A stretch of DNA of 64,000 nucleotides from Nitrospiraceae bacterium (GTDB lineage: Bacteria > Nitrospirota > Thermodesulfovibrionia > Thermodesulfovibrionales > UBA6898), in contig CP070737.1 in assembly GCA_020347665.1 (NCBI GenBank), positions 1,393,858 to 1,457,857 on the forward strand, in the 5' to 3' direction. Both the position numbers and the translations under genes were made by a program. The number at the start of each line of letters is the position of its first letter. Position 1 is the stretch's first letter. Below the pieces are notes generated by a model. The model saw only the letters and a program-made list of their open reading frames with translations, was not told the DNA's origin and made no database searches. Shown piece after piece: positions 1 through 64,000 of this stretch.

Positions 1-67
1 ATTCAATAGCAATAGCCCGCCCAATACCCCGGGCAGCTCCGCTAATCATAACGGTTTTGTCTTTCAT
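1..67 (-). CDS. Short-chain dehydrogenase/reductase, N-terminus only (runs off the window)
   Basis: Only the first 22 codons are inside the window. The reverse strand from 67 reads MKDKTVMISGAARGIGRAIA, which is the opening beta strand and the GAxxGIG dinucleotide-binding motif of the classical SDR fold. Such proteins reduce or oxidise carbonyl/alcohol groups with NAD(P)H; the substrate (for example a FabG-type 3-oxoacyl-ACP) cannot be told from this stub. No Shine-Dalgarno sequence is seen before the ATG. The family is confident, the specific function is not. Confidence 0.75.
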   Translation of the reverse strand, partial: MKDKTVMISGAARGIGRAIAIE

Positions 68-443
68 GATCGTTTGTTTGTTACGTTCGCACCAAATATT
101 TAAAGAAAATATATCGCCATATACTGTAGGGATTAAGCGGACTGTACTGGAATTTTGAAAAAACTACTCATATTCAGGATGTCACGCATGTGAAACCCCT
201 ACATAAACAACAAATTATAATACTCAATAATAATGAATAAATGCCATAAGAGTTAAAGAAAAGAATGTATATTATTATATTATGGAGGCTTATTTAAAGC
301 AATAATTGAATTTATTTAAGCTAACCGAGCCGAAATGAAATGATATTTACGTGTGCATGCTATTCATGATGATTGACACTTTTCAAAAACCGGGAATTGT
401 TAAAGAAAACCATATAAAAAGAGAGTATCAGGAAGTCGAATTA
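68..443. other. Intergenic, AT-rich, no gene seen
   Basis: This stretch separates the SDR start from the 3' end of lolA. It is AT-rich, with TATTATATTATGGAGG-like sequence near 270-286, but no reading frame with family resemblance follows. An open frame from 351 to 599 on the plus strand is mostly antisense to lolA and is not believed. It presumably holds the promoter of the SDR gene and the lolA transcript end, but I see no convincing terminator hairpin. Confidence 0.4.
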
Positions 444-1142
444 TTACTGCTCAAAAACATTTACACCATCGGGAAGAGAAAAAGTAAAAAAAGAATCCTT
501 TATGCCGGTGTTGGTTTTGATATTCTTCAGACTGATTTCGATGATGTTTGCATAACTGTCACGGATCGTAAAGGACTCGATGGGGAAATCGGCATCTGAC
601 ATGGTTATGGTTATTGCCTCGACATTGCTGATTGGTTTTTTGGGTTTCAGTTCGAGCTGATTCCCGTCTCCGGAAAAATCAAATTCATCAGTAAGAGAAC
701 CAAAGCCGCTCAAAAGGGCAACCGGCGTCTGTCCGTATGTTTGTCTGTCAAATGTTCCTTTGTAGGCCTGCTTTTCATGTTTTTTATAAATGAGCATGGC
801 ATTATCGACAATCGTTACTTCCTGGGCAGTGGGATCACTATAGATCCATTTCATCTTCAGGGGATACTTTATAAAAAAATCGCCGGAATATATATCTGTT
901 CTGTCTATGTCCTTCAGAACACTCTTCTGATGAAAAGAGCCTTTCAGATCTTTTATGTTCTCATAGGCCTTCTGGATCTTCGCGACATTGGTGTCCGCAT
1001 CAGAAGCGAACGAATAAAGAGGCATTCCGAGCAGGACGAGATACCACATCGGAAGCAGGCAAAAAACGAGAAGATTATAAAAAAAGTGCATGTTGGTCTC
1101 TTTCCTGATTTTCATGAATTCAACTTTAGTGATTTTTTTCAA
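444..1142 (-). CDS. lolA: Outer-membrane lipoprotein carrier protein LolA
   Basis: Periplasmic chaperone that accepts lipoproteins from LolCDE and carries them to the outer membrane. The 232-residue product has an N-terminal hydrophobic stretch (about residues 18-45) ending SFA-SDAD, consistent with a signal peptide. The mature part has the LolA pattern: an early KIQKAYENIKDLKGSFHQ helix/strand, YSGDFFIKYPLKMKW, and the QEVTIVDNAMLIYKKHEKQ strand pair. The chosen start is TTG at 1142, overlapping the ftsK stop (TTGA) and preceded by GGGGAG at good spacing; an in-frame ATG at 1115 has no SD. Last gene of the uppP-ftsK-lolA run. Confidence 0.8.
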   Translation of the reverse strand: MKKITKVEFMKIRKETNMHFFYNLLVFCLLPMWYLVLLGMPLYSFASDADTNVAKIQKAYENIKDLKGSFHQKSVLKDIDRTDIYSGDFFIKYPLKMKWIYSDPTAQEVTIVDNAMLIYKKHEKQAYKGTFDRQTYGQTPVALLSGFGSLTDEFDFSGDGNQLELKPKKPISNVEAITITMSDADFPIESFTIRDSYANIIEISLKNIKTNTGIKDSFFTFSLPDGVNVFEQ

Positions 1143-3220
1143 TGACGTCTCCCCAGATAGTCTCGTGGTTTGCCAGCACCCTTGGGCGGTCCGACGAGTC
1201 CACTGTCTTCCATGATCTCCATGATCCGTGCTGCCCGGTTATAGCCAATTTTGAATCGTCTCTGTAATGACGATATGGACACTTCACCCACAGACTCTGC
1301 AAAGTCTACTGCCTTATAATACATTTCATCCTGTTCCTCAGATGACTCATCAGCAGCACGTTCGTACATCTGTATGTTTTCGAATATGGAAAAATCAGGC
1401 GAACCCTGCGCGTTAATAAAATCGGTCACCGTCTTGATTTCATCTTCAGTCAGTAAGGGGCCGTGCACTCTCATGATCTGGGAGCCGGGAAGCAACAGGA
1501 GCATATCGCCTTTCCCTAATAACTGCTCGGCTCCCTGCGTGTCGAGGATTGTTCGGGAATCAATTTTTGAAAATACCTGGAATGATATTCGTGCCGGGAA
1601 ATTCGCCTTAATGACACCGGTAATAACATCAACAGACGGCCTCTGGGTAGCGAGGATGAGGTGTATTCCGGCTGCCCGTGCCATCTGAGCCAGTCGTGCT
1701 ATGGAATCTTCGACCTCATTCGCAGAAGCAAACATCAGGTCAGCAAGCTCATCAATAAATATCACTATGTACGGCATCCGGTCTTCATCCGGGACCTGCT
1801 GATTATAGCTTTCTATATTCCGCGCACTTTTTTCCGCCAGGAGCCGGTATCGGCGTTCCATTTCGAAAACCATTTTTCGCAATGCTTCAGAGGCATCCCT
1901 GGTGTTTGTGATTACAGGAGATATGAGATGTGGAATATCCTCATACAGCGAGAGCTCAAGCAGTTTGGGATCGATCAGAAGCATCTTGACTTCTTCCGGA
2001 GATGCCTTATAGAGGAGGCTCATGATCATTGATGTGATTGAAACACTTTTGCCTGCGCCGGTTGAACCGGCAACAAGAAGGTGCGGCATTTTGGTCAGAT
2101 CAGCTATAACGGCCGAACCGAATATATCTTTCCCAAGGGCCAGAGTCAGTTTTGAATGGCTCTTCCTGAAATTATCCGACGACACGATATCCCGCAGCGA
2201 AACAACTTCTCTCTGCCGGTTCGGCACCTCTATGCCAATCGTGGCCTTCCCAAGTATGCGGGAGATCCTCATGCTTTGAGCCTTGAGAACAAGGGCAAGG
2301 TCATCAGACAATGATACTACCCTGTTGATCTTTACTCCTGCGGCTGGTTCAAATTCGTACATGGTAACTACCGGGCCTGGGTGCACGTGGGTAATTTTTC
2401 CCTCCACGTCAAAATCAGCGAGTTTGTTTTCGAGCATTGAAGAGTTTTCCAGCAGTTCTTCCTTTGAGGGCCGAATCGAAGAGGTATCATAAAACGTCAG
2501 TGAATCGATGGAGGGCATTTTATAGCCGCTGCCGGAGAAGGCCTTGCGTACTGGTGCGGGCGGGACAGAAGGTTCCTCCTCTTTTGCAGGAATGCGTTCA
2601 GCTAAGACGGGCTCGGCCTTTATCGTTTCAGGCTCCCTGATAAGGATTTCTTCTTCGACAACACCTTTCTTTGGTTCCTTTTGTTTCCGCGAGGCTTTTG
2701 AAGATTTTCTTTTTATCTTCAGAGACGTGACAGATACCGGACTCAGGAGAATAAGCGATGAAAAGAAGAACGAAAGAGAAATGATATAAGCGCCGGGAAG
2801 TGAAAAGAATCTCTTGAGCAATCCGGTGATGTACATCCCGGTAATCCCCCCTGGATTGTTTTCTGCTGTCATGTGAAACGTGGCAAGAAATAATGAGGCG
2901 AGCAATGACAATGAAATGATAAAAAGAATAGTTCCGAGTAAATAGGTCTTTTGCCCTTTTTTCCCGAAGAACCGGCGAACGCCAAAAAAGAGCAGGAAGA
3001 CCGGAATAGTGAACGAAGAGATACCGATAAAGGTGATAAGGCTGTCTGCAAGATACGCCCCGGCAACTCCCCCGTAATTTTTTGCCTTGACCGTCGTAAA
3101 CGTGAAAAGGGACGGGTCCCATTTAGAGTAACTGAACAAACAGAGGCCCAGATAGATGCTTCCCAATATTGATACAACGCCGAGAACTTCGCTTTTTATT
3201 CTGCCTACCTTTTCAGCCAT
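1139..3220 (-). CDS. ftsK: DNA translocase FtsK/SpoIIIE
   Basis: Septum-located, ATP-driven DNA pump that clears the chromosome dimer region at division. At 693 residues it is a short FtsK. Hydrophobic membrane segments lie at about 13-32, 57-82, 93-115 and 143-165, followed by a charged linker rich in K/E/P (about 168-230). The alpha/beta motor follows, with Walker A GSTGAGKS at 385-392 and Walker B in VIFIDELADL. The C-terminal winged-helix gamma domain (last 65 residues, with QRRFKIGYNRAARIMEIME) would read KOPS-like polarity sites. It overlaps uppP by 16 bases upstream and lolA by 4 downstream, so it is translationally coupled to cell-envelope genes. Confidence 0.95.
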   Translation of the reverse strand: MAEKVGRIKSEVLGVVSILGSIYLGLCLFSYSKWDPSLFTFTTVKAKNYGGVAGAYLADSLITFIGISSFTIPVFLLFFGVRRFFGKKGQKTYLLGTILFIISLSLLASLFLATFHMTAENNPGGITGMYITGLLKRFFSLPGAYIISLSFFFSSLILLSPVSVTSLKIKRKSSKASRKQKEPKKGVVEEEILIREPETIKAEPVLAERIPAKEEEPSVPPAPVRKAFSGSGYKMPSIDSLTFYDTSSIRPSKEELLENSSMLENKLADFDVEGKITHVHPGPVVTMYEFEPAAGVKINRVVSLSDDLALVLKAQSMRISRILGKATIGIEVPNRQREVVSLRDIVSSDNFRKSHSKLTLALGKDIFGSAVIADLTKMPHLLVAGSTGAGKSVSITSMIMSLLYKASPEEVKMLLIDPKLLELSLYEDIPHLISPVITNTRDASEALRKMVFEMERRYRLLAEKSARNIESYNQQVPDEDRMPYIVIFIDELADLMFASANEVEDSIARLAQMARAAGIHLILATQRPSVDVITGVIKANFPARISFQVFSKIDSRTILDTQGAEQLLGKGDMLLLLPGSQIMRVHGPLLTEDEIKTVTDFINAQGSPDFSIFENIQMYERAADESSEEQDEMYYKAVDFAESVGEVSISSLQRRFKIGYNRAARIMEIMEDSGLVGPPKGAGKPRDYLGRRH

Positions 3221-3972
3221 ATTCCTAACATTATAACAACTGCAAGTATAAACCGGTAATAGACAAAAAGGTTTAAGGGATATTTTTTGAAGAAGCTGAG
3301 GAGGAATTTAATCGCAGCAAAACCGGTAATGCCTGATACGAGAAATCCAGCAATAAAAATGGAGATATTCTGATCAGCGGCATCTGACAGTATGTCCCCG
3401 GCGTGGAGGATCAGTGCTCCTGCGATGACCGGTGTAGCGAGCAGAAAGGAAAACCGCGCTGATTCATCGCGCTCGAGTCCCCTGAACAGACCGGCAGAAA
3501 TCGTAATACCTGAGCGGGAGACGCCCGGTATAAGCGCAACTGCCTGCATACAACCAATTAAGAGAACATCGGTGACGGAAAGATCGTCAAGCTTCTTATG
3601 TCTAAATGTTTTTTCAGAAATCAGCATGACCATTCCTATGACAACGAGCGCTATGACAATAATCAGCGGACTTCTCAGAGCATATTCGACAAGATCGTTA
3701 AACAGATAGCCGGCTGCCCCGGCCGGCACAGTAGCAATTAAAATAAGCCATAACAATTTTGTATTTTTTGATACCATGGTTAACCAGTCTTTCCAGAAAC
3801 AGGTAATGAGCGCGAACAATGTTCCTGCATGGAGTGCAATATCAAAGGTGAGTGTGTCGACTGCGCCTTTCCAGTTGAAAAACCAAGGGAATAATATGAG
3901 ATGAGCCGTGCTGCTGACAGGAAAAAACTCTGTTAATCCCTGTACGATTCCAAGTATGATCGCCTCGAACAT
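3205..3972 (-). CDS. uppP: Undecaprenyl-diphosphatase UppP (BacA)
   Basis: Integral membrane enzyme that dephosphorylates undecaprenyl pyrophosphate so the lipid carrier can be reused for peptidoglycan; it also gives bacitracin tolerance. The 255-residue length is normal. Both family signatures are present: GLTEFFPVSSTAHL near residues 13-26 and the PGVSRSGITI loop in the middle. About eight hydrophobic segments are visible. The ATG at 3972 has no SD but sits 6 bases after TATAAT on the minus strand, so its transcript may be leaderless. First gene of uppP-ftsK-lolA. Confidence 0.95.
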   Translation of the reverse strand: MFEAIILGIVQGLTEFFPVSSTAHLILFPWFFNWKGAVDTLTFDIALHAGTLFALITCFWKDWLTMVSKNTKLLWLILIATVPAGAAGYLFNDLVEYALRSPLIIVIALVVIGMVMLISEKTFRHKKLDDLSVTDVLLIGCMQAVALIPGVSRSGITISAGLFRGLERDESARFSFLLATPVIAGALILHAGDILSDAADQNISIFIAGFLVSGITGFAAIKFLLSFFKKYPLNLFVYYRFILAVVIMLGIWLKR

Positions 3973-3978
3973 CAGTAG

Positions 3979-4007
3979 ATTATACCAGATTCACACTGTG
4001 AGATAAT
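3979..4007 (-). promoter_or_regulatory. Extended -10 promoter for uppP, leaderless geometry
   Basis: On the minus strand TGGTATAAT occupies about 3979-3987, with the hexamer at 3979-3984 ending 6 bases before the uppP ATG. There is no good -35 at 17-18 bases, which fits an extended -10 (TGn) promoter. A perfect 11-base palindrome TCACACTGTGA (3991-4001) lies in the spacer and could be an operator. Confidence 0.5.
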
Positions 4008-4105
4008 CTTCCGGTAGCTCAGAATGCAAATAAATGTAAAGACCCTGAAGAGTGTGCCAGAAAACTCGTTGAGACTAGTATGGCATGTGTTGAGAATGGG
4101 ACGGG

Positions 4106-5773
4106 TTAAACCTCAAAAATGATCGGCATGATCATCGGTTTCCTGTCCAGGGTTTTTCTCAGATATTTTTTAAGCACCTGCCGAATTTTTGCCTGAATAA
4201 GGGCCTGATCTGCGATGATTTCGATGTCACACTCCTGAATGGTGTTGTAGACCAGTTCCTTAGTGTTGTTGATAATCTCCTGAGAGGCGTCTTCAAAGAC
4301 AAATCCCCGTGTTATGATGTCAGGGCCTGAAACGATTGTGCCGCTCAGTTTTTCGATTGACAGAATGATAATTACAATCCCGTCGTGAGCGAGTCTTTTT
4401 CTGTCACGCAGTACCATGTCTTCAACATCGCCCACCCCTTTACCGTCTACAAAGATCCTGCCGGATGTGATTTTGCCGTTCTTTCTGGCACCATCTCTTG
4501 TTATCTCGAGAATCTCACCGTTCTCCATGATGAAGATATTTGACTTTGAGATGCCGGTTTTTTCCGCCAGTCGTGCATGATAAACTTTATGACGGTGTTC
4601 TCCATGAATCGGCATAAACATTTTTGGTTTTACCATATTGAGCATTAATTTCAGTTCTTCCTTTGATGCATGCCCTGACACATGAATTTCAGAAACCTTT
4701 TCGTAGATCACATTTGCGCCCCTGCGGAAGAGGTGGTTGATAATTCTTCCGATGGATTTTTCATTGCCCGGGATCATTTTCGCAGACAATATGACAGTGT
4801 CGTTTTCTTTTATCTTTATCGTTTTATGCTCATCAGTTGCTATGCGTGAAAGAACGCTCATCGGCTCACCCTGACTGCCGGTCGTCAGGATAACGACCTT
4901 ACTGTCAGGTAACGTATTCAGCTTGTCGAGTTTCAGCCATGTATTTTCCGGTATCCGAAGATAGCCAAGATCGAGGGCTATCTGGGCATTTGATACAATG
5001 CTTTTCCCAGATAGAATAATCTTTCTGCCGAACATGGTTGCAACATCAATGACCTGCTGTATTCTATGGATATTGGAGGCAAATGTTGCTATTATGATGC
5101 GGCCTTGTGCATCGGAAAAGATATCCTCAAAAGATCTGCGCACCTCTTTTTCTGAAAAAGTGAAACCGCCTTTTTCAGCATTGGTACTGTCGGACATCAG
5201 AAGAACAGTTCCTTTTTCTCCGTACTCGGAAAATTTGTGGAAGTCCATAAGGTTGCCGTCTACGGGTGTAGGATCGAGCTTAAAATCGCCCGTATGCACA
5301 ATCAGCCCTACCGGTGTTTTTATACCGAACCCAACGCCATCAACAATACTATGCGTAACCCGTATGAATTCAATGGCAAACACACCGAGCGTAACGGTAT
5401 CCCGTGGTTTAACCGGTATGAGTTCAATAGTATCAAGCCCGTGTTCAGCTAATTTATCTTTAACAAGACCAAGCGTGAGCGCGGTACCATACACCGGTAT
5501 TGGCAATTCTTTCAGCAGAAAGGGAAGGGCGCCGGTATGATCTTCATGGCCATGGGATAGAATTATGGCCTTTATTTTATTCTTGTTTTCGAGCAGGTAG
5601 GTAAAGTCAGGAATGACAATATCAACGCCGAGCATGTCTTCCTCCGGAAACATGAGTCCTGCGTCAATGACAATCATGTCATTTCCGTATTCCAGAACAG
5701 TCATGTTGAGGCCTATCTCCTCAACACCACCAAGCGGTATGACCGAAAGAGCGTTCTCCATTAAAAAGGACAA
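4106..5773 (-). CDS. rnj: Ribonuclease J
   Basis: Cytoplasmic beta-CASP metallo-beta-lactamase nuclease with 5' exo- and endonuclease activity on RNA. The 555 residues match the family. The zinc site SHGHEDHTGALP is at about 73-84, followed by HTGDFKLD, the beta-CASP block (SDSTNAEKGGFTFSE), TTGSQGEP and the C-terminal PIHGEHRH histidines. The C-terminal domain ends DRKPMIMPIIFEV. The TTG start at 5773 has a weak AGGCGA before it; an ATG 12 bases downstream (5761) is the alternative. It lies 19 bases behind argF and is probably cotranscribed with argD-argF. Confidence 0.93.
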   Translation of the reverse strand: MSFLMENALSVIPLGGVEEIGLNMTVLEYGNDMIVIDAGLMFPEEDMLGVDIVIPDFTYLLENKNKIKAIILSHGHEDHTGALPFLLKELPIPVYGTALTLGLVKDKLAEHGLDTIELIPVKPRDTVTLGVFAIEFIRVTHSIVDGVGFGIKTPVGLIVHTGDFKLDPTPVDGNLMDFHKFSEYGEKGTVLLMSDSTNAEKGGFTFSEKEVRRSFEDIFSDAQGRIIIATFASNIHRIQQVIDVATMFGRKIILSGKSIVSNAQIALDLGYLRIPENTWLKLDKLNTLPDSKVVILTTGSQGEPMSVLSRIATDEHKTIKIKENDTVILSAKMIPGNEKSIGRIINHLFRRGANVIYEKVSEIHVSGHASKEELKLMLNMVKPKMFMPIHGEHRHKVYHARLAEKTGISKSNIFIMENGEILEITRDGARKNGKITSGRIFVDGKGVGDVEDMVLRDRKRLAHDGIVIIILSIEKLSGTIVSGPDIITRGFVFEDASQEIINNTKELVYNTIQECDIEIIADQALIQAKIRQVLKKYLRKTLDRKPMIMPIIFEV

Positions 5774-5792
5774 TCGCCTGCTACAGGAAGGT

Positions 5793-6701
5793 TCATTTCA
5801 GTATCAGCTTCTCCATCAGTGCCTTTTGCGTATAAAGGCGGTTTTCAGCTTGATCGAAAACCACACTGTTCGGGCCGTCTATAACGTCGTCTGTAATTTC
5901 TTCGCCTCGATGAGCCGGCATGCAGTGCAGGACCATGACATCTTTCCTGGAGCAGGACAATAACTTGCTATTGATCTGATACGCCTTAAATTTATCTTTC
6001 TTGGTATCAGACTCCTGTTCCTGCCCCATGCTTACCCAGACGTCAGTGTACACCGCATCCGCCATGCCCGCGGCCTCCCGGGGATCTCTGAGAATAATAA
6101 TTTCAGATTGTGCCTGCGCCCTGGAGTTTTCAAGAATTGCAGCATCAGGTTCGAAACCTTCTGGACAGGCAATCGTGAGATTGAATGCAAGAAGTGAAGC
6201 AGCCTCAATCAAGGAGTTGCATACATTATTCCCGTCACCGATATATGCGATTTTCAAGCCTCTTATGGTTTTTTTCTTTTCGTAAATCGTCATCACGTCA
6301 GCCAAAACCTGGCAGGGATGATGGATATCGCTCAGTCCGTTAATTAGCGGTATCGTTGAATGATCTGCGAACTGATTGAGCTTTGCATGGGTAAACGTAC
6401 GGATTACAATTCCATCCAGATAACGGGAGAGAGTCTTTGCTGTATCCGCTATGGTCTCGCCTCTTCCGAGCTGCATATCAGCAGGGTTCATGAAGATCGC
6501 ATTGCCTCCCAGCTGATAGATACCCGCTTCGAATGAAATCCTTGTTCGTGTAGACGGTTTTTCAAACAGCAGGCCGATATTCTTTCCTATCAGCGGGCAT
6601 GATCCAGCGTCTTTTCCTGACTTCAGTTCAATGGCTCTCTCGATAACAGCGAACAATTCTTCGGATGAAAGATCAAATACTGTTAGAAAATCTTTTTTCA
6701 T
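5793..6701 (-). CDS. argF: Ornithine carbamoyltransferase
   Basis: Condenses ornithine and carbamoyl phosphate to citrulline in arginine synthesis. The 302-residue protein has the carbamoyl-phosphate loop STRTR at 50-54, the HPCQ-type motif in DIHHPCQVLAD, and the C-terminal HCMPAHRGEE ornithine-site motif, in which Met replaces the more common Leu. It follows argD by 12 bases and is followed by rnj after 19 bases, giving an argD-argF-rnj operon. The neighbouring arginine genes argC and argJ lie 20 kb away. Confidence 0.95.
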   Translation of the reverse strand: MKKDFLTVFDLSSEELFAVIERAIELKSGKDAGSCPLIGKNIGLLFEKPSTRTRISFEAGIYQLGGNAIFMNPADMQLGRGETIADTAKTLSRYLDGIVIRTFTHAKLNQFADHSTIPLINGLSDIHHPCQVLADVMTIYEKKKTIRGLKIAYIGDGNNVCNSLIEAASLLAFNLTIACPEGFEPDAAILENSRAQAQSEIIILRDPREAAGMADAVYTDVWVSMGQEQESDTKKDKFKAYQINSKLLSCSRKDVMVLHCMPAHRGEEITDDVIDGPNSVVFDQAENRLYTQKALMEKLILK

Positions 6702-6713
6702 GATACTCCCCCC

Positions 6714-7913
6714 TCAGGATAAACCATCAAAGATATGCTCGAGCACGTCAACAAGCTTGTCTATTTCCTTTTCCGTAACGATTAACGGCGGCATAAACCG
6801 TAATATATTACCTGCTGTACAATTGATAAGTACACCTTTTTCAATGCATGAAAGGACAATCGGCATACCGTCGCGGGTCAGTTCCATGCCAACGAGAAGA
6901 CCCATGCCCCGGATATCCGCAATGATACTCGGAAATTCTGATTTTAATTCCTCAAGTTTTTTTATAAAATAGGTGCCCATTCTTCTGCATTGGTCAAGTA
7001 TTAAACCGTCTTCCAGAAGTACGTCAATGGTTGCGATGGCGGCTGTGCAGACGAGGGGATTGCCTCCGAATGTGGTTCCGTGGGTGCCTGGCTGGAACGC
7101 AGCTGCTATCGTGTTCGTTGCCAGCAGTGCACCGATAGGGACTCCTCCACCGAGCCCTTTTGCAATCGTTATGATGTCCGGTGTTATATCAAACTGTTCA
7201 TACGCAAATAAGGTTCCTGTTCTTCCCATACCGGTCTGTATCTCGTCCAGTATCAAAAGGATTCCATTGTCATCACACAATTTTCTGACATCCCGCAGGT
7301 AATCAGGATCGTGCATACGAATGCCGCTCTCACCCTGAATGGGTTCCAGCATTACAGCGCAGGTATCCTTTGTGATGGCATCCTTAATCGCATCTCTGTC
7401 ATTAAACGCAACATGTCTGAATCCCGGCACCAGAGGTTCAAACCCCTCCTTTAACTGTTCCTGGCCTGATGCAGCAAGTGTGGCGAGCGTACGTCCGTGG
7501 AACGAATGATGGGATGTAATAATCTCATAGCGATTTTGTCCCATAACCTCTCTGAAATATCTTCTCGCCAGTTTTATCGCTGCCTCATTCGCCTCGGCTC
7601 CTGAATTACAGAAAAATACCTTATCCGCAAAAGAATTCCGAACAAGTCTTCTGGCGAGTTTAATCTGGGGCTCTATATGATACAGGTTGGATATATGGAT
7701 CAGTCTCTGTGCCTGCTTTTGCAACGCAATAACTACCTTTGGGTGACAATGCCCAAGACAGTTCACCGCTATGCCACCAACGAAATCCAGGAATTCCCTT
7801 CCATCCGTACTCCAGACCTTTATGCCGCGGCCTTTCCGAACGACAAGAGGAAATTTTTTGTAAGTATTCATCAGGAACTGTTGCGAATCTTCAAGGAGTT
7901 TCTTCGGATCCAT
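6714..7913 (-). CDS. argD: Acetylornithine/N-succinyldiaminopimelate aminotransferase
   Basis: PLP-dependent class III aminotransferase of arginine (and possibly lysine) synthesis. Visible marks are the NSGAEANEAAIKLAR motif, the EPIQGESG loop, LLILDEIQTGMGRTG and the Schiff-base lysine in TIAKGLGGG, then GTHGTTFGGNPL. The ATG at 7913 gives 399 residues, the usual length. An in-frame TTG at 7952 would add 13 residues without similarity and would place the promoter inside the gene. The ATG lacks an SD and is 5 bases after a TATTAT hexamer, so a leaderless mRNA is likely. Divergent from cooC. Confidence 0.93.
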   Translation of the reverse strand: MDPKKLLEDSQQFLMNTYKKFPLVVRKGRGIKVWSTDGREFLDFVGGIAVNCLGHCHPKVVIALQKQAQRLIHISNLYHIEPQIKLARRLVRNSFADKVFFCNSGAEANEAAIKLARRYFREVMGQNRYEIITSHHSFHGRTLATLAASGQEQLKEGFEPLVPGFRHVAFNDRDAIKDAITKDTCAVMLEPIQGESGIRMHDPDYLRDVRKLCDDNGILLILDEIQTGMGRTGTLFAYEQFDITPDIITIAKGLGGGVPIGALLATNTIAAAFQPGTHGTTFGGNPLVCTAAIATIDVLLEDGLILDQCRRMGTYFIKKLEELKSEFPSIIADIRGMGLLVGMELTRDGMPIVLSCIEKGVLINCTAGNILRFMPPLIVTEKEIDKLVDVLEHIFDGLS

Positions 7914-7918
7914 AGCAC

Positions 7919-7948
7919 ATAATAACGGATAACCTATTGAAAAATCAA
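7919..7948 (-). promoter_or_regulatory. argD promoter, leaderless geometry
   Basis: On the minus strand TTGATT (7943-7948), an 18-base spacer and TATTAT (7919-7924) precede the argD ATG by 5 bases. It is back to back with the cooC promoter. Confidence 0.5.
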
Positions 7949-7961
7949 ACAAAATAGGTTT

Positions 7962-7991
7962 TTGACAGTGTCTGACATGGAATGCTAGAAT
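7962..7991 (+). promoter_or_regulatory. cooC promoter, leaderless geometry
   Basis: TTGACA (7962-7967), an 18-base spacer and TAGAAT (7986-7991). The ATG of cooC at 7997 begins 5 bases after the -10, where transcription would start. No SD sequence can be placed. Confidence 0.65.
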
Positions 7992-7996
7992 GCAGT

Positions 7997-8779
7997 ATGA
8001 AAATTGCTGTCACCGGGAAGGGCGGCGTTGGAAAGACAACACTTGCATCAGTATTAAGCCATCTTTTTGCTGTGGATGGAAAGAAAGTAATTTCAGTTGA
8101 TGCTGATCCGGATGCAAACTTGGCTTCAGCGCTCGGTATTTCCCGTGAGGAAGCTGAAAAAATAAGACCGATCGCTGATCTGAGCGACCTGATCGAAGAA
8201 CGAACCGGAGCAAAGCCAGGAAGCATGGGCGGTGTGTTCAAAATCAATCCCAAGGTAGATGATCTGCCGGAGCATGTTGGTTTCCCCGTTAACGGTATTA
8301 CCCTCCTTGTTATGGGTAAGTCAAAGGCAGCGTCATCAGGCTGTTACTGTCCTGAAAATATATTCCTCAGACGGTTGCTCAAGCATCTTGTTATAGAGAG
8401 AAATGAAGTCGTTATCGTTGATATGGAGGCAGGCATAGAACATTTGACGAGGGGAACAACTGATGCGGTTGACGCGTTTATTGTTGTTGTCGAGCCGGGG
8501 CAGAGAAGCATGCTTACAGCAGAAACCGTCAGAGACCTCGCACAGCAGCTCGGTATCAGAAGGGTTTTTGTTGTCGCGAACAAGGTGAGAAATGCTGAAG
8601 ACCTGGCATTTATTCAAAAGGGAATTCAGAACATGGAATTTCTTGGCCACATATCGTATGACAATGCGGTAACAGAAGCTGATATCAAGGGTGTTGCACC
8701 GTTTCGTTATTCTCCCAAAACGGTCGAAGAAATAAAAACGATAAAGACCGAGCTGGAAAAAATTCTCTATGCCGGATGA
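7997..8779 (+). CDS. cooC: CooC-type nickel-insertion ATPase (CO dehydrogenase maturation factor)
   Basis: SIMIBI-class P-loop ATPase thought to load nickel into the C-cluster of CO dehydrogenase. The 260 residues begin MKIAVTGKGGVGKTT, a deviant Walker A with the signature lysine; DADPDANLASALG follows. The CxC metal motif at the dimer interface is seen in SGCYCPENIFLRRLL, and VDMEAGIEHLTRGTT is the switch/Walker B region. The start at 7997 is preferred to 7982, which adds five residues before the conserved opening and falls in the promoter. fthC overlaps by 11 bases, linking nickel/CO and folate C1 functions. No CODH gene is in the window. A second copy is at 24897. Confidence 0.88.
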   Translation: MKIAVTGKGGVGKTTLASVLSHLFAVDGKKVISVDADPDANLASALGISREEAEKIRPIADLSDLIEERTGAKPGSMGGVFKINPKVDDLPEHVGFPVNGITLLVMGKSKAASSGCYCPENIFLRRLLKHLVIERNEVVIVDMEAGIEHLTRGTTDAVDAFIVVVEPGQRSMLTAETVRDLAQQLGIRRVFVVANKVRNAEDLAFIQKGIQNMEFLGHISYDNAVTEADIKGVAPFRYSPKTVEEIKTIKTELEKILYAG

Positions 8780-9359
8780 GGAAACAAAAGAATCTCTCAG
8801 AAAATCCCTGCTGAAAAAAAGGGATAGTATTCCTCCTGAAGTCAGAAAAGCCAAAAGTGCATTAATTCATGAGCAGCTGCGTGAAATCGATGACATACAG
8901 CAGGCGAATGTTATTTTTTTGTTTGCTTCATTCAGATCCGAATTCGACACAACCGGGCTTATCAGGGAATCACTCGAAAACGGAAAACGCGTTGTTCTTC
9001 CGAAGGTTGACCCTGAACAGAGAGACCTTCTGCTTTATGAGATCAGACAGCCTGAAGATCTCGTCCCCGGTTTTATGGGTATTCCTGAGCCGGCCGGAGA
9101 TGTCCCGGAATTGCAGCGGTTTATCCAGAATGTTGACGTGATTGTAATACCCGGTGTTGGTTATGATGAAACAGGAAACAGAATTGGTTACGGCGCCGGC
9201 TATTACGATCACCTGCTTTCGCATCTTAACAGGCACCTGCCGATCATTGCCCCTGCGTTTGAAGAACAGATTGTTGCATCGATACCTGCCGAAGCGCATG
9301 ATATTAAGGTTCATCTCATTGTCACAGACCGGCGCATCATACGATGCAATAAAGAGTGA
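8769..9359 (+). CDS. fthC: 5-formyltetrahydrofolate cyclo-ligase
   Basis: ATP-dependent conversion of 5-formyl-THF to 5,10-methenyl-THF, which rescues a dead-end folate in C1 metabolism. The 196 residues contain the N-terminal KRDSIPPEVRKAKS basic helix and the C-terminal GVGYDETGNRIGYGAGYYD motif (substrate/ATP loop) near 145-165. It overlaps the 3' end of cooC by 11 bases and so is in the same transcript. A GC-rich hairpin follows. Confidence 0.92.
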   Translation: MPDEETKESLRKSLLKKRDSIPPEVRKAKSALIHEQLREIDDIQQANVIFLFASFRSEFDTTGLIRESLENGKRVVLPKVDPEQRDLLLYEIRQPEDLVPGFMGIPEPAGDVPELQRFIQNVDVIVIPGVGYDETGNRIGYGAGYYDHLLSHLNRHLPIIAPAFEEQIVASIPAEAHDIKVHLIVTDRRIIRCNKE

Positions 9360-9368
9360 AACATTACT

Positions 9369-9385
9369 CCCCGGTTGAACCGGGG
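9369..9385. terminator. GC-rich hairpin between convergent fthC and the channel gene
   Basis: CCCCGGTTGAACCGGGG is a perfect 17-base palindrome with a central G, followed by CTTCTTGT on the plus strand. It lies in the 44-base gap between two convergent genes, where it could terminate both. The T-tract is poor, so termination is likely but not certain. Confidence 0.5.
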
Positions 9386-9403
9386 CTTCTTGTACGAGAG
9401 AAT

Positions 9404-10435
9404 CTAGGCTGTTTGATGCGTTGCTTTATCTTCAAGTACCCTGAGTTTTGAGACCTCACCTATTGCGATAAGCGTATCACCGGCGTTAATAGTGCTCCTG
9501 AACGTAGGGTTAAACTGCATGGTACCGTCTGACTGCTTGATCGCAACAATGATAATCCCGAGATCCCTTCCAATCCCGCATTCATCAAGGCTAAGACCTG
9601 CCAGTTTTGACGATTCCTGAATGATTATTTCTTCGAGCTGAATGTCCAGGTTAGAGCTTTTTGTAGCAAATTCAATAAAATCGACTACCACAGGTTTCAA
9701 TACCTTGTGGGCAATCCTGAGACCGCCGATATTGTACGGCGAGACCACTTCATCAGCCCCTGCCCGAAGCAGTTTCTGCTCAGCCCCTTCATCTGATGCC
9801 CGAGCAACAATAAAAAGCGTTGCATTTAGTCCACGGGCGCTTAACACAACGTAGAGATTCTCAGCGTCGGTCGGAAGAACGGTTATCAGGCCTTTTGCCT
9901 TTCCTATTCCAACCTCCCTCAGCGTTGCATCATCGGTGGCATCTCCCTTATAGAAGAGGAAATCCTCTTTTATTTCTAAAACGTCAGTGTCTTTTTCAAT
10001 CACGACAAAATTTCTGCCTGCTTCGTTCAATTCCCTGCAGATGATCTTGCCCATTCTGCCATAGCCGCAGATGATGTAATGATCCCTGAGTTCATTAATT
10101 TCTTTCTCCAATTTTCTCCTCCCGAATGCCTCACGGAGTTCACCTTCGATGATAATCTTTGCACCGGCATTTAATGCGTAGACAACGGTTCCAACTCCGC
10201 CTATTATAAGAAAAACCGTGAATATTCTGCCATACGAAGATACCTCGTGAACCTCCTTGAAACCGACACTGGAGAGGGTGATGATTGTCATATAGAGTGA
10301 ATCCAGGAGATTCCAACCTTCAATGAACATATATCCACTGGTTCCGACAGCTATGATAAGAAAGAGGAGAAAAACAGAAAGGATCAGTTTTTTTCGTAAA
10401 TCCTGGAAGAAGATCTGGTTTCGTTTAAAGCCCAT
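9404..10435 (-). CDS. Two-TM potassium channel fused to TrkA-N/TrkA-C (RCK) domains
   Basis: Inner-membrane ion channel gated by a cytoplasmic nucleotide/ligand-binding domain (MthK/Kch type). Residues about 15-37 and 63-85 are membrane helices flanking a pore loop with TLSSVGFKEVHE. The filter reads SVGF rather than the canonical TVGYG, so K+ selectivity is not assured. A Rossmann TrkA-N domain follows (YIICGYGRMGKII, about 114-126, then VIEKDTD), then a TrkA-C domain ending with GDTLIAIGE. The 343-residue length is standard. The ATG has no SD and is 9 bases past TATAAT (10445-10450, minus strand), so its leader is at most a few bases. Confidence 0.85.
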   Translation of the reverse strand: MGFKRNQIFFQDLRKKLILSVFLLFLIIAVGTSGYMFIEGWNLLDSLYMTIITLSSVGFKEVHEVSSYGRIFTVFLIIGGVGTVVYALNAGAKIIIEGELREAFGRRKLEKEINELRDHYIICGYGRMGKIICRELNEAGRNFVVIEKDTDVLEIKEDFLFYKGDATDDATLREVGIGKAKGLITVLPTDAENLYVVLSARGLNATLFIVARASDEGAEQKLLRAGADEVVSPYNIGGLRIAHKVLKPVVVDFIEFATKSSNLDIQLEEIIIQESSKLAGLSLDECGIGRDLGIIIVAIKQSDGTMQFNPTFRSTINAGDTLIAIGEVSKLRVLEDKATHQTA

Positions 10436-10444
10436 GTTAGAAAT

Positions 10445-10450
10445 ATTATA
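10445..10450 (-). promoter_or_regulatory. -10 hexamer of the channel gene
   Basis: TATAAT on the minus strand, 9 bases before the ATG. No clear -35 is seen. An expected start site at about 10438 leaves only a few untranslated bases. Confidence 0.35.
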
Positions 10451-10543
10451 GAAAATCAGAAAAATATGCCAGAGAACTGTAACACACCTGCCGCAGAGTC
10501 TCCATATCCGGATACTGTATCGTTACAGGGGAAAGGGGTGCCT

Positions 10544-10572
10544 TTGACATATTTACGGCATAATGCTAAAAT
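10544..10572 (+). promoter_or_regulatory. sigma70-type promoter of folE
   Basis: TTGACA (10544-10549), a 17-base spacer and TAAAAT (10567-10572). The transcript would start near 10579, about 15 bases before the TTG start used here. Confidence 0.6.
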
Positions 10573-10593
10573 CCAAAATTCCAAACGTTTTTA

Positions 10594-11178
10594 TTGACAG
10601 ACACTATCGTTCAGATGAATCTCAAGAAAATCGAAAAAGGCGTCAGGCTGATTCTTGAAGGCGTTGGAGAGGATCCTGACAGACCGGGTATAAAAGATAC
10701 TCCGAAACGGGTTGCCCGGATGTATGAGGAGATTTTTTCTGGTATCGAAACCCCAACCGAGGAAATCCTTGGGCATATTGAGGGAGAAAGTCATGAAGAA
10801 CTGGTTCTTCTCAAAGATGTCCCTTTTTATTCAGTATGCGAGCATCACCTGCTCCCGTTTATCGGAAAGGCTCACGTTGCTTATGTTCCCGGCAAAGGTA
10901 AGATTGCAGGCATCAGCGAACTTGCAAAGGCACTTGAAGTTCTTGCCAAACGCCCGCAGGTTCAGGAACGGCTAACTGCCCAACTTGCTGATCTTATCAT
11001 GGCGAGATTAAAGCCGAAGGGTGCCATGGTAATTATTGACGCTGAGCACCTCTGTCTTTCTATGAGAGGTATCAAAAAGCCCGGATCGCGAACTGTTACC
11101 TCTGCAGTGCGTGGTATCTTCAGAACAAAGGAATCGACCCGCCACGAATTGCTTGAATTGATTAAGCCCAAAGAATAA
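10594..11178 (+). CDS. folE: GTP cyclohydrolase I
   Basis: Converts GTP to 7,8-dihydroneopterin triphosphate, the first step to folate. The zinc ligands are visible as [10 protein letters not shown] (C82, H84, H85) and the later cysteine in [29 protein letters not shown] is the N-terminal signature. The TTG at 10594 gives 194 residues; an ATG at 10615 would also leave the whole conserved domain, and neither has an SD. folD follows by 17 bases with its own SD, so the two are probably cotranscribed as folate supply for the C1 pathway. Confidence 0.93.
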
Positions 11179-11195
11179 CAATCAAAGGAGGAACT

Positions 11196-12107
11196 ATGTC
11201 TGCCAAAATTATCAGTGGCAAAGAAATTGCTGCCCAAATTAGAGATGAGCTTAAGAAGGATGTTGCAGAGTTAAAAGATAAGCATGGAGTAGTACCCGGA
11301 CTCGTTACTATTCTTGTCGGCCAAAATCCCGCATCGATCAGCTATGTTACCGGCAAACAGAAGACTGCTCATGAACTTGGGTTCCACTCAATCCAGGATG
11401 ATCAGCCTGAGGATATTTCAGAGGATGCCCTTCTTGATCTCATTGAAAAATACAATAAGGATCCCAAAATACACGGGATTCTTGTCCAGCTTCCTCTTCC
11501 CAAGCATATCGACGAGAAAAAGGTTTTGAACGCCATTGATCCTGACAAGGATGTTGACGGGTTTCATCCGGTCAATGTCGGGCGTCTGATGATAGGTGGA
11601 GACGAGGTTAAGTTCTTGCCGTGCACACCTGCCGGCATTCAGGAGCTGATTGTACGTTCCGGTTATGAAACCTCTGGTGCCGAGGTTGTTGTGGTGGGCC
11701 GTTCGAATATCGTGGGTAAACCGATTGCCAACATCATGCTCCAGAAAGGCGCTGGAGCGAATGCAACGGTAACGGTTGTGCATACCCGCACAAAGGACCT
11801 TGAAGCTCACTGTAAGCGGGCTGACATTCTTATTGTTGCTGCCGGGGTACCACAGCTCGTGAAACCGGAATGGATCAAGCCCGGTTCATGTGTTATCGAT
11901 GTCGGTGTAAACCGTGTGGGGGAAAAGATCAGCGAAAAAACCGGAAAGAAGATAGCTATCCTTAAAGGGGATGTTGATTTTGACGCAGCCAAAGAGATTG
12001 CCGGTGCGATAACCCCTGTGCCGGGCGGTGTCGGACCGATGACCATTACCATGCTCATGAAGAACACAGTGAAATCTGCAAGGATAGCGGCAGGGGAGGG
12101 CTCTTGA
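11196..12107 (+). CDS. folD: Bifunctional methylene-THF dehydrogenase / methenyl-THF cyclohydrolase
   Basis: Interconverts methylene-, methenyl- and 10-formyl-THF with NAD(P)+, two steps of the methyl branch of the Wood-Ljungdahl pathway. The 303 residues contain SYVTGKQKTAHELG with the catalytic lysine, QLPLPKHIDEKKVL, DGFHPVNVG, the Rossmann motif VVGRSNIVGKP and the closing PVPGGVGPMT. An AAAGGAGG SD lies 6 bases before the ATG. It follows folE closely. A repeat-rich gap separates it from the reductase unit at 12486. Confidence 0.96.
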   Translation: MSAKIISGKEIAAQIRDELKKDVAELKDKHGVVPGLVTILVGQNPASISYVTGKQKTAHELGFHSIQDDQPEDISEDALLDLIEKYNKDPKIHGILVQLPLPKHIDEKKVLNAIDPDKDVDGFHPVNVGRLMIGGDEVKFLPCTPAGIQELIVRSGYETSGAEVVVVGRSNIVGKPIANIMLQKGAGANATVTVVHTRTKDLEAHCKRADILIVAAGVPQLVKPEWIKPGSCVIDVGVNRVGEKISEKTGKKIAILKGDVDFDAAKEIAGAITPVPGGVGPMTITMLMKNTVKSARIAAGEGS

Positions 12108-12470
12108 CGTATTCATAAATAATGTCCGTATTTCAGTCATTCCCGAAGGTCTTCATCGGGAATCCAGTCATCTATCTCTGGATTCCGGGTCAAGCCCGGA
12201 ATGACGGGAATAATGAAGTGTGGCATTATTATTACCATTATCAAAAGTAAGCAGGAAGAAGTAAGCATTCAAAAAAGGGAAAAGAGTAAGGAATAAGCAG
12301 GAGGCAAAAAATCGCACCGCACACAGGAAGAAGAGGAAAGGAAAAGAATCAAAAATACTATGCCCCTTACGTCTCACTCCTGACTCCTTACGAAAATACT
12401 GTCTGCTTAGCTAAGGCTAAATGGTAGAAACGAGCCACATATAACTATTAATATATAAGAAACCTGTTTT
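12108..12470. other. 363-base gene-free gap made of repeats
   Basis: No coding frame is supported. The left part (12136-12205) is a compound inverted repeat described separately. The middle (about 12246-12350) is purine-rich, with repeated GTAAGnAGGA-like words. The right part (12363-12391) is pyrimidine-rich CTTAC/CTCAC/CTCCT sequence that roughly complements the purine-rich part. The promoter for the reductase unit should lie near 12400-12470, where the sequence is AT-rich (ATTAATATATAAG). Confidence 0.5.
12136..12205. repeat. REP/MITE-like compound inverted repeat
   Basis: GTCATTCCCG at 12136 pairs imperfectly with CCCGGAATGAC ending at 12205. GGGAATCCAG (12158-12167) pairs with CTGGATTCC (12178-12186). 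CCGGGTCAAGCCCGG (12185-12199) forms its own hairpin. This nested layout, with the TGGATTCC and AATGAC words, is the form of short dispersed intergenic repeats found in many bacterial genomes. It carries no gene. Confidence 0.65.
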
Positions 12471-12485
12471 ATGAAGGAAAGATCA

Positions 12486-14585
12486 ATGTCAGATGGTTCC
12501 ATAAAAGAGAAAAACAAACCCCATAAGGAATGGGCTGCCGAATTAAAGGAACAAAGGCCTTATTCTCCCTGTCGCGCAGCCTGTCCGGTCAACACGGATG
12601 TTCAGGCATACGTGGGGCTTATCGCTCAGGGACGATATGCCGAGGCTCTTGAGGTTATTCGATCGGTAAACCCGATAGCGTCCGTCTGTTCAGTAATCTG
12701 TCACCATCCCTGCGAACAGGCCTGCCGGCGCTGTGCTGTAGATGAACCGTTGGCAGTCAGGCATCTGAAGCGGTTTGCATTGGAAAAGGCTGCGGACTAT
12801 CGTAGAAACAAGCGAAGGCTCGTCAAGCAGACCAGAGACAAAAAAATCGCGATCATCGGCTCAGGTCCTTCAGGCCTGACAGCGGCAAATGATCTTGCTG
12901 ATCTTGGTTATGGTGTGACCATATACGAACGTCACCCCGTACTTGGCGGCATGCTCTCTTCTGCGATTCCGACGTACCGCCTGCCGAGGGAAACCCTTCA
13001 GGAAGACATAGATGATATCATTGCCAAGGGCGTTGAAGCCAGGACAAACTGCGAGATCGGCAGGGATATCACCATGAATGAAATAATAGACAAGCATGAC
13101 GCAATTTTGATTGCTGTCGGGCTTTCGGAAAGCCGGGCATTGAATATCCCGGGAGCAGATGTCCCGGGTGTTCTTCTTGCGATTCCCTTTCTCGAGGATG
13201 CTGCGTTCCAGAAAAAGATCGAACTCGGCAGCAAGGTCCTCGTAATTGGCGGCGGTAATGTTGCAATCGACGTTGCACGGACAGCAAAAAGGCTTGGTGC
13301 GGGGTATGTCGAGATGGTATGTCTCGAAAGCGCTGAGGAGATGCCGGCATGGAAGTGGGAAGTGGACGAGGCTGTTGAAGAAGACATTGCCATTTCTCAC
13401 CGGTGGGGACCAAAAGCAGTACGTCGTGATAATGGCAGAATCACAGGGCTTGAGGTGGTAAAGGTTTTGTCTGTCTTCGACTCAAACGGACGTTTCAGTC
13501 CGACCTTTGATAATGATACAACATCTTTCATCGAGGCTGATACGGTGATTATCACGATTGGCCAGATGACGAACCTGTCGTTCCTTGAAGACAGCCAGGT
13601 TCAGGTGGATGAGAGGGGACGTGTAGTCTGGGATCCTGAAACGCATATGAGCAGTCTCAGGGGTGTTTTTGTCTCAGGTGAGGTGGTGACCGGTCCGGGA
13701 TCAGCGATCCAGGCTGTTGCGAGCGGACACCGGTCAGCCATGGCAATGCACGTATACCTTGAGGGGCATGAGATCGAAGGGGTTCTTCCGACATACGAAA
13801 AAGAGCCCATTGCTCAGCTTCCCGGGGACGTTGCAGACGTGATTCACCGGGAACCGAGAATGAAGGTGGAACACCTCCCGCCCGAAACCCGATGCAGCTC
13901 ATTTATGCAGTTCGAATTTGGCTATGATGAGGAATCAGCGCTTAAAGAGGCAGGACGTTGCCGAGGGTGCGGTGGCGGTGCGGTAGTTGATACGGACAAG
14001 TGCATGGCATGTCTCACCTGCCAGAGGATATGCCCGTATGGAGCGCCATTAGTCACATCAGTGTCCGAAATCCGGTCTGAATACTGCCAGGCCTGCGGAC
14101 TCTGCGCGCCGGAGTGTCCGGGTCAGGCTATCAGCATGGTGAGTTATGACGTTGGTGAGGTTCGCTCGAATATGTCATCGCTCGTCGGCTCGGTTGATCC
14201 AAAACGGCAGGAGCCGGCGGTGGTTGCATTAATCTGCTCTCACCATGTGGGTATCAAGGGCTTTGAACTTCCTGATAACGTACGCTCTGTACCAATTCAT
14301 TGTACGAGTCGTGTCGATATTATTGATCTCTTAAAGGCATTTGAATGCGGAGCCGATGGGGTGGCTGTAGTGCGCTGTCCCGCCGGGGCCTGTAAATATA
14401 AGGACATTGAAACCCGCGTTTCCGCCCGCGTACGACGAACAAAAGAGCTCATACATATGCTCGGCATGGACGCAGGCCGCATTGAGCTTTTGCAGGCGGT
14501 GTCTGATGATGGTAATCCTTATGCCGTGGTCTGTGCTGACTTTTCCGAAAAGGTCAAACAGATAGTGCTCAGAACGGGCAGATAA
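12486..14585 (+). CDS. GltD-like NAD(P)H:FAD oxidoreductase fused to ferredoxin and MvhD domains, electron module for MetV/MetF
   Basis: A 699-residue fusion. Residues about 25-100 form the Cys-rich N-terminal domain of GltD/dihydropyrimidine dehydrogenase (SPCRAACPVNTD, CHHPCEQACRRC). About 120-430 is an FAD/NAD(P)H oxidoreductase with two Rossmann motifs (GSGPSGLTAA and VIGGGNVAIDVA). About 492-551 carries two 4Fe-4S ferredoxin motifs. The last 120 residues are an MvhD/FlpD domain with five cysteines (about 584, 606, 621, 631, 636). It is followed by metV after 36 bases, so it probably feeds electrons from NAD(P)H or ferredoxin to methylene-THF reductase. ATG 12486 has AAGGA 7 bases upstream; ATG 12471 is an alternative. 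Domain calls are firm, the exact electron donor is inferred. Confidence 0.85.
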   Translation: MSDGSIKEKNKPHKEWAAELKEQRPYSPCRAACPVNTDVQAYVGLIAQGRYAEALEVIRSVNPIASVCSVICHHPCEQACRRCAVDEPLAVRHLKRFALEKAADYRRNKRRLVKQTRDKKIAIIGSGPSGLTAANDLADLGYGVTIYERHPVLGGMLSSAIPTYRLPRETLQEDIDDIIAKGVEARTNCEIGRDITMNEIIDKHDAILIAVGLSESRALNIPGADVPGVLLAIPFLEDAAFQKKIELGSKVLVIGGGNVAIDVARTAKRLGAGYVEMVCLESAEEMPAWKWEVDEAVEEDIAISHRWGPKAVRRDNGRITGLEVVKVLSVFDSNGRFSPTFDNDTTSFIEADTVIITIGQMTNLSFLEDSQVQVDERGRVVWDPETHMSSLRGVFVSGEVVTGPGSAIQAVASGHRSAMAMHVYLEGHEIEGVLPTYEKEPIAQLPGDVADVIHREPRMKVEHLPPETRCSSFMQFEFGYDEESALKEAGRCRGCGGGAVVDTDKCMACLTCQRICPYGAPLVTSVSEIRSEYCQACGLCAPECPGQAISMVSYDVGEVRSNMSSLVGSVDPKRQEPAVVALICSHHVGIKGFELPDNVRSVPIHCTSRVDIIDLLKAFECGADGVAVVRCPAGACKYKDIETRVSARVRRTKELIHMLGMDAGRIELLQAVSDDGNPYAVVCADFSEKVKQIVLRTGR

Positions 14586-14621
14586 CTGTTTCAGATTAAT
14601 GATATAAAGGAGTAATGAATT

Positions 14622-15341
14622 ATGATTGTTGGTTCACAAAAGCCTATTGACGAAATCTGGGAGATGGTTAAGGACTTTAAAAAGATTCTGGTCTTTGGCT
14701 GTAACACATGCGTTGCCATCTGCCATGCAGGCGGGGACAAAGAGGCTGAAACTATTGCCACGCTTCTCAGGATGAGAGCATCCCAGGAAGGTGTAGATAT
14801 GCAGGTTGATCATACCTCTGTTATGCGCCACTGCGAGCCGGAGTATTTTGATCCGGTTATGGACGATGTAAAGAAGTATGACCTCATTCTTTCGACAGCC
14901 TGTGGGGTCGGGGTCAACTTCCTCTCAGATCGAACCGGGATAATCCCGGTCTATCCGGGCATCAATACCTCTTTTTACGGGGCTGTGCCTGAGCCTGGTG
15001 TCTTCGAAGAGCTCTGCGCTGGATGTGGTGACTGTATCCTGCACATGACCGGCGGCATTTGTCCTATTGCACGGTGTTCCAAAACACTCATGAATGGACC
15101 CTGCGGTGGAACAAAAGAAGGCAAGTGCGAGGTGAGTGATGAGATGGACTGCGCATGGTACCTTATTGTGGAGCGAATGAAGATGCTCGGCACGCTCGAA
15201 AAACTATCTGAAGTCCTGCCTCCGCGCGACTGGTCAACGTCACGGGATGGCGGTCCGCGGCGAGTGTCAATGGAACACATCAGAGCGTATGAGGAGAAGG
15301 AAGGGGAAAAGACTGAGACGGCAGGAGGGAAAAAAGAATGA
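14622..15341 (+). CDS. metV: MetV, zinc/Fe-S subunit of methylene-THF reductase
   Basis: Small partner of MetF in acetogen-type methylene-THF reductases, equivalent to the MTHFR C-terminal domain family. Of its 239 residues, the N-terminal half has the VFGCNTCVAICHAGGD motif and the HCEPEYFDP loop. The C-terminal half is cysteine-rich (CAGCGDC, GGICPIARCSKT, NGPCGGTKEGKCEV, DCAWY), as expected for metal/cluster binding and contact with the electron donor. An AAAGGAG lies upstream of the ATG. The metF start overlaps its stop by 4 bases, indicating translational coupling and a stoichiometric complex. Confidence 0.9.
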   Translation: MIVGSQKPIDEIWEMVKDFKKILVFGCNTCVAICHAGGDKEAETIATLLRMRASQEGVDMQVDHTSVMRHCEPEYFDPVMDDVKKYDLILSTACGVGVNFLSDRTGIIPVYPGINTSFYGAVPEPGVFEELCAGCGDCILHMTGGICPIARCSKTLMNGPCGGTKEGKCEVSDEMDCAWYLIVERMKMLGTLEKLSEVLPPRDWSTSRDGGPRRVSMEHIRAYEEKEGEKTETAGGKKE

Positions 15342-16318
15342 AGAGTGGAAGCAATCTTGAAAGAGTAATCCTGAGCGGACAGCCTGCCGTTACTGCGGAG
15401 CTGGGACCGCCCATGAGTGCGGATGGTCATGAGGTTGTGAAGAAAGCTCAGTTACTGAAAGGCAACTGTGATGCCGCGAATGTGACGGATTGCCAGACTG
15501 CGGTTGTCCGCATATCGAGTATTGCTGCTGCTGCCATCGCCTTTCAGCAGGGGCTTGAGCCGGTCATGCAGATGACCTGCCGTGACCGAAACCGGATCGC
15601 CATACAGGCAGATCTTCTTGGTGCCGCTGCGATGGGGCTAAAAAACTGTCTCTGCATTGCTGGTGATCACCAGTCATTCAGTGCTGCAGGCAGGCTGAAG
15701 GGACATCCCGGTGCCAAGAATGTCTATGATGTTGATACCTGCCAGCTTGTCAGCATTATGAAGAAAATGCGTGACAACGGCCTGCAGGAAGGCGGTGACA
15801 CACTGGAAATTGCGCCAAAGTTTTTTATCGGGGCTTCCTGGACGCCCATGGGAGATCCCATTGATTTCCGACCAGTCAATCTTATGAAGAAGGTAAATGC
15901 CGGTGCTGACTTTATTCAGACGCAGGGTATTTATGATATTGAGGGTTTTCGTTCGCAGATGGAAAAAATCCGGAACATGGGGCTCCATGAGCGTACCGCG
16001 ATCCTCGGCGGCATTATTGTTCCAAGAAGCGGCATGATGCTCAAGTACATGGATTCCTCTGTTGCTGGCGTTTCAGTCCCAAAATCCCTTATTGACCGCA
16101 TGATGAAGGCAAAAGCCGCGGCAGGTGATGACAAGAAGAAGGCACGGCAACTGCAGGAGGGGGAAGGGAAGAAGATTACTGTCGAGCTGATTCATCAGGT
16201 ACTTGAGACGCCGGGTGTAAGGGGTGTGCATATTCAGGCCATAGAGTGGGAATCAGCAATTGCGGATATCGTAAAGGCTGCCGGACTGTATCCAAGACCA
16301 AACATACCTGCTGAATAG
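15338..16318 (+). CDS. metF: Methylene-THF reductase catalytic subunit MetF
   Basis: Reduces 5,10-methylene-THF to 5-methyl-THF, the methyl donor for the corrinoid protein and acetyl-CoA synthase, or for methionine. The 326-residue TIM-barrel protein shows the N-terminal TAELGPPMSADG strand, DAANVTDCQ, the MQMTCRDRNRIAIQADLLGA block (folate/FAD site), AGDHQSF, GADFIQTQGIYD and LGGIIVPRSG. ATGA overlap with metV. Because MetV and the FAD/Fe-S fusion protein are encoded with it, it is likely a complex-type, not a free NADH-dependent, reductase. Confidence 0.93.
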   Translation: MKSGSNLERVILSGQPAVTAELGPPMSADGHEVVKKAQLLKGNCDAANVTDCQTAVVRISSIAAAAIAFQQGLEPVMQMTCRDRNRIAIQADLLGAAAMGLKNCLCIAGDHQSFSAAGRLKGHPGAKNVYDVDTCQLVSIMKKMRDNGLQEGGDTLEIAPKFFIGASWTPMGDPIDFRPVNLMKKVNAGADFIQTQGIYDIEGFRSQMEKIRNMGLHERTAILGGIIVPRSGMMLKYMDSSVAGVSVPKSLIDRMMKAKAAAGDDKKKARQLQEGEGKKITVELIHQVLETPGVRGVHIQAIEWESAIADIVKAAGLYPRPNIPAE

Positions 16319-16378
16319 TCTTATCAGCGGCGAAAGCAACACGCCATAACCTTTCATTCCCGAGGTGAACGAGATCTG

Positions 16379-17077
16379 TTAAGGTGAGATGTTCGTACTG
16401 CAGCAATTGAGCCCTGCTATGAAATAATCGCATTCAATTTTCTTTATCCACTGTACATATGCTGACTGGCAGGAATTGGGAAGATTCGTATTTATGGAAA
16501 TAACCTCACCCACAATGAGCGGTTTGTAGATTTTAAGGCAGATCCCATAGGTGCTGAGATTGATAATATCGCCTTCCAGAAGTTCATCATGTTTGTCGGT
16601 TTTAAACAGAATCTGAATATCTGTTGTATAGCGCATTTCTTTTCTCTTTATGCCTAACCGCTGTGATAAATCTATGCGTTTTTCACACGCGCTCAACCAG
16701 GAAGAAATCTCTGAGAAGGCAAACGGTTTTCTGATCAGAGCACATCCAATATCATTGATTCTCGTCATGTAATCCTCAACAACATATCCGGTGATAATGG
16801 CTTTATTCTTCGCATTCAGCTTACAGCCTCTCTGCTTTTGATGTTCAAGCAGCTCGACACCGTTCATTTTAGGCATTTTAAAATCAACAAACATGAGATC
16901 TGCACATGGGTATATATTCTCGCACGTATCCGAGCTGTCCTCATACACCGGACAGATCACCGGTTCTTGGAACATCAGAACCTCATATCCTCTTTGAGCA
17001 AAACGTCTTTTAAACAGGGTTAAAATGGCTGTTTCGTCGTCAAAAATGATTACTCTTTTCTTTCGTAAGTTCAACAT
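16379..17077 (-). CDS. Response regulator with C-terminal PilZ-like domain
   Basis: Receiver domain in residues 1-130: acidic FDDE pocket, phospho-acceptor in LMFVDFKMPKMNG, lysine in LIRKPF. The C-terminal 90 residues begin RKEMRY and contain NLSTYGICLKI, the two-part motif of c-di-GMP binding PilZ domains (RxxxR and (D/N)xSxxG), although the first arginine pair is imperfect. The output is therefore probably c-di-GMP dependent or protein-interaction based, not DNA binding. It stands alone, divergent from the gene at 17315; no kinase is adjacent. Confidence 0.75.
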   Translation of the reverse strand: MLNLRKKRVIIFDDETAILTLFKRRFAQRGYEVLMFQEPVICPVYEDSSDTCENIYPCADLMFVDFKMPKMNGVELLEHQKQRGCKLNAKNKAIITGYVVEDYMTRINDIGCALIRKPFAFSEISSWLSACEKRIDLSQRLGIKRKEMRYTTDIQILFKTDKHDELLEGDIINLSTYGICLKIYKPLIVGEVISINTNLPNSCQSAYVQWIKKIECDYFIAGLNCCSTNISP

Positions 17078-17228
17078 TGACTATGTTATTCGGATGCTAT
17101 GAGAACAAGAGAGCCAAAAAAGTGGAATCACGGCTTCAGTGATCTGTTTCCCCTCCAGCTTTATTGATCTCTTTTTTGACTAGACAGAATACCGCAAATC
17201 GCCCTGAATTTCAACTATTATTTCTTGA

Positions 17229-17261
17229 ATGTGAAATGTATGTTGGTTCACGGTTTCACAT
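17229..17261. repeat. Inverted repeat upstream of the membrane protein gene
   Basis: ATGTGAAA (17229-17236) and TTTCACAT (17254-17261) are perfect inverted arms separated by 17 bases, in the divergent intergenic region. It could be an operator for either neighbour. Its function is not known. Confidence 0.4.
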
Positions 17262-17302
17262 AATGGTATTTCTTTCCCTCACTTCTTCCCATCTTCCTAT
17301 GG

Positions 17303-17308
17303 TATACT
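17303..17308 (+). promoter_or_regulatory. Extended -10 (TGGTATACT), leaderless geometry
   Basis: TATACT preceded by TGG, ending 6 bases before the ATG at 17315. No -35 is needed if it works as an extended -10. No SD is present. Confidence 0.45.
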
Positions 17309-17314
17309 TTTGAC

Positions 17315-17929
17315 ATGGGTGAACAGGAGTTTTTTCAGCCGCTTACAAAAGAAGATACAGTTACTGTTATCCTTTACAGAATCGGCATCGTTTTTTCTAC
17401 AGCAATAATCAGTTTTATTGCTGTACTGGTGTATAAAGGGCCGTCACTTCTCTATCCGATGTCTATATCCGGGACGAGCAGTATTATCCTGCTTCTGCTT
17501 CTTTACCTCAGTGTTGGTTTATGTGTCTTTTTTATCCATCTGTATGTCGGCAGTTATCATAGATTTCTGAAGAAAATATTTTATGTGTCACTGCTCTGCC
17601 TTGCAGGTCTTTTCATCATCGGCAAGGGGAATCCGGTTGTCCCCTTACTCAGAACACCTCCATACAGTGTTATGCTGTTGATTCCCCTTTCACTCTGTAT
17701 AGGATTTGTTACGGCAAAAGAGGCGGTCTGTTTCAGACTGTTTGAAGGATATATTATTGCCATGATTATGCCTGTATATCTCTTCGTGTATTCTCTCGGA
17801 GTACTCGATCAGAAAGGAGCAGCCTTCATCCTTGCCTTCATTGCGCTCATGCTCGTGTTTTTTATGTTAAGAAAAGTTTTTATGCCTATTCATTACGATA
17901 TCGGGGATAAATCGGCATATCAGCCGTAA
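17315..17929 (+). CDS. Polytopic membrane protein, DUF2301-like
   Basis: A 204-residue protein with about six or seven hydrophobic helices (about 22-41, 52-75, 86-103, 115-133, 143-163, 168-184). The centre has GFVTAKEAVCFRLFEGYI followed by a hydrophobic helix, which resembles the conserved KEAFCF...E pattern of the uncharacterised DUF2301 integral membrane family. Function unknown. Monocistronic, between a REC-PilZ regulator and panB. The ATG is unaccompanied by an SD. Confidence 0.6.
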   Translation: MGEQEFFQPLTKEDTVTVILYRIGIVFSTAIISFIAVLVYKGPSLLYPMSISGTSSIILLLLLYLSVGLCVFFIHLYVGSYHRFLKKIFYVSLLCLAGLFIIGKGNPVVPLLRTPPYSVMLLIPLSLCIGFVTAKEAVCFRLFEGYIIAMIMPVYLFVYSLGVLDQKGAAFILAFIALMLVFFMLRKVFMPIHYDIGDKSAYQP

Positions 17930-18160
17930 AACAGCAAGAGACAATCAATACGCAGCCAAGACATAAAAAGACCAACGGGATAGAAATATTCTTTATTATA
18001 TCCGTCATGGAACGGCTATTTCCCTTTTTCGCTATACGCTTCAATCCTGAGTTTATCGAAGGATGCTTTTTTACGATGTGCGTCCATTGCTTGAAAGGTT
18101 GATTGCAGGGCAGGTATAATTTGCTGTATCATGTGATACCATCGTGGATAGGAGAAGGGT

Positions 18161-18961
18161 GTGCCGAAGATTACCATACAGGGATTTCTGAAGAAAAAAA
18201 CAGAAGGCAGGAAAATTACGATGCTCACAGCGTATGATTACCCGTTTGCCCGCATTGTGGACGAGGCTGGCATTGATGGCATTCTTGTTGGTGATTCGCT
18301 GGGGATGGTGGTGCAGGGTCTGGAAAATACCCTGCCCGTCACCATGGATGAAATGATCTACCATACGAAACTGGTATCACGTGGTGTTCAGAACGCAATG
18401 CTTATCGGGGACATGCCCTTTATGTCATATCAGGCAAGCGTTGCTGATGCTGTGGGAAACGCCGGTCGATTTCTGAAAGAGGCAGGCGCCTCAGCAATCA
18501 AGATGGAAGGTGGGGCTGAGGTCGCTGATAAGATCAGTGCCCTGACAAAATCAGACATCCCGGTTATGGCACACATTGGGCTGACGCCTCAGTCGATCCA
18601 CAGGATGGGTGGCTATAAAGTTCAGGGCCGCTCAGAAGATGCAGCACAGCGGTTAATCAAAGAAGCACATACGGTGGAAGATGCAGGTGCTTTTTCACTG
18701 CTTCTTGAGGCAATTCCCATGAACCTTGCAAAGAAGATTACAGAGGAACTTTCGATCCCAACCATTGGCATTGGAGCGGGACCATTTTGTGACGGACAGG
18801 TGCTCGTACTCCATGACGTTATTGGTATGTTCGAGCGGTTTATGCCCAAATTCGTAAAGCGGTATGCAAACCTTAAAGAAGATGCCTTAAAGGCAATTGA
18901 GGCGTTCAAAAATGAGGTTGATAACGGTACGTTCCCTTCAGAAGACCAGAGCTTTCAGTAA
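18161..18961 (+). CDS. panB: 3-methyl-2-oxobutanoate hydroxymethyltransferase (ketopantoate synthase)
   Basis: Transfers the C1 unit of methylene-THF to 2-oxoisovalerate, the first step to pantothenate and coenzyme A. The 266 residues include [30 protein letters not shown] (Mg2+ aspartate), the [19 protein letters not shown] block, IKMEGG, HIGLTPQ and [17 protein letters not shown]. The GTG start at 18161 has AGGAGAAGG upstream. No other pan genes are next to it. Confidence 0.95.
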
Positions 18962-19076
18962 CATAATACCTATCTGATCCATTGCATTATTCCAAGACTT
19001 TAGTATTGATAATTGCCCCTCGCACTGGTATAATCGTGCAGCAGCATATTGGATGTGATCACGATAATGCTCAGAA

Positions 19077-20603
19077 ATGGATTTTATGCTTAATGTAATT
19101 GAAAGAAGTCTGGGAGCAAAAATCCTTCTCGTCTTATTCATCACGGTTACCCTTGTCATTACCGCTATCGTCTCCCTGTCAATGTCAGGCATAACAAACC
19201 AGATGCTGGGTGACATGAAAACCAATTCCAGGGATTTATCCAATGCTATTTATGCCAGCATAAAATACCCAATGAAGATCGGCAACAGTGAAGTGGTAGA
19301 AAAGCAGCTTCTGGCCCTCAAAGAGCGAGTAACGGATATGGAGGTATTTATTATTGACTCTAATCAAAAGGTCTCTTTTTCATGCCACGAAGACATGAGG
19401 GGATCCGACCTGTCGGATCATCTGGCGAACGCTGAAATACAGGCTGCGTTAAAAAATTCATTCGAAAAAGAAACAGTTCTTGATAATTCTTTCGAAGATA
19501 TTCTGCATGACCAGAGACATTTTGTTCATATAAGGTCTGTCCTGAACGAGCAGGCATGTTATCGCTGTCATGGATCCGAGAAGAAATTACGTGGTGCAAT
19601 CGTTGTGAGACGGTCTATAGAAGAAAATTATGCCGCAATTACTGCTATCAGAAACTCTAACATTGTCATCAGTTTATTAGGGATAAGCGCAATTATTCTC
19701 ATTGTCTATGTCATGATGTCCCAGCTGGTAAGTACGCCAGTTTCAAAACTGGCGAATGATATTCAACATTTGCCGGAAAAAATATCCAAACATGTCGGAT
19801 TCGCGCTTCCCGAGGTCAAGCGTAAAGACGAAATCGGATCACTGAGGGATACATTCAATCAGATGGCTGTGGAACTGGATGAGAAGACGCGTTCTATTGA
19901 AAAAACGAGTGATAAACTTGCCCGAGCGAACAAGGAACTCGAGGCATTTGCCTATTCTGTATCACATGACCTTCGGGCTCCGCTGAGGAACATAGATGGA
20001 TTCTCAAAAATACTGATCGATGAATTTTCAGATACCCTTGATGCCAGGGCGCAACATTATCTGAACCGGGTGCGTAACGGAACCCAGAGGATGGCTGCTC
20101 TGATAGACGACATGTTGACCTTTTCGAGAATCGGCAGGACCGAGCTTGTCTCCAAACGGATAGATAGCAGCGCTCTGATCAGCAGAATTCTTGCAGGCAA
20201 CTCTCATGAGATCGAGACCAGACGCCTTCGGGTTACTGTTGGTGAGTTGCCATGTATCGAGGGAGATCCCATGCTTGTGGAAAGCATGATGTCGAATCTT
20301 ATATCGAATGCAATGAAATTTACCAGAAAAGCAGAAAACCCCACAATCACCATTGGCTTTGATGAACAGAAGAAGGCATTTTTTATCAGGGATAATGGCA
20401 TTGGTTTTGACATGCAGTACCATGATAAGATCTATCAGGTATTCCAAAGGCTCCATCTTCTTGAAGAGTACGAAGGAACTGGTATCGGATTATCAATAGC
20501 ACGAAGGGTTATAGAACGTCATGGAGGGAAGATGTGGGCTGAAGCAAAGCCAGATCAGGGGGCTTCATTTTATATGCAATTACCAATTTCCAAGGAGGCA
20601 TAA
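19077..20603 (+). CDS. Membrane sensor histidine kinase with a periplasmic CxxCH motif
   Basis: 508 residues. TM helix about 12-34, periplasmic sensor about 35-192, TM helix about 196-216, then HAMP (217-270), HisKA with the phospho-acceptor in YSVSHDLRAP (H297) and HATPase with DNGIGFD and GTGIGLSIARR. The periplasmic domain contains CYRCH (C161-H165) just before TM2, the c-type heme attachment motif, and an earlier CH pair (C103-H104). This type of domain occurs in heme-containing chemoreceptors and kinases of anaerobes, so redox or gas sensing through heme c is plausible but not shown. It is followed after 1 base by a receiver gene. Confidence 0.85.
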   Translation: MDFMLNVIERSLGAKILLVLFITVTLVITAIVSLSMSGITNQMLGDMKTNSRDLSNAIYASIKYPMKIGNSEVVEKQLLALKERVTDMEVFIIDSNQKVSFSCHEDMRGSDLSDHLANAEIQAALKNSFEKETVLDNSFEDILHDQRHFVHIRSVLNEQACYRCHGSEKKLRGAIVVRRSIEENYAAITAIRNSNIVISLLGISAIILIVYVMMSQLVSTPVSKLANDIQHLPEKISKHVGFALPEVKRKDEIGSLRDTFNQMAVELDEKTRSIEKTSDKLARANKELEAFAYSVSHDLRAPLRNIDGFSKILIDEFSDTLDARAQHYLNRVRNGTQRMAALIDDMLTFSRIGRTELVSKRIDSSALISRILAGNSHEIETRRLRVTVGELPCIEGDPMLVESMMSNLISNAMKFTRKAENPTITIGFDEQKKAFFIRDNGIGFDMQYHDKIYQVFQRLHLLEEYEGTGIGLSIARRVIERHGGKMWAEAKPDQGASFYMQLPISKEA

Positions 20604-20604
20604 T

Positions 20605-21048
20605 ATGCAGAATCAACTTACCCATATTTTACTGGTCGAGGATAATCCGGATGATGTCGAACTCACGTTACATGCACTGAAAAAGAATAATATTATGAAT
20701 CCTGTTCATGTAGCACGGGACGGGAAGGCAGCTATAGATTACCTCTTCTATAAGGGAGACTATGCGCAAGCTGACCACGTTTTACCCAGCCTCATTTTAC
20801 TCGACCTGAAACTCCCAAAAGTGGATGGTATTGAAATCCTCCAGAAGATAAAACATGACCGGAAGCTCAAATTAATTCCGGTCGTCGTTCTTACATCATC
20901 CAAGGAGGAAAGTGATATGGTAAAAAGCTATGACTTTGGTGTGAACAGTTATATCAGAAAACCGGTAGACTTTGAGCAGTTTGTTGAAACAGTGAGGCAG
21001 ATAGGGTTTTACTGGCTACTGATGAATGAGAAACTTGATATTAAATGA
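20605..21048 (+). CDS. Single-domain response regulator (Rcp1/CheY-like)
   Basis: 147 residues, receiver only: EDNPDDVE acidic pocket, phospho-acceptor D67 in LLDLKLPKVDG, VLTSSKEESD, and the lysine in YIRKPVDFEQF. The NPDDVELT opening is typical of Rcp1-like receivers that pair with phytochrome-type kinases. ATG 20605 has an AAGGAGG SD at the end of the upstream kinase gene; a longer frame from 20521 would lie within that gene and is rejected. It is between two kinases and probably shuttles phosphate between them. Confidence 0.9.
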   Translation: MQNQLTHILLVEDNPDDVELTLHALKKNNIMNPVHVARDGKAAIDYLFYKGDYAQADHVLPSLILLDLKLPKVDGIEILQKIKHDRKLKLIPVVVLTSSKEESDMVKSYDFGVNSYIRKPVDFEQFVETVRQIGFYWLLMNEKLDIK

Positions 21049-21051
21049 TTC

Positions 21052-22641
21052 ATGGATGAATTAAGCAGACGTCTGAAAATATTTATTCTGGAAGATAACC
21101 CCGATGATGTAGAACTTGAACTCTACGAGCTCCAGAGATCAGGCTTTAATGTTGAATACCAGGTTGCGCGGAATCACAGTGAATTTGTTGGAAAGGTTAT
21201 AGAATTTTCTCCTGACATTATACTTGCAGATTATGCGCTTCCTGATATTACCGGCATTGAAGCAATCAACATCTGTAAAGAACTCCAAATTGATGTTCCT
21301 GTTATCCTGATCACCGGAGACGGGAACGAACTGATAGCCGTCGACAGCCTCAGGCTTGGCGCAATAGATTACATTCTTAAGAAAAACATTACTGGACTGC
21401 CTATGAGGATAAAGCGGGCGCTTGAAATATGGGAAGACCGAAAGGCAAAACAGCGTGCCGAAGCGGAGGAGCAAAGGCTTGAAGCACTGCTGCTTGAAGC
21501 ACAAAAAATGGAAGCAGTGGGGAGATTTGCCGGGGGCATTGCACACGATTTTAATAATTTACTCACGGGAATCCTGGGCTTTGCAGAACTTGGCAGTACT
21601 ACTGTTACCAAAAATTCAGAGGTCTATAATAAATTACAGTCAATAATTATGTTGTCGAAAAGAGGTTCTGACCTGGTACAACAGCTTCTCATGTTCAGCA
21701 GAAAAAAACCACTGAAGTTTGAACATATTAATATAAATACCTTTGTCGAGGAAACACGGGAATTTCTGAAAAGGTTGATTGAGGATTCGATCGATATACA
21801 TCTCGAGCTCCATAATGACATGCTGGAGATAGAGTGTGATAAACAGCAGTTGATGCAGGCAGTAATGAATTTGGTCTTAAATGCCCGTGATGCAATGAGC
21901 GGAAAAGGGACGATAACCATAACGACAGGGAAATATGATTTTCACAATAATATGGTTGCCCGGAAAACAGGAAAACGAAAGAGCCAATTTGTTTCCTTGT
22001 CAGTGTCTGATACGGGTGTGGGTATTAGTCCTGACAAGATCGGGAATATTTTTGAACCGTTCTATACCACGAAGGGAAAAGACAAGGGAACGGGGCTTGG
22101 TCTTTCCATCGTATATTCAATAGTAAATTCCCATGGCGGCTTTATCGATGTAAATAGTAAAGAAAATCAAGGATCAACGTTCAGGCTTTATCTGCCAGCG
22201 ATAAGATCGAGGCGGAAGAGTGATGCCGGGAAATTTGACAATATGGCGCTTGACCCGTTTGGAAGCACGGGCACTGCACGCGAAATAATTTTGGTCGTTG
22301 AAGATGATGACATATTGCGGGGAATGGTTGGTTCTGTTTTGCGAGCGGTAGGATTTAATGTGTTGCCTGCCCCGGATGGCGAAAAGGCGCTCGAATTGTA
22401 TAAAAGCAATCATCATGTTATCGACCTTGTCGTATCGGACATGTGTATGCCCAAAAAGACAGGAGCAGAGCTGTTTACAGATTTGAAGGCGATAAATCCT
22501 GACCTTAAATTTATTCTCACAACCGGATATGGTCTCGAGAGTCAGGATAAGAATATCCTGGAATCGATGGATGCGATACTGAAGAAACCCTTTACCCCAA
22601 CGAAGTTCGTGCAATTAATCAACAGCGTCTTGAATAATTAA
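21052..22641 (+). CDS. Hybrid histidine kinase, REC-HisKA-HATPase-REC
   Basis: 529 residues without membrane segments. An N-terminal receiver (1-125, D60 in ILADYALPDITG) leads through a coiled-coil-like linker (about 128-155) into HisKA with H165 in GGIAHDFNNLL. HATPase has NLVLNARDAM, DTGVGI and GTGLGLSIVYS. A second receiver from about 405 carries VVSDMCMPKKTGAEL. The gene begins 3 bases after the previous stop, completing a three-gene phosphorelay. No DNA-binding output is encoded, so the final target lies elsewhere. Confidence 0.9.
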   Translation: MDELSRRLKIFILEDNPDDVELELYELQRSGFNVEYQVARNHSEFVGKVIEFSPDIILADYALPDITGIEAINICKELQIDVPVILITGDGNELIAVDSLRLGAIDYILKKNITGLPMRIKRALEIWEDRKAKQRAEAEEQRLEALLLEAQKMEAVGRFAGGIAHDFNNLLTGILGFAELGSTTVTKNSEVYNKLQSIIMLSKRGSDLVQQLLMFSRKKPLKFEHININTFVEETREFLKRLIEDSIDIHLELHNDMLEIECDKQQLMQAVMNLVLNARDAMSGKGTITITTGKYDFHNNMVARKTGKRKSQFVSLSVSDTGVGISPDKIGNIFEPFYTTKGKDKGTGLGLSIVYSIVNSHGGFIDVNSKENQGSTFRLYLPAIRSRRKSDAGKFDNMALDPFGSTGTAREIILVVEDDDILRGMVGSVLRAVGFNVLPAPDGEKALELYKSNHHVIDLVVSDMCMPKKTGAELFTDLKAINPDLKFILTTGYGLESQDKNILESMDAILKKPFTPTKFVQLINSVLNN

Positions 22642-22643
22642 CA

Positions 22644-23966
22644 TTATGCTTCGGGAGAGTTTTGCGCTGATATGTCGCTCTCAATCAGTTTTTCGACTTT
22701 TATCTTTATGATCCTTCGGCCCTTCATACTCTGTATCATAAAATTGTATCCGTCAGTCTTGTAGTTGTCACCAACAGACGGAAGTCTCTGCAGGCTGGAA
22801 AGCATGAAGCCGCCAAGCGTGTCGTATTCACCCGATTCGGGTATATTGAAATGATAATCTTCATTAAGGTCCCGGATCGCAAGTGAGGCATCTATGAGCA
22901 TTATGCCGTTCCTCAGCTTTTGGACAGGAGTTTCGATATCGAATTCATCCCTGATTTCTCCGACAATCTCCTCGAGAAGGTCTTCTATGGTTACGAGTCC
23001 CTCTACTGTCCCGTATTCATTTACAACAATTGCCATATGCTGTCTTTTCTGCTGCATCTGTCTCATCAAGGCGCTTATTTTCATTGTTTCAGGAACAAAC
23101 GTTGCATTATGGAGCAACCGGCGAATTTCAATCGTTCTCCTGTCAGCAAGTTCATTAAAGACATCCTTGCTGTAAATGATTCCTTTAATATCGGTACGAT
23201 CTTTTTCATAGACAGGATACCGGGAAAAATTCTCTTCGGTGATAGTCTTGACAACTACTTCAGGTGAATCAATGATATTGAAAGCAACCATTTCGGTTAC
23301 GGGTACCATAACTCCACCGACTGAAATATCGGTGAAGCGAAAAACACTCTGAATCAGTTCCTGCTCCGTGGGCTCAAAAATGCCTCGGTCTCGTCCCTCT
23401 TCGATAAGGAGCTTTATTTCTTCCTCTGTAATAAATGACCGCTCTGAAAATACCTGTGCACCAAACGGCTTAAGGAAGACGTTCGTGCTCTTGGTCAGTA
23501 TCGTTACAAAAAATGATGAAATCCTGGAAATGAACGCTATGGGACGCGCAACAAAAAGGCCGACTTTTTCAGGATTTCGCAGTGCAATCGATTTTGGCAC
23601 AAGCTCGCCAATGATCAGGGAAAGATATGAGATCACTATTACGACTATTCCGATTGATATCGCTGCGGCGCCCTTTGCCACGAAGGGCAGGGGAATGCCG
23701 GCAATCAGGGGCTCGAGGATCTTCACAGAAGCGGCGCCTCCGATTGCAGATGCAAGTGCACTGACAACAGTTACGCCTATCTGGACTGTTGCAAGAAACC
23801 GGTCCGGTTCCGCCTGGAGTTCCAACAGTTTGTCTGCGCGATGACTGCCTTTATCTGAAAGATTTTTTATAAAAGACTTTCGTGAGGTTACAACAGCGAT
23901 CTCAGAAGCAGCAAAAAATCCGTTGCAGATAATAAAAATCAGAATAAAGAATATTTCTAAATACAT
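22644..23966 (-). CDS. CNNM/CorC-type transporter with CBS pair (hemolysin-like, TlyC family)
   Basis: 440-residue inner-membrane protein. N-terminal DUF21/CNNM domain with four hydrophobic segments (to about residue 160), then two CBS domains (about 200-320, including VMVPVTEMVAF and VVNEYGTVEGLVTIEDLLEEIVGEI), then a CorC_HlyC domain. Family members export Mg2+/Co2+. The ATG at 23966 is chosen because AGAGGG lies directly upstream; the frame could extend to 24011 but without similarity. It converges with the hybrid kinase with only 2 bases between stops. Confidence 0.88.
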   Translation of the reverse strand: MYLEIFFILIFIICNGFFAASEIAVVTSRKSFIKNLSDKGSHRADKLLELQAEPDRFLATVQIGVTVVSALASAIGGAASVKILEPLIAGIPLPFVAKGAAAISIGIVVIVISYLSLIIGELVPKSIALRNPEKVGLFVARPIAFISRISSFFVTILTKSTNVFLKPFGAQVFSERSFITEEEIKLLIEEGRDRGIFEPTEQELIQSVFRFTDISVGGVMVPVTEMVAFNIIDSPEVVVKTITEENFSRYPVYEKDRTDIKGIIYSKDVFNELADRRTIEIRRLLHNATFVPETMKISALMRQMQQKRQHMAIVVNEYGTVEGLVTIEDLLEEIVGEIRDEFDIETPVQKLRNGIMLIDASLAIRDLNEDYHFNIPESGEYDTLGGFMLSSLQRLPSVGDNYKTDGYNFMIQSMKGRRIIKIKVEKLIESDISAQNSPEA

Positions 23967-24152
23967 TCCCTCTATAATGATATTATACACAATTATCTGC
24001 TTGTCAAACATTTTTTTGAATACTTTTCGCTTTGAAGTCCGCTGCGGATAACTTGACCAAACAAAGCAAAGAAAACTATTATAATTCTGATAGTTGCGCT
24101 TTACTGCACTACTTGTAGTCTCTGATACTAATTCCTTAATAAAGGGGGTACG

Positions 24153-24872
24153 GTGCTTCCGTTTTATTTGTATGCCAAAACCATATCCGATGCGTGGTTC
24201 CAGTTAATTTATAATATATTTGATCATGCATATACCCAGGAGATACAGAAGGGTTCATTCGAAAAAGAGCAATACCGTCTGCAGTATTCCGGCATTGCGG
24301 TCTCGATCGAGCATCCTGGTGAGGACATGATCCCCGTGATGCCACCGGGTTCGGGACTGCCGCCTCCCACGACTATGGAATACGTGGAAGACTATTTTGT
24401 GAATTATCTGATGGATCCTGTTTTATCAGAGAATGAGACGTACAAATACGCAAGCAGGATTCATCATGAGATGCCGAAAGGCGGCACCCAGCTCGAGCGG
24501 ATTATTCATCTGCTGAGAAAAACACCGCTTACGAATCAGGCTATTGTTGAAGTAGGAACACCGGAGGATCACGATGTGTGTTATGGCAATGACGGGAATC
24601 TTGATCCTCCCTGTTTGAGACTACTTGATTTCAAGGCCATCCCTATTCAGGATAATCTCATCCTTACGGTAAGCTGCTATTTCCGGTCGTGGGATCTCTG
24701 GGCAGGATTTCCTTCGAACCTGGCAGGAATAGAGTTACTCAAAAAACTGGTTGCGAGTGAGGCGGGTCTGCAGAATGGAGCGATGTATGCGTACAGTGCG
24801 GGCGCCCATATATACGGATATCAGGAAGACATCGCCCGAATGAGGACATTGAAGCCCAAGCAGGAATCGTAG
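24153..24872 (+). CDS. Thymidylate synthase, methanogen/archaeal type
   Basis: 239 residues. The C-terminal half aligns by eye with ThyA: catalytic Cys in DPPCLRL (C154), FRSWD for the phosphate/folate motif RSCD (R178, D181), GFPSN for GLPFN (N189) and AHIYG for the THLY dUMP site (H219, Y221). The N-terminal half differs from bacterial ThyA, as in the methanogen-type enzyme. Expected reaction: dUMP plus methylene-THF to dTMP. GTG start with AAAGGGGG upstream. It precedes a cooC paralogue by 24 bases, a C1-related context. The exact cofactor is uncertain. Confidence 0.78.
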   Translation: MLPFYLYAKTISDAWFQLIYNIFDHAYTQEIQKGSFEKEQYRLQYSGIAVSIEHPGEDMIPVMPPGSGLPPPTTMEYVEDYFVNYLMDPVLSENETYKYASRIHHEMPKGGTQLERIIHLLRKTPLTNQAIVEVGTPEDHDVCYGNDGNLDPPCLRLLDFKAIPIQDNLILTVSCYFRSWDLWAGFPSNLAGIELLKKLVASEAGLQNGAMYAYSAGAHIYGYQEDIARMRTLKPKQES

Positions 24873-24896
24873 AAGAGTACAGGGAGGTGTAAAAAA

Positions 24897-25664
24897 GTGG
24901 CGCATGTGATCGCGGTAGCAGGAAAGGGTGGTACCGGTAAAACAAGTATCGCCGGTTTAACCATTCGATATCTTAAAGAAAAAAGGCAGAAGCCGGTTCT
25001 TGCGGTTGATGCGGACAGCAACGCGTGCCTCCATGAAGCACTGGGCGTGGAAGTGCATGCTACTATAGGTCATCTACGCGAAGACTCGCTTGAGACAATA
25101 CGAAGCGGCACGGACAGACCGGGAGGCATGTCAACTGAACAGCTCTTTGACTATCAGGTACAGCAATCGCTAATTGAGGCTACGGGATTTGACCTTATGG
25201 TTATGGGCAGACCGGAGGGACCGGGCTGTTACTGTGCTGCAAATAATATCATCAGGAAATATGCTGATAAGCTTTCAGATACGTATTCCTATGTAGTTAT
25301 AGATAATGAGGCAGGTATGGAACACCTCAGCAGGAGAACAACCCATTCGGTCAATCTTCTGCTGATAATAAGTGACCCGACCGTCCGAGGGATAAAAACC
25401 GCAAAAAGGATTACAGACCTTGTGTATGAACTGAATCTTGAAGTCGATAAAAGCATTCTCGTTATAAATCGCATCGCCGGTGATGAGGGACTGGAACTGA
25501 AAAAGCTTGCTGAAGAGCTTGGTCTCACGGTTGCCGGAATGGTTCCGCAGGACGATACGATTTTTAAGAACGACCTTGAGGGAAAATCGGTTCTGGAACT
25601 GCCTTCGGATGCTCCTGCAGTTCAGGCGGTCTTTGGCATACTCGATACATCATCTATTCCCTGA
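24897..25664 (+). CDS. cooC: CooC-type nickel-insertion ATPase, second copy
   Basis: 255-residue MinD-like ATPase with GKGGTGKTSIAGL Walker A, AVDADSNACLHEALG, the metal CxC in GPGCYCAANNIIRK and VIDNEAGMEHLSRRTT. It is clearly a paralogue of the product at 7997 but divergent. CooC paralogues can serve different nickel enzymes (CODH versus acetyl-CoA synthase, as AcsF). GTG start with GGGAGGTG SD. It is in an operon with the thymidylate synthase-like gene and converges on galT. Confidence 0.88.
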   Translation: MAHVIAVAGKGGTGKTSIAGLTIRYLKEKRQKPVLAVDADSNACLHEALGVEVHATIGHLREDSLETIRSGTDRPGGMSTEQLFDYQVQQSLIEATGFDLMVMGRPEGPGCYCAANNIIRKYADKLSDTYSYVVIDNEAGMEHLSRRTTHSVNLLLIISDPTVRGIKTAKRITDLVYELNLEVDKSILVINRIAGDEGLELKKLAEELGLTVAGMVPQDDTIFKNDLEGKSVLELPSDAPAVQAVFGILDTSSIP

Positions 25665-25705
25665 TATTCCGGAAGAGCGATAGCCCTGCTGCCTTTACCT
25701 GAAAT

Positions 25706-26695
25706 CTATACCTTTATGGATCTCAAAAACGCAGCACTTTTTTCAGGAATTGCTGTATTGATATACATTCCAGAGCCAAGCTCAAATCCGGCGGTCCGGG
25801 TAATACGCGGAACAATACTGAGATACCAGTGAAGATATTCTGAATCGCATTCATTCGGGTCGTGGGACCGTATCACGTAATTGAAATCAGGATTCTCCAA
25901 ACCTTCATGGAATTTTAAGAGCACGCTTTTCAATTGAAATGAAAGATCAGCAATTTCAGTATCATTTATGGAACCGAAAGTGGCGCAATGCCGTTTCGGA
26001 AATATCCATGTATGAAATGGCGATAACGCGGCGAACGGAATAAAGGCCACAAAATGATCAGTATTTAATATGATTCTTTCCCCGTCATTCAGTTCGTCGT
26101 TTAACAGTTCGCATAGCAAGCAGTGGCCTGTGTTGTCAAAGAACCGAATCTGTTCCTCTTTCCTGTTTCTGACAAGAAGCGGCGTTATGGGTGTACCGAT
26201 GATCTGTGCATGCGGGTGTAACAGTGACGTACCAGCTTCTTCACCATAGTTCTTAAAGATCATGACATATTCCACCCGGGGATCACGGTAGACCTCGATA
26301 AACCGCTCCCGGTAGGTTCGTATTACCATTGAAAGGTCGTCTGTGTTCATGTATGCTGTATGCATATTGTGGACCGGAAATTCAATTATTATTTCATGCC
26401 TTCCGACACCGGTGACCAGATGCCTCAGACCTTTATTGGTCCTTTTTTTCTCACCTTCCGGAGAAAGCGCGGGGAATTTGTTTTGAGTCACTCGTACTCG
26501 CCATCCATTCCCGGCAGTCACTCTCATCACTTCCCCGGGCGTTCTCAGCTCATTCCCCGGGCAGAATGGGCAGCTATCATCAAACGCGGGAATGGTTCTA
26601 TGATTATGCTGTACGAACTCCTCAGGATTTTTGGCCCGTTCAGTGGCTATGATGACCCATTCCCTTGTGATAAGATTTAACCGTAATTCCGCCAT
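25706..26695 (-). CDS. galT: Galactose-1-phosphate uridylyltransferase
   Basis: Moves UMP between UDP-glucose and galactose-1-phosphate; in bacteria without a galactose pathway, homologues act on other sugar phosphates. 329 residues with Zn-binding CPFCPGNE, GRHEIIIEFPVH, the catalytic HPHAQIIGTP, CLLCELL and PFHTWIFPKRH. No other Leloir gene is adjacent. AAGAAGG lies immediately before the ATG, closer than normal. About 250 bases of AT-rich sequence separate it from argJ. Confidence 0.9.
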   Translation of the reverse strand: MAELRLNLITREWVIIATERAKNPEEFVQHNHRTIPAFDDSCPFCPGNELRTPGEVMRVTAGNGWRVRVTQNKFPALSPEGEKKRTNKGLRHLVTGVGRHEIIIEFPVHNMHTAYMNTDDLSMVIRTYRERFIEVYRDPRVEYVMIFKNYGEEAGTSLLHPHAQIIGTPITPLLVRNRKEEQIRFFDNTGHCLLCELLNDELNDGERIILNTDHFVAFIPFAALSPFHTWIFPKRHCATFGSINDTEIADLSFQLKSVLLKFHEGLENPDFNYVIRSHDPNECDSEYLHWYLSIVPRITRTAGFELGSGMYINTAIPEKSAAFLRSIKV

Positions 26696-26945
26696 CCTTC
26701 TTAAACAATATCACATTAGAGTCCGATAACCAAATAATCAAAAGCCAATAACGAAACAAAAATACAGTACTTAAACAGAAGACATCGACTGATAACCATA
26801 CAAAGAAAATTCAAGATTATTTCATTCATTCCATAAACCTTATTTATCGAAATTAGTCATTGATTATTGGTATGTGAATAAAAATTGGGATTTACTGTTT
26901 GGTTGTTTCTATGTTTGGAATTTGATGAATGGTGATTACAGTTTA

Positions 26946-28121
26946 CTATGTTCTATAGTCCGCGTTTATCCGGATGTATTGTTCCGAGATGTCGCTGGTA
27001 AGCACCAGGGCTGAAGCACTTCCTCGATGAAGGTCTATGGTTATCTTCAGTTTTTGCGCGGCAAGTGCCTTGGCAGCCAGTCTGTCCCTATGATTTGATA
27101 TACCTCCTGCGACGACCTTTACCGCATTAAAATAAATATCTGTTCTTTCAGGATTAAACGTTATCCCAGCGTACCCGAGAGCAGCCATGATTCTCCCCCA
27201 GTTCGGATCTTTTCCATAGAGAGCTGTTTTAACGAGCAAAGAATTCGCAACCGCAAATCCCGCTGCTTTTGCCTCGGATTTATTTTTTGAATTCCTGATG
27301 AGAATTTCAACTGCTTTTGTCGCCCCTTCAGCATCTGTAACTATAAGTCTTGACAAACTATCAGTAAGATCATTCAGTGTCTTCTGAATCGAATCAAAAG
27401 AGGGTGAAGTACGCTTCACCGGCACGTTGCCGATCATTCCATTTGCCATCATCAGAACCGTATCGTTCGTTGACCTGTCTCCATCAATGGTTATTCGATT
27501 GAATGACTGCTCAACCGATCTTCTAAGAAGGACATTCAGTGTCTTCTGATCAATTGCGATATCAGTGAGGATAAAGCACAACATGGTTGCCATGTGCGGC
27601 GCTATCATGCCAGCTCCTTTGCAGACGCCTGAAATTGTGCCGATTTTTTTCCCGATTCTTATTTTTTTTGATACTGTTTTCGGAAAGGTATCAGTAGTCA
27701 TCATTGCTTTTGCGACGTTTCTTAAAGAAGCATTGCCAAGATTTTCCGTAAGTTTATTGATTGCGGGGACCATTTTTATCATGGGAAGCGGCGTTCCGAT
27801 GACTCCTGTCGAACACATATACGTATGAGAAGACGGTATCCCGAGCTGTTGAGAGACAAGCGAAATGATATGCCGGGTGTCCTTAGTTCCCTGTGTGCCG
27901 GTACAGGCGTTTGCATTTCCGCTATTAACGACTATTGCCCGAGCTTTTCCGGATTTTATTTTTTTTAGGCATGTCTGAACCGGTGCAGCTTTCACTGCAT
28001 TGGTTGTAAATGTGCCTGCGATAGTCGCTTCAGTTTCAGAGAAGATCAGGGCCATATCCTTTCTGCGAGGCGCTTTGATCCCTGCTGATGCGGTGGCGTA
28101 ATGAAATCCTTTCGGCCCCAT
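26946..28121 (-). CDS. argJ: Bifunctional ornithine acetyltransferase / N-acetylglutamate synthase
   Basis: Recycles the acetyl group of N-acetylornithine to glutamate in cyclic arginine synthesis. 391 residues, self-cleaving: GAGMIAPHMATML contains the A/T scissile bond and the nucleophilic threonine. Also seen are NSGNANACTGTQG, RSTNDTVLMMANG and DPNWGRIMAALGYAG. The gene begins 7 bases after the argC stop with no evident SD, so translational coupling is likely. Confidence 0.95.
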   Translation of the reverse strand: MGPKGFHYATASAGIKAPRRKDMALIFSETEATIAGTFTTNAVKAAPVQTCLKKIKSGKARAIVVNSGNANACTGTQGTKDTRHIISLVSQQLGIPSSHTYMCSTGVIGTPLPMIKMVPAINKLTENLGNASLRNVAKAMMTTDTFPKTVSKKIRIGKKIGTISGVCKGAGMIAPHMATMLCFILTDIAIDQKTLNVLLRRSVEQSFNRITIDGDRSTNDTVLMMANGMIGNVPVKRTSPSFDSIQKTLNDLTDSLSRLIVTDAEGATKAVEILIRNSKNKSEAKAAGFAVANSLLVKTALYGKDPNWGRIMAALGYAGITFNPERTDIYFNAVKVVAGGISNHRDRLAAKALAAQKLKITIDLHRGSASALVLTSDISEQYIRINADYRT

Positions 28122-28128
28122 TGTTCTA

Positions 28129-29187
28129 TCAGGGATGAAGGGCTACTGTTTTCAGCCCGGTTGTTTCTTCAAATCCCAGCATGATGTTCATATTCTGTAC
28201 GGCCTGACCTGAGGCGCCTTTTACGAGGTTGTCAATCGCAGTAATAATAATCAGCGTATTGGTACGCTTGTTTACCTTAAGTCCTATATGACAGAAATTT
28301 GTGCTTCGTACGTTCAGGATATTGGGATACAGGCCTTTTTCGTAAACCGTAACGAACGGCTCTTTTTTGAAGGACGCCTGATAAATGTCAAAGAGCTTTC
28401 CCTCAGATATCTTTTTCCTGAGCGGGGCGTACATTGTCGTCAGGATTCCACGATCGACCGGTAAAAGGTGCGGGGTAAAATTTACGGTAATATTCTTGTG
28501 AGTTACAGAGGACAGTACCTGCTCTATCTCCGGGATATGTCGGTGAGACCCGACACTGTAAGCCTTGAATCCTTCATTAACCTCGCAAAAAGCAAGTGAG
28601 ACGTCGGACTTTCTTCCTGCTCCGCTCGTTCCCGATTTGGAATCGATAATTACTGATGAGACATCAATCAATTCATGCTGAACCGCGGGCAGGAGCCCAA
28701 GAAGAGCTCCCGTCGGATAACATCCGGGATTGGCAATGAGTCGCGCTTTCTTGATGGTCTGTTTAAACATCTCAGGAAGGCCGTAGACAGCCTCTTTTAA
28801 TGTCGAAGGAAACTCATGTGGTATGCCGTACCATTTCTTATATAGTGATCGATTGGTGAGACGGTAGTCGGCAGACAGGTCGATCACACGCTTTCCTTTT
28901 TCATAAAAGAAATTCACTGCCTCCTGAGACGCGCCGTGAGGAAGCGCAAGGAAGAAGACGTCCGCCTTCTTGATCACTTTCTCTTTTTGCAGCGGCTCAT
29001 AGGTGAGGCGCGCATGTGGTAAAAAAGCAGGAAAGATTTCGCTTACCTTTTTCCCTGCAGAACGTTCAGATGTAACCGCAGTAACGGTAACCAAAGGATG
29101 CCCCGTGAGAATACGAAGCAGTTCACTGCCGGTATACCCGCTGGCGCCGCATATGGCAACTGATATTTTTTTTGTATTGGTCTTCAT
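28129..29187 (-). CDS. argC: N-acetyl-gamma-glutamyl-phosphate reductase
   Basis: NADPH-dependent reduction of N-acetylglutamyl phosphate in arginine synthesis. 352 residues: CGASGYTGSELLRIL at the N-terminus, LALPHGAS, DLSADYRL, catalytic Cys in IANPGCYPTGALLGL, then SGTSGAGRK and HRHIPEIEQ. The ATG at 29187 is preferred: the longer frame to 29259 would run through the terminator hairpin of the ribosomal operon. The ATG is 6 bases after TATAAT and lacks an SD. argC-argJ form an operon. Confidence 0.95.
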   Translation of the reverse strand: MKTNTKKISVAICGASGYTGSELLRILTGHPLVTVTAVTSERSAGKKVSEIFPAFLPHARLTYEPLQKEKVIKKADVFFLALPHGASQEAVNFFYEKGKRVIDLSADYRLTNRSLYKKWYGIPHEFPSTLKEAVYGLPEMFKQTIKKARLIANPGCYPTGALLGLLPAVQHELIDVSSVIIDSKSGTSGAGRKSDVSLAFCEVNEGFKAYSVGSHRHIPEIEQVLSSVTHKNITVNFTPHLLPVDRGILTTMYAPLRKKISEGKLFDIYQASFKKEPFVTVYEKGLYPNILNVRSTNFCHIGLKVNKRTNTLIIITAIDNLVKGASGQAVQNMNIMLGFEETTGLKTVALHP

Positions 29188-29193
29188 GACAAC

Positions 29194-29222
29194 ATTATAA
29201 GGAAAATAGAAAAGCCCGTCCA
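29194..29222 (-). promoter_or_regulatory. argC promoter, leaderless geometry, partly inside the upstream terminator
   Basis: On the minus strand TGGACG (29217-29222, four of six matches to TTGACA), a 17-base spacer and TATAAT (29194-29199) end 6 bases before the argC ATG. The -35 occupies the loop and one arm of the rpsI terminator hairpin. Confidence 0.5.
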
Positions 29223-29236
29223 GATGACGGGCTTTT
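29210..29236 (-). terminator. Rho-independent terminator of rplM-rpsI
   Basis: AAAAGCCCGTC (29210-29220) and GACGGGCTTTT (29226-29236) are perfect 11-base inverted arms with a 5-base loop. On the minus strand the hairpin ends CTTTTCTATTTTCC. It lies 30 bases after the rpsI stop. Confidence 0.85.
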
Positions 29237-29265
29237 CCGCTCGCTGCTGTATGATACATGAGAAA

Positions 29266-29658
29266 TTATCTCTTAGAGAACTGGAAGCGCTTCCGTGCTC
29301 CTTTCAGACCGTACTTCTTTCTTTCCTTTTCCCTTGGGTCTCGCGTAAGGAAACCCTCTTTTTTGAGTTTTCCTCTCAGGTCTGCGTCCATTTTTACGAG
29401 GGCCCGCGCAATGCCGTGCCTCACCGCGCCTGCCTGACCGGTAAGCCCTCCACCCTCAACTTTGACGATAATATCGTGCTTTCCGGTTGCACCGGTCAGC
29501 TCAATGGGCTGACGGATGATCATACGGAGCGTTTCCCTCGGAAAATAGACATCCAGAGGCTTTTTGTTGACAATCATTTTACCGGTTCCGGACGTGATAT
29601 TAACGCTCGCTATCGATGATTTTCTACGTCCAGTAGCATTATAGGTAATTGCTGGCAT
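29266..29658 (-). CDS. rpsI: 30S ribosomal protein S9
   Basis: 130 residues with the N-terminal [28 protein letters not shown] and the C-terminal [17 protein letters not shown] tail ending FSKR, the conserved end that reaches the P-site tRNA. AAAGGAGATTGAATG gives the SD. It follows rplM by 10 bases, the universal L13-S9 pair. Confidence 0.97.
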
Positions 29659-29668
29659 TCAATCTCCT

Positions 29669-30100
29669 TTATGTTAACGATAATATTTCAGGTTGCTGAG
29701 CCTTATGGGGATGCTCGGCACCTCTATACACTTTTAATTTCTTGATCATTGCCCTTCCGAGCCGGTTTTTTGGAAGCATTCCCCAGACGGCTTTATGAAT
29801 TAATTCTTCAGGTTTCTTTTCCAGAATTTCTTTCGCAGTTCTTGACTTAATACCACCGATATAACCGCTATGATGATAATAAACCTTATCAGAAAGTTTC
29901 TTTCCGGTGAGCTTTATCTGCTCGGCATTGATTACTATGACAAAGTCACCCGTGTCAACGTTTGGCGTGAAGATCGGTTTATTCTTTCCGCGGATATAGG
30001 TGGCTACCCTGGATGCAAGTCTACCAAGCACCGCATCCTTGGCATCGACAACATACCATTTGCGTTCAATTTCGCCCTTCTTTGCAAAACGCGATTTCAT
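29669..30100 (-). CDS. rplM: 50S ribosomal protein L13
   Basis: 143 residues from the ATG at 30100, the usual L13 length: [48 protein letters not shown] and the C-terminal [18 protein letters not shown]. The frame continues to 30169 but those 23 residues are not part of L13, and AGGAAGG lies upstream of the internal ATG. First gene of rplM-rpsI. Confidence 0.96.
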
Positions 30101-30361
30101 ATCTTTTTCAACCCTTCCTGATTGATCGTAGAACTCTATAAGATAATTAATATGACGAGAAAAAGTCAATAAATGCTATCTCCTGCCCGCAGGCAGAGCT
30201 GGCAGGGATTTCTTAAATCTACATTTGCAATCCCAAAACCCAAAATCGTATATTTGCGTTTTCTGTGCCCTCTGCTTGTTCCGTATAGCGCAGCTTGTTC
30301 CGGGTGAGAGATAGTATTGAATCAAAATATGCTTTGATTAAGGCAGTGAGAAAAGAGGATA
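30101..30361. other. Gap between glyS and rplM
   Basis: No gene is seen in these 261 bases. They should contain the rplM promoter on the minus strand. A direct repeat GCTTGTTCCG occurs at 30274-30283 and 30293-30302, and a palindromic CTGCCCGCAGGCAG lies at about 30184-30197. Confidence 0.4.
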
Positions 30362-32425
30362 CTACAGGAGTTTGGAAAAGTCAGCGATGAGTAAAGCATG
30401 CGTCCATATATCAGTCAGGAGTGAAAGCCGGTTTATCTTTATCTTCTCCTGTTTATCCATCACGAGGACTTTGTCGAAGAATGTATTGACCGGTGTTGTC
30501 AGGAGAGATAACGTGAGAAGTCCTTTGGCGTAATCTTCCTTTTTGCAGGCATGGATGAGTTCATCCTGCATTGACAGAAATGTATCATACAGCATTTTTT
30601 CTTCCTGTTGCCCCAGCAAGCTCGTGTTAACCGCGGGCAGATCTTTCTTGGGGATTATATTGAACACTCTTTTCATCACGAGCAGAAAATCGGGGAAAAT
30701 ATCTTCCTTCCTGAAATTTCTGATTGCTTCAAGCCGTCCGGCGATGGATTGTAATGGATGATCATACGAAAGAGGCAAAACTGACAGTATCAGATCTGCC
30801 TCAAATCCCGCTGACGAAAAAATAAACTCAATCCTCTGTTCCATAAAGTTTTGTATGTTTTGGGCGGTTCGTTTGTTAAACGGCAATCCCTTCAGGTTAT
30901 TGAGTGCACGATCAAATAATGTTCTTAATGCAAAAGGGTATTTCCGATCGAGCAATATTGACACGATGCCCATGGCCTGTCTTCTTATGGCAAAGGGATC
31001 TTCAGAGCCTGTTGGACAATGGCCAATGGAAAAAAATGAAGCAACGGTATCGATTTTATCAGACAGGCTCAGGAGTGCACCGACCTCTGTTTTTGGCAGC
31101 GGACTGCCGAGAGCATGGGGCATGTACTGTTCTTTAAATGATTCAAGGATTTCATCTGCTTCTCCGCCATGCTGAGCGTAATATGAGCCCATAACGCCCT
31201 GTAATTCGGGAAACTCCCGTACAACTCCGGTAATCAGATCAGATTTTGATAGTAGTGCTGATCTCACTGCCTTGTCTTTTAATGCAGGGATTATTGCATC
31301 AGCAAGATATTCCGTCATTGCGGTAAGGCGCTGAACTTTTTCATAGATAGAGCCAATTTCATCATGAAATGTCATCTGCTTGAGATCATCGATACGACTG
31401 AAAAGGGATTTCTTCAGATCCTCGTGGTAATAGAACTTCGCGTCGTCAAATCTCGCTTTAATAACGCGTTCTGCACCAATCCGAATGGTTTCTGAATTAT
31501 CAGACGTAGTATTACTGACGACAATAAAATTATTGGCGAGCCTGCCTTCGCCGTCCTGGACAGCGAAATATTTCTGGTGGTCTTTCATTACTGTGATAAG
31601 CAGTTCTTTCGGGAGCTCAAGATATTCCCTGTCAAAACTGCACAGGACCGGGGTTGGATATTCAACAAGAAAATTCACGGTGTCGAGAAGTTCTTCATCC
31701 ATGAGCGGTCGTGCGTCCGATTGATGGAAAAGGTTGTCAATACCTTCGCGAATTATTTTCTTTCTTTTTTCCGGATCCAGATGAACATAGTTATTTTCGA
31801 GTAAATTGCCGAATGATGAAGGGTCCTTTATTTTGAATGAAGCAGGCGAAAGAAAACGGTGCCCTCTGGTGAGATTACTGCTCTTGATACCGTCGAGCTC
31901 AAAAGTGATAATCTCAGAATCAAAGAGAGCGAGTATCCAGTGTATTGGCCGGGCAAAGGAAAGGGTGCCGGCACCCCATCGCATCGATTTTGGAAAATGC
32001 AGTGAGAGTATTAATTTCTTCAGAATATCCGGAAGCACTTTTTTTGTTTCTGACCCTTTTTCTTCTATCTGAGCAACCACATAATCATTTTTGCCTTTCT
32101 TCTTTACTTTCAGGTCAGAAACAGGTACACCGAGCGATTCAGCAAAGCCCTGAGCAGCCCTCGTCGGATTTCCCTGGGCATCAAACGCGGCCTTGTGGGA
32201 AGGACCAAATACTTCTTTTGTCAGATCCGTCTGAACCGGATTAACAGTATCAATCATGAGTACCATGCGTCTGGGCGTTGCATATGACCTGATATCACCG
32301 CACGTTATGCGATATTCATCAAATAACCGGCGGGCATTGTCTCTCGACTGATCAAGTACAGCGGGAAAAAATCTCGCAGGGATTTCTTCAGTGCCTATTT
32401 CGAGTAGCAGGGATGAATACGTCAT
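30362..32425 (-). CDS. glyS: Glycyl-tRNA synthetase beta subunit
   Basis: 687-residue tRNA-binding subunit of the bacterial alpha2beta2 enzyme. It starts with [19 protein letters not shown] and contains [42 protein letters not shown] and the HD-like region [11 protein letters not shown], then [30 protein letters not shown]. The C-terminal DALR-type anticodon region ends the protein. It overlaps glyQ by 4 bases. Confidence 0.96.
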
Positions 32426-33303
32426 TGCTTATTCGTATCCTTTAAAAGAGGAAATCCCATTTCTTCACGCTGTTTGTAATACAGTGACGCGCAGCGTTTT
32501 GCTAGATTTCTGACTCGGGCGATATATTGTGTTCTTTCATTCACGGATATGGCCCCTCGGGCGTCAAGAAGGTTAAAAAGGTGCGAGCATTTGAGACAAA
32601 ATTCATATGAAGGAAGAACCAGTCCAAGAGCGTTCATGCGAGTTGATTCCTTTTCACAGTCATTGAAATGGCGCGACAACATTGCCGGGTCTGAATGGTC
32701 AAAATTGTATTGAGAACCCTCGACTTCACCCATCCGATGAACTTCTCCGTATTGGACCTCTTTATTCCATTGCAGTTGGAATATATTGTCAACGCCCTGC
32801 AGATACATAGCGATTCTTTCCAGGCCATAGGTAATTTCCAGGGAAACGGGGTGCAGGTCTATTCCGCCTACCTGCTGGAAATAAGTGAACTGAGTAATTT
32901 CCATGCCATCAAGCCATACTTCCCAGCCAAGTCCCCATGCGCCGAGCGTAGGAGATTCCCAGTCGTCTTCTACAAACCGTATGTCATGCTTTGCAGGGTC
33001 TACGCCGATCGCTGAAAGGCTTTCAAGGTATATGCCCTGACTGTCTTCCGGAGAAGGTTTGATAATAACCTGGTACTGATAGTAATGCTGTAGCCTGTTC
33101 GGATTTTCACCATACCTTCCATCAGTTGGCCTTCTTGAGGGCTCGACATATGCTGTTTTCCACGGTTCGGGACCCAGCACCCTGAAAAAGGTTGCCGTAT
33201 GAAAGGTGCCTGCACCGACTTCAATATCATATGGCTGTAAAATCAGGCAACCTTTTTTGGCCCAAAAATCCTGAAGTGATAAGATGAGATCCTGAAAGTA
33301 CAT
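32422..33303 (-). CDS. glyQ: Glycyl-tRNA synthetase alpha subunit
   Basis: Catalytic class II subunit. The ATG at 33303 gives 293 residues starting [70 protein letters not shown] and [12 protein letters not shown] are class II motifs. A frame extension to 33330 adds nine poorly matching residues. glyQ-glyS are coupled by a 4-base overlap. No T-box leader was found upstream. Confidence 0.96.
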
Positions 33304-33379
33304 TGTTAATCCAGTTCGAAGAAAAATCATAAAAGATGCGTCTAGATTTTGTCAATCACACCTCTTAGATTATTCCAGC

Positions 33380-33427
33380 AGCCACGATCAGCACGTACTG
33401 CCTGCGTGCATGGCTGATTTCGTGGCT
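33380..33427. repeat. Imperfect palindrome between divergent glyQ and the oxidoreductase gene
   Basis: AGCCACGATCAGC (33380-33392) and GCTGATTTCGTGGCT (33413-33427) pair over 13 positions with a 2-base bulge. The loop itself contains GCACG/CGTGC. The hairpin lies just upstream of the TATAAT at 33457-33462, so it may be a regulatory site or a transcript-end structure. Confidence 0.45.
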
Positions 33428-33503
33428 CGCCTCTCAGACCGGTTCGACATCTATGCTATAATTGATACCATAATTCTTTGATACCGGTACGCATCTCTTT
33501 TTT

Positions 33504-34577
33504 ATGGCCAAGAAAGTACAGAAAAACTTATCGCTGATGAAAGGAAATGAAGCGCTGGCTGAAGCAGCAGTGCAGGCTGGATGCCGCTTCTACGCAGGGT
33601 ATCCCATTACGCCACAGAATGAAATTCCTGAATTTATGTCAAGGAGGATGCCGGAAGTAGGTGGTGTTTTTATTCAGGCCGAAAGCGAGCTGGCAGCAAT
33701 CAATATGGTGTATGGGGCTGCAGCAGCGGGTGTGAGGGCAATGACGTCATCAAGTAGTCCGGGCATCAGCCTGAAGCAGGAGGCCATTTCTTTTATGGCA
33801 GCTGCGGAGTTGCCTGCCGTGATCGTAAATATTCAGCGGGGTGGCCCGGGCCTCGGAAATATTACCGGTAGTCAGGGAGATTATTTCCAGGCAGTGAAAG
33901 GTGGCGGCCATGGTGATTATTACTGTATTGTTTATTCTCCCTTCAATCTCCAGGAGATGTGGGATCTCACGATGTGTTCATTTGACAAAGCTGACGAATA
34001 CCGGATACCGGTAATCATACTCGGTGACGGCGTGGTAGGACAAATGATGGAGCCCTTTGATCAGAAAAAATATATACGGCCCAAACTCCCACCGAAAGAC
34101 TGGGTTCTTGATGGGTGCAAAGGGCGAAAACCGAGGGTTATCCGTTCATTGCACATGGTGCCCGGAGGACTTGAAGAGCACAATCTGAAATTAATAAAGA
34201 AATATGACAATATAAAGAAGAAAGAAGTTCTCTTTGACGAGTATTTTACCGAGGATGCATCCCTCATCGTTATCGGCTTTGGTATTGCTGCTCGTATAGC
34301 GCTTTCGGCAGTGAAAAAGCTCAGGGATGAAGGCAAGCGTATCGGCCTCTTCAGGCCGGTTACCTTGTTCCCGTTTCCTTCACAGCAGATCAGGAAACGT
34401 GCTCATAAGAACACGAGATTCCTCGTTGTCGAAATGAATGCCGGTCAGATGGTTGAGGACGTGAGGCTTTCTGTAAACGGCGCATCTGAAGTCTTATTTT
34501 TTGGGAAGCCGGGAGGAGCAGTTTTTAATCCTGATGAGTTGTACCAAAAAATAAAAGGAACCTACAGAAAACCCTAG
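33504..34577 (+). CDS. 2-oxoacid:ferredoxin oxidoreductase alpha subunit (KorA/VorB type), orphan
   Basis: 357 residues, with GCRFYAGYPITPQNEIPE for the pyrimidine/CoA region, AESELAAINMVYGAAAAG, TSSSSPGISLKQE, NIQRGGPG and a C-terminal transketolase-C fold with GLFRPVTLFPFPSQQIRK. This subunit normally works with a ThDP beta subunit, and often gamma/delta Fe-S subunits, to make acyl-CoA from 2-oxoglutarate or branched 2-oxoacids with ferredoxin. No beta, gamma or delta gene is beside it: the next gene is on the other strand. Its start, after a run of T, has no SD; a -10 TATAAT is at 33457-33462. Confidence 0.85.
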   Translation: MAKKVQKNLSLMKGNEALAEAAVQAGCRFYAGYPITPQNEIPEFMSRRMPEVGGVFIQAESELAAINMVYGAAAAGVRAMTSSSSPGISLKQEAISFMAAAELPAVIVNIQRGGPGLGNITGSQGDYFQAVKGGGHGDYYCIVYSPFNLQEMWDLTMCSFDKADEYRIPVIILGDGVVGQMMEPFDQKKYIRPKLPPKDWVLDGCKGRKPRVIRSLHMVPGGLEEHNLKLIKKYDNIKKKEVLFDEYFTEDASLIVIGFGIAARIALSAVKKLRDEGKRIGLFRPVTLFPFPSQQIRKRAHKNTRFLVVEMNAGQMVEDVRLSVNGASEVLFFGKPGGAVFNPDELYQKIKGTYRKP

Positions 34578-34673
34578 GTGTTGCGTATAAAAATATATTT
34601 ATATCAAATAGATATAGCATAAACTTAAAGTCAATTATAGCATAGTGCATTGCAGCAGCGGTTCGGTCTTTGT

Positions 34674-35228
34674 TTATCTGTCTGCCTGACTCAGTTGGTC
34701 GAATTCCTTCCTGAAATAGCCGAGGGTCTGGTCGTCATAGATGCAGAATTCGATATTCTCAAGGCTGGAATCTGTGTGGTGTCTCAAGAAATGAGCTGAC
34801 TGATTCACCAGGATGTTTGCGCACCGGTCCTTTGGAAATCCAAATATGCCCGAACTTATTGCCGGTAATGAGATACTTTTCAATTTATGTTTTGATGCAA
34901 GAAGAAGACTATTTTTAACAGCATTCATGAGCTTGGTGTCTTCATCTCCTTCACCCATCCTCGGGCCAACCGCGTGTATAACATATCGGGCACGGAGCTT
35001 TCCTGCTGATGTTAGTACTGCAGTGCCAACCGGTGTAAAACCGATTTTATTGCTTTCGTCCTGAATAAGCTGCCCCCCTTTTCTTACGATCGCGCCGGCA
35101 ACGCCCCCACCATGCTGGAGATGAGAATTAGCGGCATTGACGATTGCATCAACATCCCTGTCGGTTATATCACCCTGCACGAGGCGGATAGTTCTATCAT
35201 CGATGTTATGTTCTGCTATGGATTTCAT
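34674..35228 (-). CDS. Macro-domain protein (ADP-ribose / O-acetyl-ADP-ribose hydrolase type)
   Basis: 184 residues forming one macro domain: IRLVQGDITDRDVDAIVNAAN, HGGGVAGAIVRKGG, the loop VIHAVGPRMGEG and LPAISSGIFGFPKDRCA. Bacterial homologues remove ADP-ribose or hydrolyse acetyl-ADP-ribose. The ATG at 35228 is chosen for the strong GGAGG upstream; the frame runs on to 35264. Monocistronic, between the orphan oxidoreductase subunit and hflX. Confidence 0.9.
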   Translation of the reverse strand: MKSIAEHNIDDRTIRLVQGDITDRDVDAIVNAANSHLQHGGGVAGAIVRKGGQLIQDESNKIGFTPVGTAVLTSAGKLRARYVIHAVGPRMGEGDEDTKLMNAVKNSLLLASKHKLKSISLPAISSGIFGFPKDRCANILVNQSAHFLRHHTDSSLENIEFCIYDDQTLGYFRKEFDQLSQADR

Positions 35229-35422
35229 GTTCTGTCCTCCAGTCACACAGCTACTTTTCTTCATTATATGAAATTAAGGAAGAAAAATACATTACATTCC
35301 CGGAACGGTTGAAGCCAGCGGGAAGCAGTTAACCTATTTTGCCGAGATATGACGATGGAATTGAAATGATGTGTTAAAATATAAAAAATAGTAGTTTTGC
35401 AGAGTTGTATATGGTGATACCC

Positions 35423-35436
35423 TGGAGGTTTCGATA
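35423..35436 (+). promoter_or_regulatory. Ribosome binding site pointing to an AUA start of hflX
   Basis: GGAGGT (35423-35428) is followed by TTTCG and then ATA at 35434. The frame from 35392 to 35512 has no ATG, GTG or TTG. The ATA lies where the conserved HflX N-terminus begins. Confidence 0.55.
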
Positions 35437-37095
35437 CCAACACTATACGGCACATTATCAGGACTGAAAAAAAGTGAACAGCATGCACTCGAAAGAATCT
35501 ACCGAAGAAGAGTGCACGCTGAACTCATAACAGCAGAGCTGGCACGATATCTTGCCAATATTTCCTCTGAAACAAATCGTCAGATAGGTATTCTCATATC
35601 ACGAAAGGGAGTGGTAACCCATGTCATTGTCGGTGATGCAAAGGGTATCTTTATCCCTTCACTTGAAGACTACCCCCTCGGGAGAAAATCACTGAGGGGC
35701 CTGAGATTTATTCATACCCACCTTGATAATGAACCACTTAATCAGGATGATTTGACGGATCTAGCCCTTTTGAGATTTGATATTATCGCGGCGATCGGGC
35801 TGAAAGACGGGCATCCTGATCTCATTCATCTCGCTCACCTGCGACCCGATGTTTCCGGGCAGCCATACGAAACTCTTCCGTCTGAACAAGTGAGTCATTT
35901 CAGGTTTGAATTTCTCCCATTTATTGAAGCGCTAGAGGAAGAGTTTGAACGCATGAGAAGAACTGATGTAATGCATCAGGAAAAGCCTGGTGCAGGTGGT
36001 TTACATGAGGAAAAGGCTATTCTGGTGAGCGTGTCGACAAAACCGAAATATGAGCTTGAGGATTCCATGGAAGAATTGCAGGAACTGGCTGAATCGAGCA
36101 ATGTCCTTGTCCTTGATAAGATAATCCAGCGCCCGAAGGAGGTAAATCCGAAATATCTCATGGGGGAAGGAAAGATAAAGGAGCTTATTATCAAGGCAAT
36201 GAATAAAGGAGCTACGGTGCTTATCTTTGACCAGGATCTGACTCCGTCACAATCAAAAATAATCAGTGAAATTACGGAACTGAAAGTTATAGACCGATCC
36301 CAGCTTATTCTGGATATATTTGCACGACGTGCATATAGCAGCGACGGAAAAGTGCAGGTTGAACTGGCACAGCTGAAATACCGTCTGCCAAGACTGACTG
36401 GGAAGGGCACGGCGATGTCGAGACTCATGGGAGGGATCGGCGGCAGAGGCCCCGGTGAGATGAAACTTGAGATTGACCGGAGACGGGTGCGGGATCGTAT
36501 TACCCTTTTGGAAAAGAAATTAAAATCCTTAAGTAAGGCAAGGAAACAGAGAAAATCAAAACGTATTGAAATGCGGATTCCCATTGTATCCATTGTGGGC
36601 TATACCAATGCTGGAAAATCTACCCTCCTGAATGCGCTGACCCGAAGCGAGACGTTTGTGGAGGATAAGTTATTCGCAACCCTTGATACGTCCAGCAGGC
36701 GATTGCGCTTTCCCCGGGAACGTGAAGTAGTAATAACTGACACGGTTGGTTTTATCAGGGATCTTCCAAAAGATCTAATGTCGGCATTCAGGGCTACGCT
36801 CGAGGAGCTGGAAGACGCGGATTTACTTTTGCATATTGTTGATGCGGCCAATCCACGGTTTGACCAGCACATTACATCTGTTGAAAGCATACTCTCCGAA
36901 TTGAATCTGTTGGATAAGGAGAGGCTGCTGGTGTTTAATAAAACAGACAAGCTTGATCCGGAAGAAACAAGGAATATCGCTGTTCGTTTTAATGCTGTCA
37001 CCATTTCTGCTCTTGACCGGGCGACTTTTCGTCCGTTATTGCTCGCAATTGAAGAGTATATCTTTAGTGAAAAATTAATAAAGACAAAGATATAA
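35434..37095 (+). CDS. hflX: GTPase HflX, probable non-canonical AUA start
   Basis: Ribosome-associated GTPase that splits stalled or heat-damaged ribosomes. The 553-residue reading includes a long N-terminal domain opening PTLYGTLSGLKKSEQHALER and then IYRRRV, which matches the GLKxxQxxxLExLYRRR start of related HflX proteins. The glycine-rich linker GGIGGRGPGE is at about 336-342, followed by a coiled coil, then the G domain: GYTNAGKS (389-396), DTVGFIRDLP and NKTDKLD. The first usual start codon (GTG 35512) would remove about 26 conserved residues and has no SD. A true AUA start or an ATG-to-ATA error/mutation are both possible. Confidence 0.85.
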   Translation: MPTLYGTLSGLKKSEQHALERIYRRRVHAELITAELARYLANISSETNRQIGILISRKGVVTHVIVGDAKGIFIPSLEDYPLGRKSLRGLRFIHTHLDNEPLNQDDLTDLALLRFDIIAAIGLKDGHPDLIHLAHLRPDVSGQPYETLPSEQVSHFRFEFLPFIEALEEEFERMRRTDVMHQEKPGAGGLHEEKAILVSVSTKPKYELEDSMEELQELAESSNVLVLDKIIQRPKEVNPKYLMGEGKIKELIIKAMNKGATVLIFDQDLTPSQSKIISEITELKVIDRSQLILDIFARRAYSSDGKVQVELAQLKYRLPRLTGKGTAMSRLMGGIGGRGPGEMKLEIDRRRVRDRITLLEKKLKSLSKARKQRKSKRIEMRIPIVSIVGYTNAGKSTLLNALTRSETFVEDKLFATLDTSSRRLRFPREREVVITDTVGFIRDLPKDLMSAFRATLEELEDADLLLHIVDAANPRFDQHITSVESILSELNLLDKERLLVFNKTDKLDPEETRNIAVRFNAVTISALDRATFRPLLLAIEEYIFSEKLIKTKI

Positions 37096-37198
37096 TAAGT
37101 AATATTAAAAGAACCAGGAACTAATACGTTTGAACTGAGAAACGAAGGGTTTCAGGTTTTATGTTTGACTGTTTAATTCCTGTAGATGATGTGGAGGA

Positions 37199-38293
37199 AT
37201 GATGGAATTTTCACCGAAATGGATTGCATGGGAAATAACGAGAAGATGTAATCTTCGCTGTGTTCATTGCCGTTCTTCTTCTGAACGAGAAATAACAGGA
37301 CATCCTGATTTTTCTCTTGAAGAGGGATACAGAATCATTGACGATATCGCGACATATGCTCAGCCGGTCGTAGTGCTCTCAGGGGGCGAACCCCTGGTCA
37401 GAAAAGATGTCTTTCACATAGCCCGCTATGGTACTGATAAAGGTTTGCGTATGTGTCTTGCTACAAACGGCACCCTTGTCACTGAAGATATCTGTGAAAA
37501 GATAAAAGAATCAGGAATACGGATCGTATCGCTCAGCCTTGATGGCTCTAATGAGGGAGTACATGACGATTTCAGAAGTCAGAAAGGTGCTTTTGCCGGA
37601 ACCATACGAGCTGCAGAACTTTTTAAGAAACATCATATTGAATTTATCATCAATTCTTCCTTTACAAAGAGGAATCAGGAAGAAATTCAGAAAGTATACA
37701 GACTCTCCAAGGAGCTTGGTGCGACAGCCTGGTATATGTTCATGATTGTCCCGACTGGCAGGGGTGAAGAAATAATGAAGGAACTCATCTCAAAAGAAGA
37801 TTATGAAGAGATACTCGATTGGCATTATGATATGGAAAAAAATGAAGATGTCATGCTGGTTCGACCGACGTGCGCACCACACTACTACCGGGTAATCCTC
37901 CAGAAGTCGAAACAGGAAGATGAAAAGTTCATAAGGCGTTCCCTGAAATTTTCAACGGGTGGTGCAAAGGGATGTATAGCGGGTCAGCTCATCTGCCTGA
38001 TTGATGTTGATGAAAATGTACTGCCGTGCAGTTACTTTCCGAAAGCTGCCGGTAATCTTAAAGACAACTCTTTCAAAGAAATATGGGAAAATTCAAACCT
38101 CTTCAGTGAATTACGAGACTTTAAAAACTATAAAGGTAAATGCGGCTCATGTGAATACATACGTGTTTGCGGAGGTTGCAGGGCACGCGCTTATTCGGTG
38201 TATGGTGACTACCTTGAAGAAGAACCATTCTGTGGACACACGCCTGTAAAGACACGGTTAGCACAAAAGCAGAACATAAAGAGTAAGCAGTAG
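37199..38293 (+). CDS. ahbD: Radical SAM protein AhbD-like (heme synthase from Fe-coproporphyrin)
   Basis: 364 residues. The radical SAM cluster is CNLRCVHC (C17, C21, C24), then the SAM motif LSGGEPL. The C-terminal Cys set [13 protein letters not shown] plus a further Cys (315, 318, 324, 327, 345) fits an auxiliary 4Fe-4S cluster. [27 protein letters not shown] and [19 protein letters not shown] are characteristic of AhbD, which decarboxylates two propionates of Fe-coproporphyrin III to give heme b. The context, before hemE, hemH and hemY, supports this. GGAGG is upstream; the second ATG (37202) has better spacing. Confidence 0.85.
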
Positions 38294-38393
38294 GAAGAAT
38301 ATAGTGGGCGGATAGGCACGAAGCAGGATTAACTACGAATACAGCGCGAGAAAGTACCATGCTTTTCCAGACACCAACGATGCAGATAAAGTA

Positions 38394-38454
38394 CATCACT
38401 GATACATCACGGACATTTAATATCAGTGATGACCTGTTATGGTATCAGCGATTA
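38394..38454. promoter_or_regulatory. Array of TATCAGYGAT half-sites upstream of hemE
   Basis: CATCACTGATA (38394-38404) and TATCAGTGATG (38421-38431) are perfect 11-base inverted arms 16 bases apart. A third, near-identical TATCAGCGATT is in direct orientation at 38443-38453, 22 bases (two helix turns) after the second. The array sits 20-80 bases before the hemE start, a normal place for a transcription-factor operator. The protein is unknown. Confidence 0.5.
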
Positions 38455-38476
38455 TCTATGTACGAATGGAGGTCTC

Positions 38477-39505
38477 ATGAACAATACGTTTCTTAAGGCA
38501 TGTAAAGGGCAGAAAGTTAAGCATACTCCGGTCTGGCTTATGCGGCAGGCAGGCAGGTATATGAAAGAATACCAGTTAGTCCGTTCCAGAGTCGATTTTC
38601 TCACCTTATGCAAGACTCCTGATCTTGCTGCCGAGGTTACGCTGCAACCCATAAACATTCTTGGGGTTGATGCTGCAATTCTTTTTTCCGATATCCTGAT
38701 TCCTGCTGAGGCGATGGGAATGAAACTTGAATTTACCGAGAAAAAGGGGCCGGTTCTTGGTGAACCGATAAGAACTAAATCGGCAATTGACAGACTGATT
38801 ATCCCTGATACAGAAGACAGCATGCCTTTTGTCCTTGATACGATAAGAATTCTAAGGAAGGAACTCGAAAAGAAAGTTCCTCTTATCGGCTTTGCCGGCG
38901 CACCGTTTACGCTCGCGACTTATATGATTGAAGGCGGGAGTTCAAAAAATTTCGTGAATGTCAAAAGAATGATGTATAAAAATCCAGGACTGTTCAGCCT
39001 GCTGATGGACAAGATTACGGCAACGACTATTGAATATCTGTCCGCACAAATTCATGCCGGTGCTCAAACAGTGCAACTGTTTGATTCATGGGCCGGCGTC
39101 CTCACACCGCATGATTATGAAAATCTCGTTTTTCCGCATATAAAGCAGGCAATAGCGGTGCTGAAGAAATTGAAGGTGCCCGTGATATATTTTATAAATA
39201 GCTGTGCAGGGCTTTTGCATATTGCAAAGAAATCCGGAGCTGATGTTATCGGGATTGACTGGCGGGTGGATATGGGAAGGGCAGTAAGAACTCTTGGAAA
39301 GAAGGTATCTGTCCAGGGTAACCTTGATCCCTGCATTCTGCTGGGAACACCGGAGAAGATCCAGGAGAGCACCAGGGATATTCTCAGGAAGGCATCTTCT
39401 GCCCGCGGGCATATTTTTAACCTTGGTCATGGCATTTTGCCTGAAACGCCTGTTGAGAATGCCATTGCACTGGTGGAGGCCGTGCATGCATATAAAAAGA
39501 AGTAA
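38477..39505 (+). CDS. hemE: Uroporphyrinogen III decarboxylase
   Basis: Removes four acetate carboxyls to give coproporphyrinogen III, the branch compound of heme routes. The ATG at 38477 has TGGAGGTCTC upstream and gives 342 residues opening MNNTFLKACKGQKVKHTPVW, then LMRQAGRYM with the substrate-binding arginines. FSDILIPAEAMGM, GFAGAPFTLATYMIEG, FDSWAG and GHGILPETP are seen. The longer frame from 38426 would read through the operator-like repeats and is not used. Confidence 0.96.
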   Translation: MNNTFLKACKGQKVKHTPVWLMRQAGRYMKEYQLVRSRVDFLTLCKTPDLAAEVTLQPINILGVDAAILFSDILIPAEAMGMKLEFTEKKGPVLGEPIRTKSAIDRLIIPDTEDSMPFVLDTIRILRKELEKKVPLIGFAGAPFTLATYMIEGGSSKNFVNVKRMMYKNPGLFSLLMDKITATTIEYLSAQIHAGAQTVQLFDSWAGVLTPHDYENLVFPHIKQAIAVLKKLKVPVIYFINSCAGLLHIAKKSGADVIGIDWRVDMGRAVRTLGKKVSVQGNLDPCILLGTPEKIQESTRDILRKASSARGHIFNLGHGILPETPVENAIALVEAVHAYKKK

Positions 39506-39556
39506 CGGTGAAATCCATTTTTTTATCTTTCTTAGGACATATTAGGCTTAAGATCT

Positions 39557-41689
39557 ATGGGCAGTAGCAACAGGACAAAAGCAGAGCTCCTCGAAGAGAT
39601 AGCACAGCTCAGGAAACGCGTTGCAGCCCTTGAAAAAAAATCAGACAGGCTGAAAAAAGCCTGCCAGAAGACACGCGAAGAATTTGGATCGATAGAACAT
39701 GCTGCTCATGAGTGGAGAAAGACGGTTGACACTGCAGAAAACATTATTATGCTGGTCAATCATAAGGACGAAATAATGAGGGCAAATGTCTCCGCGTCCA
39801 AATTTTTCAAGAGATCATTTCAGGAAATAATCGGTACGAACTGTTCACAACTCTTCCGGGGCGCAGGTCTGATTATCAAGAACTGCCGTTTGGAGAACCT
39901 GAAGGAGACAAAAAAATACGACGAAGAAGAAATTCTTATTCCGGAGAAAAATGTGTGGTTACTCATTACTGCCAATCCGGTCATGGGTGCAAAAGGCAAT
40001 CTGAAGGAAGTCGTATATACAATGTATGATGTTACAGAGAAAATAAGGCTCAAGAATCGACTGATATCTGAAAAAAAGTTTAATGAATATCTGATCAATA
40101 GTCTCCCCGGCATATTTTATCTTTTTCATGAATCAGGGGTATTTCTCAAATGGAATAAAAACCTTGAAAAGGTAACAGGATATTCTTCGGAGGAGATCTG
40201 GAAAATGCACCCGTTAGATTTTTTTGGAGCAGACGAAAAGCAGAAGGTTGAAGAGAGAATCCGTGAGGTTTTTATAAAAGGTGCTTCTCAGGTGGAAGCC
40301 CGGATCGTGACAAAAGGCGGGAAAGCCATACCCTATTTCTTTACAGGATCCAAAGTTATGGAAGGCGGGCTGCCATATCTGATAGGTACGGGAATCGACA
40401 TTAGTGACCGTTGTGACGCTGAAGAGGAGCTTGCTCGTATTAAAAACGATTGGGAGGAAACGTTTGATACTATTACGGACATGATTATCATTCATGACAA
40501 GGATTTTAATATCCTTCGCTCAAACAGGACTGCCGCACAAATTCTGGGTCTTCCATTTCTTGAGATCAGCAAGCAAATCAAGTGTTATGAATTCTACCAT
40601 GGAGCGGACTGCCCCCCGTCTGGATGTCCGATCTGTGAATGCGTACAGACAGGGGAATCTGCTGTGTTTGAGCTCTTTGAGCCGTATCTGAATAGGTTTC
40701 TGGAAATCAGAGCAATTCCACGATATGATAAAAACAATGAATTACTGAAGCTGATCCATATCGTCAGAGACATAAGCGAGCGCAAAAAGGCAGAAGAAAA
40801 GATCAGAGAGTATGCCGAGACGCTTGAAGAGAAGGTAAAAGTGAGAACAACAGAGCTTGAACGGGCCACATTTGAGGCTAAAACAGCGAATAAAGCAAAG
40901 TCAATATTTCTGACAAATATGTCTCATGAGCTGCGCACCCCTCTTAATTCTGTTATCGGTTTTTCCGAGGCCCTCCTGGCGGGTGTGTATGGTGACGTAA
41001 AAGAGGAGCATAGGGAATATCTTCAGGATATCCTTGACAGTGGGACACATCTTCTTTCGATCATTAGCGAAATTCTGGACCTGACCAAAATAGAAACAGG
41101 CAGAATGGAACTTGATCGTGAAGAATACATAGTTTCTGAACTGGTTAGAAGTTCTGTTACATTGTTTAAAGAAAAAGCGAGAAAACACAATATCGACTTC
41201 CAGGTTGACATTGATGAGGAAATGGGCACGTTTTTTGTTGACGGCACGAAAGTAAGACAGATATTTCTCAATCTACTTTCAAATGCGTTCAAATTTACAC
41301 CGGACAACGGTTCTATCAGTGTTCAAGCGCAGGCAGTGAAGGGATCAGAATTAGATGAAGGAAGTCTTCGGAAAAGGGGTTTTGAGCATGGCTCTGTTCA
41401 ACCGGATGAGGAGTATGTTCAATGTTCTGTCGATGATACCGGGCCCGGTATTTCCGAGGAAAATCAATTGCGATTATTCAAACCGTTTGAGCAGTTGGAG
41501 AAACTGTCTGATAAGAAAGAAGGTTCAGGCATTGGGCTTTTGTTGACAAAACGGTTGGTTGAGCTTCATGGTGGCTTGATCTGGTGTGAAAGTCCTCCTC
41601 AGGGAAAATCGGGCGGCAGCCGGTTTGTATTCCTGTTGCCACGGAGCGTTACAGATGCTAAACTTAATAAAAGCTTTAAGAATCAATAA
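39557..41689 (+). CDS. Cytosolic PAS-PAS-PAS sensor histidine kinase
   Basis: 710 residues without membrane helices. An N-terminal coiled coil (about 5-40) is followed by three PAS-like domains (about 50-165, 175-285, 295-420), another coiled coil, HisKA with SHELRTPLNSVIGFSEALL and HATPase with DDTGPGI and GSGIGLLLTKRLVELHGG. The third PAS has a tight Cys group (C343, C352, C357, C360, C362), suggesting a metal or Fe-S site or thiol switch. It is 51 bases after hemE and 31 before an HD-GYP regulator that is probably its partner. Confidence 0.88.
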   Translation: MGSSNRTKAELLEEIAQLRKRVAALEKKSDRLKKACQKTREEFGSIEHAAHEWRKTVDTAENIIMLVNHKDEIMRANVSASKFFKRSFQEIIGTNCSQLFRGAGLIIKNCRLENLKETKKYDEEEILIPEKNVWLLITANPVMGAKGNLKEVVYTMYDVTEKIRLKNRLISEKKFNEYLINSLPGIFYLFHESGVFLKWNKNLEKVTGYSSEEIWKMHPLDFFGADEKQKVEERIREVFIKGASQVEARIVTKGGKAIPYFFTGSKVMEGGLPYLIGTGIDISDRCDAEEELARIKNDWEETFDTITDMIIIHDKDFNILRSNRTAAQILGLPFLEISKQIKCYEFYHGADCPPSGCPICECVQTGESAVFELFEPYLNRFLEIRAIPRYDKNNELLKLIHIVRDISERKKAEEKIREYAETLEEKVKVRTTELERATFEAKTANKAKSIFLTNMSHELRTPLNSVIGFSEALLAGVYGDVKEEHREYLQDILDSGTHLLSIISEILDLTKIETGRMELDREEYIVSELVRSSVTLFKEKARKHNIDFQVDIDEEMGTFFVDGTKVRQIFLNLLSNAFKFTPDNGSISVQAQAVKGSELDEGSLRKRGFEHGSVQPDEEYVQCSVDDTGPGISEENQLRLFKPFEQLEKLSDKKEGSGIGLLLTKRLVELHGGLIWCESPPQGKSGGSRFVFLLPRSVTDAKLNKSFKNQ

Positions 41690-41707
41690 CCTGAAATCTG
41701 CTTACGG

Positions 41708-41713
41708 TATAAT
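41708..41713 (+). promoter_or_regulatory. -10 hexamer of the HD-GYP gene, leaderless geometry
   Basis: TATAAT ending 7 bases before the ATG at 41721, with no SD and no clear -35. It would allow the regulator and the downstream hemH-hemY to be transcribed separately from hemE. Confidence 0.4.
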
Positions 41714-41720
41714 AGAATAA

Positions 41721-42821
41721 ATGGAGAAAAAGGGGAAAATACTTGTTGTCGATGATGAAGCGCAGAATATTAAGCTGTTAACGACGATCCTCAAAGCTGA
41801 AGGATATGACATTGAATCAGCTGCTAACGGGAAAGAAGCGATAGAGAAAGGCAGAAGCTACCTTCCTGATTTGATCCTGCTTGATATTATGATGCCTGTT
41901 ATGAACGGTTTTGACGCATGCAAGGTGCTGAAAGAGGATCCTAATACAACCACGATTCCGATTGTTATGATAACTGCTCTGGCTGATACTGAATCAAAAC
42001 TGAAGGGGCTCTCCCTTTGTGCCAATGATTTTCTTACCAAACCCTTTGACAGAAATGAATTACTGGTGCGCGTCAAAAATCTTCTCAAGGTGAAAGAATA
42101 CGAGGATTTCCTGATCCAACACGGCCAGATACTCGAAACAGAGGTCCGGAAAAGGACGCATGATCTTGAAGTGATAAGAGATCAACTGGCAAAGGCTCAC
42201 GAAAATATAAAAGATAGTTATATAGAGACGGTCTACCGTCTGACACTCGCAGCAGAGTATAAAGACGAAGATACGGCGACCCATATTAAAAGAATCAGCT
42301 ACTATTGTAAAGCACTGTCCGAGAAACTCGGACAGCCATCTGATTTTGTAGATACCCTTTTCTATTCAGGCCCTATGCATGATATCGGGAAGATCGGGAT
42401 ACCGGACAGTATCCTTCTCAAGCCGGGGCGATTGACGTCTGAAGAATTTGATATCATGAAAACGCACACGACGATAGGAGCAAAAATACTGAGAGAATCA
42501 AAATCATCATATCTTCAGGCAGGTGAGATTATTGCGAAAACCCACCACGAGCGGTGGGATGGTACTGGTTATCCTCAGGGGCTGAAAGCTGAAGAAATTC
42601 CTGTTGAAGGCAGGATTATGAATATTGTTGATCAATACGATTCTTTGAGAAGCAAGAGGCCCTATAAACCGGGATTCAGCCACGAGAAGACAGTTGAAAT
42701 AATTACTGTCGGCGATGGCCGGACATTGCCGGAACACTTCGATCCTGACATTTTTGAGGCCTTTAAAAAAGTATCAGATGAGTTTAATGAAATATTCGAA
42801 GGCCATGACAAACTGCCTTGA
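41721..42821 (+). CDS. Response regulator with HD-GYP domain (c-di-GMP phosphodiesterase, RpfG type)
   Basis: 366 residues. Receiver 1-125 with D55 in [13 protein letters not shown] and K107 in FLTKPFD, a helical linker (130-165), then HD-GYP: HD at 220-221 in MHDIGKIG and [11 protein letters not shown] at 275-285. All metal and GYP residues look intact, so c-di-GMP hydrolysis is expected. Its stop codon overlaps the TTG start of hemH (TTGA), so it is translationally linked to heme synthesis genes. Confidence 0.92.
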
Positions 42822-43837
42822 GATATAACGCAGACGAAGCAACGGGTATCCTGCTACTCAATCTCGGCGGGCCGGATTCTCTGAAAGCTGTTAAGCCATT
42901 TCTTTCCAATCTTTTTTCTGACAGGGACATAATACGACTGGGCCCATCCTTTATGCAAAAGCCCCTGGCATATCTGATCTCTTTCCTGAGGTCCGGAAAA
43001 ACGATAGAAGCATATAAACAGATTGGCGGAAGATCTCCGATCACTGAGATAACCGGAGAACAGGCACAATGTCTTGAAGATGCACTTAATAGTTCGGAGA
43101 GCGCAACAGAAGGGGCCCCGTCATTCAAGGTTTATATTGGCATGCGTTACTGGCATCCATCCGTAAGCGAAGCAGTGGCTGAAATCCACCGTGCGGGGAT
43201 TAAAAGGGTTATTGTCCTGCCCCTGTATCCCCACTATTCAATGGCGACTACCGGCTCGTCTCTATCAGAGTTGAAAAGAGTGATAGAAGGATATCCCATC
43301 AAACCATTCACGATAACTGAATGGTTTGATCATCCTCTTTATATTGATGCGCTCGTGGAACGCATAAAAGACGGTATCATTTCGTTTCATTCAGACCGCA
43401 CCTTTAAGACCTCGGAACGTAATATTCACGTCCTGTTCAGCGCCCACAGTCTTCCGGTTAAATTCATTGAAGAAGGAGACCCGTATGTTGATCAGATTAA
43501 AGGCACGATTGCTGCCATAGTGAAGAAAATGGATTTTCCCTGGTCGCTTTCCTTTCAGTCCAAAAGCGGACCGGTAGAGTGGCTTAAACCTTCAACTGAT
43601 GATACAATTAAAGAGCTGGCTCGACAGGGTATAAGAAATCTTCTTGTTGTGCCGATCAGTTTTGTCTCTGATCATATTGAAACCCTCTATGAAATCGATA
43701 TACTCTATAGAAACCTTGCTGGAGACTATGAAATGGACCTCAGAAGAACACCATCATTAAACACATCACCACTCCTTATAACTGCCATGAAAAACCTGGT
43801 TATGCAGGGAATGAGGGAGGCTGGATGGCGAGAATAG
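42818..43837 (+). CDS. hemH: Ferrochelatase (protoporphyrin or coproporphyrin)
   Basis: Inserts Fe2+ into a porphyrin. The 339 residues show [44 protein letters not shown], the catalytic His in LFSAHSLP, the [16 protein letters not shown] region and the acidic [12 protein letters not shown] motif. TTG start at 42818 inside the previous stop. In an AhbD-containing organism its substrate may be coproporphyrin III, not protoporphyrin IX; the sequence does not settle this. hemY overlaps its end by 13 bases. Confidence 0.93.
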
Positions 43838-45204
43838 CTATCATCGGGGGAGGCATTTCAGGCCTGTCGCTGGCCTACTTCCTGCTTAAAAATAATCCGT
43901 CGGAAGAGATAACCGTATTGGAATCAGAAAAGAGACCCGGAGGCAAGATCTGGACAGATAAGGTCGATGGTTTTTTGTGTGAATGGGGGGTAAACGGATT
44001 TCTGGATAACAGGCCGAAGACGCTTGCACTCGCAAGCAATATGTCGCTGGAACCGTTGAGAAGCAATGAAGCGTCACGAAAGAGGTTTATATTTTCTGGT
44101 GGCGGTCTTCAACGGCTTCCTGAGACGCCTCCAGCATTTCTTACCTCTGGTTTGTTGAGCCTGACCGGACGGCTCCGGGTTATGGCTGAACTGTTTATTC
44201 CGGGCAATGCGCAGAAGGAAGAGACGCTTGCTGCATTTGCACGACGACGTCTGGGGACGGAGGCTTATGAGAAACTGATCGATCCGATGGCGTCCGGCAT
44301 CTATGCTGGAGATCCTGAAACATTAAGTCTCAGGGCCTGTTTTCCCAAAGTATATGATCTGGAGGTTAACTACGGAGGTCTTATCAGAGGAATGCTGCAG
44401 TTGCAGAAGGCGAAGAAGAAAGAGGGCTCCCGGGAAAAAGTTGGCCCTGGTCCCGGGGGTGTTTTGACCTCTTTTCACAGCGGCATGGAGGAATTGATTT
44501 ATGCCCTGCGGGCAGAGCTGGGTGACAGGATACGGGTCAACCATAACGCAGTCTCGATTATAAAAAAAGATGTTGGTTATGATATTGCCTTTTCAGACGG
44601 CACACGAATCTCAGCAGAGATAGCAGTACTTGCTGTTCCGGCATATGCATCTTCGGAAATACTGAAATCACTGGATCCTGCTCTCTCGGGAATTATTGCA
44701 GGAATACCGTACCCATCTTTGTCAGTGGTTTGTTTCGGCTACAAGAAAGACAAAGTGAAGGCAGCCCTTGATGGATTCGGATACCTTATTCCTTCAAGGG
44801 AAAAAAAGAAGATACTGGGTACGCTCTGGGATTCGAGTATATTTCCGGACAGGGCTCCGGAAGGATTTGTGTTACTGAGAAGTATGGTCGGAGGGGCACG
44901 GGCCTCTGAAACAGCGTGCATAGATGATTCACAACTGACCGACGTTGTACAAAAAGAGCTGGCAGATATTATGGATATTTCAGCACGTCCGGATTTGGTT
45001 CGCATTTACCGGCATGAAAGGGCGATTCCGCAATATACGACCGGCCACAGGGATAAACTAAATCAGATTGACAACATTTTGTTACAATACCGAAATCTGT
45101 ATATAACTGGTAATGCCTTCAGGGGTATAGGGGTCAACGACTGTATTGAAAATTCATTTAAGCTGTCAGAGAGGATCTCCGGGAAAGAGACGCCGGAGCT
45201 TTGA
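43825..45204 (+). CDS. hemY: Protoporphyrinogen/coproporphyrinogen oxidase (HemY/CgoX)
   Basis: FAD enzyme, 459 residues, that aromatises the porphyrinogen ring. ADP-binding IGGGISGLSLAYFLLK at the N-terminus, EWGVNGFLDNRP, DPMASGIYAGDPETLSLRACFPK and the C-terminal ITGNAFRGIGVNDCIE are family marks. HemY normally uses O2, and HemY enzymes that use other acceptors are not well known, so its presence beside anaerobic C1 genes is notable. Last gene of the ahbD-hemE...hemH-hemY run. Confidence 0.92.
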   Translation: MARIAIIGGGISGLSLAYFLLKNNPSEEITVLESEKRPGGKIWTDKVDGFLCEWGVNGFLDNRPKTLALASNMSLEPLRSNEASRKRFIFSGGGLQRLPETPPAFLTSGLLSLTGRLRVMAELFIPGNAQKEETLAAFARRRLGTEAYEKLIDPMASGIYAGDPETLSLRACFPKVYDLEVNYGGLIRGMLQLQKAKKKEGSREKVGPGPGGVLTSFHSGMEELIYALRAELGDRIRVNHNAVSIIKKDVGYDIAFSDGTRISAEIAVLAVPAYASSEILKSLDPALSGIIAGIPYPSLSVVCFGYKKDKVKAALDGFGYLIPSREKKKILGTLWDSSIFPDRAPEGFVLLRSMVGGARASETACIDDSQLTDVVQKELADIMDISARPDLVRIYRHERAIPQYTTGHRDKLNQIDNILLQYRNLYITGNAFRGIGVNDCIENSFKLSERISGKETPEL

Positions 45205-45241
45205 AGAGAATGCATAACAGGTATAAGGGAGGTCTGATATC

Positions 45242-45724
45242 ATGTCTGATAAAAGAGCGATAATAAAAACGAAACAGGGGGAAATCGAACTGCGCTTTTT
45301 CCCTGACGTAGCGCCGAACCATGTTGATAATTTCATGGAATTGGCCAAAAAGGGTTTTTACGACGGAACAATCTTTCACCGGGTTATTCCGGGATTCATG
45401 ATTCAGGGCGGAGACCCTAATTCAAAAGATCAGGACAGGTCACGGCATGGCATAGGAGGACCTGGATATACGGTAAAGGCAGAATTTAACAACAGATCAC
45501 ACAAGCGGGGGACCCTGTCAATGGCACGGTCTTCAGATCCGGACAGTGCTGGTTCTCAGTTTTTTATATGTGTTGCCGATGCCCCGTTTCTTGATAAACA
45601 GTATACAGTATTTGGTGAGGTCGTTCGTGGAATGGATGTTACTGATAGCATTGTGAATCAGCCGAGAGATGCAGGTGATAATCCGAACGAAAGAGTAGAG
45701 ATGACGGTCAGCATAGTGGAATAG
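45242..45724 (+). CDS. Cyclophilin-type peptidyl-prolyl isomerase
   Basis: 160 residues: FHRVIPGFMIQGGDP (active-site Arg and Phe), GTLSMARSSDPDSAGSQFFIC, FLDKQYTVFGEVVRGMD. It has no signal peptide, so it is cytoplasmic (PpiB type). AAGGGAGG precedes the ATG. It follows hemY by 37 bases. Confidence 0.93.
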   Translation: MSDKRAIIKTKQGEIELRFFPDVAPNHVDNFMELAKKGFYDGTIFHRVIPGFMIQGGDPNSKDQDRSRHGIGGPGYTVKAEFNNRSHKRGTLSMARSSDPDSAGSQFFICVADAPFLDKQYTVFGEVVRGMDVTDSIVNQPRDAGDNPNERVEMTVSIVE

Positions 45725-45960
45725 TGTATACAGTGCAGTTATAGTCCTGATACCGTATAATTTGTGTTTGAAAATTTTGTCGAAAAGGTATATGCTATGG
45801 ACAGACAAAGCATGCATGGGCCTATTGTAAATCTTTCCATCATCGCAGTGCTCGATAGTATTTTCAATGCCATTTGTTTCTTGAATAATTCTTTGTTTTT
45901 ATCGTGTGTAGCGCCCGCCGTAGATCGAATTTCTATAAATTTCTTCAGGAGGAGGTAGCC

Positions 45961-46191
45961 TTGAAAGAACAGGAGATTATCGAGAAATTAAAGCAGGAAA
46001 ACGAAGAGTTCAAGAGGCTTAGCGAAGAACACAAAAGCCTCGACAGCAAGTTGGTAGACATCGATAAAAAAAGATATCTTAATTCCGACGAAGAAATCGA
46101 GAGAAAGAAACTCCAGAAACAGAAATTGATAAAGAAAGACAAAATGGCCCAGCTGATAAGGGATTATAGAAGGAATCTCTCTTCGAATTAG
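45961..46191 (+). CDS. YdcH-like DUF465 small coiled-coil protein
   Basis: 76 residues, almost wholly charged helix: [20 protein letters not shown], then a turn with [18 protein letters not shown], and the C-terminal [12 protein letters not shown]. This helical hairpin is the DUF465/YdcH pattern; function unknown. The TTG at 45961 is chosen because AGGAGGAGGT lies 4 bases upstream; the frame extends to 45904 without merit. It sits alone between the cyclophilin and ilvD. Confidence 0.8.
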
Positions 46192-46291
46192 GAATTACTT
46201 AGATCCGGCATCTTTGCGGTTTCAGCTCAAAAATGCACAGTGCATACTGTTACTGATCGCGTTTCCGGAATATCTTGTTAAGGGGGTTTTC

Positions 46292-47944
46292 ATGAGAAGC
46301 AGAACGATAAAAGACGGATTAGAGCGTCTTCCGCACCGGGCACTTCTGTATGCCACCGGAATCTCCCGGTCTGAAATGAACAAGCCATTTATCGGAGTGG
46401 CAACAAGCTTTACCGATCTGATACCCGGCCATATCGGTATGCGGGATCTGGAACGATTTATTGAAAAAGGGGTTCACACTGGTGGAGCTTATCCGTTCTT
46501 CTTTGGTATTCCGGGTATATGTGACGGCATCGCGATGGGACATAGTGGTATGCATTATTCCCTTGCCTCGAGAGAACTGATAGCAGATATGATTGAAACG
46601 GTTGCGCAGGCCCATCAGCTGGATGGCCTGGTTCTGCTGACGAATTGCGACAAAATTACTCCCGGCATGCTCATGGCTGCGGGAAGAGTCAATATCCCCG
46701 CTATCGTTGTTACTGCGGGCCCCATGATATCAGGACATCTCAAGGGGAAGAGACTGTCGCTGGTTAACGATACGTTTGAAGCAATCGGAAAGTATAAAAA
46801 AGGGCTTTTATCAGATGATGAACTTGGTATGCTTGAACAGTGTGCCTGTCCGGGCGCGGGCTCATGTCAGGGAATGTATACTGCAAATACGATGGCTTGT
46901 GTTACGGAATCACTCGGTATGAGCCTCCCGCTCTGTGCTACAGCATTAGCTGTTTCCTCCGAAAAAAGGAGGATCGCCTTTGAAAGTGGAAGAAGAGTTG
47001 TCGAGCTCGTTAAGAAAAATATTACTCCGAGAAAGATTCTGAATAAAAGGGCTTTTGAGAACGCTATCCGTATCGATATGGCCCTTGGAGGCTCGTCAAA
47101 TACGGTGCTTCATATATCGGCAATTGCTCATGACGCGGGGGTTCATCTTCCACTTGAACTGTTTGATACGCTGAGCAGAACATCACCGCATATTGCTAAC
47201 ATGCTGCCTGCGGGAAAACATTTTCTTGAGGATCTCCATTATGCCGGGGGAATACCGGCGGTTCTAAAACGATACAGAGATAGACTAAAAAATAATATCT
47301 CTGTTTCAGGGGAAAAGGTATTCGATATAGCTGACGGAGCGGTGATTCATGACACTGAAATAATCAGGTCGCTGAAAAAGGCCCATCATAGAGAAGGCGG
47401 CATTGCAATTATGAAAGGCAATCTTGCACCGGGAGGTGCCGTTGTCAAACAGTCAGCTGTTAGCAGGAAAATGATGAAATTCAGGGGTCAGGCTGTTGTT
47501 TTTGAATCTGAAGAAGCTGCCATGAAGGCTATCGTTAATGGAAAGATCAGACCTGGCTCTGTCGTTGTCATACGGTATGAAGGACCGAAGGGTGGGCCTG
47601 GAATGCGTGAAATGCTTTCTCCGACATCGGCTATAGCCGGCATGGGCCTGAGTGAATCAGTTGCACTTATTACAGACGGCAGGTTTTCCGGCGGAACGCG
47701 GGGACCGTGTATTGGGCACATTTCGCCTGAAGCAATGGAAGGAGGCCCGATGGCAATCATCAAGAACGGCGATACCATACGCATCGATATCCCGAAAAGA
47801 AGACTTGATATTGTTCTTCCTGCCTCGGAAATGAGGAAGAGACTGGCGTCATGGAAAAAGCCGGCTCCCAAGATACAAACGGGATATCTCTCCAGATACG
47901 CACGATTCGTAAGTTCAGCAGGTGAAGGTGCGATTATGAAATGA
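46292..47944 (+). CDS. ilvD: Dihydroxy-acid dehydratase
   Basis: Fe-S dehydratase giving the 2-oxoacids of valine and isoleucine. 550 residues from the ATG at 46292 (AAGGGGG upstream): [18 protein letters not shown], cluster cysteines in [12 protein letters not shown] and [18 protein letters not shown], then the phosphate/Mg loop [11 protein letters not shown] and [11 protein letters not shown]. The longer frame from 46214 adds 26 residues without similarity. Starts the ilvD-ilvB-ilvH block; ilvB follows after a 140-base gap. Confidence 0.96.
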
Positions 47945-48084
47945 GTCATGAGAACTGATCTAATTCAGGCCGCTGACGCCTGAGCGCTTGTTTTGATATT
48001 TTTTCATTATGAGATAAAAAAATATATGGTACAATACAAGGCATTAGACATACTGCTCATGATCGTAAAAAAGGAGCGTTATAT

Positions 48085-49827
48085 ATGAAGCTTTCAGGTG
48101 CGGAAATCCTTTTGAAATGCCTTAAGCGTGAAGGGGTCAAACATATATTCGGGTACCCGGGAGGGGTTGTGCTGAATATCTTTGACCTTTTGCACGAAGA
48201 TAAAGAGCTCAAGCTTATTCTTACAAGACATGAACAGGGAGCAGTGCATGCGGCGGATGGCTATGCTCGGGCTACAGGTAAGCCGGGAGTCGTCCTCGTT
48301 ACGTCCGGGCCGGGTGCAACGAATACCGTGACCGGAATCGCTACTGCTTCAATGGATTCAATTCCATTGGTTGTATTTTGCGGTCAGGTGCCAACAGCTT
48401 TGATCGGGAATGACGCGTTTCAGGAAGCCGATATCGTCGGCATAACGAGACCGTGCACAAAACATAATTATTTGGTAAAGGACATTAAAGATCTGGGGCG
48501 GATTATCAAGGAATCCTTTTACGTGGCGACCACGGGGCGCCCTGGTCCGGTCCTGATTGATCTACCTAAGGACGTTACTGGTTCGAAGACGGAATTTGGA
48601 TGGCCTGACAAGGTGGATATCAGGAGTTATAACCCGACGTATCAAGGCAATGAGTGGATGATAAAGCAGGCGGCGCACGCGATTGCAAAAGCCAAAAAAC
48701 CAGTTATTATTGCCGGTGGAGGCGTTATTCTGTCCGGCGGAGCGAAAGAACTAAAGGAACTCGCTGAATATACGAACGTACCTGTGACCATGACACTTAT
48801 GGGTCTCGGTGCATTCCCCGGAACCCATAAGCTTTCACTCGGGATGCCCGGTATGCATGGGACCTACTTCGCGAACAAGTCGATCCAGGAATCCGACCTG
48901 CTGATCGCTGTGGGAATGCGCTTCGACGACCGGGTGACGGGAAAGATAAGCGGCTTTGCTCCCCAGGCAAAGATTGTGCATATCGATATAGATCCAACTT
49001 CAATACGGAAAAACGTGCATGTCGACATCCCCATTGTAGGAGATGTTAAAAGGGTGCTGGTAATCCTTAATAAGATTTTGAAGGCAGACGTTAAGGAACA
49101 ATGGAAAGAAATCCGCAAGGCATGGCTGAAACAGATTCAGACATGGAAAATGGATAGGCCGCTTGTCTATGATGAAACGTCTGATGTTATTAAGCCCCAG
49201 TATGTTGTGGAGAAAATATATGAACTGACAAAAGGTGATGCGATCGTAACAACAGAGGTTGGCCAGAACCAGATGTGGGCAGCCCAATTTTTTAAATTCG
49301 ATAAGCCGCGGACACTGCTGACGTCCGGTGGACTCGGTACAATGGGATACGGGTTTCCTGCTGCTATCGGAGCACAACTTGCATTCCCGAATAAGCTCGT
49401 GATTGATATTGCGGGTGATGGAAGCATACAGATGAATATACAGGAGCTTGCTACTGCTGTTATCAACAGACTTCCCGTCAAGGTCGCTATTTTAAATAAC
49501 AGGTATCTGGGTATGGTACGGCAGTGGCAGGAATTATTTTATCAGGGAAGATATGCTCATACCCGACTTGATGAAACGGTTCCCGATTTTGTGAAAATTG
49601 CCGAAGCCTATAATGCGGTGGGGCTGCGGGCTACAAAAAAGTCAGAAGTGGAAACTGTTCTTAAGGAAGGTCTGAAGGTGAAGAAGCCGGTGATTATGGA
49701 CTTTGTTGTTGATTGGAAGGAAAAGGTATTTCCCATGGTTCCCGCAGGCGCTGCGATTGATGAAATGCTCTTTCCTGAAGAAAAAAAGAAGAAAAAACCT
49801 GTGAAAAAGCTGAAAGCGGTAAAGTAA
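48085..49827 (+). CDS. ilvB: Acetolactate synthase large subunit
   Basis: ThDP/FAD enzyme condensing pyruvate to acetolactate or acetohydroxybutyrate. 580 residues: [35 protein letters not shown] with the catalytic Glu, [25 protein letters not shown] and the ThDP motif AGDGSIQMN...[12 protein letters not shown]. It has an unusual Lys-rich C-terminal tail ([14 protein letters not shown]). An AAAAAGGAG SD is present. ilvH begins 29 bases later. Confidence 0.96.
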
Positions 49828-49856
49828 TGATACCCTAGGTTTTCAAGAGGAATGAG

Positions 49857-50342
49857 ATGAAACATACCATATCAATACTGGTTGAAAATAAATTCGGCGT
49901 TCTTTCGAGAATCTCGGGTCTTTTTAGTGGAAGGGGATATAATATTGAAAGCCTGTCTGTTGGAGAAACCATAGATCCTCAAATCTCCATTATGACCATA
50001 GTCACCGTCGGGGATGACCGGATTATCGAACAGATTACGAAGCAACTCAATAAGCTTGTCGATGTCATTAAAGTTGTGGATATGACAGAATCAGATCATG
50101 TGGAGCGTGAGATGGTTCTGATAAAGGTAGCTCCGCGTTCTGAGGATAAGGCCGAGGTACTGAGACTTACCGAGATCTTCAGGGGAAGAGTGGTAGATTC
50201 AAGCCAGAAAACCTATACCATAGAGATCACGGGAGATGATAAAAAAATAGATGCAATAGTCGATCTCCTCAAGCCTATGGGAATCAAGGAATTCGTGCGT
50301 TCGGGAAAAATCGCAATTGCGCGAGAAGGCATTAAGAAATAA
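49857..50342 (+). CDS. ilvH: Acetolactate synthase small (regulatory) subunit
   Basis: 161 residues: N-terminal ACT domain [21 protein letters not shown] and [12 protein letters not shown] (valine site), then the C-terminal domain with [10 protein letters not shown] and [28 protein letters not shown] precedes the ATG. It activates IlvB and confers valine feedback. End of the ilv block. Confidence 0.96.
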
Positions 50343-50492
50343 CAGGGGTTTCCTGAAATTCCGTAAGCAGATCGACATGGCACGCCTGCCCGATTATCTG
50401 AATACTATTAGTGCCCGGTCTGGATTGCGATTATATAGTTCTTATATGAATATGTCCTGAACCGCTTTTCGTACGGGACCTGAATACAAAGG

Positions 50493-52691
50493 ATGTTAAA
50501 GAAAAAGGATATTAAAGAAATTGTTACCGGGAATCATCCTGATCCGTTTTCCGTTCTTGGCATGCATGTCGAAGGTGCCGGTTCAAGAGACCGTGTCGAC
50601 GTTCGCGCGTTTCTCCCCGAAGCAGCCGAATCATGGATAACTGCAGATGCAACGCAAAAGATATTTCATATGGAAAAGATCCATGCGGATGGTTTTTTTA
50701 TCGCACACCTTCCGGAAAAGAAAAGCTTTCCTTATACCATCGGTCTCAAAACCCACGAAGGTAAAACGCATTTACGTAAAGATCCATATGCTTTTGACAG
50801 AGTGCTTACGGATTACGACCTCCATCTCATAGGCGAGGGCAGTCACTACCGGAAGTTTGAAAAGCTGGGTGCACACGTCATGGAGATTGACGGTGTCCGC
50901 GGTGTTCATTTTGCAGTATGGGCTCCGAATGCACGGGTGGTCAGTGTTATCGGAGATTTTAACCGATGGGATAGCAGACGTCATCCTATGCGGTACATTA
51001 TGTCCACAGGTCTCTGGGAGATTTTTATTCCTGGACTCCATGAAGGAGAGGTGTATAAATTCTATATAAAATCACGTTATGGCACGTATCATGCGGAAAA
51101 AGCTGACCCTTACGGTTTTTACTTCGAGATGAGACCCAAGAGTGCTTCAATTATCTATGACATCGATAAATATGCCTGGAATGACGAAGACTGGATGAGA
51201 AAACGCTCACAAAAGAACTGGTTTGAATCACCGCTATCGATATACGAAGTTCACCTGGGCTCCTGGATGAGGGTTGCCGAGGAGGATGACAACTTCCTCA
51301 CCTACAGAGAGCTTGCACAGACACTGATTGAATATGTAAAACAGATGGGCTATACGCATATAGAGCTTCTACCGGTCGCAGAGCATCCCCTTGACGCTTC
51401 CTGGGGATACCAGACTATAGGGTATTTTGCCCCTACAAGCCGTTTTGGCCCTCCTGAAGATTTTATGTCATTCGTTGACACCTGCCATCAGAACGGTATT
51501 GGAATCATTCTTGACTGGTCTCCGGCCCACTTTCCAAAAGATGGCCATGGACTCGGTTTTTTTGATGGTACCTGTCTCTATGAACATGAAGATCCGAGAA
51601 TGGGTGAGCACACGGACTGGGGTACCTTGATATTTAATTATGGCCGGAATGAAGTAAAAAATTTTCTTCTTTCGAATGCCTTATTCTGGCTTGATAAGTA
51701 TCATATTGATGGCTTGAGGGTCGATGCTGTTGCATCGATGCTCTACCTGGATTATTCACGTCGGGACGGGGAGTGGATACCGAATAAATATGGAGGAAAT
51801 GAAAATATTGAGGCAATCGATTTTATCAAAGAATTCAACACAGTCACGCACCAGTATTTCCCGGGAATACTGACGGTTGCAGAAGAGTCAACAGCGTGGC
51901 CCGCTGTATCGCGTCCTGTGTACCTTGGCGGACTGGGATTTGATCTGAAATGGAATATGGGCTGGATGAATGATATGCTTGAATACATGGAAAAAGATCC
52001 TGTTCACAGAAAATATCATCAGAACAACGTAACCTTTGGCCTGCTTTATGCATTCACAGAGGATTTTGTTCTTGTACTGTCTCATGATGAAGTGGTACAC
52101 GGCAAAAAGTCTATGATCGGTAAGATGCCCGGTGACATGTGGTCTCAATTTGCAAATCTGAGGCTTTTCTATGGATATATGTACGGTTATCCGGGCAAGA
52201 AATTACTCTTTATGGGTGGTGAATTTGGTCAATGGGATGAATGGAAAGATTATCAGAGCATTGACTGGCACCTTGTTAAGTACCGGCACCATCAACGGCT
52301 GCAAAAATATGTCCAGGACCTCAACCGTATGTACGCATCTGAAGCGGCTCTCTACGAGGTTGATTTTGATTATCACGGCTTTGAATGGATAGACTTCAGA
52401 GATTCTGATAATTGTATAGTATCGTTTATCAGGAAAGGGAAAAATCCTGATGATCATATCGTCGTGGTCTGTAACTTTACACCAGTACCCCGATTTTCTT
52501 ACCGGATAGGTGTTCCCGATGCCTGCTATTACCGGGAAATTATGAATAGTGATTCGAGGGAATACTGGGGAAGTAACCTTGGCAATGAAGGGGGAACACA
52601 GGCAGATCAGATCCCATGGCATGGCCAGCGGTGTTCGATCAATATCACTATCCCTCCTCTGACAGTCTTGTTTTTTAAGCCCATGCGCTAG
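50493..52691 (+). CDS. glgB: 1,4-alpha-glucan branching enzyme
   Basis: 732 residues. Two N-terminal beta-sandwich modules (about 1-100 and a CBM48 at about 115-215 with [20 protein letters not shown]) are followed by a GH13 barrel with the nucleophile in [10 protein letters not shown] (D411), the acid/base glutamate in VAEESTAWP (E464) and the [13 protein letters not shown] motif, then a C-terminal beta domain. It makes alpha-1,6 branches in glycogen. It stands alone: no glgA, glgC or glgP in the window. AAAGG lies directly against the ATG, closer than usual. Confidence 0.95.
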
Positions 52692-52842
52692 CCGATGAGT
52701 CGAAATGTACAGATGTTGATCTTTTAGCTTTACTCTTCTATAAAAAAAATAGCAAGATTAGGACGAAATTATAAAAATATATGTATTCGTTTCGTTTCTC
52801 ACATAGTCTCGTTTTCATAATTATGTCCAGGAGAAACCATGT

Positions 52843-53043
52843 ATGAAAACAGCATCGCCGGGAGCATCTTTTAAGGCAGCATTAACAGAGGAAAAACCTT
52901 TGCAGGTTGTCGGAGCGGTTACTGAGTACGCAGCACGCCTGGCTGAAAGGACCGGTTTCAAGGCACTGTACGTCTCCGGGGGCGGGGTTGCCGAAGACCT
53001 GCTCGTGCAAGATCGTGAGGGGTACCATGAGAAAGATGGCTGA
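52843..53043 (+). pseudogene. N-terminal fragment of a PrpB-type (iso)citrate lyase family gene
   Basis: The 66-residue frame opens FKAALTEEKPLQVVGAVTEY, ARLAERTGFKALYVSGGGVA, which matches the first 50 residues of 2-methylisocitrate lyase / PEP mutase family enzymes (normally about 290 residues). Family similarity then stops abruptly and the frame ends at 53043. The catalytic Mg2+ and KKCGH motifs are absent, so it cannot be active. A good SD (AGGAG) is kept, so the remnant may still be translated. The next gene is unrelated. Confidence 0.7.
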
Positions 53044-53143
53044 CTGCGACACCTATACGGTACCATCTACCATTGATGATCCCGCAATACTCGATGAAAT
53101 TCAAACAGAGCTCGGGAGGATAGGATATGCGCAGGAAAAATAG
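53027..53143 (+). other. Possible 38-residue small ORF behind the PrpB fragment
   Basis: ATG at 53027 has GAGGGG 5 bases upstream. The product MRKMADCDTYTVPSTIDDPA continues to a stop at 53143. It could be a separate small protein or debris of a deleted gene. I do not recognise it. Confidence 0.25.
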
Positions 53144-53204
53144 GTGCAGAGCACGTGTGACGTAATAGAACGGCTGAAGACTCTCCTTTATTGAAAGGCA
53201 GGAA

Positions 53205-54047
53205 ATGAAACGGTCATTACGATTGGGAGACTTTGAGTTGTTCTGGCTCAGGGGTGGCAGATTTTCCCTTGATGGCGGAGCGATGTTTGGTGTTGTTCCG
53301 AAGGTCCTGTGGAAAAAGAAATATCCCTCAGATGAAGACAATGCCATACCGATGATTTGCTATCCGATTCTTATTAAAACACCCGATACGTTGATTCTTA
53401 TTGAGACAGGCCTCGGGAACAAATTAAATGATAAACAGCGAAAAATCTTCAAGGTGAGCGAAGAATGGCAGATCATTGATGATCTTTCCGGTATTGGTGT
53501 GATGAGGGAAGATATAGATTTTGTCATAGTGACCCATTTTGATTTTGATCATTCTGGTGGTATTATTTTGCAGCATGACGATGGTCACAGGGAACTTACG
53601 TTTCCAAAAGCGCATCATATGATTCAGAAGAGTGAATGGGAGGACGTTCTTGACCCCAACAGTCGTTCAGTAAACACGTACTGGCCTGATAATTATGAAT
53701 TACTTCGCAACGGTTCTCATCTTGAACTTATCAATGGGGAAAAGGAGATTGCTCGGGGTATCCGGGTTATCCATGCTGGAGGACATACAAAAGGTTTTCA
53801 GATCGTAGAGATTGAATCTGGAAACGAAACAGCCATACATCTAGGTGATCTTCTGCCGACACACCTGCATTTTAATCCTCTCTGGATCATGGCGTATGAC
53901 AATTACCCGCTGGAATCCATTAAACAGAAAGAGGCCCTGGAACAGGACTATATTAAAAGAGATGCCTGGTTTACGTTCTACCATGACCCTTTTTTGCATG
54001 CCTGCAAATTTGATAAAAAAGGAAATGTGCTGGAAAAAGTAGCGTAA
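53205..54047 (+). CDS. Metallo-beta-lactamase fold hydrolase, AHL-lactonase-like subgroup
   Basis: 280 residues. Metal ligands are seen in VTHFDFDHSGG (HxDxDH instead of the usual HxHxDH), HAGGHTKGF, HLGDLLPTHLHF and a C-terminal FYHDPF. The arrangement, with insertion before the metal site and GLGNKLNDKQRK, is that of lactonase-like MBL proteins. The substrate is unknown; quorum-signal lactonase activity is only one possibility. GGCAGGAA lies before the ATG. No signal peptide. Confidence 0.8.
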   Translation: MKRSLRLGDFELFWLRGGRFSLDGGAMFGVVPKVLWKKKYPSDEDNAIPMICYPILIKTPDTLILIETGLGNKLNDKQRKIFKVSEEWQIIDDLSGIGVMREDIDFVIVTHFDFDHSGGIILQHDDGHRELTFPKAHHMIQKSEWEDVLDPNSRSVNTYWPDNYELLRNGSHLELINGEKEIARGIRVIHAGGHTKGFQIVEIESGNETAIHLGDLLPTHLHFNPLWIMAYDNYPLESIKQKEALEQDYIKRDAWFTFYHDPFLHACKFDKKGNVLEKVA

Positions 54048-54311
54048 GAGCCATGTTCACTTCAGATTCCGAATTGCGCTTGTTCTGCCTGCCTGCTGGC
54101 TGGCTCGGTACATTTCAGGAACTCGCCCTGCAGGCTCGGACAGCCTGAAATGCCTAACCCCGAGTAGGGGCGTTGTCCCAACGGGGCTTTACGCCCTCGT
54201 CCTCGGTCGCATACCGGGGCTTTTCAAAGGGGATGGACAAAAAACAATTGTCAGTAATCATTTTTCCCCATCTCCTTACCCCTGACCGCTTACTCCTCAC
54301 TGGTAACGCAG
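54048..54311. repeat. Gap with hairpins and repeat fragments
   Basis: No gene is seen. TTTCAGG (54112-54118) and CCTGAAA (54146-54152) bracket a GC-rich stretch with CCTGCAGG. CCCCGAGTAGGGGCG and AACGGGGCTTTACGCCC follow at about 54160-54194. TCTCCTTACCCCTGACCGCT and TACTCCTCAC (54271-54300) resemble the pyrimidine-rich repeat at 12363-12391. It looks like accumulated dispersed repeats. Confidence 0.4.
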
Positions 54312-54587
54312 TTACCGCACCTGAAGATCTTCGACAATTTTCTCAAACCGGAAGAATTTGACCTTTTGGTTGAGGCGGTCCTCTCTCACAATAATTGCAT
54401 CCTTTAAGACGATTAGCCCATCTTCTATCCTGAAAAGTTCAACTGCTGAAGAATTAAAACCTCTATCTGTAACAACGACAAACGTATTACTATCAAGCGA
54501 CGCAATTTTTCTTCCTCCTTCCTCGGCATATACAGTGCCAGAGCACATTACGGATAAAACGATGATAAACAGCATGATCTTTTTCAT
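54312..54587 (-). CDS. Small exported protein of unknown function
   Basis: 91 residues from the ATG at 54587, preceded by AAAGGAGAG. A clear signal peptide (KKIMLFIIVLSVMCSGTVYA-EE) is followed by about 70 residues with two short beta-like repeats (SNTFVVVTDRG, DGLIVLKDAIIVRE). No cysteines in the mature part. I do not recognise a family. Monocistronic. Confidence 0.6.
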   Translation of the reverse strand: MKKIMLFIIVLSVMCSGTVYAEEGGRKIASLDSNTFVVVTDRGFNSSAVELFRIEDGLIVLKDAIIVREDRLNQKVKFFRFEKIVEDLQVR

Positions 54588-54699
54588 GATATTCTCTCCT
54601 TTCGCTGCCCTGCTCATTACGGAAATATAAAAATACTATATCAAAGAATGACGACTTTCGATATCGAAAGATTTTTTCAGGTAAAGAGAACAGATCGTT

Positions 54700-54705
54700 T
54701 ATAAT
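54700..54705 (+). promoter_or_regulatory. -10 hexamer of the PfkB-family gene, leaderless geometry
   Basis: TATAAT ending 5 bases before the ATG at 54711; no SD and no clear -35. Confidence 0.4.
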
Positions 54706-54710
54706 GAGTC

Positions 54711-55622
54711 ATGACGATTGCGGGACTGGGACAATGTTCTCTGGATTATCTTGCGGTGGTTGATTCATATCCAGCAATAGATACAAAAAAAGAGGTAATC
54801 GAGTGGCATGAGCAGGGGGGAGGACCTGTTGCAACGGCACTCGTTACCTTGGCGCGTCTGGGCTTATCCTGTCGGTTTTCTGGTGTTATTGGTGATGATC
54901 CAGCAGGGGAAAAGATTAGGCAGTCGCTCGTCCGCGAGGGAATTGATCTCAAAGGAGTTGTTCAGCGGAGGAAAAGAGCATCACAGATCGCTTTTATCGT
55001 GATCGAAGAGGGCACGGGCAAAAGGACCATATTCTGGAGAAGACCCGAAGGTTCACCTCTGAGCGAAGAAGAAATTAGATATGATTTTCTCAGAGAGGCT
55101 GATTTTCTGCTCATTGACGGCTTGATGAAAGAAGCCTCTATTGCCGCTGCTGAAAAAGCGCGGTCACTGCATATTCCCGTTATGCTTGACGCGGGAAGAA
55201 TGCGTCCCGGCATGCTGGAAGTAGCACAGCTTTCTGACTACGTTGTGGCGTCAGAGGAATTTGCAAAAGATCTTGATCTTGCCTGCTCTGCCGAGGCTCT
55301 TCAAAGGGAGAGACACAGACTTGGCGTGAGGGTCCTGACAGTCACCTTAGGTGAAAGGGGGAGCATTACCGTGACGGATGGCCTGTCACTTGAACTTCCT
55401 GCCTTTCCCGTGAGGATTGTGGACACAACCGGTGCGGGGGATGTATTTCACGGAGGATTTATCTACGGGCTCCTGCAGAAGTGGCATCTTCATGAAACAG
55501 TTACATTCGCGTCTGCTGTGGCAGCTATGAAATGCTCGGCAATTGGTGGGAGAACAGGCATTCCTGATCTTGAAGAGGTGAGGCAGTTTCTTCAGGAGAG
55601 GGGCTCGGATATTCCAATTTGA
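54711..55622 (+). CDS. PfkB/ribokinase-family sugar or nucleoside kinase
   Basis: 303 residues: GLGQCSLDYLAVVDSYP opening, GGGPVATALVTLARLG (the glycine-rich substrate loop), FSGVIGDDPAGEKI and the C-terminal DTTGAGDVFHGGFIYGL with the catalytic aspartate. The substrate is not evident. Neighbours give no pathway. The start lacks an SD. Confidence 0.9.
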   Translation: MTIAGLGQCSLDYLAVVDSYPAIDTKKEVIEWHEQGGGPVATALVTLARLGLSCRFSGVIGDDPAGEKIRQSLVREGIDLKGVVQRRKRASQIAFIVIEEGTGKRTIFWRRPEGSPLSEEEIRYDFLREADFLLIDGLMKEASIAAAEKARSLHIPVMLDAGRMRPGMLEVAQLSDYVVASEEFAKDLDLACSAEALQRERHRLGVRVLTVTLGERGSITVTDGLSLELPAFPVRIVDTTGAGDVFHGGFIYGLLQKWHLHETVTFASAVAAMKCSAIGGRTGIPDLEEVRQFLQERGSDIPI

Positions 55623-55709
55623 TCTTAATGTATAACATTAATATATAGTATTAAAGTAATTGAAATAAAATATAAAATAACTTATTATTTCAAAAGGAGG
55701 ATCTTCACT

Positions 55710-56122
55710 ATGAAAAAGTTGGAATCCGTATCGGTATTTCTTGTCTGTTCTGCCCTGCTCATTCTGTCGTGTAATACTGGGGGATGCCGGAAATCTCGGT
55801 CAGAAGTCCCAGACTAATTGGATCGGAAGACCTTGCTGTATTTATGCTCATCGTGAACGACGGTACGGGCAGTGATATATTGACGGGTTATTCACTCAAA
55901 GAGTTTCCTGCAGCCAGGGTGGAACTGCATGATGTGAAAAATGGTAAGATGACGAAAATCAAGACGCTGAAAATTCCGGCACATGAGATTGTTTCGCTTA
56001 AAAGAGGAAGCATCCATATTATGCTTTTCGACCTGCCGGTGGAACAGGAAAAAGAATTGACATTGGTGCTGCAATTCGAAAAGAGCGGTACCATTGAAGT
56101 CAACTTAGCGACTAACGACTGA
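55710..56122 (+). pseudogene. PCuAC copper-chaperone lipoprotein, split by a frameshift
   Basis: ATG 55710 (AAAGGAGG upstream) starts a lipoprotein signal, MKKLESVSVFLVCSALLILS, then Cys (lipobox LILSC). This frame closes at 55817 after 35 codons. The mature domain continues in another frame from about 55784 to 56122: PEISVRSPRLIGSEDLAVFM, VELHDV, then GKM-(21 residues)-HIM, exactly the MX21HXM Cu(I) motif of PCuAC chaperones that feed copper to cytochrome oxidases. The shift falls in a GGGGG run (55779-55783); one extra G would restore a single frame. Either a real mutation or a base-count error. Confidence 0.7.
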
Positions 56123-56241
56123 CCCATGTAATTTTGATAGGCGAACCCGGATATTCTAAACGCTTTTTCTACACACCCCTCGGGTTTCGGCTGCTTTCCC
56201 CTTAGGGGGCCCGCATAGTACAATAACAGGAGAGGAAATAT

Positions 56242-56694
56242 ATGCTCAGGCGAATAGGAAAGGTTATCGGGTTAAAGGATGCAGTCGATGAACCGGTTGT
56301 GCAGAACAAGCTGAATATCGAACTCCTTGCGACAGTACTCCTGCTGGAAGCTGCACATGCTGATTATGAATGTTCTGAAGAAGAGCTGGAACACGTGATC
56401 GAAACCGTCAAATCCTTATTCAATCTCCCTCATGAGCACGTTGAAGAACTTCTTGAGTTTGCGCATAGTGAACGGGGAACTGCAGTGGATCTGTATGAAT
56501 TTACCAGGCGGGCTAATGATAAAATGAGTCGCGATGAAAAATGTGCGATAGTCGAGGCTGTATGGCGCATCGTATATGCCGATGGACAGATTGACAAGCA
56601 TGAAGAGCATTTTGTCAGGAGACTGGCAAATCTCTTATGGCTGGAACATAAAGATTTTATCACTGCAAAACTGAGAGCAAGAGATCGCTCATGA
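56242..56694 (+). CDS. TerB-family protein
   Basis: 150-residue all-helical protein: LLATVLLLEAAHADYECSEE, then the second TerB half with IVEAVWRIVYADGQIDKHEE, where the acidic loop pair resembles the metal-binding site of TerB/DjlA N-terminal domains. No other ter genes are present, so tellurite resistance should not be assumed. CAGGAGAGG precedes the ATG. Confidence 0.85.
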   Translation: MLRRIGKVIGLKDAVDEPVVQNKLNIELLATVLLLEAAHADYECSEEELEHVIETVKSLFNLPHEHVEELLEFAHSERGTAVDLYEFTRRANDKMSRDEKCAIVEAVWRIVYADGQIDKHEEHFVRRLANLLWLEHKDFITAKLRARDRS

Positions 56695-56821
56695 AGCAGA
56701 ACATTCACTACACATGTCCTGATCTGCTCTCTTTTTCCCGCTCTTGACAAGTATCTGTCTGCTTGATAGCATGAAAAAAGCAGGCAACCATTCTGAGAAT
56801 ATGTAATAGGGAGGCATTACT

Positions 56822-57454
56822 ATGAGTAGACTGCTCTATATCGAAGCATCACCACGGAAAGACCGGTCATCGTCTATAAAAGTGGCACGTGCATTTATTG
56901 AGTCCTATAGCAGTTCTCATGAAGGAGATACGGTTGAGACGTTAGATCTCTGGGTAACTGATTTGCCGGAGTTTACCGGAGATGTTATTAATTCGAAATA
57001 TGCAATCATTCACGGGGATAGACATACGCCTGAGCAAAAGAAGGCGTGGGGTTCTGTTGAAAAGGTTATCAATAATTTCAAAAAAGGAGATAAGTTTTTG
57101 TTTTCGCTCCCTATGTGGAACTTCGGGATACCATATAAACTAAAACATTATATCGATCTTCTTGTACAGCCTTCGTATACATTCAGTGTCTCTCCTACAG
57201 GGGTTTATGAGGGGCTGGTAACTGGTAAGCCAGCTGCATTAATCTACGCGCGAGGAGGAACGTATTCAGCGGGTACCGGGGCAGAAGGGTATGATCTCCA
57301 AAAGGCCTATATGGAGCTCATACTGGGATTCATAGGTTTCAGTGATATCCATTCAATAGTAGTAGGCCCTACACTGAATGTCACTCATGATGAAAAGGCA
57401 GGAATACTGGACACGGCTATTGCAGAAGCGCAGGCTGTTGCGGCAAACTTCTAG
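56822..57454 (+). CDS. azoR: FMN-dependent NAD(P)H:quinone/azo oxidoreductase (AzoR, flavodoxin-like fold)
   Basis: 210 residues: LYIEASPRKDRSSSIKVARAF (FMN phosphate loop), LPMWNFGIPYKLKHYIDLL and GKPAALIYARGG with the FMN/quinone contacts. Family enzymes reduce quinones, azo dyes and nitro compounds in two-electron steps. GGGAGG lies upstream. It converges on a small membrane protein gene. Confidence 0.92.
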   Translation: MSRLLYIEASPRKDRSSSIKVARAFIESYSSSHEGDTVETLDLWVTDLPEFTGDVINSKYAIIHGDRHTPEQKKAWGSVEKVINNFKKGDKFLFSLPMWNFGIPYKLKHYIDLLVQPSYTFSVSPTGVYEGLVTGKPAALIYARGGTYSAGTGAEGYDLQKAYMELILGFIGFSDIHSIVVGPTLNVTHDEKAGILDTAIAEAQAVAANF

Positions 57455-57486
57455 CACACTGCTTTCTTATGTCCAAAGCCCTGATC

Positions 57487-57855
57487 TTAATCTTCTTCCT
57501 GAGCTGGCAGGAGACAATTCAGAAGTGTGCTTACGATACTGATGATAAAAGCTCCTAACAGAGCAGCCTTAAATCCATTGACGGTAAATCCAAGCCCTAA
57601 AAAATCAGAAAGGCTGGATGTAATGACCAGCATTAATGCATTGATGACAAAGATAAACAGTCCGAGAGAGAGCATAATGATTGGGAACGTAAAGAACTTA
57701 ATAAAAGGCCTGATGAAGCTGTTCACAAAACCGAACACTATTGCAACCAGTAACAAGCCCCACCAGTCTCCTGTATAAAGAATGCCGGGAACTAGGTGAA
57801 CAGCTACCAGAATAGCTATCGTGTTAATAAGCCATTTGAGTAGCTTTTTTTCCAT
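57487..57855 (-). CDS. Four-TM membrane protein of the phage-holin-like (YvlD) family
   Basis: 122 residues with four hydrophobic helices (about 4-24, 30-48, 55-80, 91-115): WLINTIAILVAVHLVPGI, FGFVNSFIRPFIKFFTFP and FIFVINALML. This matches the chromosomally common 'Mycobacterial 4 TMS phage holin' family, whose name does not imply a prophage. Function unknown. It is 18 bases after ubiD on the same strand. Confidence 0.88.
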   Translation of the reverse strand: MEKKLLKWLINTIAILVAVHLVPGILYTGDWWGLLLVAIVFGFVNSFIRPFIKFFTFPIIMLSLGLFIFVINALMLVITSSLSDFLGLGFTVNGFKAALLGAFIISIVSTLLNCLLPAQEED

Positions 57856-57873
57856 GGGAATAATGCGATCGCC

Positions 57874-59337
57874 CTACAGTCCGTACTCCTTCCATCTGTC
57901 ATCGACGAGCTTTTTGATGTCCTGAGACATAAATAATTCGTCGGGCCAATCACGCATCATACCCTCTTCTTTTGTCTTCCTTGTAGCGTCTATACCCATT
58001 TTTGTTCCATACCGCGGCCAGTTGGCCGAGTGATCAAGGTCATCTACAGGGCCTTCAGCAAACACTGTATCACGCTTCCAGTCAACGTTGTTCAGAATAC
58101 GCCAGGCTGTATATGACAGGTTTTGAACGTCAACATCGTCATCGACTATAATAATCAACTTGGCAAACATCATCTGGCCTTTTCCCCAGAGGCCATGAAT
58201 AATTTTTTTCGCATGTCCCGGATAACTCTTTTTGATTGAAATAAGCACAAAGTTATGAAAAACTCCTTCCATAGGAAGGTTGATATCTTTTATCTCTGGA
58301 AAATCGAGACGGATAAGGGGCAGGAAAATCCGTTCAGTGGCCTTTGCCATATAGCAATCTTCCATAGGAGGCTTGCCGACTATCGTAGCCGGATATATCA
58401 TATCCTTCCTGTATGTTATGCAGGAAACATGAAACACGGGATAATGGTCTGCAGCGGAATAGAAACCCGTGTGGTCACCAAACGGGCCTTCAATGCGCGA
58501 TTCACCCGGTTCGAGATATCCTTCAATAACGAGCTCGCTATTGGCAGGTACCTCTATGTCAGACGAAATGCATTTCACCATTTCAACCGGATCTTTTCTC
58601 AAGAAACCGGCAAAGACCATTTCATCAACAGATTCGGGGAGAGGAGCACTGGAGGCATAGATGACGGCAGGGTCACTCCCAACAGCAATAGCTGCAGGCA
58701 TTCTCCTTCCAAGAGTTTTATATTTATCATAGTGTCTCGCGCCGTCCTTATGGATGTGCCAGTGCATACCGGTCGTATTCTTGTCGTAAATGTGAATGCG
58801 ATACATGCCACAATTCGGCCTGCCTGTTTCAGGGTCTCGAGTAAAAACCATGGGCAGGGTAATAAACCTGCCTTCATCTGATGGCTGCCCATCACCGGGC
58901 CAGCATTTCAAGACAGGAAATATGCCTAGATCAGGATTCTCTTTTTCAATTACCTCCTGACAAGGGGCATTCTTGACCTTTTTCGGAAGATATTTCGAAT
59001 ACTCAAACAGTTTTGGCAGCATGGCCAGTTTTTCCCGCAACGACTGGGGAGGAGCCTGATGAAGGATGTCTTCAATCCGTTTGGCAATGTCGTCCAGACT
59101 GGTCGTTTCCAGAGCGAGGCACATGCGCTCATAGGACCCAAAAATATTTGTGACGACCGGAAATCCCGATTTTTTTACTTTTTCAAAAAAAAGTGCCTGA
59201 CCACCATTAGGGGACTTACACATCCGATCTGTAATTTCGCTTATCTCCAGAATAGCGTCTGCTTCAGCAGCGACTCGGGAAATAAGTCCTTTATTTTCAA
59301 GCACTTTTATGAATTCTCGCAAATCCTTGTAAGCCAT
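57874..59337 (-). CDS. ubiD: UbiD-family prenylated-FMN decarboxylase
   Basis: Decarboxylates aromatic or unsaturated acids, probably in ubiquinone/menaquinone-type quinone synthesis. 487 residues: GMYRIHIYDKNTTGMHWHIH (metal/FMN phosphate), AIAVGSDPAVIYASSAPLPE, FGDHTGFYS with the catalytic Glu-Asp region, GKPPMEDCYMAKATERIFLP. The ATG at 59337 has TGAGGAGG upstream; the frame runs to 59403 but that part is not family-like. No UbiX is adjacent. Confidence 0.92.
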   Translation of the reverse strand: MAYKDLREFIKVLENKGLISRVAAEADAILEISEITDRMCKSPNGGQALFFEKVKKSGFPVVTNIFGSYERMCLALETTSLDDIAKRIEDILHQAPPQSLREKLAMLPKLFEYSKYLPKKVKNAPCQEVIEKENPDLGIFPVLKCWPGDGQPSDEGRFITLPMVFTRDPETGRPNCGMYRIHIYDKNTTGMHWHIHKDGARHYDKYKTLGRRMPAAIAVGSDPAVIYASSAPLPESVDEMVFAGFLRKDPVEMVKCISSDIEVPANSELVIEGYLEPGESRIEGPFGDHTGFYSAADHYPVFHVSCITYRKDMIYPATIVGKPPMEDCYMAKATERIFLPLIRLDFPEIKDINLPMEGVFHNFVLISIKKSYPGHAKKIIHGLWGKGQMMFAKLIIIVDDDVDVQNLSYTAWRILNNVDWKRDTVFAEGPVDDLDHSANWPRYGTKMGIDATRKTKEEGMMRDWPDELFMSQDIKKLVDDRWKEYGL

Positions 59338-59441
59338 ATCATTCCTCCTCAGGTGACTAGACCTATATCTTAGCATATCGCCGGAAATGCTTAATAGTGT
59401 CACAATAAATGAAAAACTCTTGAAATTAAACTAAATTCTTC

Positions 59442-59470
59442 TTGACAAGAGGCTATGTCCCTAATATAAT
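59442..59470 (+). promoter_or_regulatory. Consensus sigma70 promoter of ihfA-merR-tRNA
   Basis: TTGACA (59442-59447), exactly 17 bases, TATAAT (59465-59470): both hexamers perfect. The transcript would start near 59477, leaving a 22-base leader with GGGGAG before the ihfA ATG at 59499. Confidence 0.9.
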
Positions 59471-59498
59471 TAAGAAAATTCAATGGGGAGATGAAACA

Positions 59499-59783
59499 AT
59501 GACAAAAGCCGACTTGGTTGATGCAATTTTTGAGAAGGTAGGTCTATCTAAGAAAGAAGCTCAGGACATTATTGAGATACTGTTCGATACCATTAAACAG
59601 ACATTTAAAGAAGGAGAATCAATTAAGATTTCGGGATTCGGAACATTCAATGTGAGAAAAAAACTTGCTCGCAGAGGCAGAAACCCCAAGACCGGAGAAG
59701 ATCTTGAAATCTCACCAAGAAGAGTTGTAACGTTTAGTGTGAGCAACCAGCTCAAACATGAGATTGAGAAGTTAGATGTATAA
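59499..59783 (+). CDS. ihfA: Integration host factor, alpha-like subunit
   Basis: 94 residues: MTKADLVDAIFEKVGLSKKEA, GESIKISGFGTFNVRKK and the DNA-minor-groove arm RRGRNPKTGEDLEISPRRVV with its intercalating proline. Bends DNA at specific sites as a heterodimer (or homodimer if no beta subunit exists). ATG 59499 follows GGGGAG; the longer frame to 59442 would start inside the promoter. The merR gene overlaps its end by 8 bases. Confidence 0.93.
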   Translation: MTKADLVDAIFEKVGLSKKEAQDIIEILFDTIKQTFKEGESIKISGFGTFNVRKKLARRGRNPKTGEDLEISPRRVVTFSVSNQLKHEIEKLDV

Positions 59784-60174
59784 ACCTGCGAGCGCCAAGA
59801 AGAAACAGAAATTGCCATTGCCGGACAAATTGTTTTATAAGATTGGTGAGGTCAGCCAAAGAACGGGCGTTGAGTCATACGTTCTGAGATACTGGGAAAC
59901 CGAGTTCCCGTTTCTGAAACCACGGAAAAATAAATCAGGGCAGCGGGTTTATGTCAAGAAAGACCTTGACCTGATACTGCAACTCAAGAAAATGCTGTAT
60001 CAGGATAGATATACGATTGAAGGTGCAAGAAAAAAATTGAGCGAGGGGTCATTAAGGGTATCTGAACCACTACCGGCTTCGGATGCCGACAATAGCAATT
60101 CCCAGAGTTCTGTCAAAGCTATAGAATTGGTAAAGAAAAGGCTCAGAAAAATGCTGACCCAACTTACATCATAA
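59776..60174 (+). CDS. MerR-family regulator
   Basis: 132 residues: N-terminal helix-turn-helix plus wing (LFYKIGEVSQRTGVESYVLRYWETEFP, KNKSGQRVYVKKDLDLI), then a helix with RYTIEGARKKL. It lacks the C-terminal effector/cysteine domain of metal-sensing MerR members. The ihfA-merR pair is common in deltaproteobacteria and relatives. The stop codon at 60172-60174 directly abuts the tRNA gene. Confidence 0.9.
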   Translation: MYKPASAKKKQKLPLPDKLFYKIGEVSQRTGVESYVLRYWETEFPFLKPRKNKSGQRVYVKKDLDLILQLKKMLYQDRYTIEGARKKLSEGSLRVSEPLPASDADNSNSQSSVKAIELVKKRLRKMLTQLTS

Positions 60175-60252
60175 CGGGGCGTGGCGCAGTCTGGCTAGCG
60201 CACTCGCTTGGGGTGCGAGAGGTCGCCCGTTCAAATCGGGTCGCCCCGACCA
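60175..60252 (+). tRNA. tRNA-Pro, anticodon GGG
   Basis: 78 bases including encoded CCA. The acceptor arms CGGGGCG and CGCCCCG are perfect, the anticodon stem CTCGC/GCGAG encloses TTGGGGT, and the T-arm CCCGT-TCAAATC-GGG is regular. It begins on the base after the merR stop, so it is presumably processed from the ihfA-merR transcript. Confidence 0.95.
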
Positions 60253-60348
60253 TCTTAGAAAAAATTCCTTTTGGTATTTTCATCCTCTGTGCCCTCGTGC
60301 ATATCTCGTCATGATGGTATACAATATGTATTGGAGGTGAGGTTTGTA

Positions 60349-60777
60349 TTGACTGCGGAACAGCTCCTAAGGCAGGGAATTGATTTGTTAAGGGATAATG
60401 ACAGGCTGAGTGCACTTGCAAGCTTTGAAAAGGCTTATAGTATAGAACAAACGCCGCAAATTCAGTCCTACCTTGCGCGCTGTATAGCCATGGAACGGGG
60501 ACAGTTTCAGGAGGCGCTCAGGCTTTGTCAGGAGGCAATTAATCGGGAAACACATAATCCGGTCCATTATCTTAACATGGGCTATGTTTATCTGAATGAG
60601 AAGAGAACTGATGAGGCGCTGCGTTCTTTCCGGATGGGCTTATCGGTTGGTGACAGTGATGAGATAAGAAATCTTCTTGAGAAAATAGGCACGCGACGAA
60701 AACCGGTTTTTTCATTCTTGTCGAGACGGAATATATTAAACAGAGTTACGGGACTGGTACTCGAACGAATGAGATAG
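60349..60777 (+). CDS. Tetratricopeptide-repeat protein
   Basis: 142 residues from the TTG at 60349, preceded by GGAGGTGAGG. Three TPR-like helix pairs: LLRQGIDLLRDNDRLSALAS, YLARCIAMERGQFQEALRLC and VHYLNMGYVYLNEKRTDEAL. No signal peptide or other domain. Likely a protein-interaction module. The frame extends back to 60271 without support. Confidence 0.75.
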   Translation: MTAEQLLRQGIDLLRDNDRLSALASFEKAYSIEQTPQIQSYLARCIAMERGQFQEALRLCQEAINRETHNPVHYLNMGYVYLNEKRTDEALRSFRMGLSVGDSDEIRNLLEKIGTRRKPVFSFLSRRNILNRVTGLVLERMR

Positions 60778-60804
60778 AGATCGCACGAGTGTTTCTGTAT
60801 TTAT

Positions 60805-60810
60805 TATAAT
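60805..60810 (+). promoter_or_regulatory. -10 hexamer of the endonuclease Q gene, leaderless geometry
   Basis: TATAAT ending 5 bases before the ATG at 60816; no SD, no clear -35. Confidence 0.4.
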
Positions 60811-60815
60811 CTACC

Positions 60816-62084
60816 ATGCAATTTATCGCCGACCTCCATATTCACTCACGGTATTCACGTGCGACAAGCAGGGACATGTCTCCCGAAACGATCTGGAAAT
60901 GGGCTCAACTGAAGGGTATCAGGGTCGTGGGGTCAGGCGATTTTACGCACCCTGCCTGGTTTACGGAGCTTCAGAAAAAGTTGGAACCCACAGGAAATGG
61001 TTTGTTTCACCTCAAGAAGATGTATCATGAAGACTCAGTGCCTGCATCATGCATGTCTGACGTTTCGTTTATGCTGTCAGCGGAGATTAGCTGTATCTAC
61101 CGCAAAGGCGATAAAACAAGGAAGATTCACTGCATCGTCTTTGTTCCGGATCTGGACAGTGCAGCAGAGATAAACAAAGTGCTGTCGGGTATCGGAAAAC
61201 TGGCATCAGACGGCAGGCCGGTTCTCGGGCTTGATGCGAAAAAGCTTTTGAAGATTATACTGGATACAGCTCCAGAGGCGATTCTCGTTCCCGCTCATGC
61301 GTGGACCCCGCATTTTTCTGTTTTTGGCGCGGTGTCAGGTTTTGATTCGCTCGAGGAGTGTTTTGAAGAACTGACTCCCCACATCTTTGCGATAGAGACG
61401 GGTCTTTCATCTGATCCTGTGATGAACTGGAGACTCTCTGGACTCGATACGATTACCCTTCTATCCAATTCTGATGCTCATTCACCATCGAAACTGGGGC
61501 GGGAGGCGAATATCTGTGATACTGCGGTTTCTTATGAGGGTTTAATACACTCCTTTAAAACCAGAACCGGCTTTATTGGTACTATTGAATTTTTTCCTGA
61601 AGAAGGAAAATACCACTATGATGGACACCGGTCGTGCGGTGTGTGTCTGTCTCCTGAAGAGACGATATGCCATAATTATAATTGTCCGGTGTGCGGGAAG
61701 AAAATAACCGTTGGTGTCATGCACAGGGTGAACACACTTGCTGACAGGGATCATGGGTTCCGACCGGCCGGCGCTCCCCTTTTTTATTCATTAATTCCAC
61801 TGGCAGAAATCATCGCAGAATCCAAAGGCAGGGGTGTGAATACAAAGGCTGTTCAGAACGAATATTTTTCATTACTTGAAGCCATGGGAAATGAGTTTTC
61901 CATTCTTATGGATGTGCCTACTGATGACATTGCGGCTTCTGGTCTGCCAAGACTTGCTGAAGCGATAGCAAAGGTCCGTGCTCATGAGGTGCACATATCT
62001 CCGGGATACGATGGCATCTACGGAAGAGTTACGATTTTCAAGGAGGCTGAAAGAAAAAAAAACGGGCAGTCAGGGCTTTTCTGA
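60816..62084 (+). CDS. Endonuclease Q-like PHP-domain DNA repair nuclease
   Basis: 422 residues. PHP metal motifs DLHIHSRYSRAT at the N-terminus, GSGDFTHPAW, LSAEISCIY, PAHAWTPHF and SNSDAHSP. A treble-clef zinc finger lies at about 270-295 (CGVCLSP...CPVCGKKITVG). This layout is that of EndoQ, which cuts 5' of deaminated bases (U, hypoxanthine) and abasic sites; it is typical of Thermococcales and some methanogens and patchy in bacteria. Often misannotated as UvrD helicase. Monocistronic. Confidence 0.8.
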   Translation: MQFIADLHIHSRYSRATSRDMSPETIWKWAQLKGIRVVGSGDFTHPAWFTELQKKLEPTGNGLFHLKKMYHEDSVPASCMSDVSFMLSAEISCIYRKGDKTRKIHCIVFVPDLDSAAEINKVLSGIGKLASDGRPVLGLDAKKLLKIILDTAPEAILVPAHAWTPHFSVFGAVSGFDSLEECFEELTPHIFAIETGLSSDPVMNWRLSGLDTITLLSNSDAHSPSKLGREANICDTAVSYEGLIHSFKTRTGFIGTIEFFPEEGKYHYDGHRSCGVCLSPEETICHNYNCPVCGKKITVGVMHRVNTLADRDHGFRPAGAPLFYSLIPLAEIIAESKGRGVNTKAVQNEYFSLLEAMGNEFSILMDVPTDDIAASGLPRLAEAIAKVRAHEVHISPGYDGIYGRVTIFKEAERKKNGQSGLF

Positions 62085-62137
62085 GCCTGTAGACGAAAAC
62101 ACCATTATCACTCTATGCGTCATATGATCAATCAAAT

Positions 62138-62725
62138 ATGAGATATCTAAGAAAACTCTATGACTGGGTGCTGCAGTGGGCTGAGACACCATATGCGTTA
62201 CCTGCTCTTTTTCTGCTCGCTTTCGCAGAGTCGTCTTTTTTCCCTGTGCCACCGGATGTACTCCTGATTACCCTTGCAATCGGGATCCCCAAAAAGTCAT
62301 TTCGATACGCATTCATGTGTACGGTTGGATCAGTGCTTGGCGGAATCCTCGGTTATATCATTGGCTTGACCGTAATGGATACCATTGGTATGCCAATTTT
62401 GCGGTTTTATGGCGTTATGGAAAAGTACGAATATATTCAGACACTCTATATGAATTATGATGCGTGGGCGGTCGGTCTGGCAGGGTTTACCCCGATACCG
62501 TACAAAGTATTCACGATCGCAGCAGGTGCTTTCAAAATAGATTTTCCCGTTTTTGTCATGGCATCACTTGCAGGCAGGGCAGGGAGGTTTTTCCTTGTGT
62601 CAGCATTCATATACTTTTTTGGTGCATCAGTAAAGACATTTATAGACAGATACTTTAATCTGCTGACGATCATCTTCTTCATACTTCTTGTGGTCGGTTT
62701 CCTCGCGGTAAAATATCTTCTTTAA
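62138..62725 (+). CDS. DedA/YqaA-like SNARE-associated membrane protein
   Basis: 195 residues with four to five hydrophobic helices: FLLAFAESSFFPVPPDVLLI is the conserved re-entrant motif (acidic residue and prolines), then GSVLGGILGYIIG and GFTPIPYKVFTIAAGAF. Members are thought to scramble or flip polyprenyl/phospholipid carriers. It ends on the base before the stop of the convergent antiporter gene. Confidence 0.88.
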   Translation: MRYLRKLYDWVLQWAETPYALPALFLLAFAESSFFPVPPDVLLITLAIGIPKKSFRYAFMCTVGSVLGGILGYIIGLTVMDTIGMPILRFYGVMEKYEYIQTLYMNYDAWAVGLAGFTPIPYKVFTIAAGAFKIDFPVFVMASLAGRAGRFFLVSAFIYFFGASVKTFIDRYFNLLTIIFFILLVVGFLAVKYLL

Positions 62726-63973
62726 CTATCGTGTCTGTTCATCCCAGAGCTGACAGAATGACGCTTTTTCATTCGGACGGCATGTCCTGACAATCGCCCA
62801 TCGTAACGTAATGGGAGCAAGTAGTGTGGTCACGAAGGCCATGACGATTAACGCTGAAAATTGGGTCTGTGTAAGAAGCGGTTCCTGTATAACGCCGGAA
62901 GTCATGAGGTCATTGCTGAGCTTAATAACAACAGAAGCAACGACGAGTTCGACGGCCCCGCGTCCGTTCATCCCTAGACCAATTATCGAGGATTCCCAGA
63001 AATTTCGTTTGAACACGGCGGCGCCCAGTCCGCATCCGACGAGCTTGCCGACGGTAGCTACGAGGATCAAAGCCATAGTGAACATAATATATGTCCAGTT
63101 CCAGCTAAAATGGAGATGAAAAGACAGTGATACAAAAAAGATAGGGAGTAAAAATCCGTAGCTTAAACCAAAAAACCGGTCGATAATGCGGTTGTATATC
63201 CTTTCGTCCATTATTTCTTTCCGCACAAACTGTCCCGCCAGGAAGGCGCCGATTATGAAGTGGAGTCCGGCCAGTTCGGCGAAATATGCCAGGATCAGTG
63301 CGGCTGTGATGGCGAACGTAAAGGCCTTTCCTTCGCGGTCGTGCAGTTTTCCTGTAAATCGCGGTAAAACGAACTGGCCGAGAACGATCGTTGCTGCAAA
63401 AAAACCGACTACCTTGAGCAATATGACAAACATATCCGCAAACTGGACTGTGCCTGATCGTGCGAGGCCTAACAGAATCGAAAAGGCGATCAGTGACAGA
63501 ATATCATCTGCGATAGCGGCCCCGATAATAATGTGCCCCACGGCTGTTCTGCTTATCCGCATGGAGTGCAGTATCACCGCCTGAACAGCGATGGCGGTTA
63601 TGGAAACTCCCATTCCGACAAAGAGCGACTGATAGACTGTCCCGTCAAAAAACCGTGTTATGAAATACCCCAAAGCAAAAGGGAGTATAAAGCCCCCTAT
63701 GGCGACCGAGAGTGCATGCCAGATGTGTTCAAGCAGTTCTTTCGGATCCAGTTCCATGCCCGTATAGAACATGACAAAGAAAATACCGAGCTCAGCCATG
63801 AATTCAAGTGTTTCTGAAGGGACAACTAACCCGAGCAGGGGAGGGCCGAGGATTATGCCTGCCAACAGTTCTCCGAGGAGAAACGGAAGGCCAAAGCGGG
63901 CAAACACACTCCCGAGAAACCAAGCACCAAGGAGTATCAGGAGAATCGTAATGATAAGTTCCTGGGTGATCAT
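62726..63973 (-). CDS. Kef-type monovalent cation:proton antiporter (CPA2)
   Basis: 415 residues, about 12 hydrophobic helices and nothing else: the TrkA-N regulatory domain of KefB/KefC is absent. Visible family marks are LLGELLAGIILGPPLLG, FVMFYTGMELDP, GMGVSITAIAVQ, GAAIADDILSLIAF (the ion-binding DD pair) and GLGMNGRGAVELVVASV. Na+ or K+ for H+ exchange. The ATG at 63973 has no obvious SD in the 27 bases left in the window. Confidence 0.9.
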   Translation of the reverse strand: MITQELIITILLILLGAWFLGSVFARFGLPFLLGELLAGIILGPPLLGLVVPSETLEFMAELGIFFVMFYTGMELDPKELLEHIWHALSVAIGGFILPFALGYFITRFFDGTVYQSLFVGMGVSITAIAVQAVILHSMRISRTAVGHIIIGAAIADDILSLIAFSILLGLARSGTVQFADMFVILLKVVGFFAATIVLGQFVLPRFTGKLHDREGKAFTFAITAALILAYFAELAGLHFIIGAFLAGQFVRKEIMDERIYNRIIDRFFGLSYGFLLPIFFVSLSFHLHFSWNWTYIMFTMALILVATVGKLVGCGLGAAVFKRNFWESSIIGLGMNGRGAVELVVASVVIKLSNDLMTSGVIQEPLLTQTQFSALIVMAFVTTLLAPITLRWAIVRTCRPNEKASFCQLWDEQTR

Positions 63974-64000
63974 GGACAGACGGTCACTGCGGCTGGAAAG

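Follow-up and report, generated by a model that had tools for sequence, protein, structure and literature searches.

A single 699-residue protein, in which a GltD-type NAD(P)H oxidoreductase module is joined to a ferredoxin domain and an MvhD domain, appears to be a functional replacement of the four-gene HdrCBA-MvhD module that close relatives encode in front of metV and metF, and the combination of this fusion with MetVF appears to represent a widespread, so far undescribed version of methylene-THF reductase. The genes lie within the window, i.e. the whole 64,000-nucleotide stretch of DNA that was analysed, and their features are as follows.

10594 to 11178, plus strand: folE, GTP cyclohydrolase I, a conserved neighbour named by its sequence and conserved position
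11196 to 12107, plus strand: folD, upstream of the fusion, framing the slot folD-[module]-metV-metF
12486 to 14585, plus strand: GltD-ferredoxin-MvhD fusion, residues 1-699
12564 to 12794, plus strand: N-terminal Fer4_20 region (PF14691) with invariant C29, C33, C72, C76 and C80 (699-aa numbering)
12768 to 12770, plus strand: codon of Lys95, equivalent to StnC K170, an invariant column
12843 to 13727, plus strand: Pyr_redox_2-containing stretch, with the R165 codon at 12978-12980
13317 to 13328, plus strand: V278-C-L-E281 motif, at the place where the NADPH-binding YRR motif is expected
13980 to 14138, plus strand: 2x[4Fe-4S] ferredoxin domain, C506 C509 C512 C516 / C534 C537 C540 C544
14202 to 14582, plus strand: MvhD/FlpD domain, [2Fe-2S] expected at C584, C606, C631 and C636
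14622 to 15341, plus strand: metV (DUF5981, 3e-36), Fe-S/zinc subunit of methylene-THF reductase
15338 to 16318, plus strand: metF (MTHFR, 8e-34), catalytic flavoprotein subunit of methylene-THF reductase

The open reading frame of the fusion runs from 12471 to 14585 and gives 704 residues from an upstream ATG; the ATG at 12486 is the start that aligns with the homologues. Pfam places Fer4_20 at residues 32-108, Pyr_redox_2 at 125-419, Fer4 from 505 and FlpD/MvhD at 593-698 (704-aa numbering), with scores well above chance, e.g. 81.3 bits against a cut-off of 22.3 for FlpD. All of the cluster cysteines, including the four of the MvhD domain, are invariant among 20 homologues with identities down to 36%. 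By analogy with StnC, in which K170 is a ligand of the FAD-proximal cluster (PMC10482914), the Fer4_20 cysteines together with K95 and C492/C495 are predicted to bind two [4Fe-4S] clusters, and the complete chain probably carries four of these (two in the GltD module and two in the ferredoxin domain) plus the [2Fe-2S] of MvhD. The sequence-only reading had described two 4Fe-4S motifs, a GltD module and an MvhD domain in one chain; the joining of the domains is borne out by Pfam and the invariant cysteines, and it is the number of clusters that has to be corrected. The AlphaFold2 model of the fusion has a pLDDT of 87.2 and a pTM of 0.74. The MvhD part was judged from its sequence, which matches the MvhD chains 7bkb_F (E=1.5e-14) and 5odc_D (2e-10) of the PDB, the Foldseek/VIA structure match lists being dominated by the GltD domain; for MetV, phmmer returned no PDB match.

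The fusion stands directly before metV, as had been described, and the stop of metV overlaps the start of metF in an ATGA that was read directly at 15338-15341. No HdrB or HdrC reading frames are found between folD and the fusion or between the fusion and metV, and the operon does not encode an HdrA, NfnA or NuoF flavin module. Scans of the region for promoters and terminators gave signals no higher than in shuffled sequences. The palindrome in the 363-bp gap that separates folD from the fusion occurs once in the genome, and a dispersed repeat, which had been considered for this gap, was discarded on these grounds.

The linkage of the fusion to metVF extends well beyond the window. In 29 of the 30 informative genomes of the phylum metV lies downstream of the fusion on the same strand, within 0.81 kb in 27 of these, and in the two Chloroflexota classes to which the search was extended metV or metF adjoins the fusion in 30 of 32 loci. 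Taken together, 59 of 62 loci from the two phyla have metV or metF as a neighbour of the fusion; either gene order and two GltD lineages are represented among them, and no third conserved gene accompanies fusion-metV-metF in either phylum. Outside the phylum of the window the fusion is at least as widespread as these Chloroflexota loci show. The fusion is therefore not usually found away from metVF, and this linkage supports the earlier proposal of a compact methylene-THF reductase of three subunits, one of which would serve as its own NAD(P)H-type electron input.

The gene order folD-hdrC-hdrB-hdrA-mvhD-metV-metF occurs in 24 genomes, partly from the same families as the fusion genomes, with MetV proteins 62-78% identical to that of the window, and is present in no genome bearing this fusion class. 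Members of one bacterial family can have either the fusion or hdrC-hdrB-hdrA-mvhD at precisely the same position of folD-[X]-metV-metF; the fusion thus replaces the four-gene input module of the type IV methylene-THF reductases. In the MetV tree the module-bearing proteins form one clade and the module-free proteins another (99/99 support), and the tree requires just 2 exchanges of the fusion for the Hdr module or the reverse.

Four types of methylene-THF reductase were recognised up to 2026, namely MetF, MetVF, MetVF-RnfC2 and MetVF-HdrCBA-MvhD (PMC13040438), and fusion-MetVF is not among them. With the type IV enzymes of Moorella thermoacetica and Sporomusa ovata it shares MetV, MetF, an MvhD domain (here fused) and the chromosomal slot, and a GltD domain is also present within the 1487 residues of the Moorella HdrA (PMC9430772); it lacks, however, HdrB, HdrC and the flavin core of HdrA, and the GltD, ferredoxin and MvhD parts are united in a single chain. 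Similar to the type III MetVF-RnfC2 of Acetobacterium woodii, it comprises three polypeptides, one of which is an extra subunit expected to bring electrons from NADH, but this subunit consists of GltD/FAD, ferredoxin and MvhD rather than being RnfC-like, and domain searches found no RnfC domain in the products of the fusion gene, metV or metF. The fusion would work like the NADH-linked MetVF-RnfC2 enzyme, with unrelated parts. From type II, MetVF alone, it differs by its consistently linked partner and by the separate clade of the module-free MetV. Combinations of GltD with MvhD partners are known from HdrA2/type Ia HdrA and from HdrL, an HdrA-GltD fusion followed by MvhD (PMC2702500, PMC12054007), and the C-terminal ferredoxin-MvhD arrangement is that of HdrA2 and type Ia HdrA (HdrA2 HMM positions 570-771 on fusion residues 502-698). 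In contrast to all of these, the TrxR-like HdrA core is absent, the HdrA2/HdrA models covering only this tail, and GltD is joined straight to it.

In the model that we consider probable, the fusion is the dedicated, non-bifurcating NADH-input subunit of a three-polypeptide methylene-THF reductase and a one-gene substitute for HdrCBA-MvhD. NADH, and not NADPH, would reduce the FAD of the GltD module, from which single electrons would pass via the [4Fe-4S] clusters of this module to the C-terminal ferredoxin domain and on to the [2Fe-2S] of MvhD. The MvhD domain is envisaged to dock on MetV, the [4Fe-4S] clusters of which would hand the electrons to the flavin of MetF for the reduction of methylene-THF to methyl-THF.

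The non-bifurcating character of this model derives from the comparison of the GltD module with its structural relatives. Residues 24-559 of the AlphaFold2 model superimpose on StnC of StnABC and NfnA of NfnABC with Z-scores of 44-48 and an rmsd of 2.0-2.3 Å over 473-475 residues, at 36-37% identity for the GltD module and the following cluster region. At the FAD-proximal cluster the fusion has a lysine, K95, as does StnC, whereas bifurcating NfnB has a glutamate there. Because the module is closest to StnC/NfnA and has this lysine, it is more likely to be an NAD(P)H dehydrogenase that works linearly and does not bifurcate; the FAD of StnC has been shown to be non-bifurcating, and in StnABC the bifurcation is located in a separate NuoF-like subunit (PMC10482914). 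The fusion differs from StnC and NfnA of NfnABC in having MvhD in place of a NuoG-like domain, in the lack of NuoEF-like bifurcating partners in the operon and in its CLE motif. NfnB of NfnAB has the same GltD fold (Z 38) and the conserved arginine near FAD (fusion R165, StnC R239, NfnB R201); in the fusion, on the other hand, the N-terminal CxxC element has moved to the C-terminal side (C492/C495), and there is no NfnA-like gene in the operon. The lysine-for-glutamate difference at the cluster concerns one residue, and R165 is kept as in NfnB.

The alternative is flavin-based bifurcation, raised already by the sequence-only reading, or confurcation: the FAD of the GltD module would split the electron pair of NAD(P)H, one electron passing via the MvhD [2Fe-2S] to MetVF and the other via the 4Fe-4S chain to ferredoxin, in an NfnAB-like manner with MetF standing in for NfnA, or the process would run in reverse for the oxidation of methyl-THF. 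Besides the fold and arginine shared with NfnB, it is in keeping with this that a [2Fe-2S] and a ferredoxin-like cluster pair flank the flavin and that the Hdr module replaced by the fusion is itself thought to bifurcate (PMC9430772, PMC8760232). Given K95, the nearest structures and the missing flavin modules, bifurcation has found no support so far, and we regard it as unlikely. It has to be noted that the slot shared with the Hdr module does not prove a linear reaction either, since the Moorella type IV complex oxidises NADH and does not hand the electrons to methylene-THF (PMC8760232).

Two other roles can be envisaged for the fusion. Its MvhD domain could be a docking piece that links MetVF to a separately encoded partner such as a quinone or hydrogenase system in the membrane, along the lines suggested for Sporomusa ovata, with the GltD module only tuning or feeding the chain. 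75% of the S. ovata MvhD is membrane-bound and is thought to tether MetVF (PMC9430772), and a bare MvhD of 139-143 aa precedes metV-metF in four genomes; the fusion, however, has its own NAD(P)H site and no conserved third gene at its side, which makes this role rather improbable. A general NADH:ferredoxin-type oxidoreductase that merely happens to lie beside metVF is already disfavoured and seems very improbable: one genome (G231, loci L030/L078) has the fusion with no detectable metV (locus L078), and GltD-ferredoxin proteins without MvhD are found in other contexts, but the linkage at nearly all loci and the occupation of the slot of a known MetVF input module speak against it.

The preference of the window's fusion for NADH over NADPH, which refines the NAD(P)H input that had been proposed, is favoured by its nucleotide site: YRR is present in all solved NADP(H) relatives shown and CLE in every fusion of the window's lineage, and NADH is predicted as the donor because the acidic E281 replaces YRR. 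The GGGNVA motif conforms to GxGxxA, which has been taken as an NADP cue (PMC12054007) and is common to YRR and CLE proteins alike. A second fusion lineage, also beside metVF, has YRR and is predicted to use NADPH.

Why this matters is that the electron donor which MetVF-type methylene-THF reductases use in the cell is an unsettled point in the energetics of acetogens and autotrophs (PMC8760232), the Moorella reaction still being called not fully understood in 2026 (PMC13040438). MetV and MetF are the core subunits of a methyl-forming enzyme of CO2 fixation; CdhC has no match in the window's own genome, which makes the pathway context there less certain. The exchange of HdrCBA-MvhD for a 699-residue protein on the same MetVF core is a natural experiment, in which the donor question becomes testable with three genes and no membrane partner or large HdrA, and the two motifs, CLE and YRR, explicitly predict NADH and NADPH, respectively, with genomes that have both lineages providing an internal control.

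Two GltD lineages, as judged from sequence, are joined to ferredoxin-MvhD beside metVF. For the GltD domain, in trees made by a quick method with SH-aLRT support only, a single origin of the two fusion lineages is rejected (AU p 0.0025); the tree of the ferredoxin-MvhD half is as compatible with one origin as with two (p 0.126), and an exchange of GltD at a later time, in a fusion that already existed, would account for the data as well. A broader and more tentative view sees MetVF as a plug-in core for interchangeable input modules, with the fusion possibly having arisen twice, for NADH and for NADPH, from different GltD lineages; some Chloroflexota might then run two reductases, one possibly oxidative and one reductive, and one or both might bifurcate by a single-polypeptide route. 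Both fusion lineages are present together in at least four genomes.

The 2.25 Mb, single-contig genome that contains the window (G000) encodes, before metV, a protein in which Pfam assigns the domain order Fer4_20, Pyr_redox_2, Fer4, FlpD, bearing out the sequence-only reading of a GltD-type module, a ferredoxin and MvhD in one 699-aa chain.

12471-14585, forward strand: fusion open reading frame, 704 aa (699 aa from the ATG at 12486)

The ATG at 12486 is directly preceded by AAGGAAAG and lies in register with the starts of homologues; metV starts 40 bp behind the fusion and, as had also been read, overlaps metF by ATGA. Every cluster-type cysteine of the fusion is invariant across 20 homologues, the most distant at 36% identity. 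From these cysteines, the GltD module and the ferredoxin domain would each be expected to hold two [4Fe-4S] clusters, and MvhD one [2Fe-2S]; the earlier count of two [4Fe-4S] clusters was probably too low. In the alignment, C492/C495 falls on the RCLQC at the N-terminus of NfnB, and the element thus lies at the C-terminal side of the GltD module in the fusion, as does the CxxC of StnC and NfnA, in contrast to its N-terminal position in NfnB.

An ortholog of at least 52% identity is present in 32 of 395 genomes of the phylum, two of them ending at a contig border, and metV lies downstream on the same strand in 29 of the 30 informative genomes (27 within 0.81 kb, one at 1.2 kb, one at 3.1 kb). 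In the exception, G231 (92% complete), no metV was detectable anywhere in the genome; its fusion (L030/L078), the only one of its class in such a genome, has unrelated genes as neighbors. A second set of fusions, in family f10 (36-38% identity), likewise directly precedes metV. Searches of two Chloroflexota classes, via records L087 and L086, respectively, gave strong matches, nearly all full-length fusions, in 26 of 294 Dehalococcoidia and 8 of 298 Anaerolineae genomes, with metV and/or metF adjoining the fusion in 30 of 32 loci, ordered fusion-metV-metF or metV-metF-fusion. From these counts it follows that the fusion does not usually sit apart from metVF, and the proposed linkage held. Small ORFs are inserted between fusion and metV at L048 8993-12042 and L053 6508-7672, namely a 161-aa ORF, PIN-like by its start and common to two genomes, and a 105-aa ORF.

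In other members of the fusion-bearing families, the folD-metV slot is occupied by hdrC, hdrB, an hdrA of 1016 or 1481 aa and mvhD as a gene of its own, which makes it the type IV cluster described in Moorella and Sporomusa. This cluster was found in 24 genomes, some cut by contig ends, none of which carries this fusion class. One MetV was detected per genome in most genomes; in the MetV tree, those beside a fusion or Hdr module form one clade and the module-free ones, mostly directly behind folD, another (99/99 support), with two changes sufficing between fusion and Hdr module. A lone MvhD directly precedes metV-metF in four genomes. Since fusion, Hdr, lone MvhD and Nuo-like modules all occur beside metVF, MetVF acts as a core with exchangeable electron inputs. 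The Nuo-like case, seen in one genome, comprises folD and then NuoG-like, NuoE-like and NuoF-like genes by Pfam directly before metV-metF (L198 2489-5686, G305), apparently a further NADH input module. The lone MvhD genes (L191 3290-3706, L193 505-933, L172 3639-4067, L176 about 3310-3543; 139-143 aa where read) occur in genomes that also have a full Hdr-type cluster, and the metV-metF pair behind them is divergent.

The fusions fall into CLE and YRR classes by the motif at the NADPH-binding place, which form separate clades in the GltD-domain tree. A single clade of all fusions was rejected on this domain (AU p 0.0025; p 0.037 with an earlier set), and the ferredoxin-MvhD half, which is short, does not distinguish one clade from two. 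Four genomes have one of each on separate contigs.

CLE and YRR fusions of the same genome
G396: L248, L258
G794: L250 (CLE), L255 (YRR)
G706: L249, L256
G770: L251, L257

Both fusions adjoin metV in G794 and G770; the CLE copy stops at a contig border in G396 and has metV 1.3 kb behind it in G706. Each fusion has its own metVF in most cases.

In the AlphaFold2 model of the fusion (pLDDT 87.2, pTM 0.74), residues 24-559 match StnC of StnABC and NfnA of NfnABC (Z 44-48, rmsd 2.0-2.3 Å, 36-37% identity). Where the 2′-phosphate of NADPH binds, YRR is the motif of the solved NADP(H) relatives compared; f10-type fusions retain it, and every fusion of the window's lineage has CLE with the acidic E281. 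In Rossmann folds generally, an acidic residue here favors NADH, and on this basis the CLE fusion would favor NADH over NADPH. The FAD-proximal cluster has lysine 170 in StnC, where the GltD FAD is non-bifurcating, and a glutamate in bifurcating NfnB (PMC10482914); all sequences of both fusion lineages have lysine (K95) there. R165, equivalent to StnC R239 and NfnB R201, does not discriminate. The flavin-based bifurcation raised earlier is possible, since the layout of FAD, 4Fe-4S chain and 2Fe-2S is similar to that of NfnAB. With NADH at about -280 mV in cells (PMC10482914) and methylene-THF/methyl-THF at -200 mV (PMC9430772), linear transfer is downhill. Given K95, the CLE pocket, the StnC-like fold and these potentials, a linear NADH-linked methylene-THF reductase is preferred, in which NADH electrons would pass from the fusion to MetVF. 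Such an enzyme would function similarly to type III (RnfC2), the fusion being made of other parts.

None of the four methylene-THF reductase types in reviews of 2021 and 2022 and an April 2026 paper has a GltD-ferredoxin-MvhD subunit (PMC8760232, PMC9430772, PMC13040438). Relatives are HdrL, an HdrA-GltD followed by MvhD (PMC2702500), HdrA carrying a GltD insertion as well as HdrA-MvhD fusions (PMC12054007), and the GltD-bearing HdrA of Moorella (PMC9430772), all of which, unlike the fusion, keep the HdrA core. Direct GltD-MvhD joining beside metVF was not found in the open-access journal literature searched; this chain would be new, and the kind of methylene-THF reductase to which it belongs is known.

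By sequence inspection, G000 encodes FTHFS together with a formate dehydrogenase/NuoEF-like cluster; it also has an AcsE-like methyltransferase next to an Rnf-like cluster, as well as a Sat-Apr-Qmo-like cluster. CdhC (acetyl-CoA synthase), present in 20 of 20 other family genomes, was not found in G000, and CdhD matches are weak and partial. As loss and assembly gap are indistinguishable at 91% completeness, the reductase could run in either direction. CooC-like genes also occur in G000; two P-loop ATPases similar to CooC/MinD, a type that matures CO dehydrogenase, lie in the window at 7982-8779, within a conserved folate gene block, and at 24897-25664. A separate MvhD gene (G000:C1:1542910-1543278; L001, L070), behind a 932-aa HdrA-like ORF and with NuoEFG-like ORFs downstream, has one in-frame TGA, probably selenocysteine.
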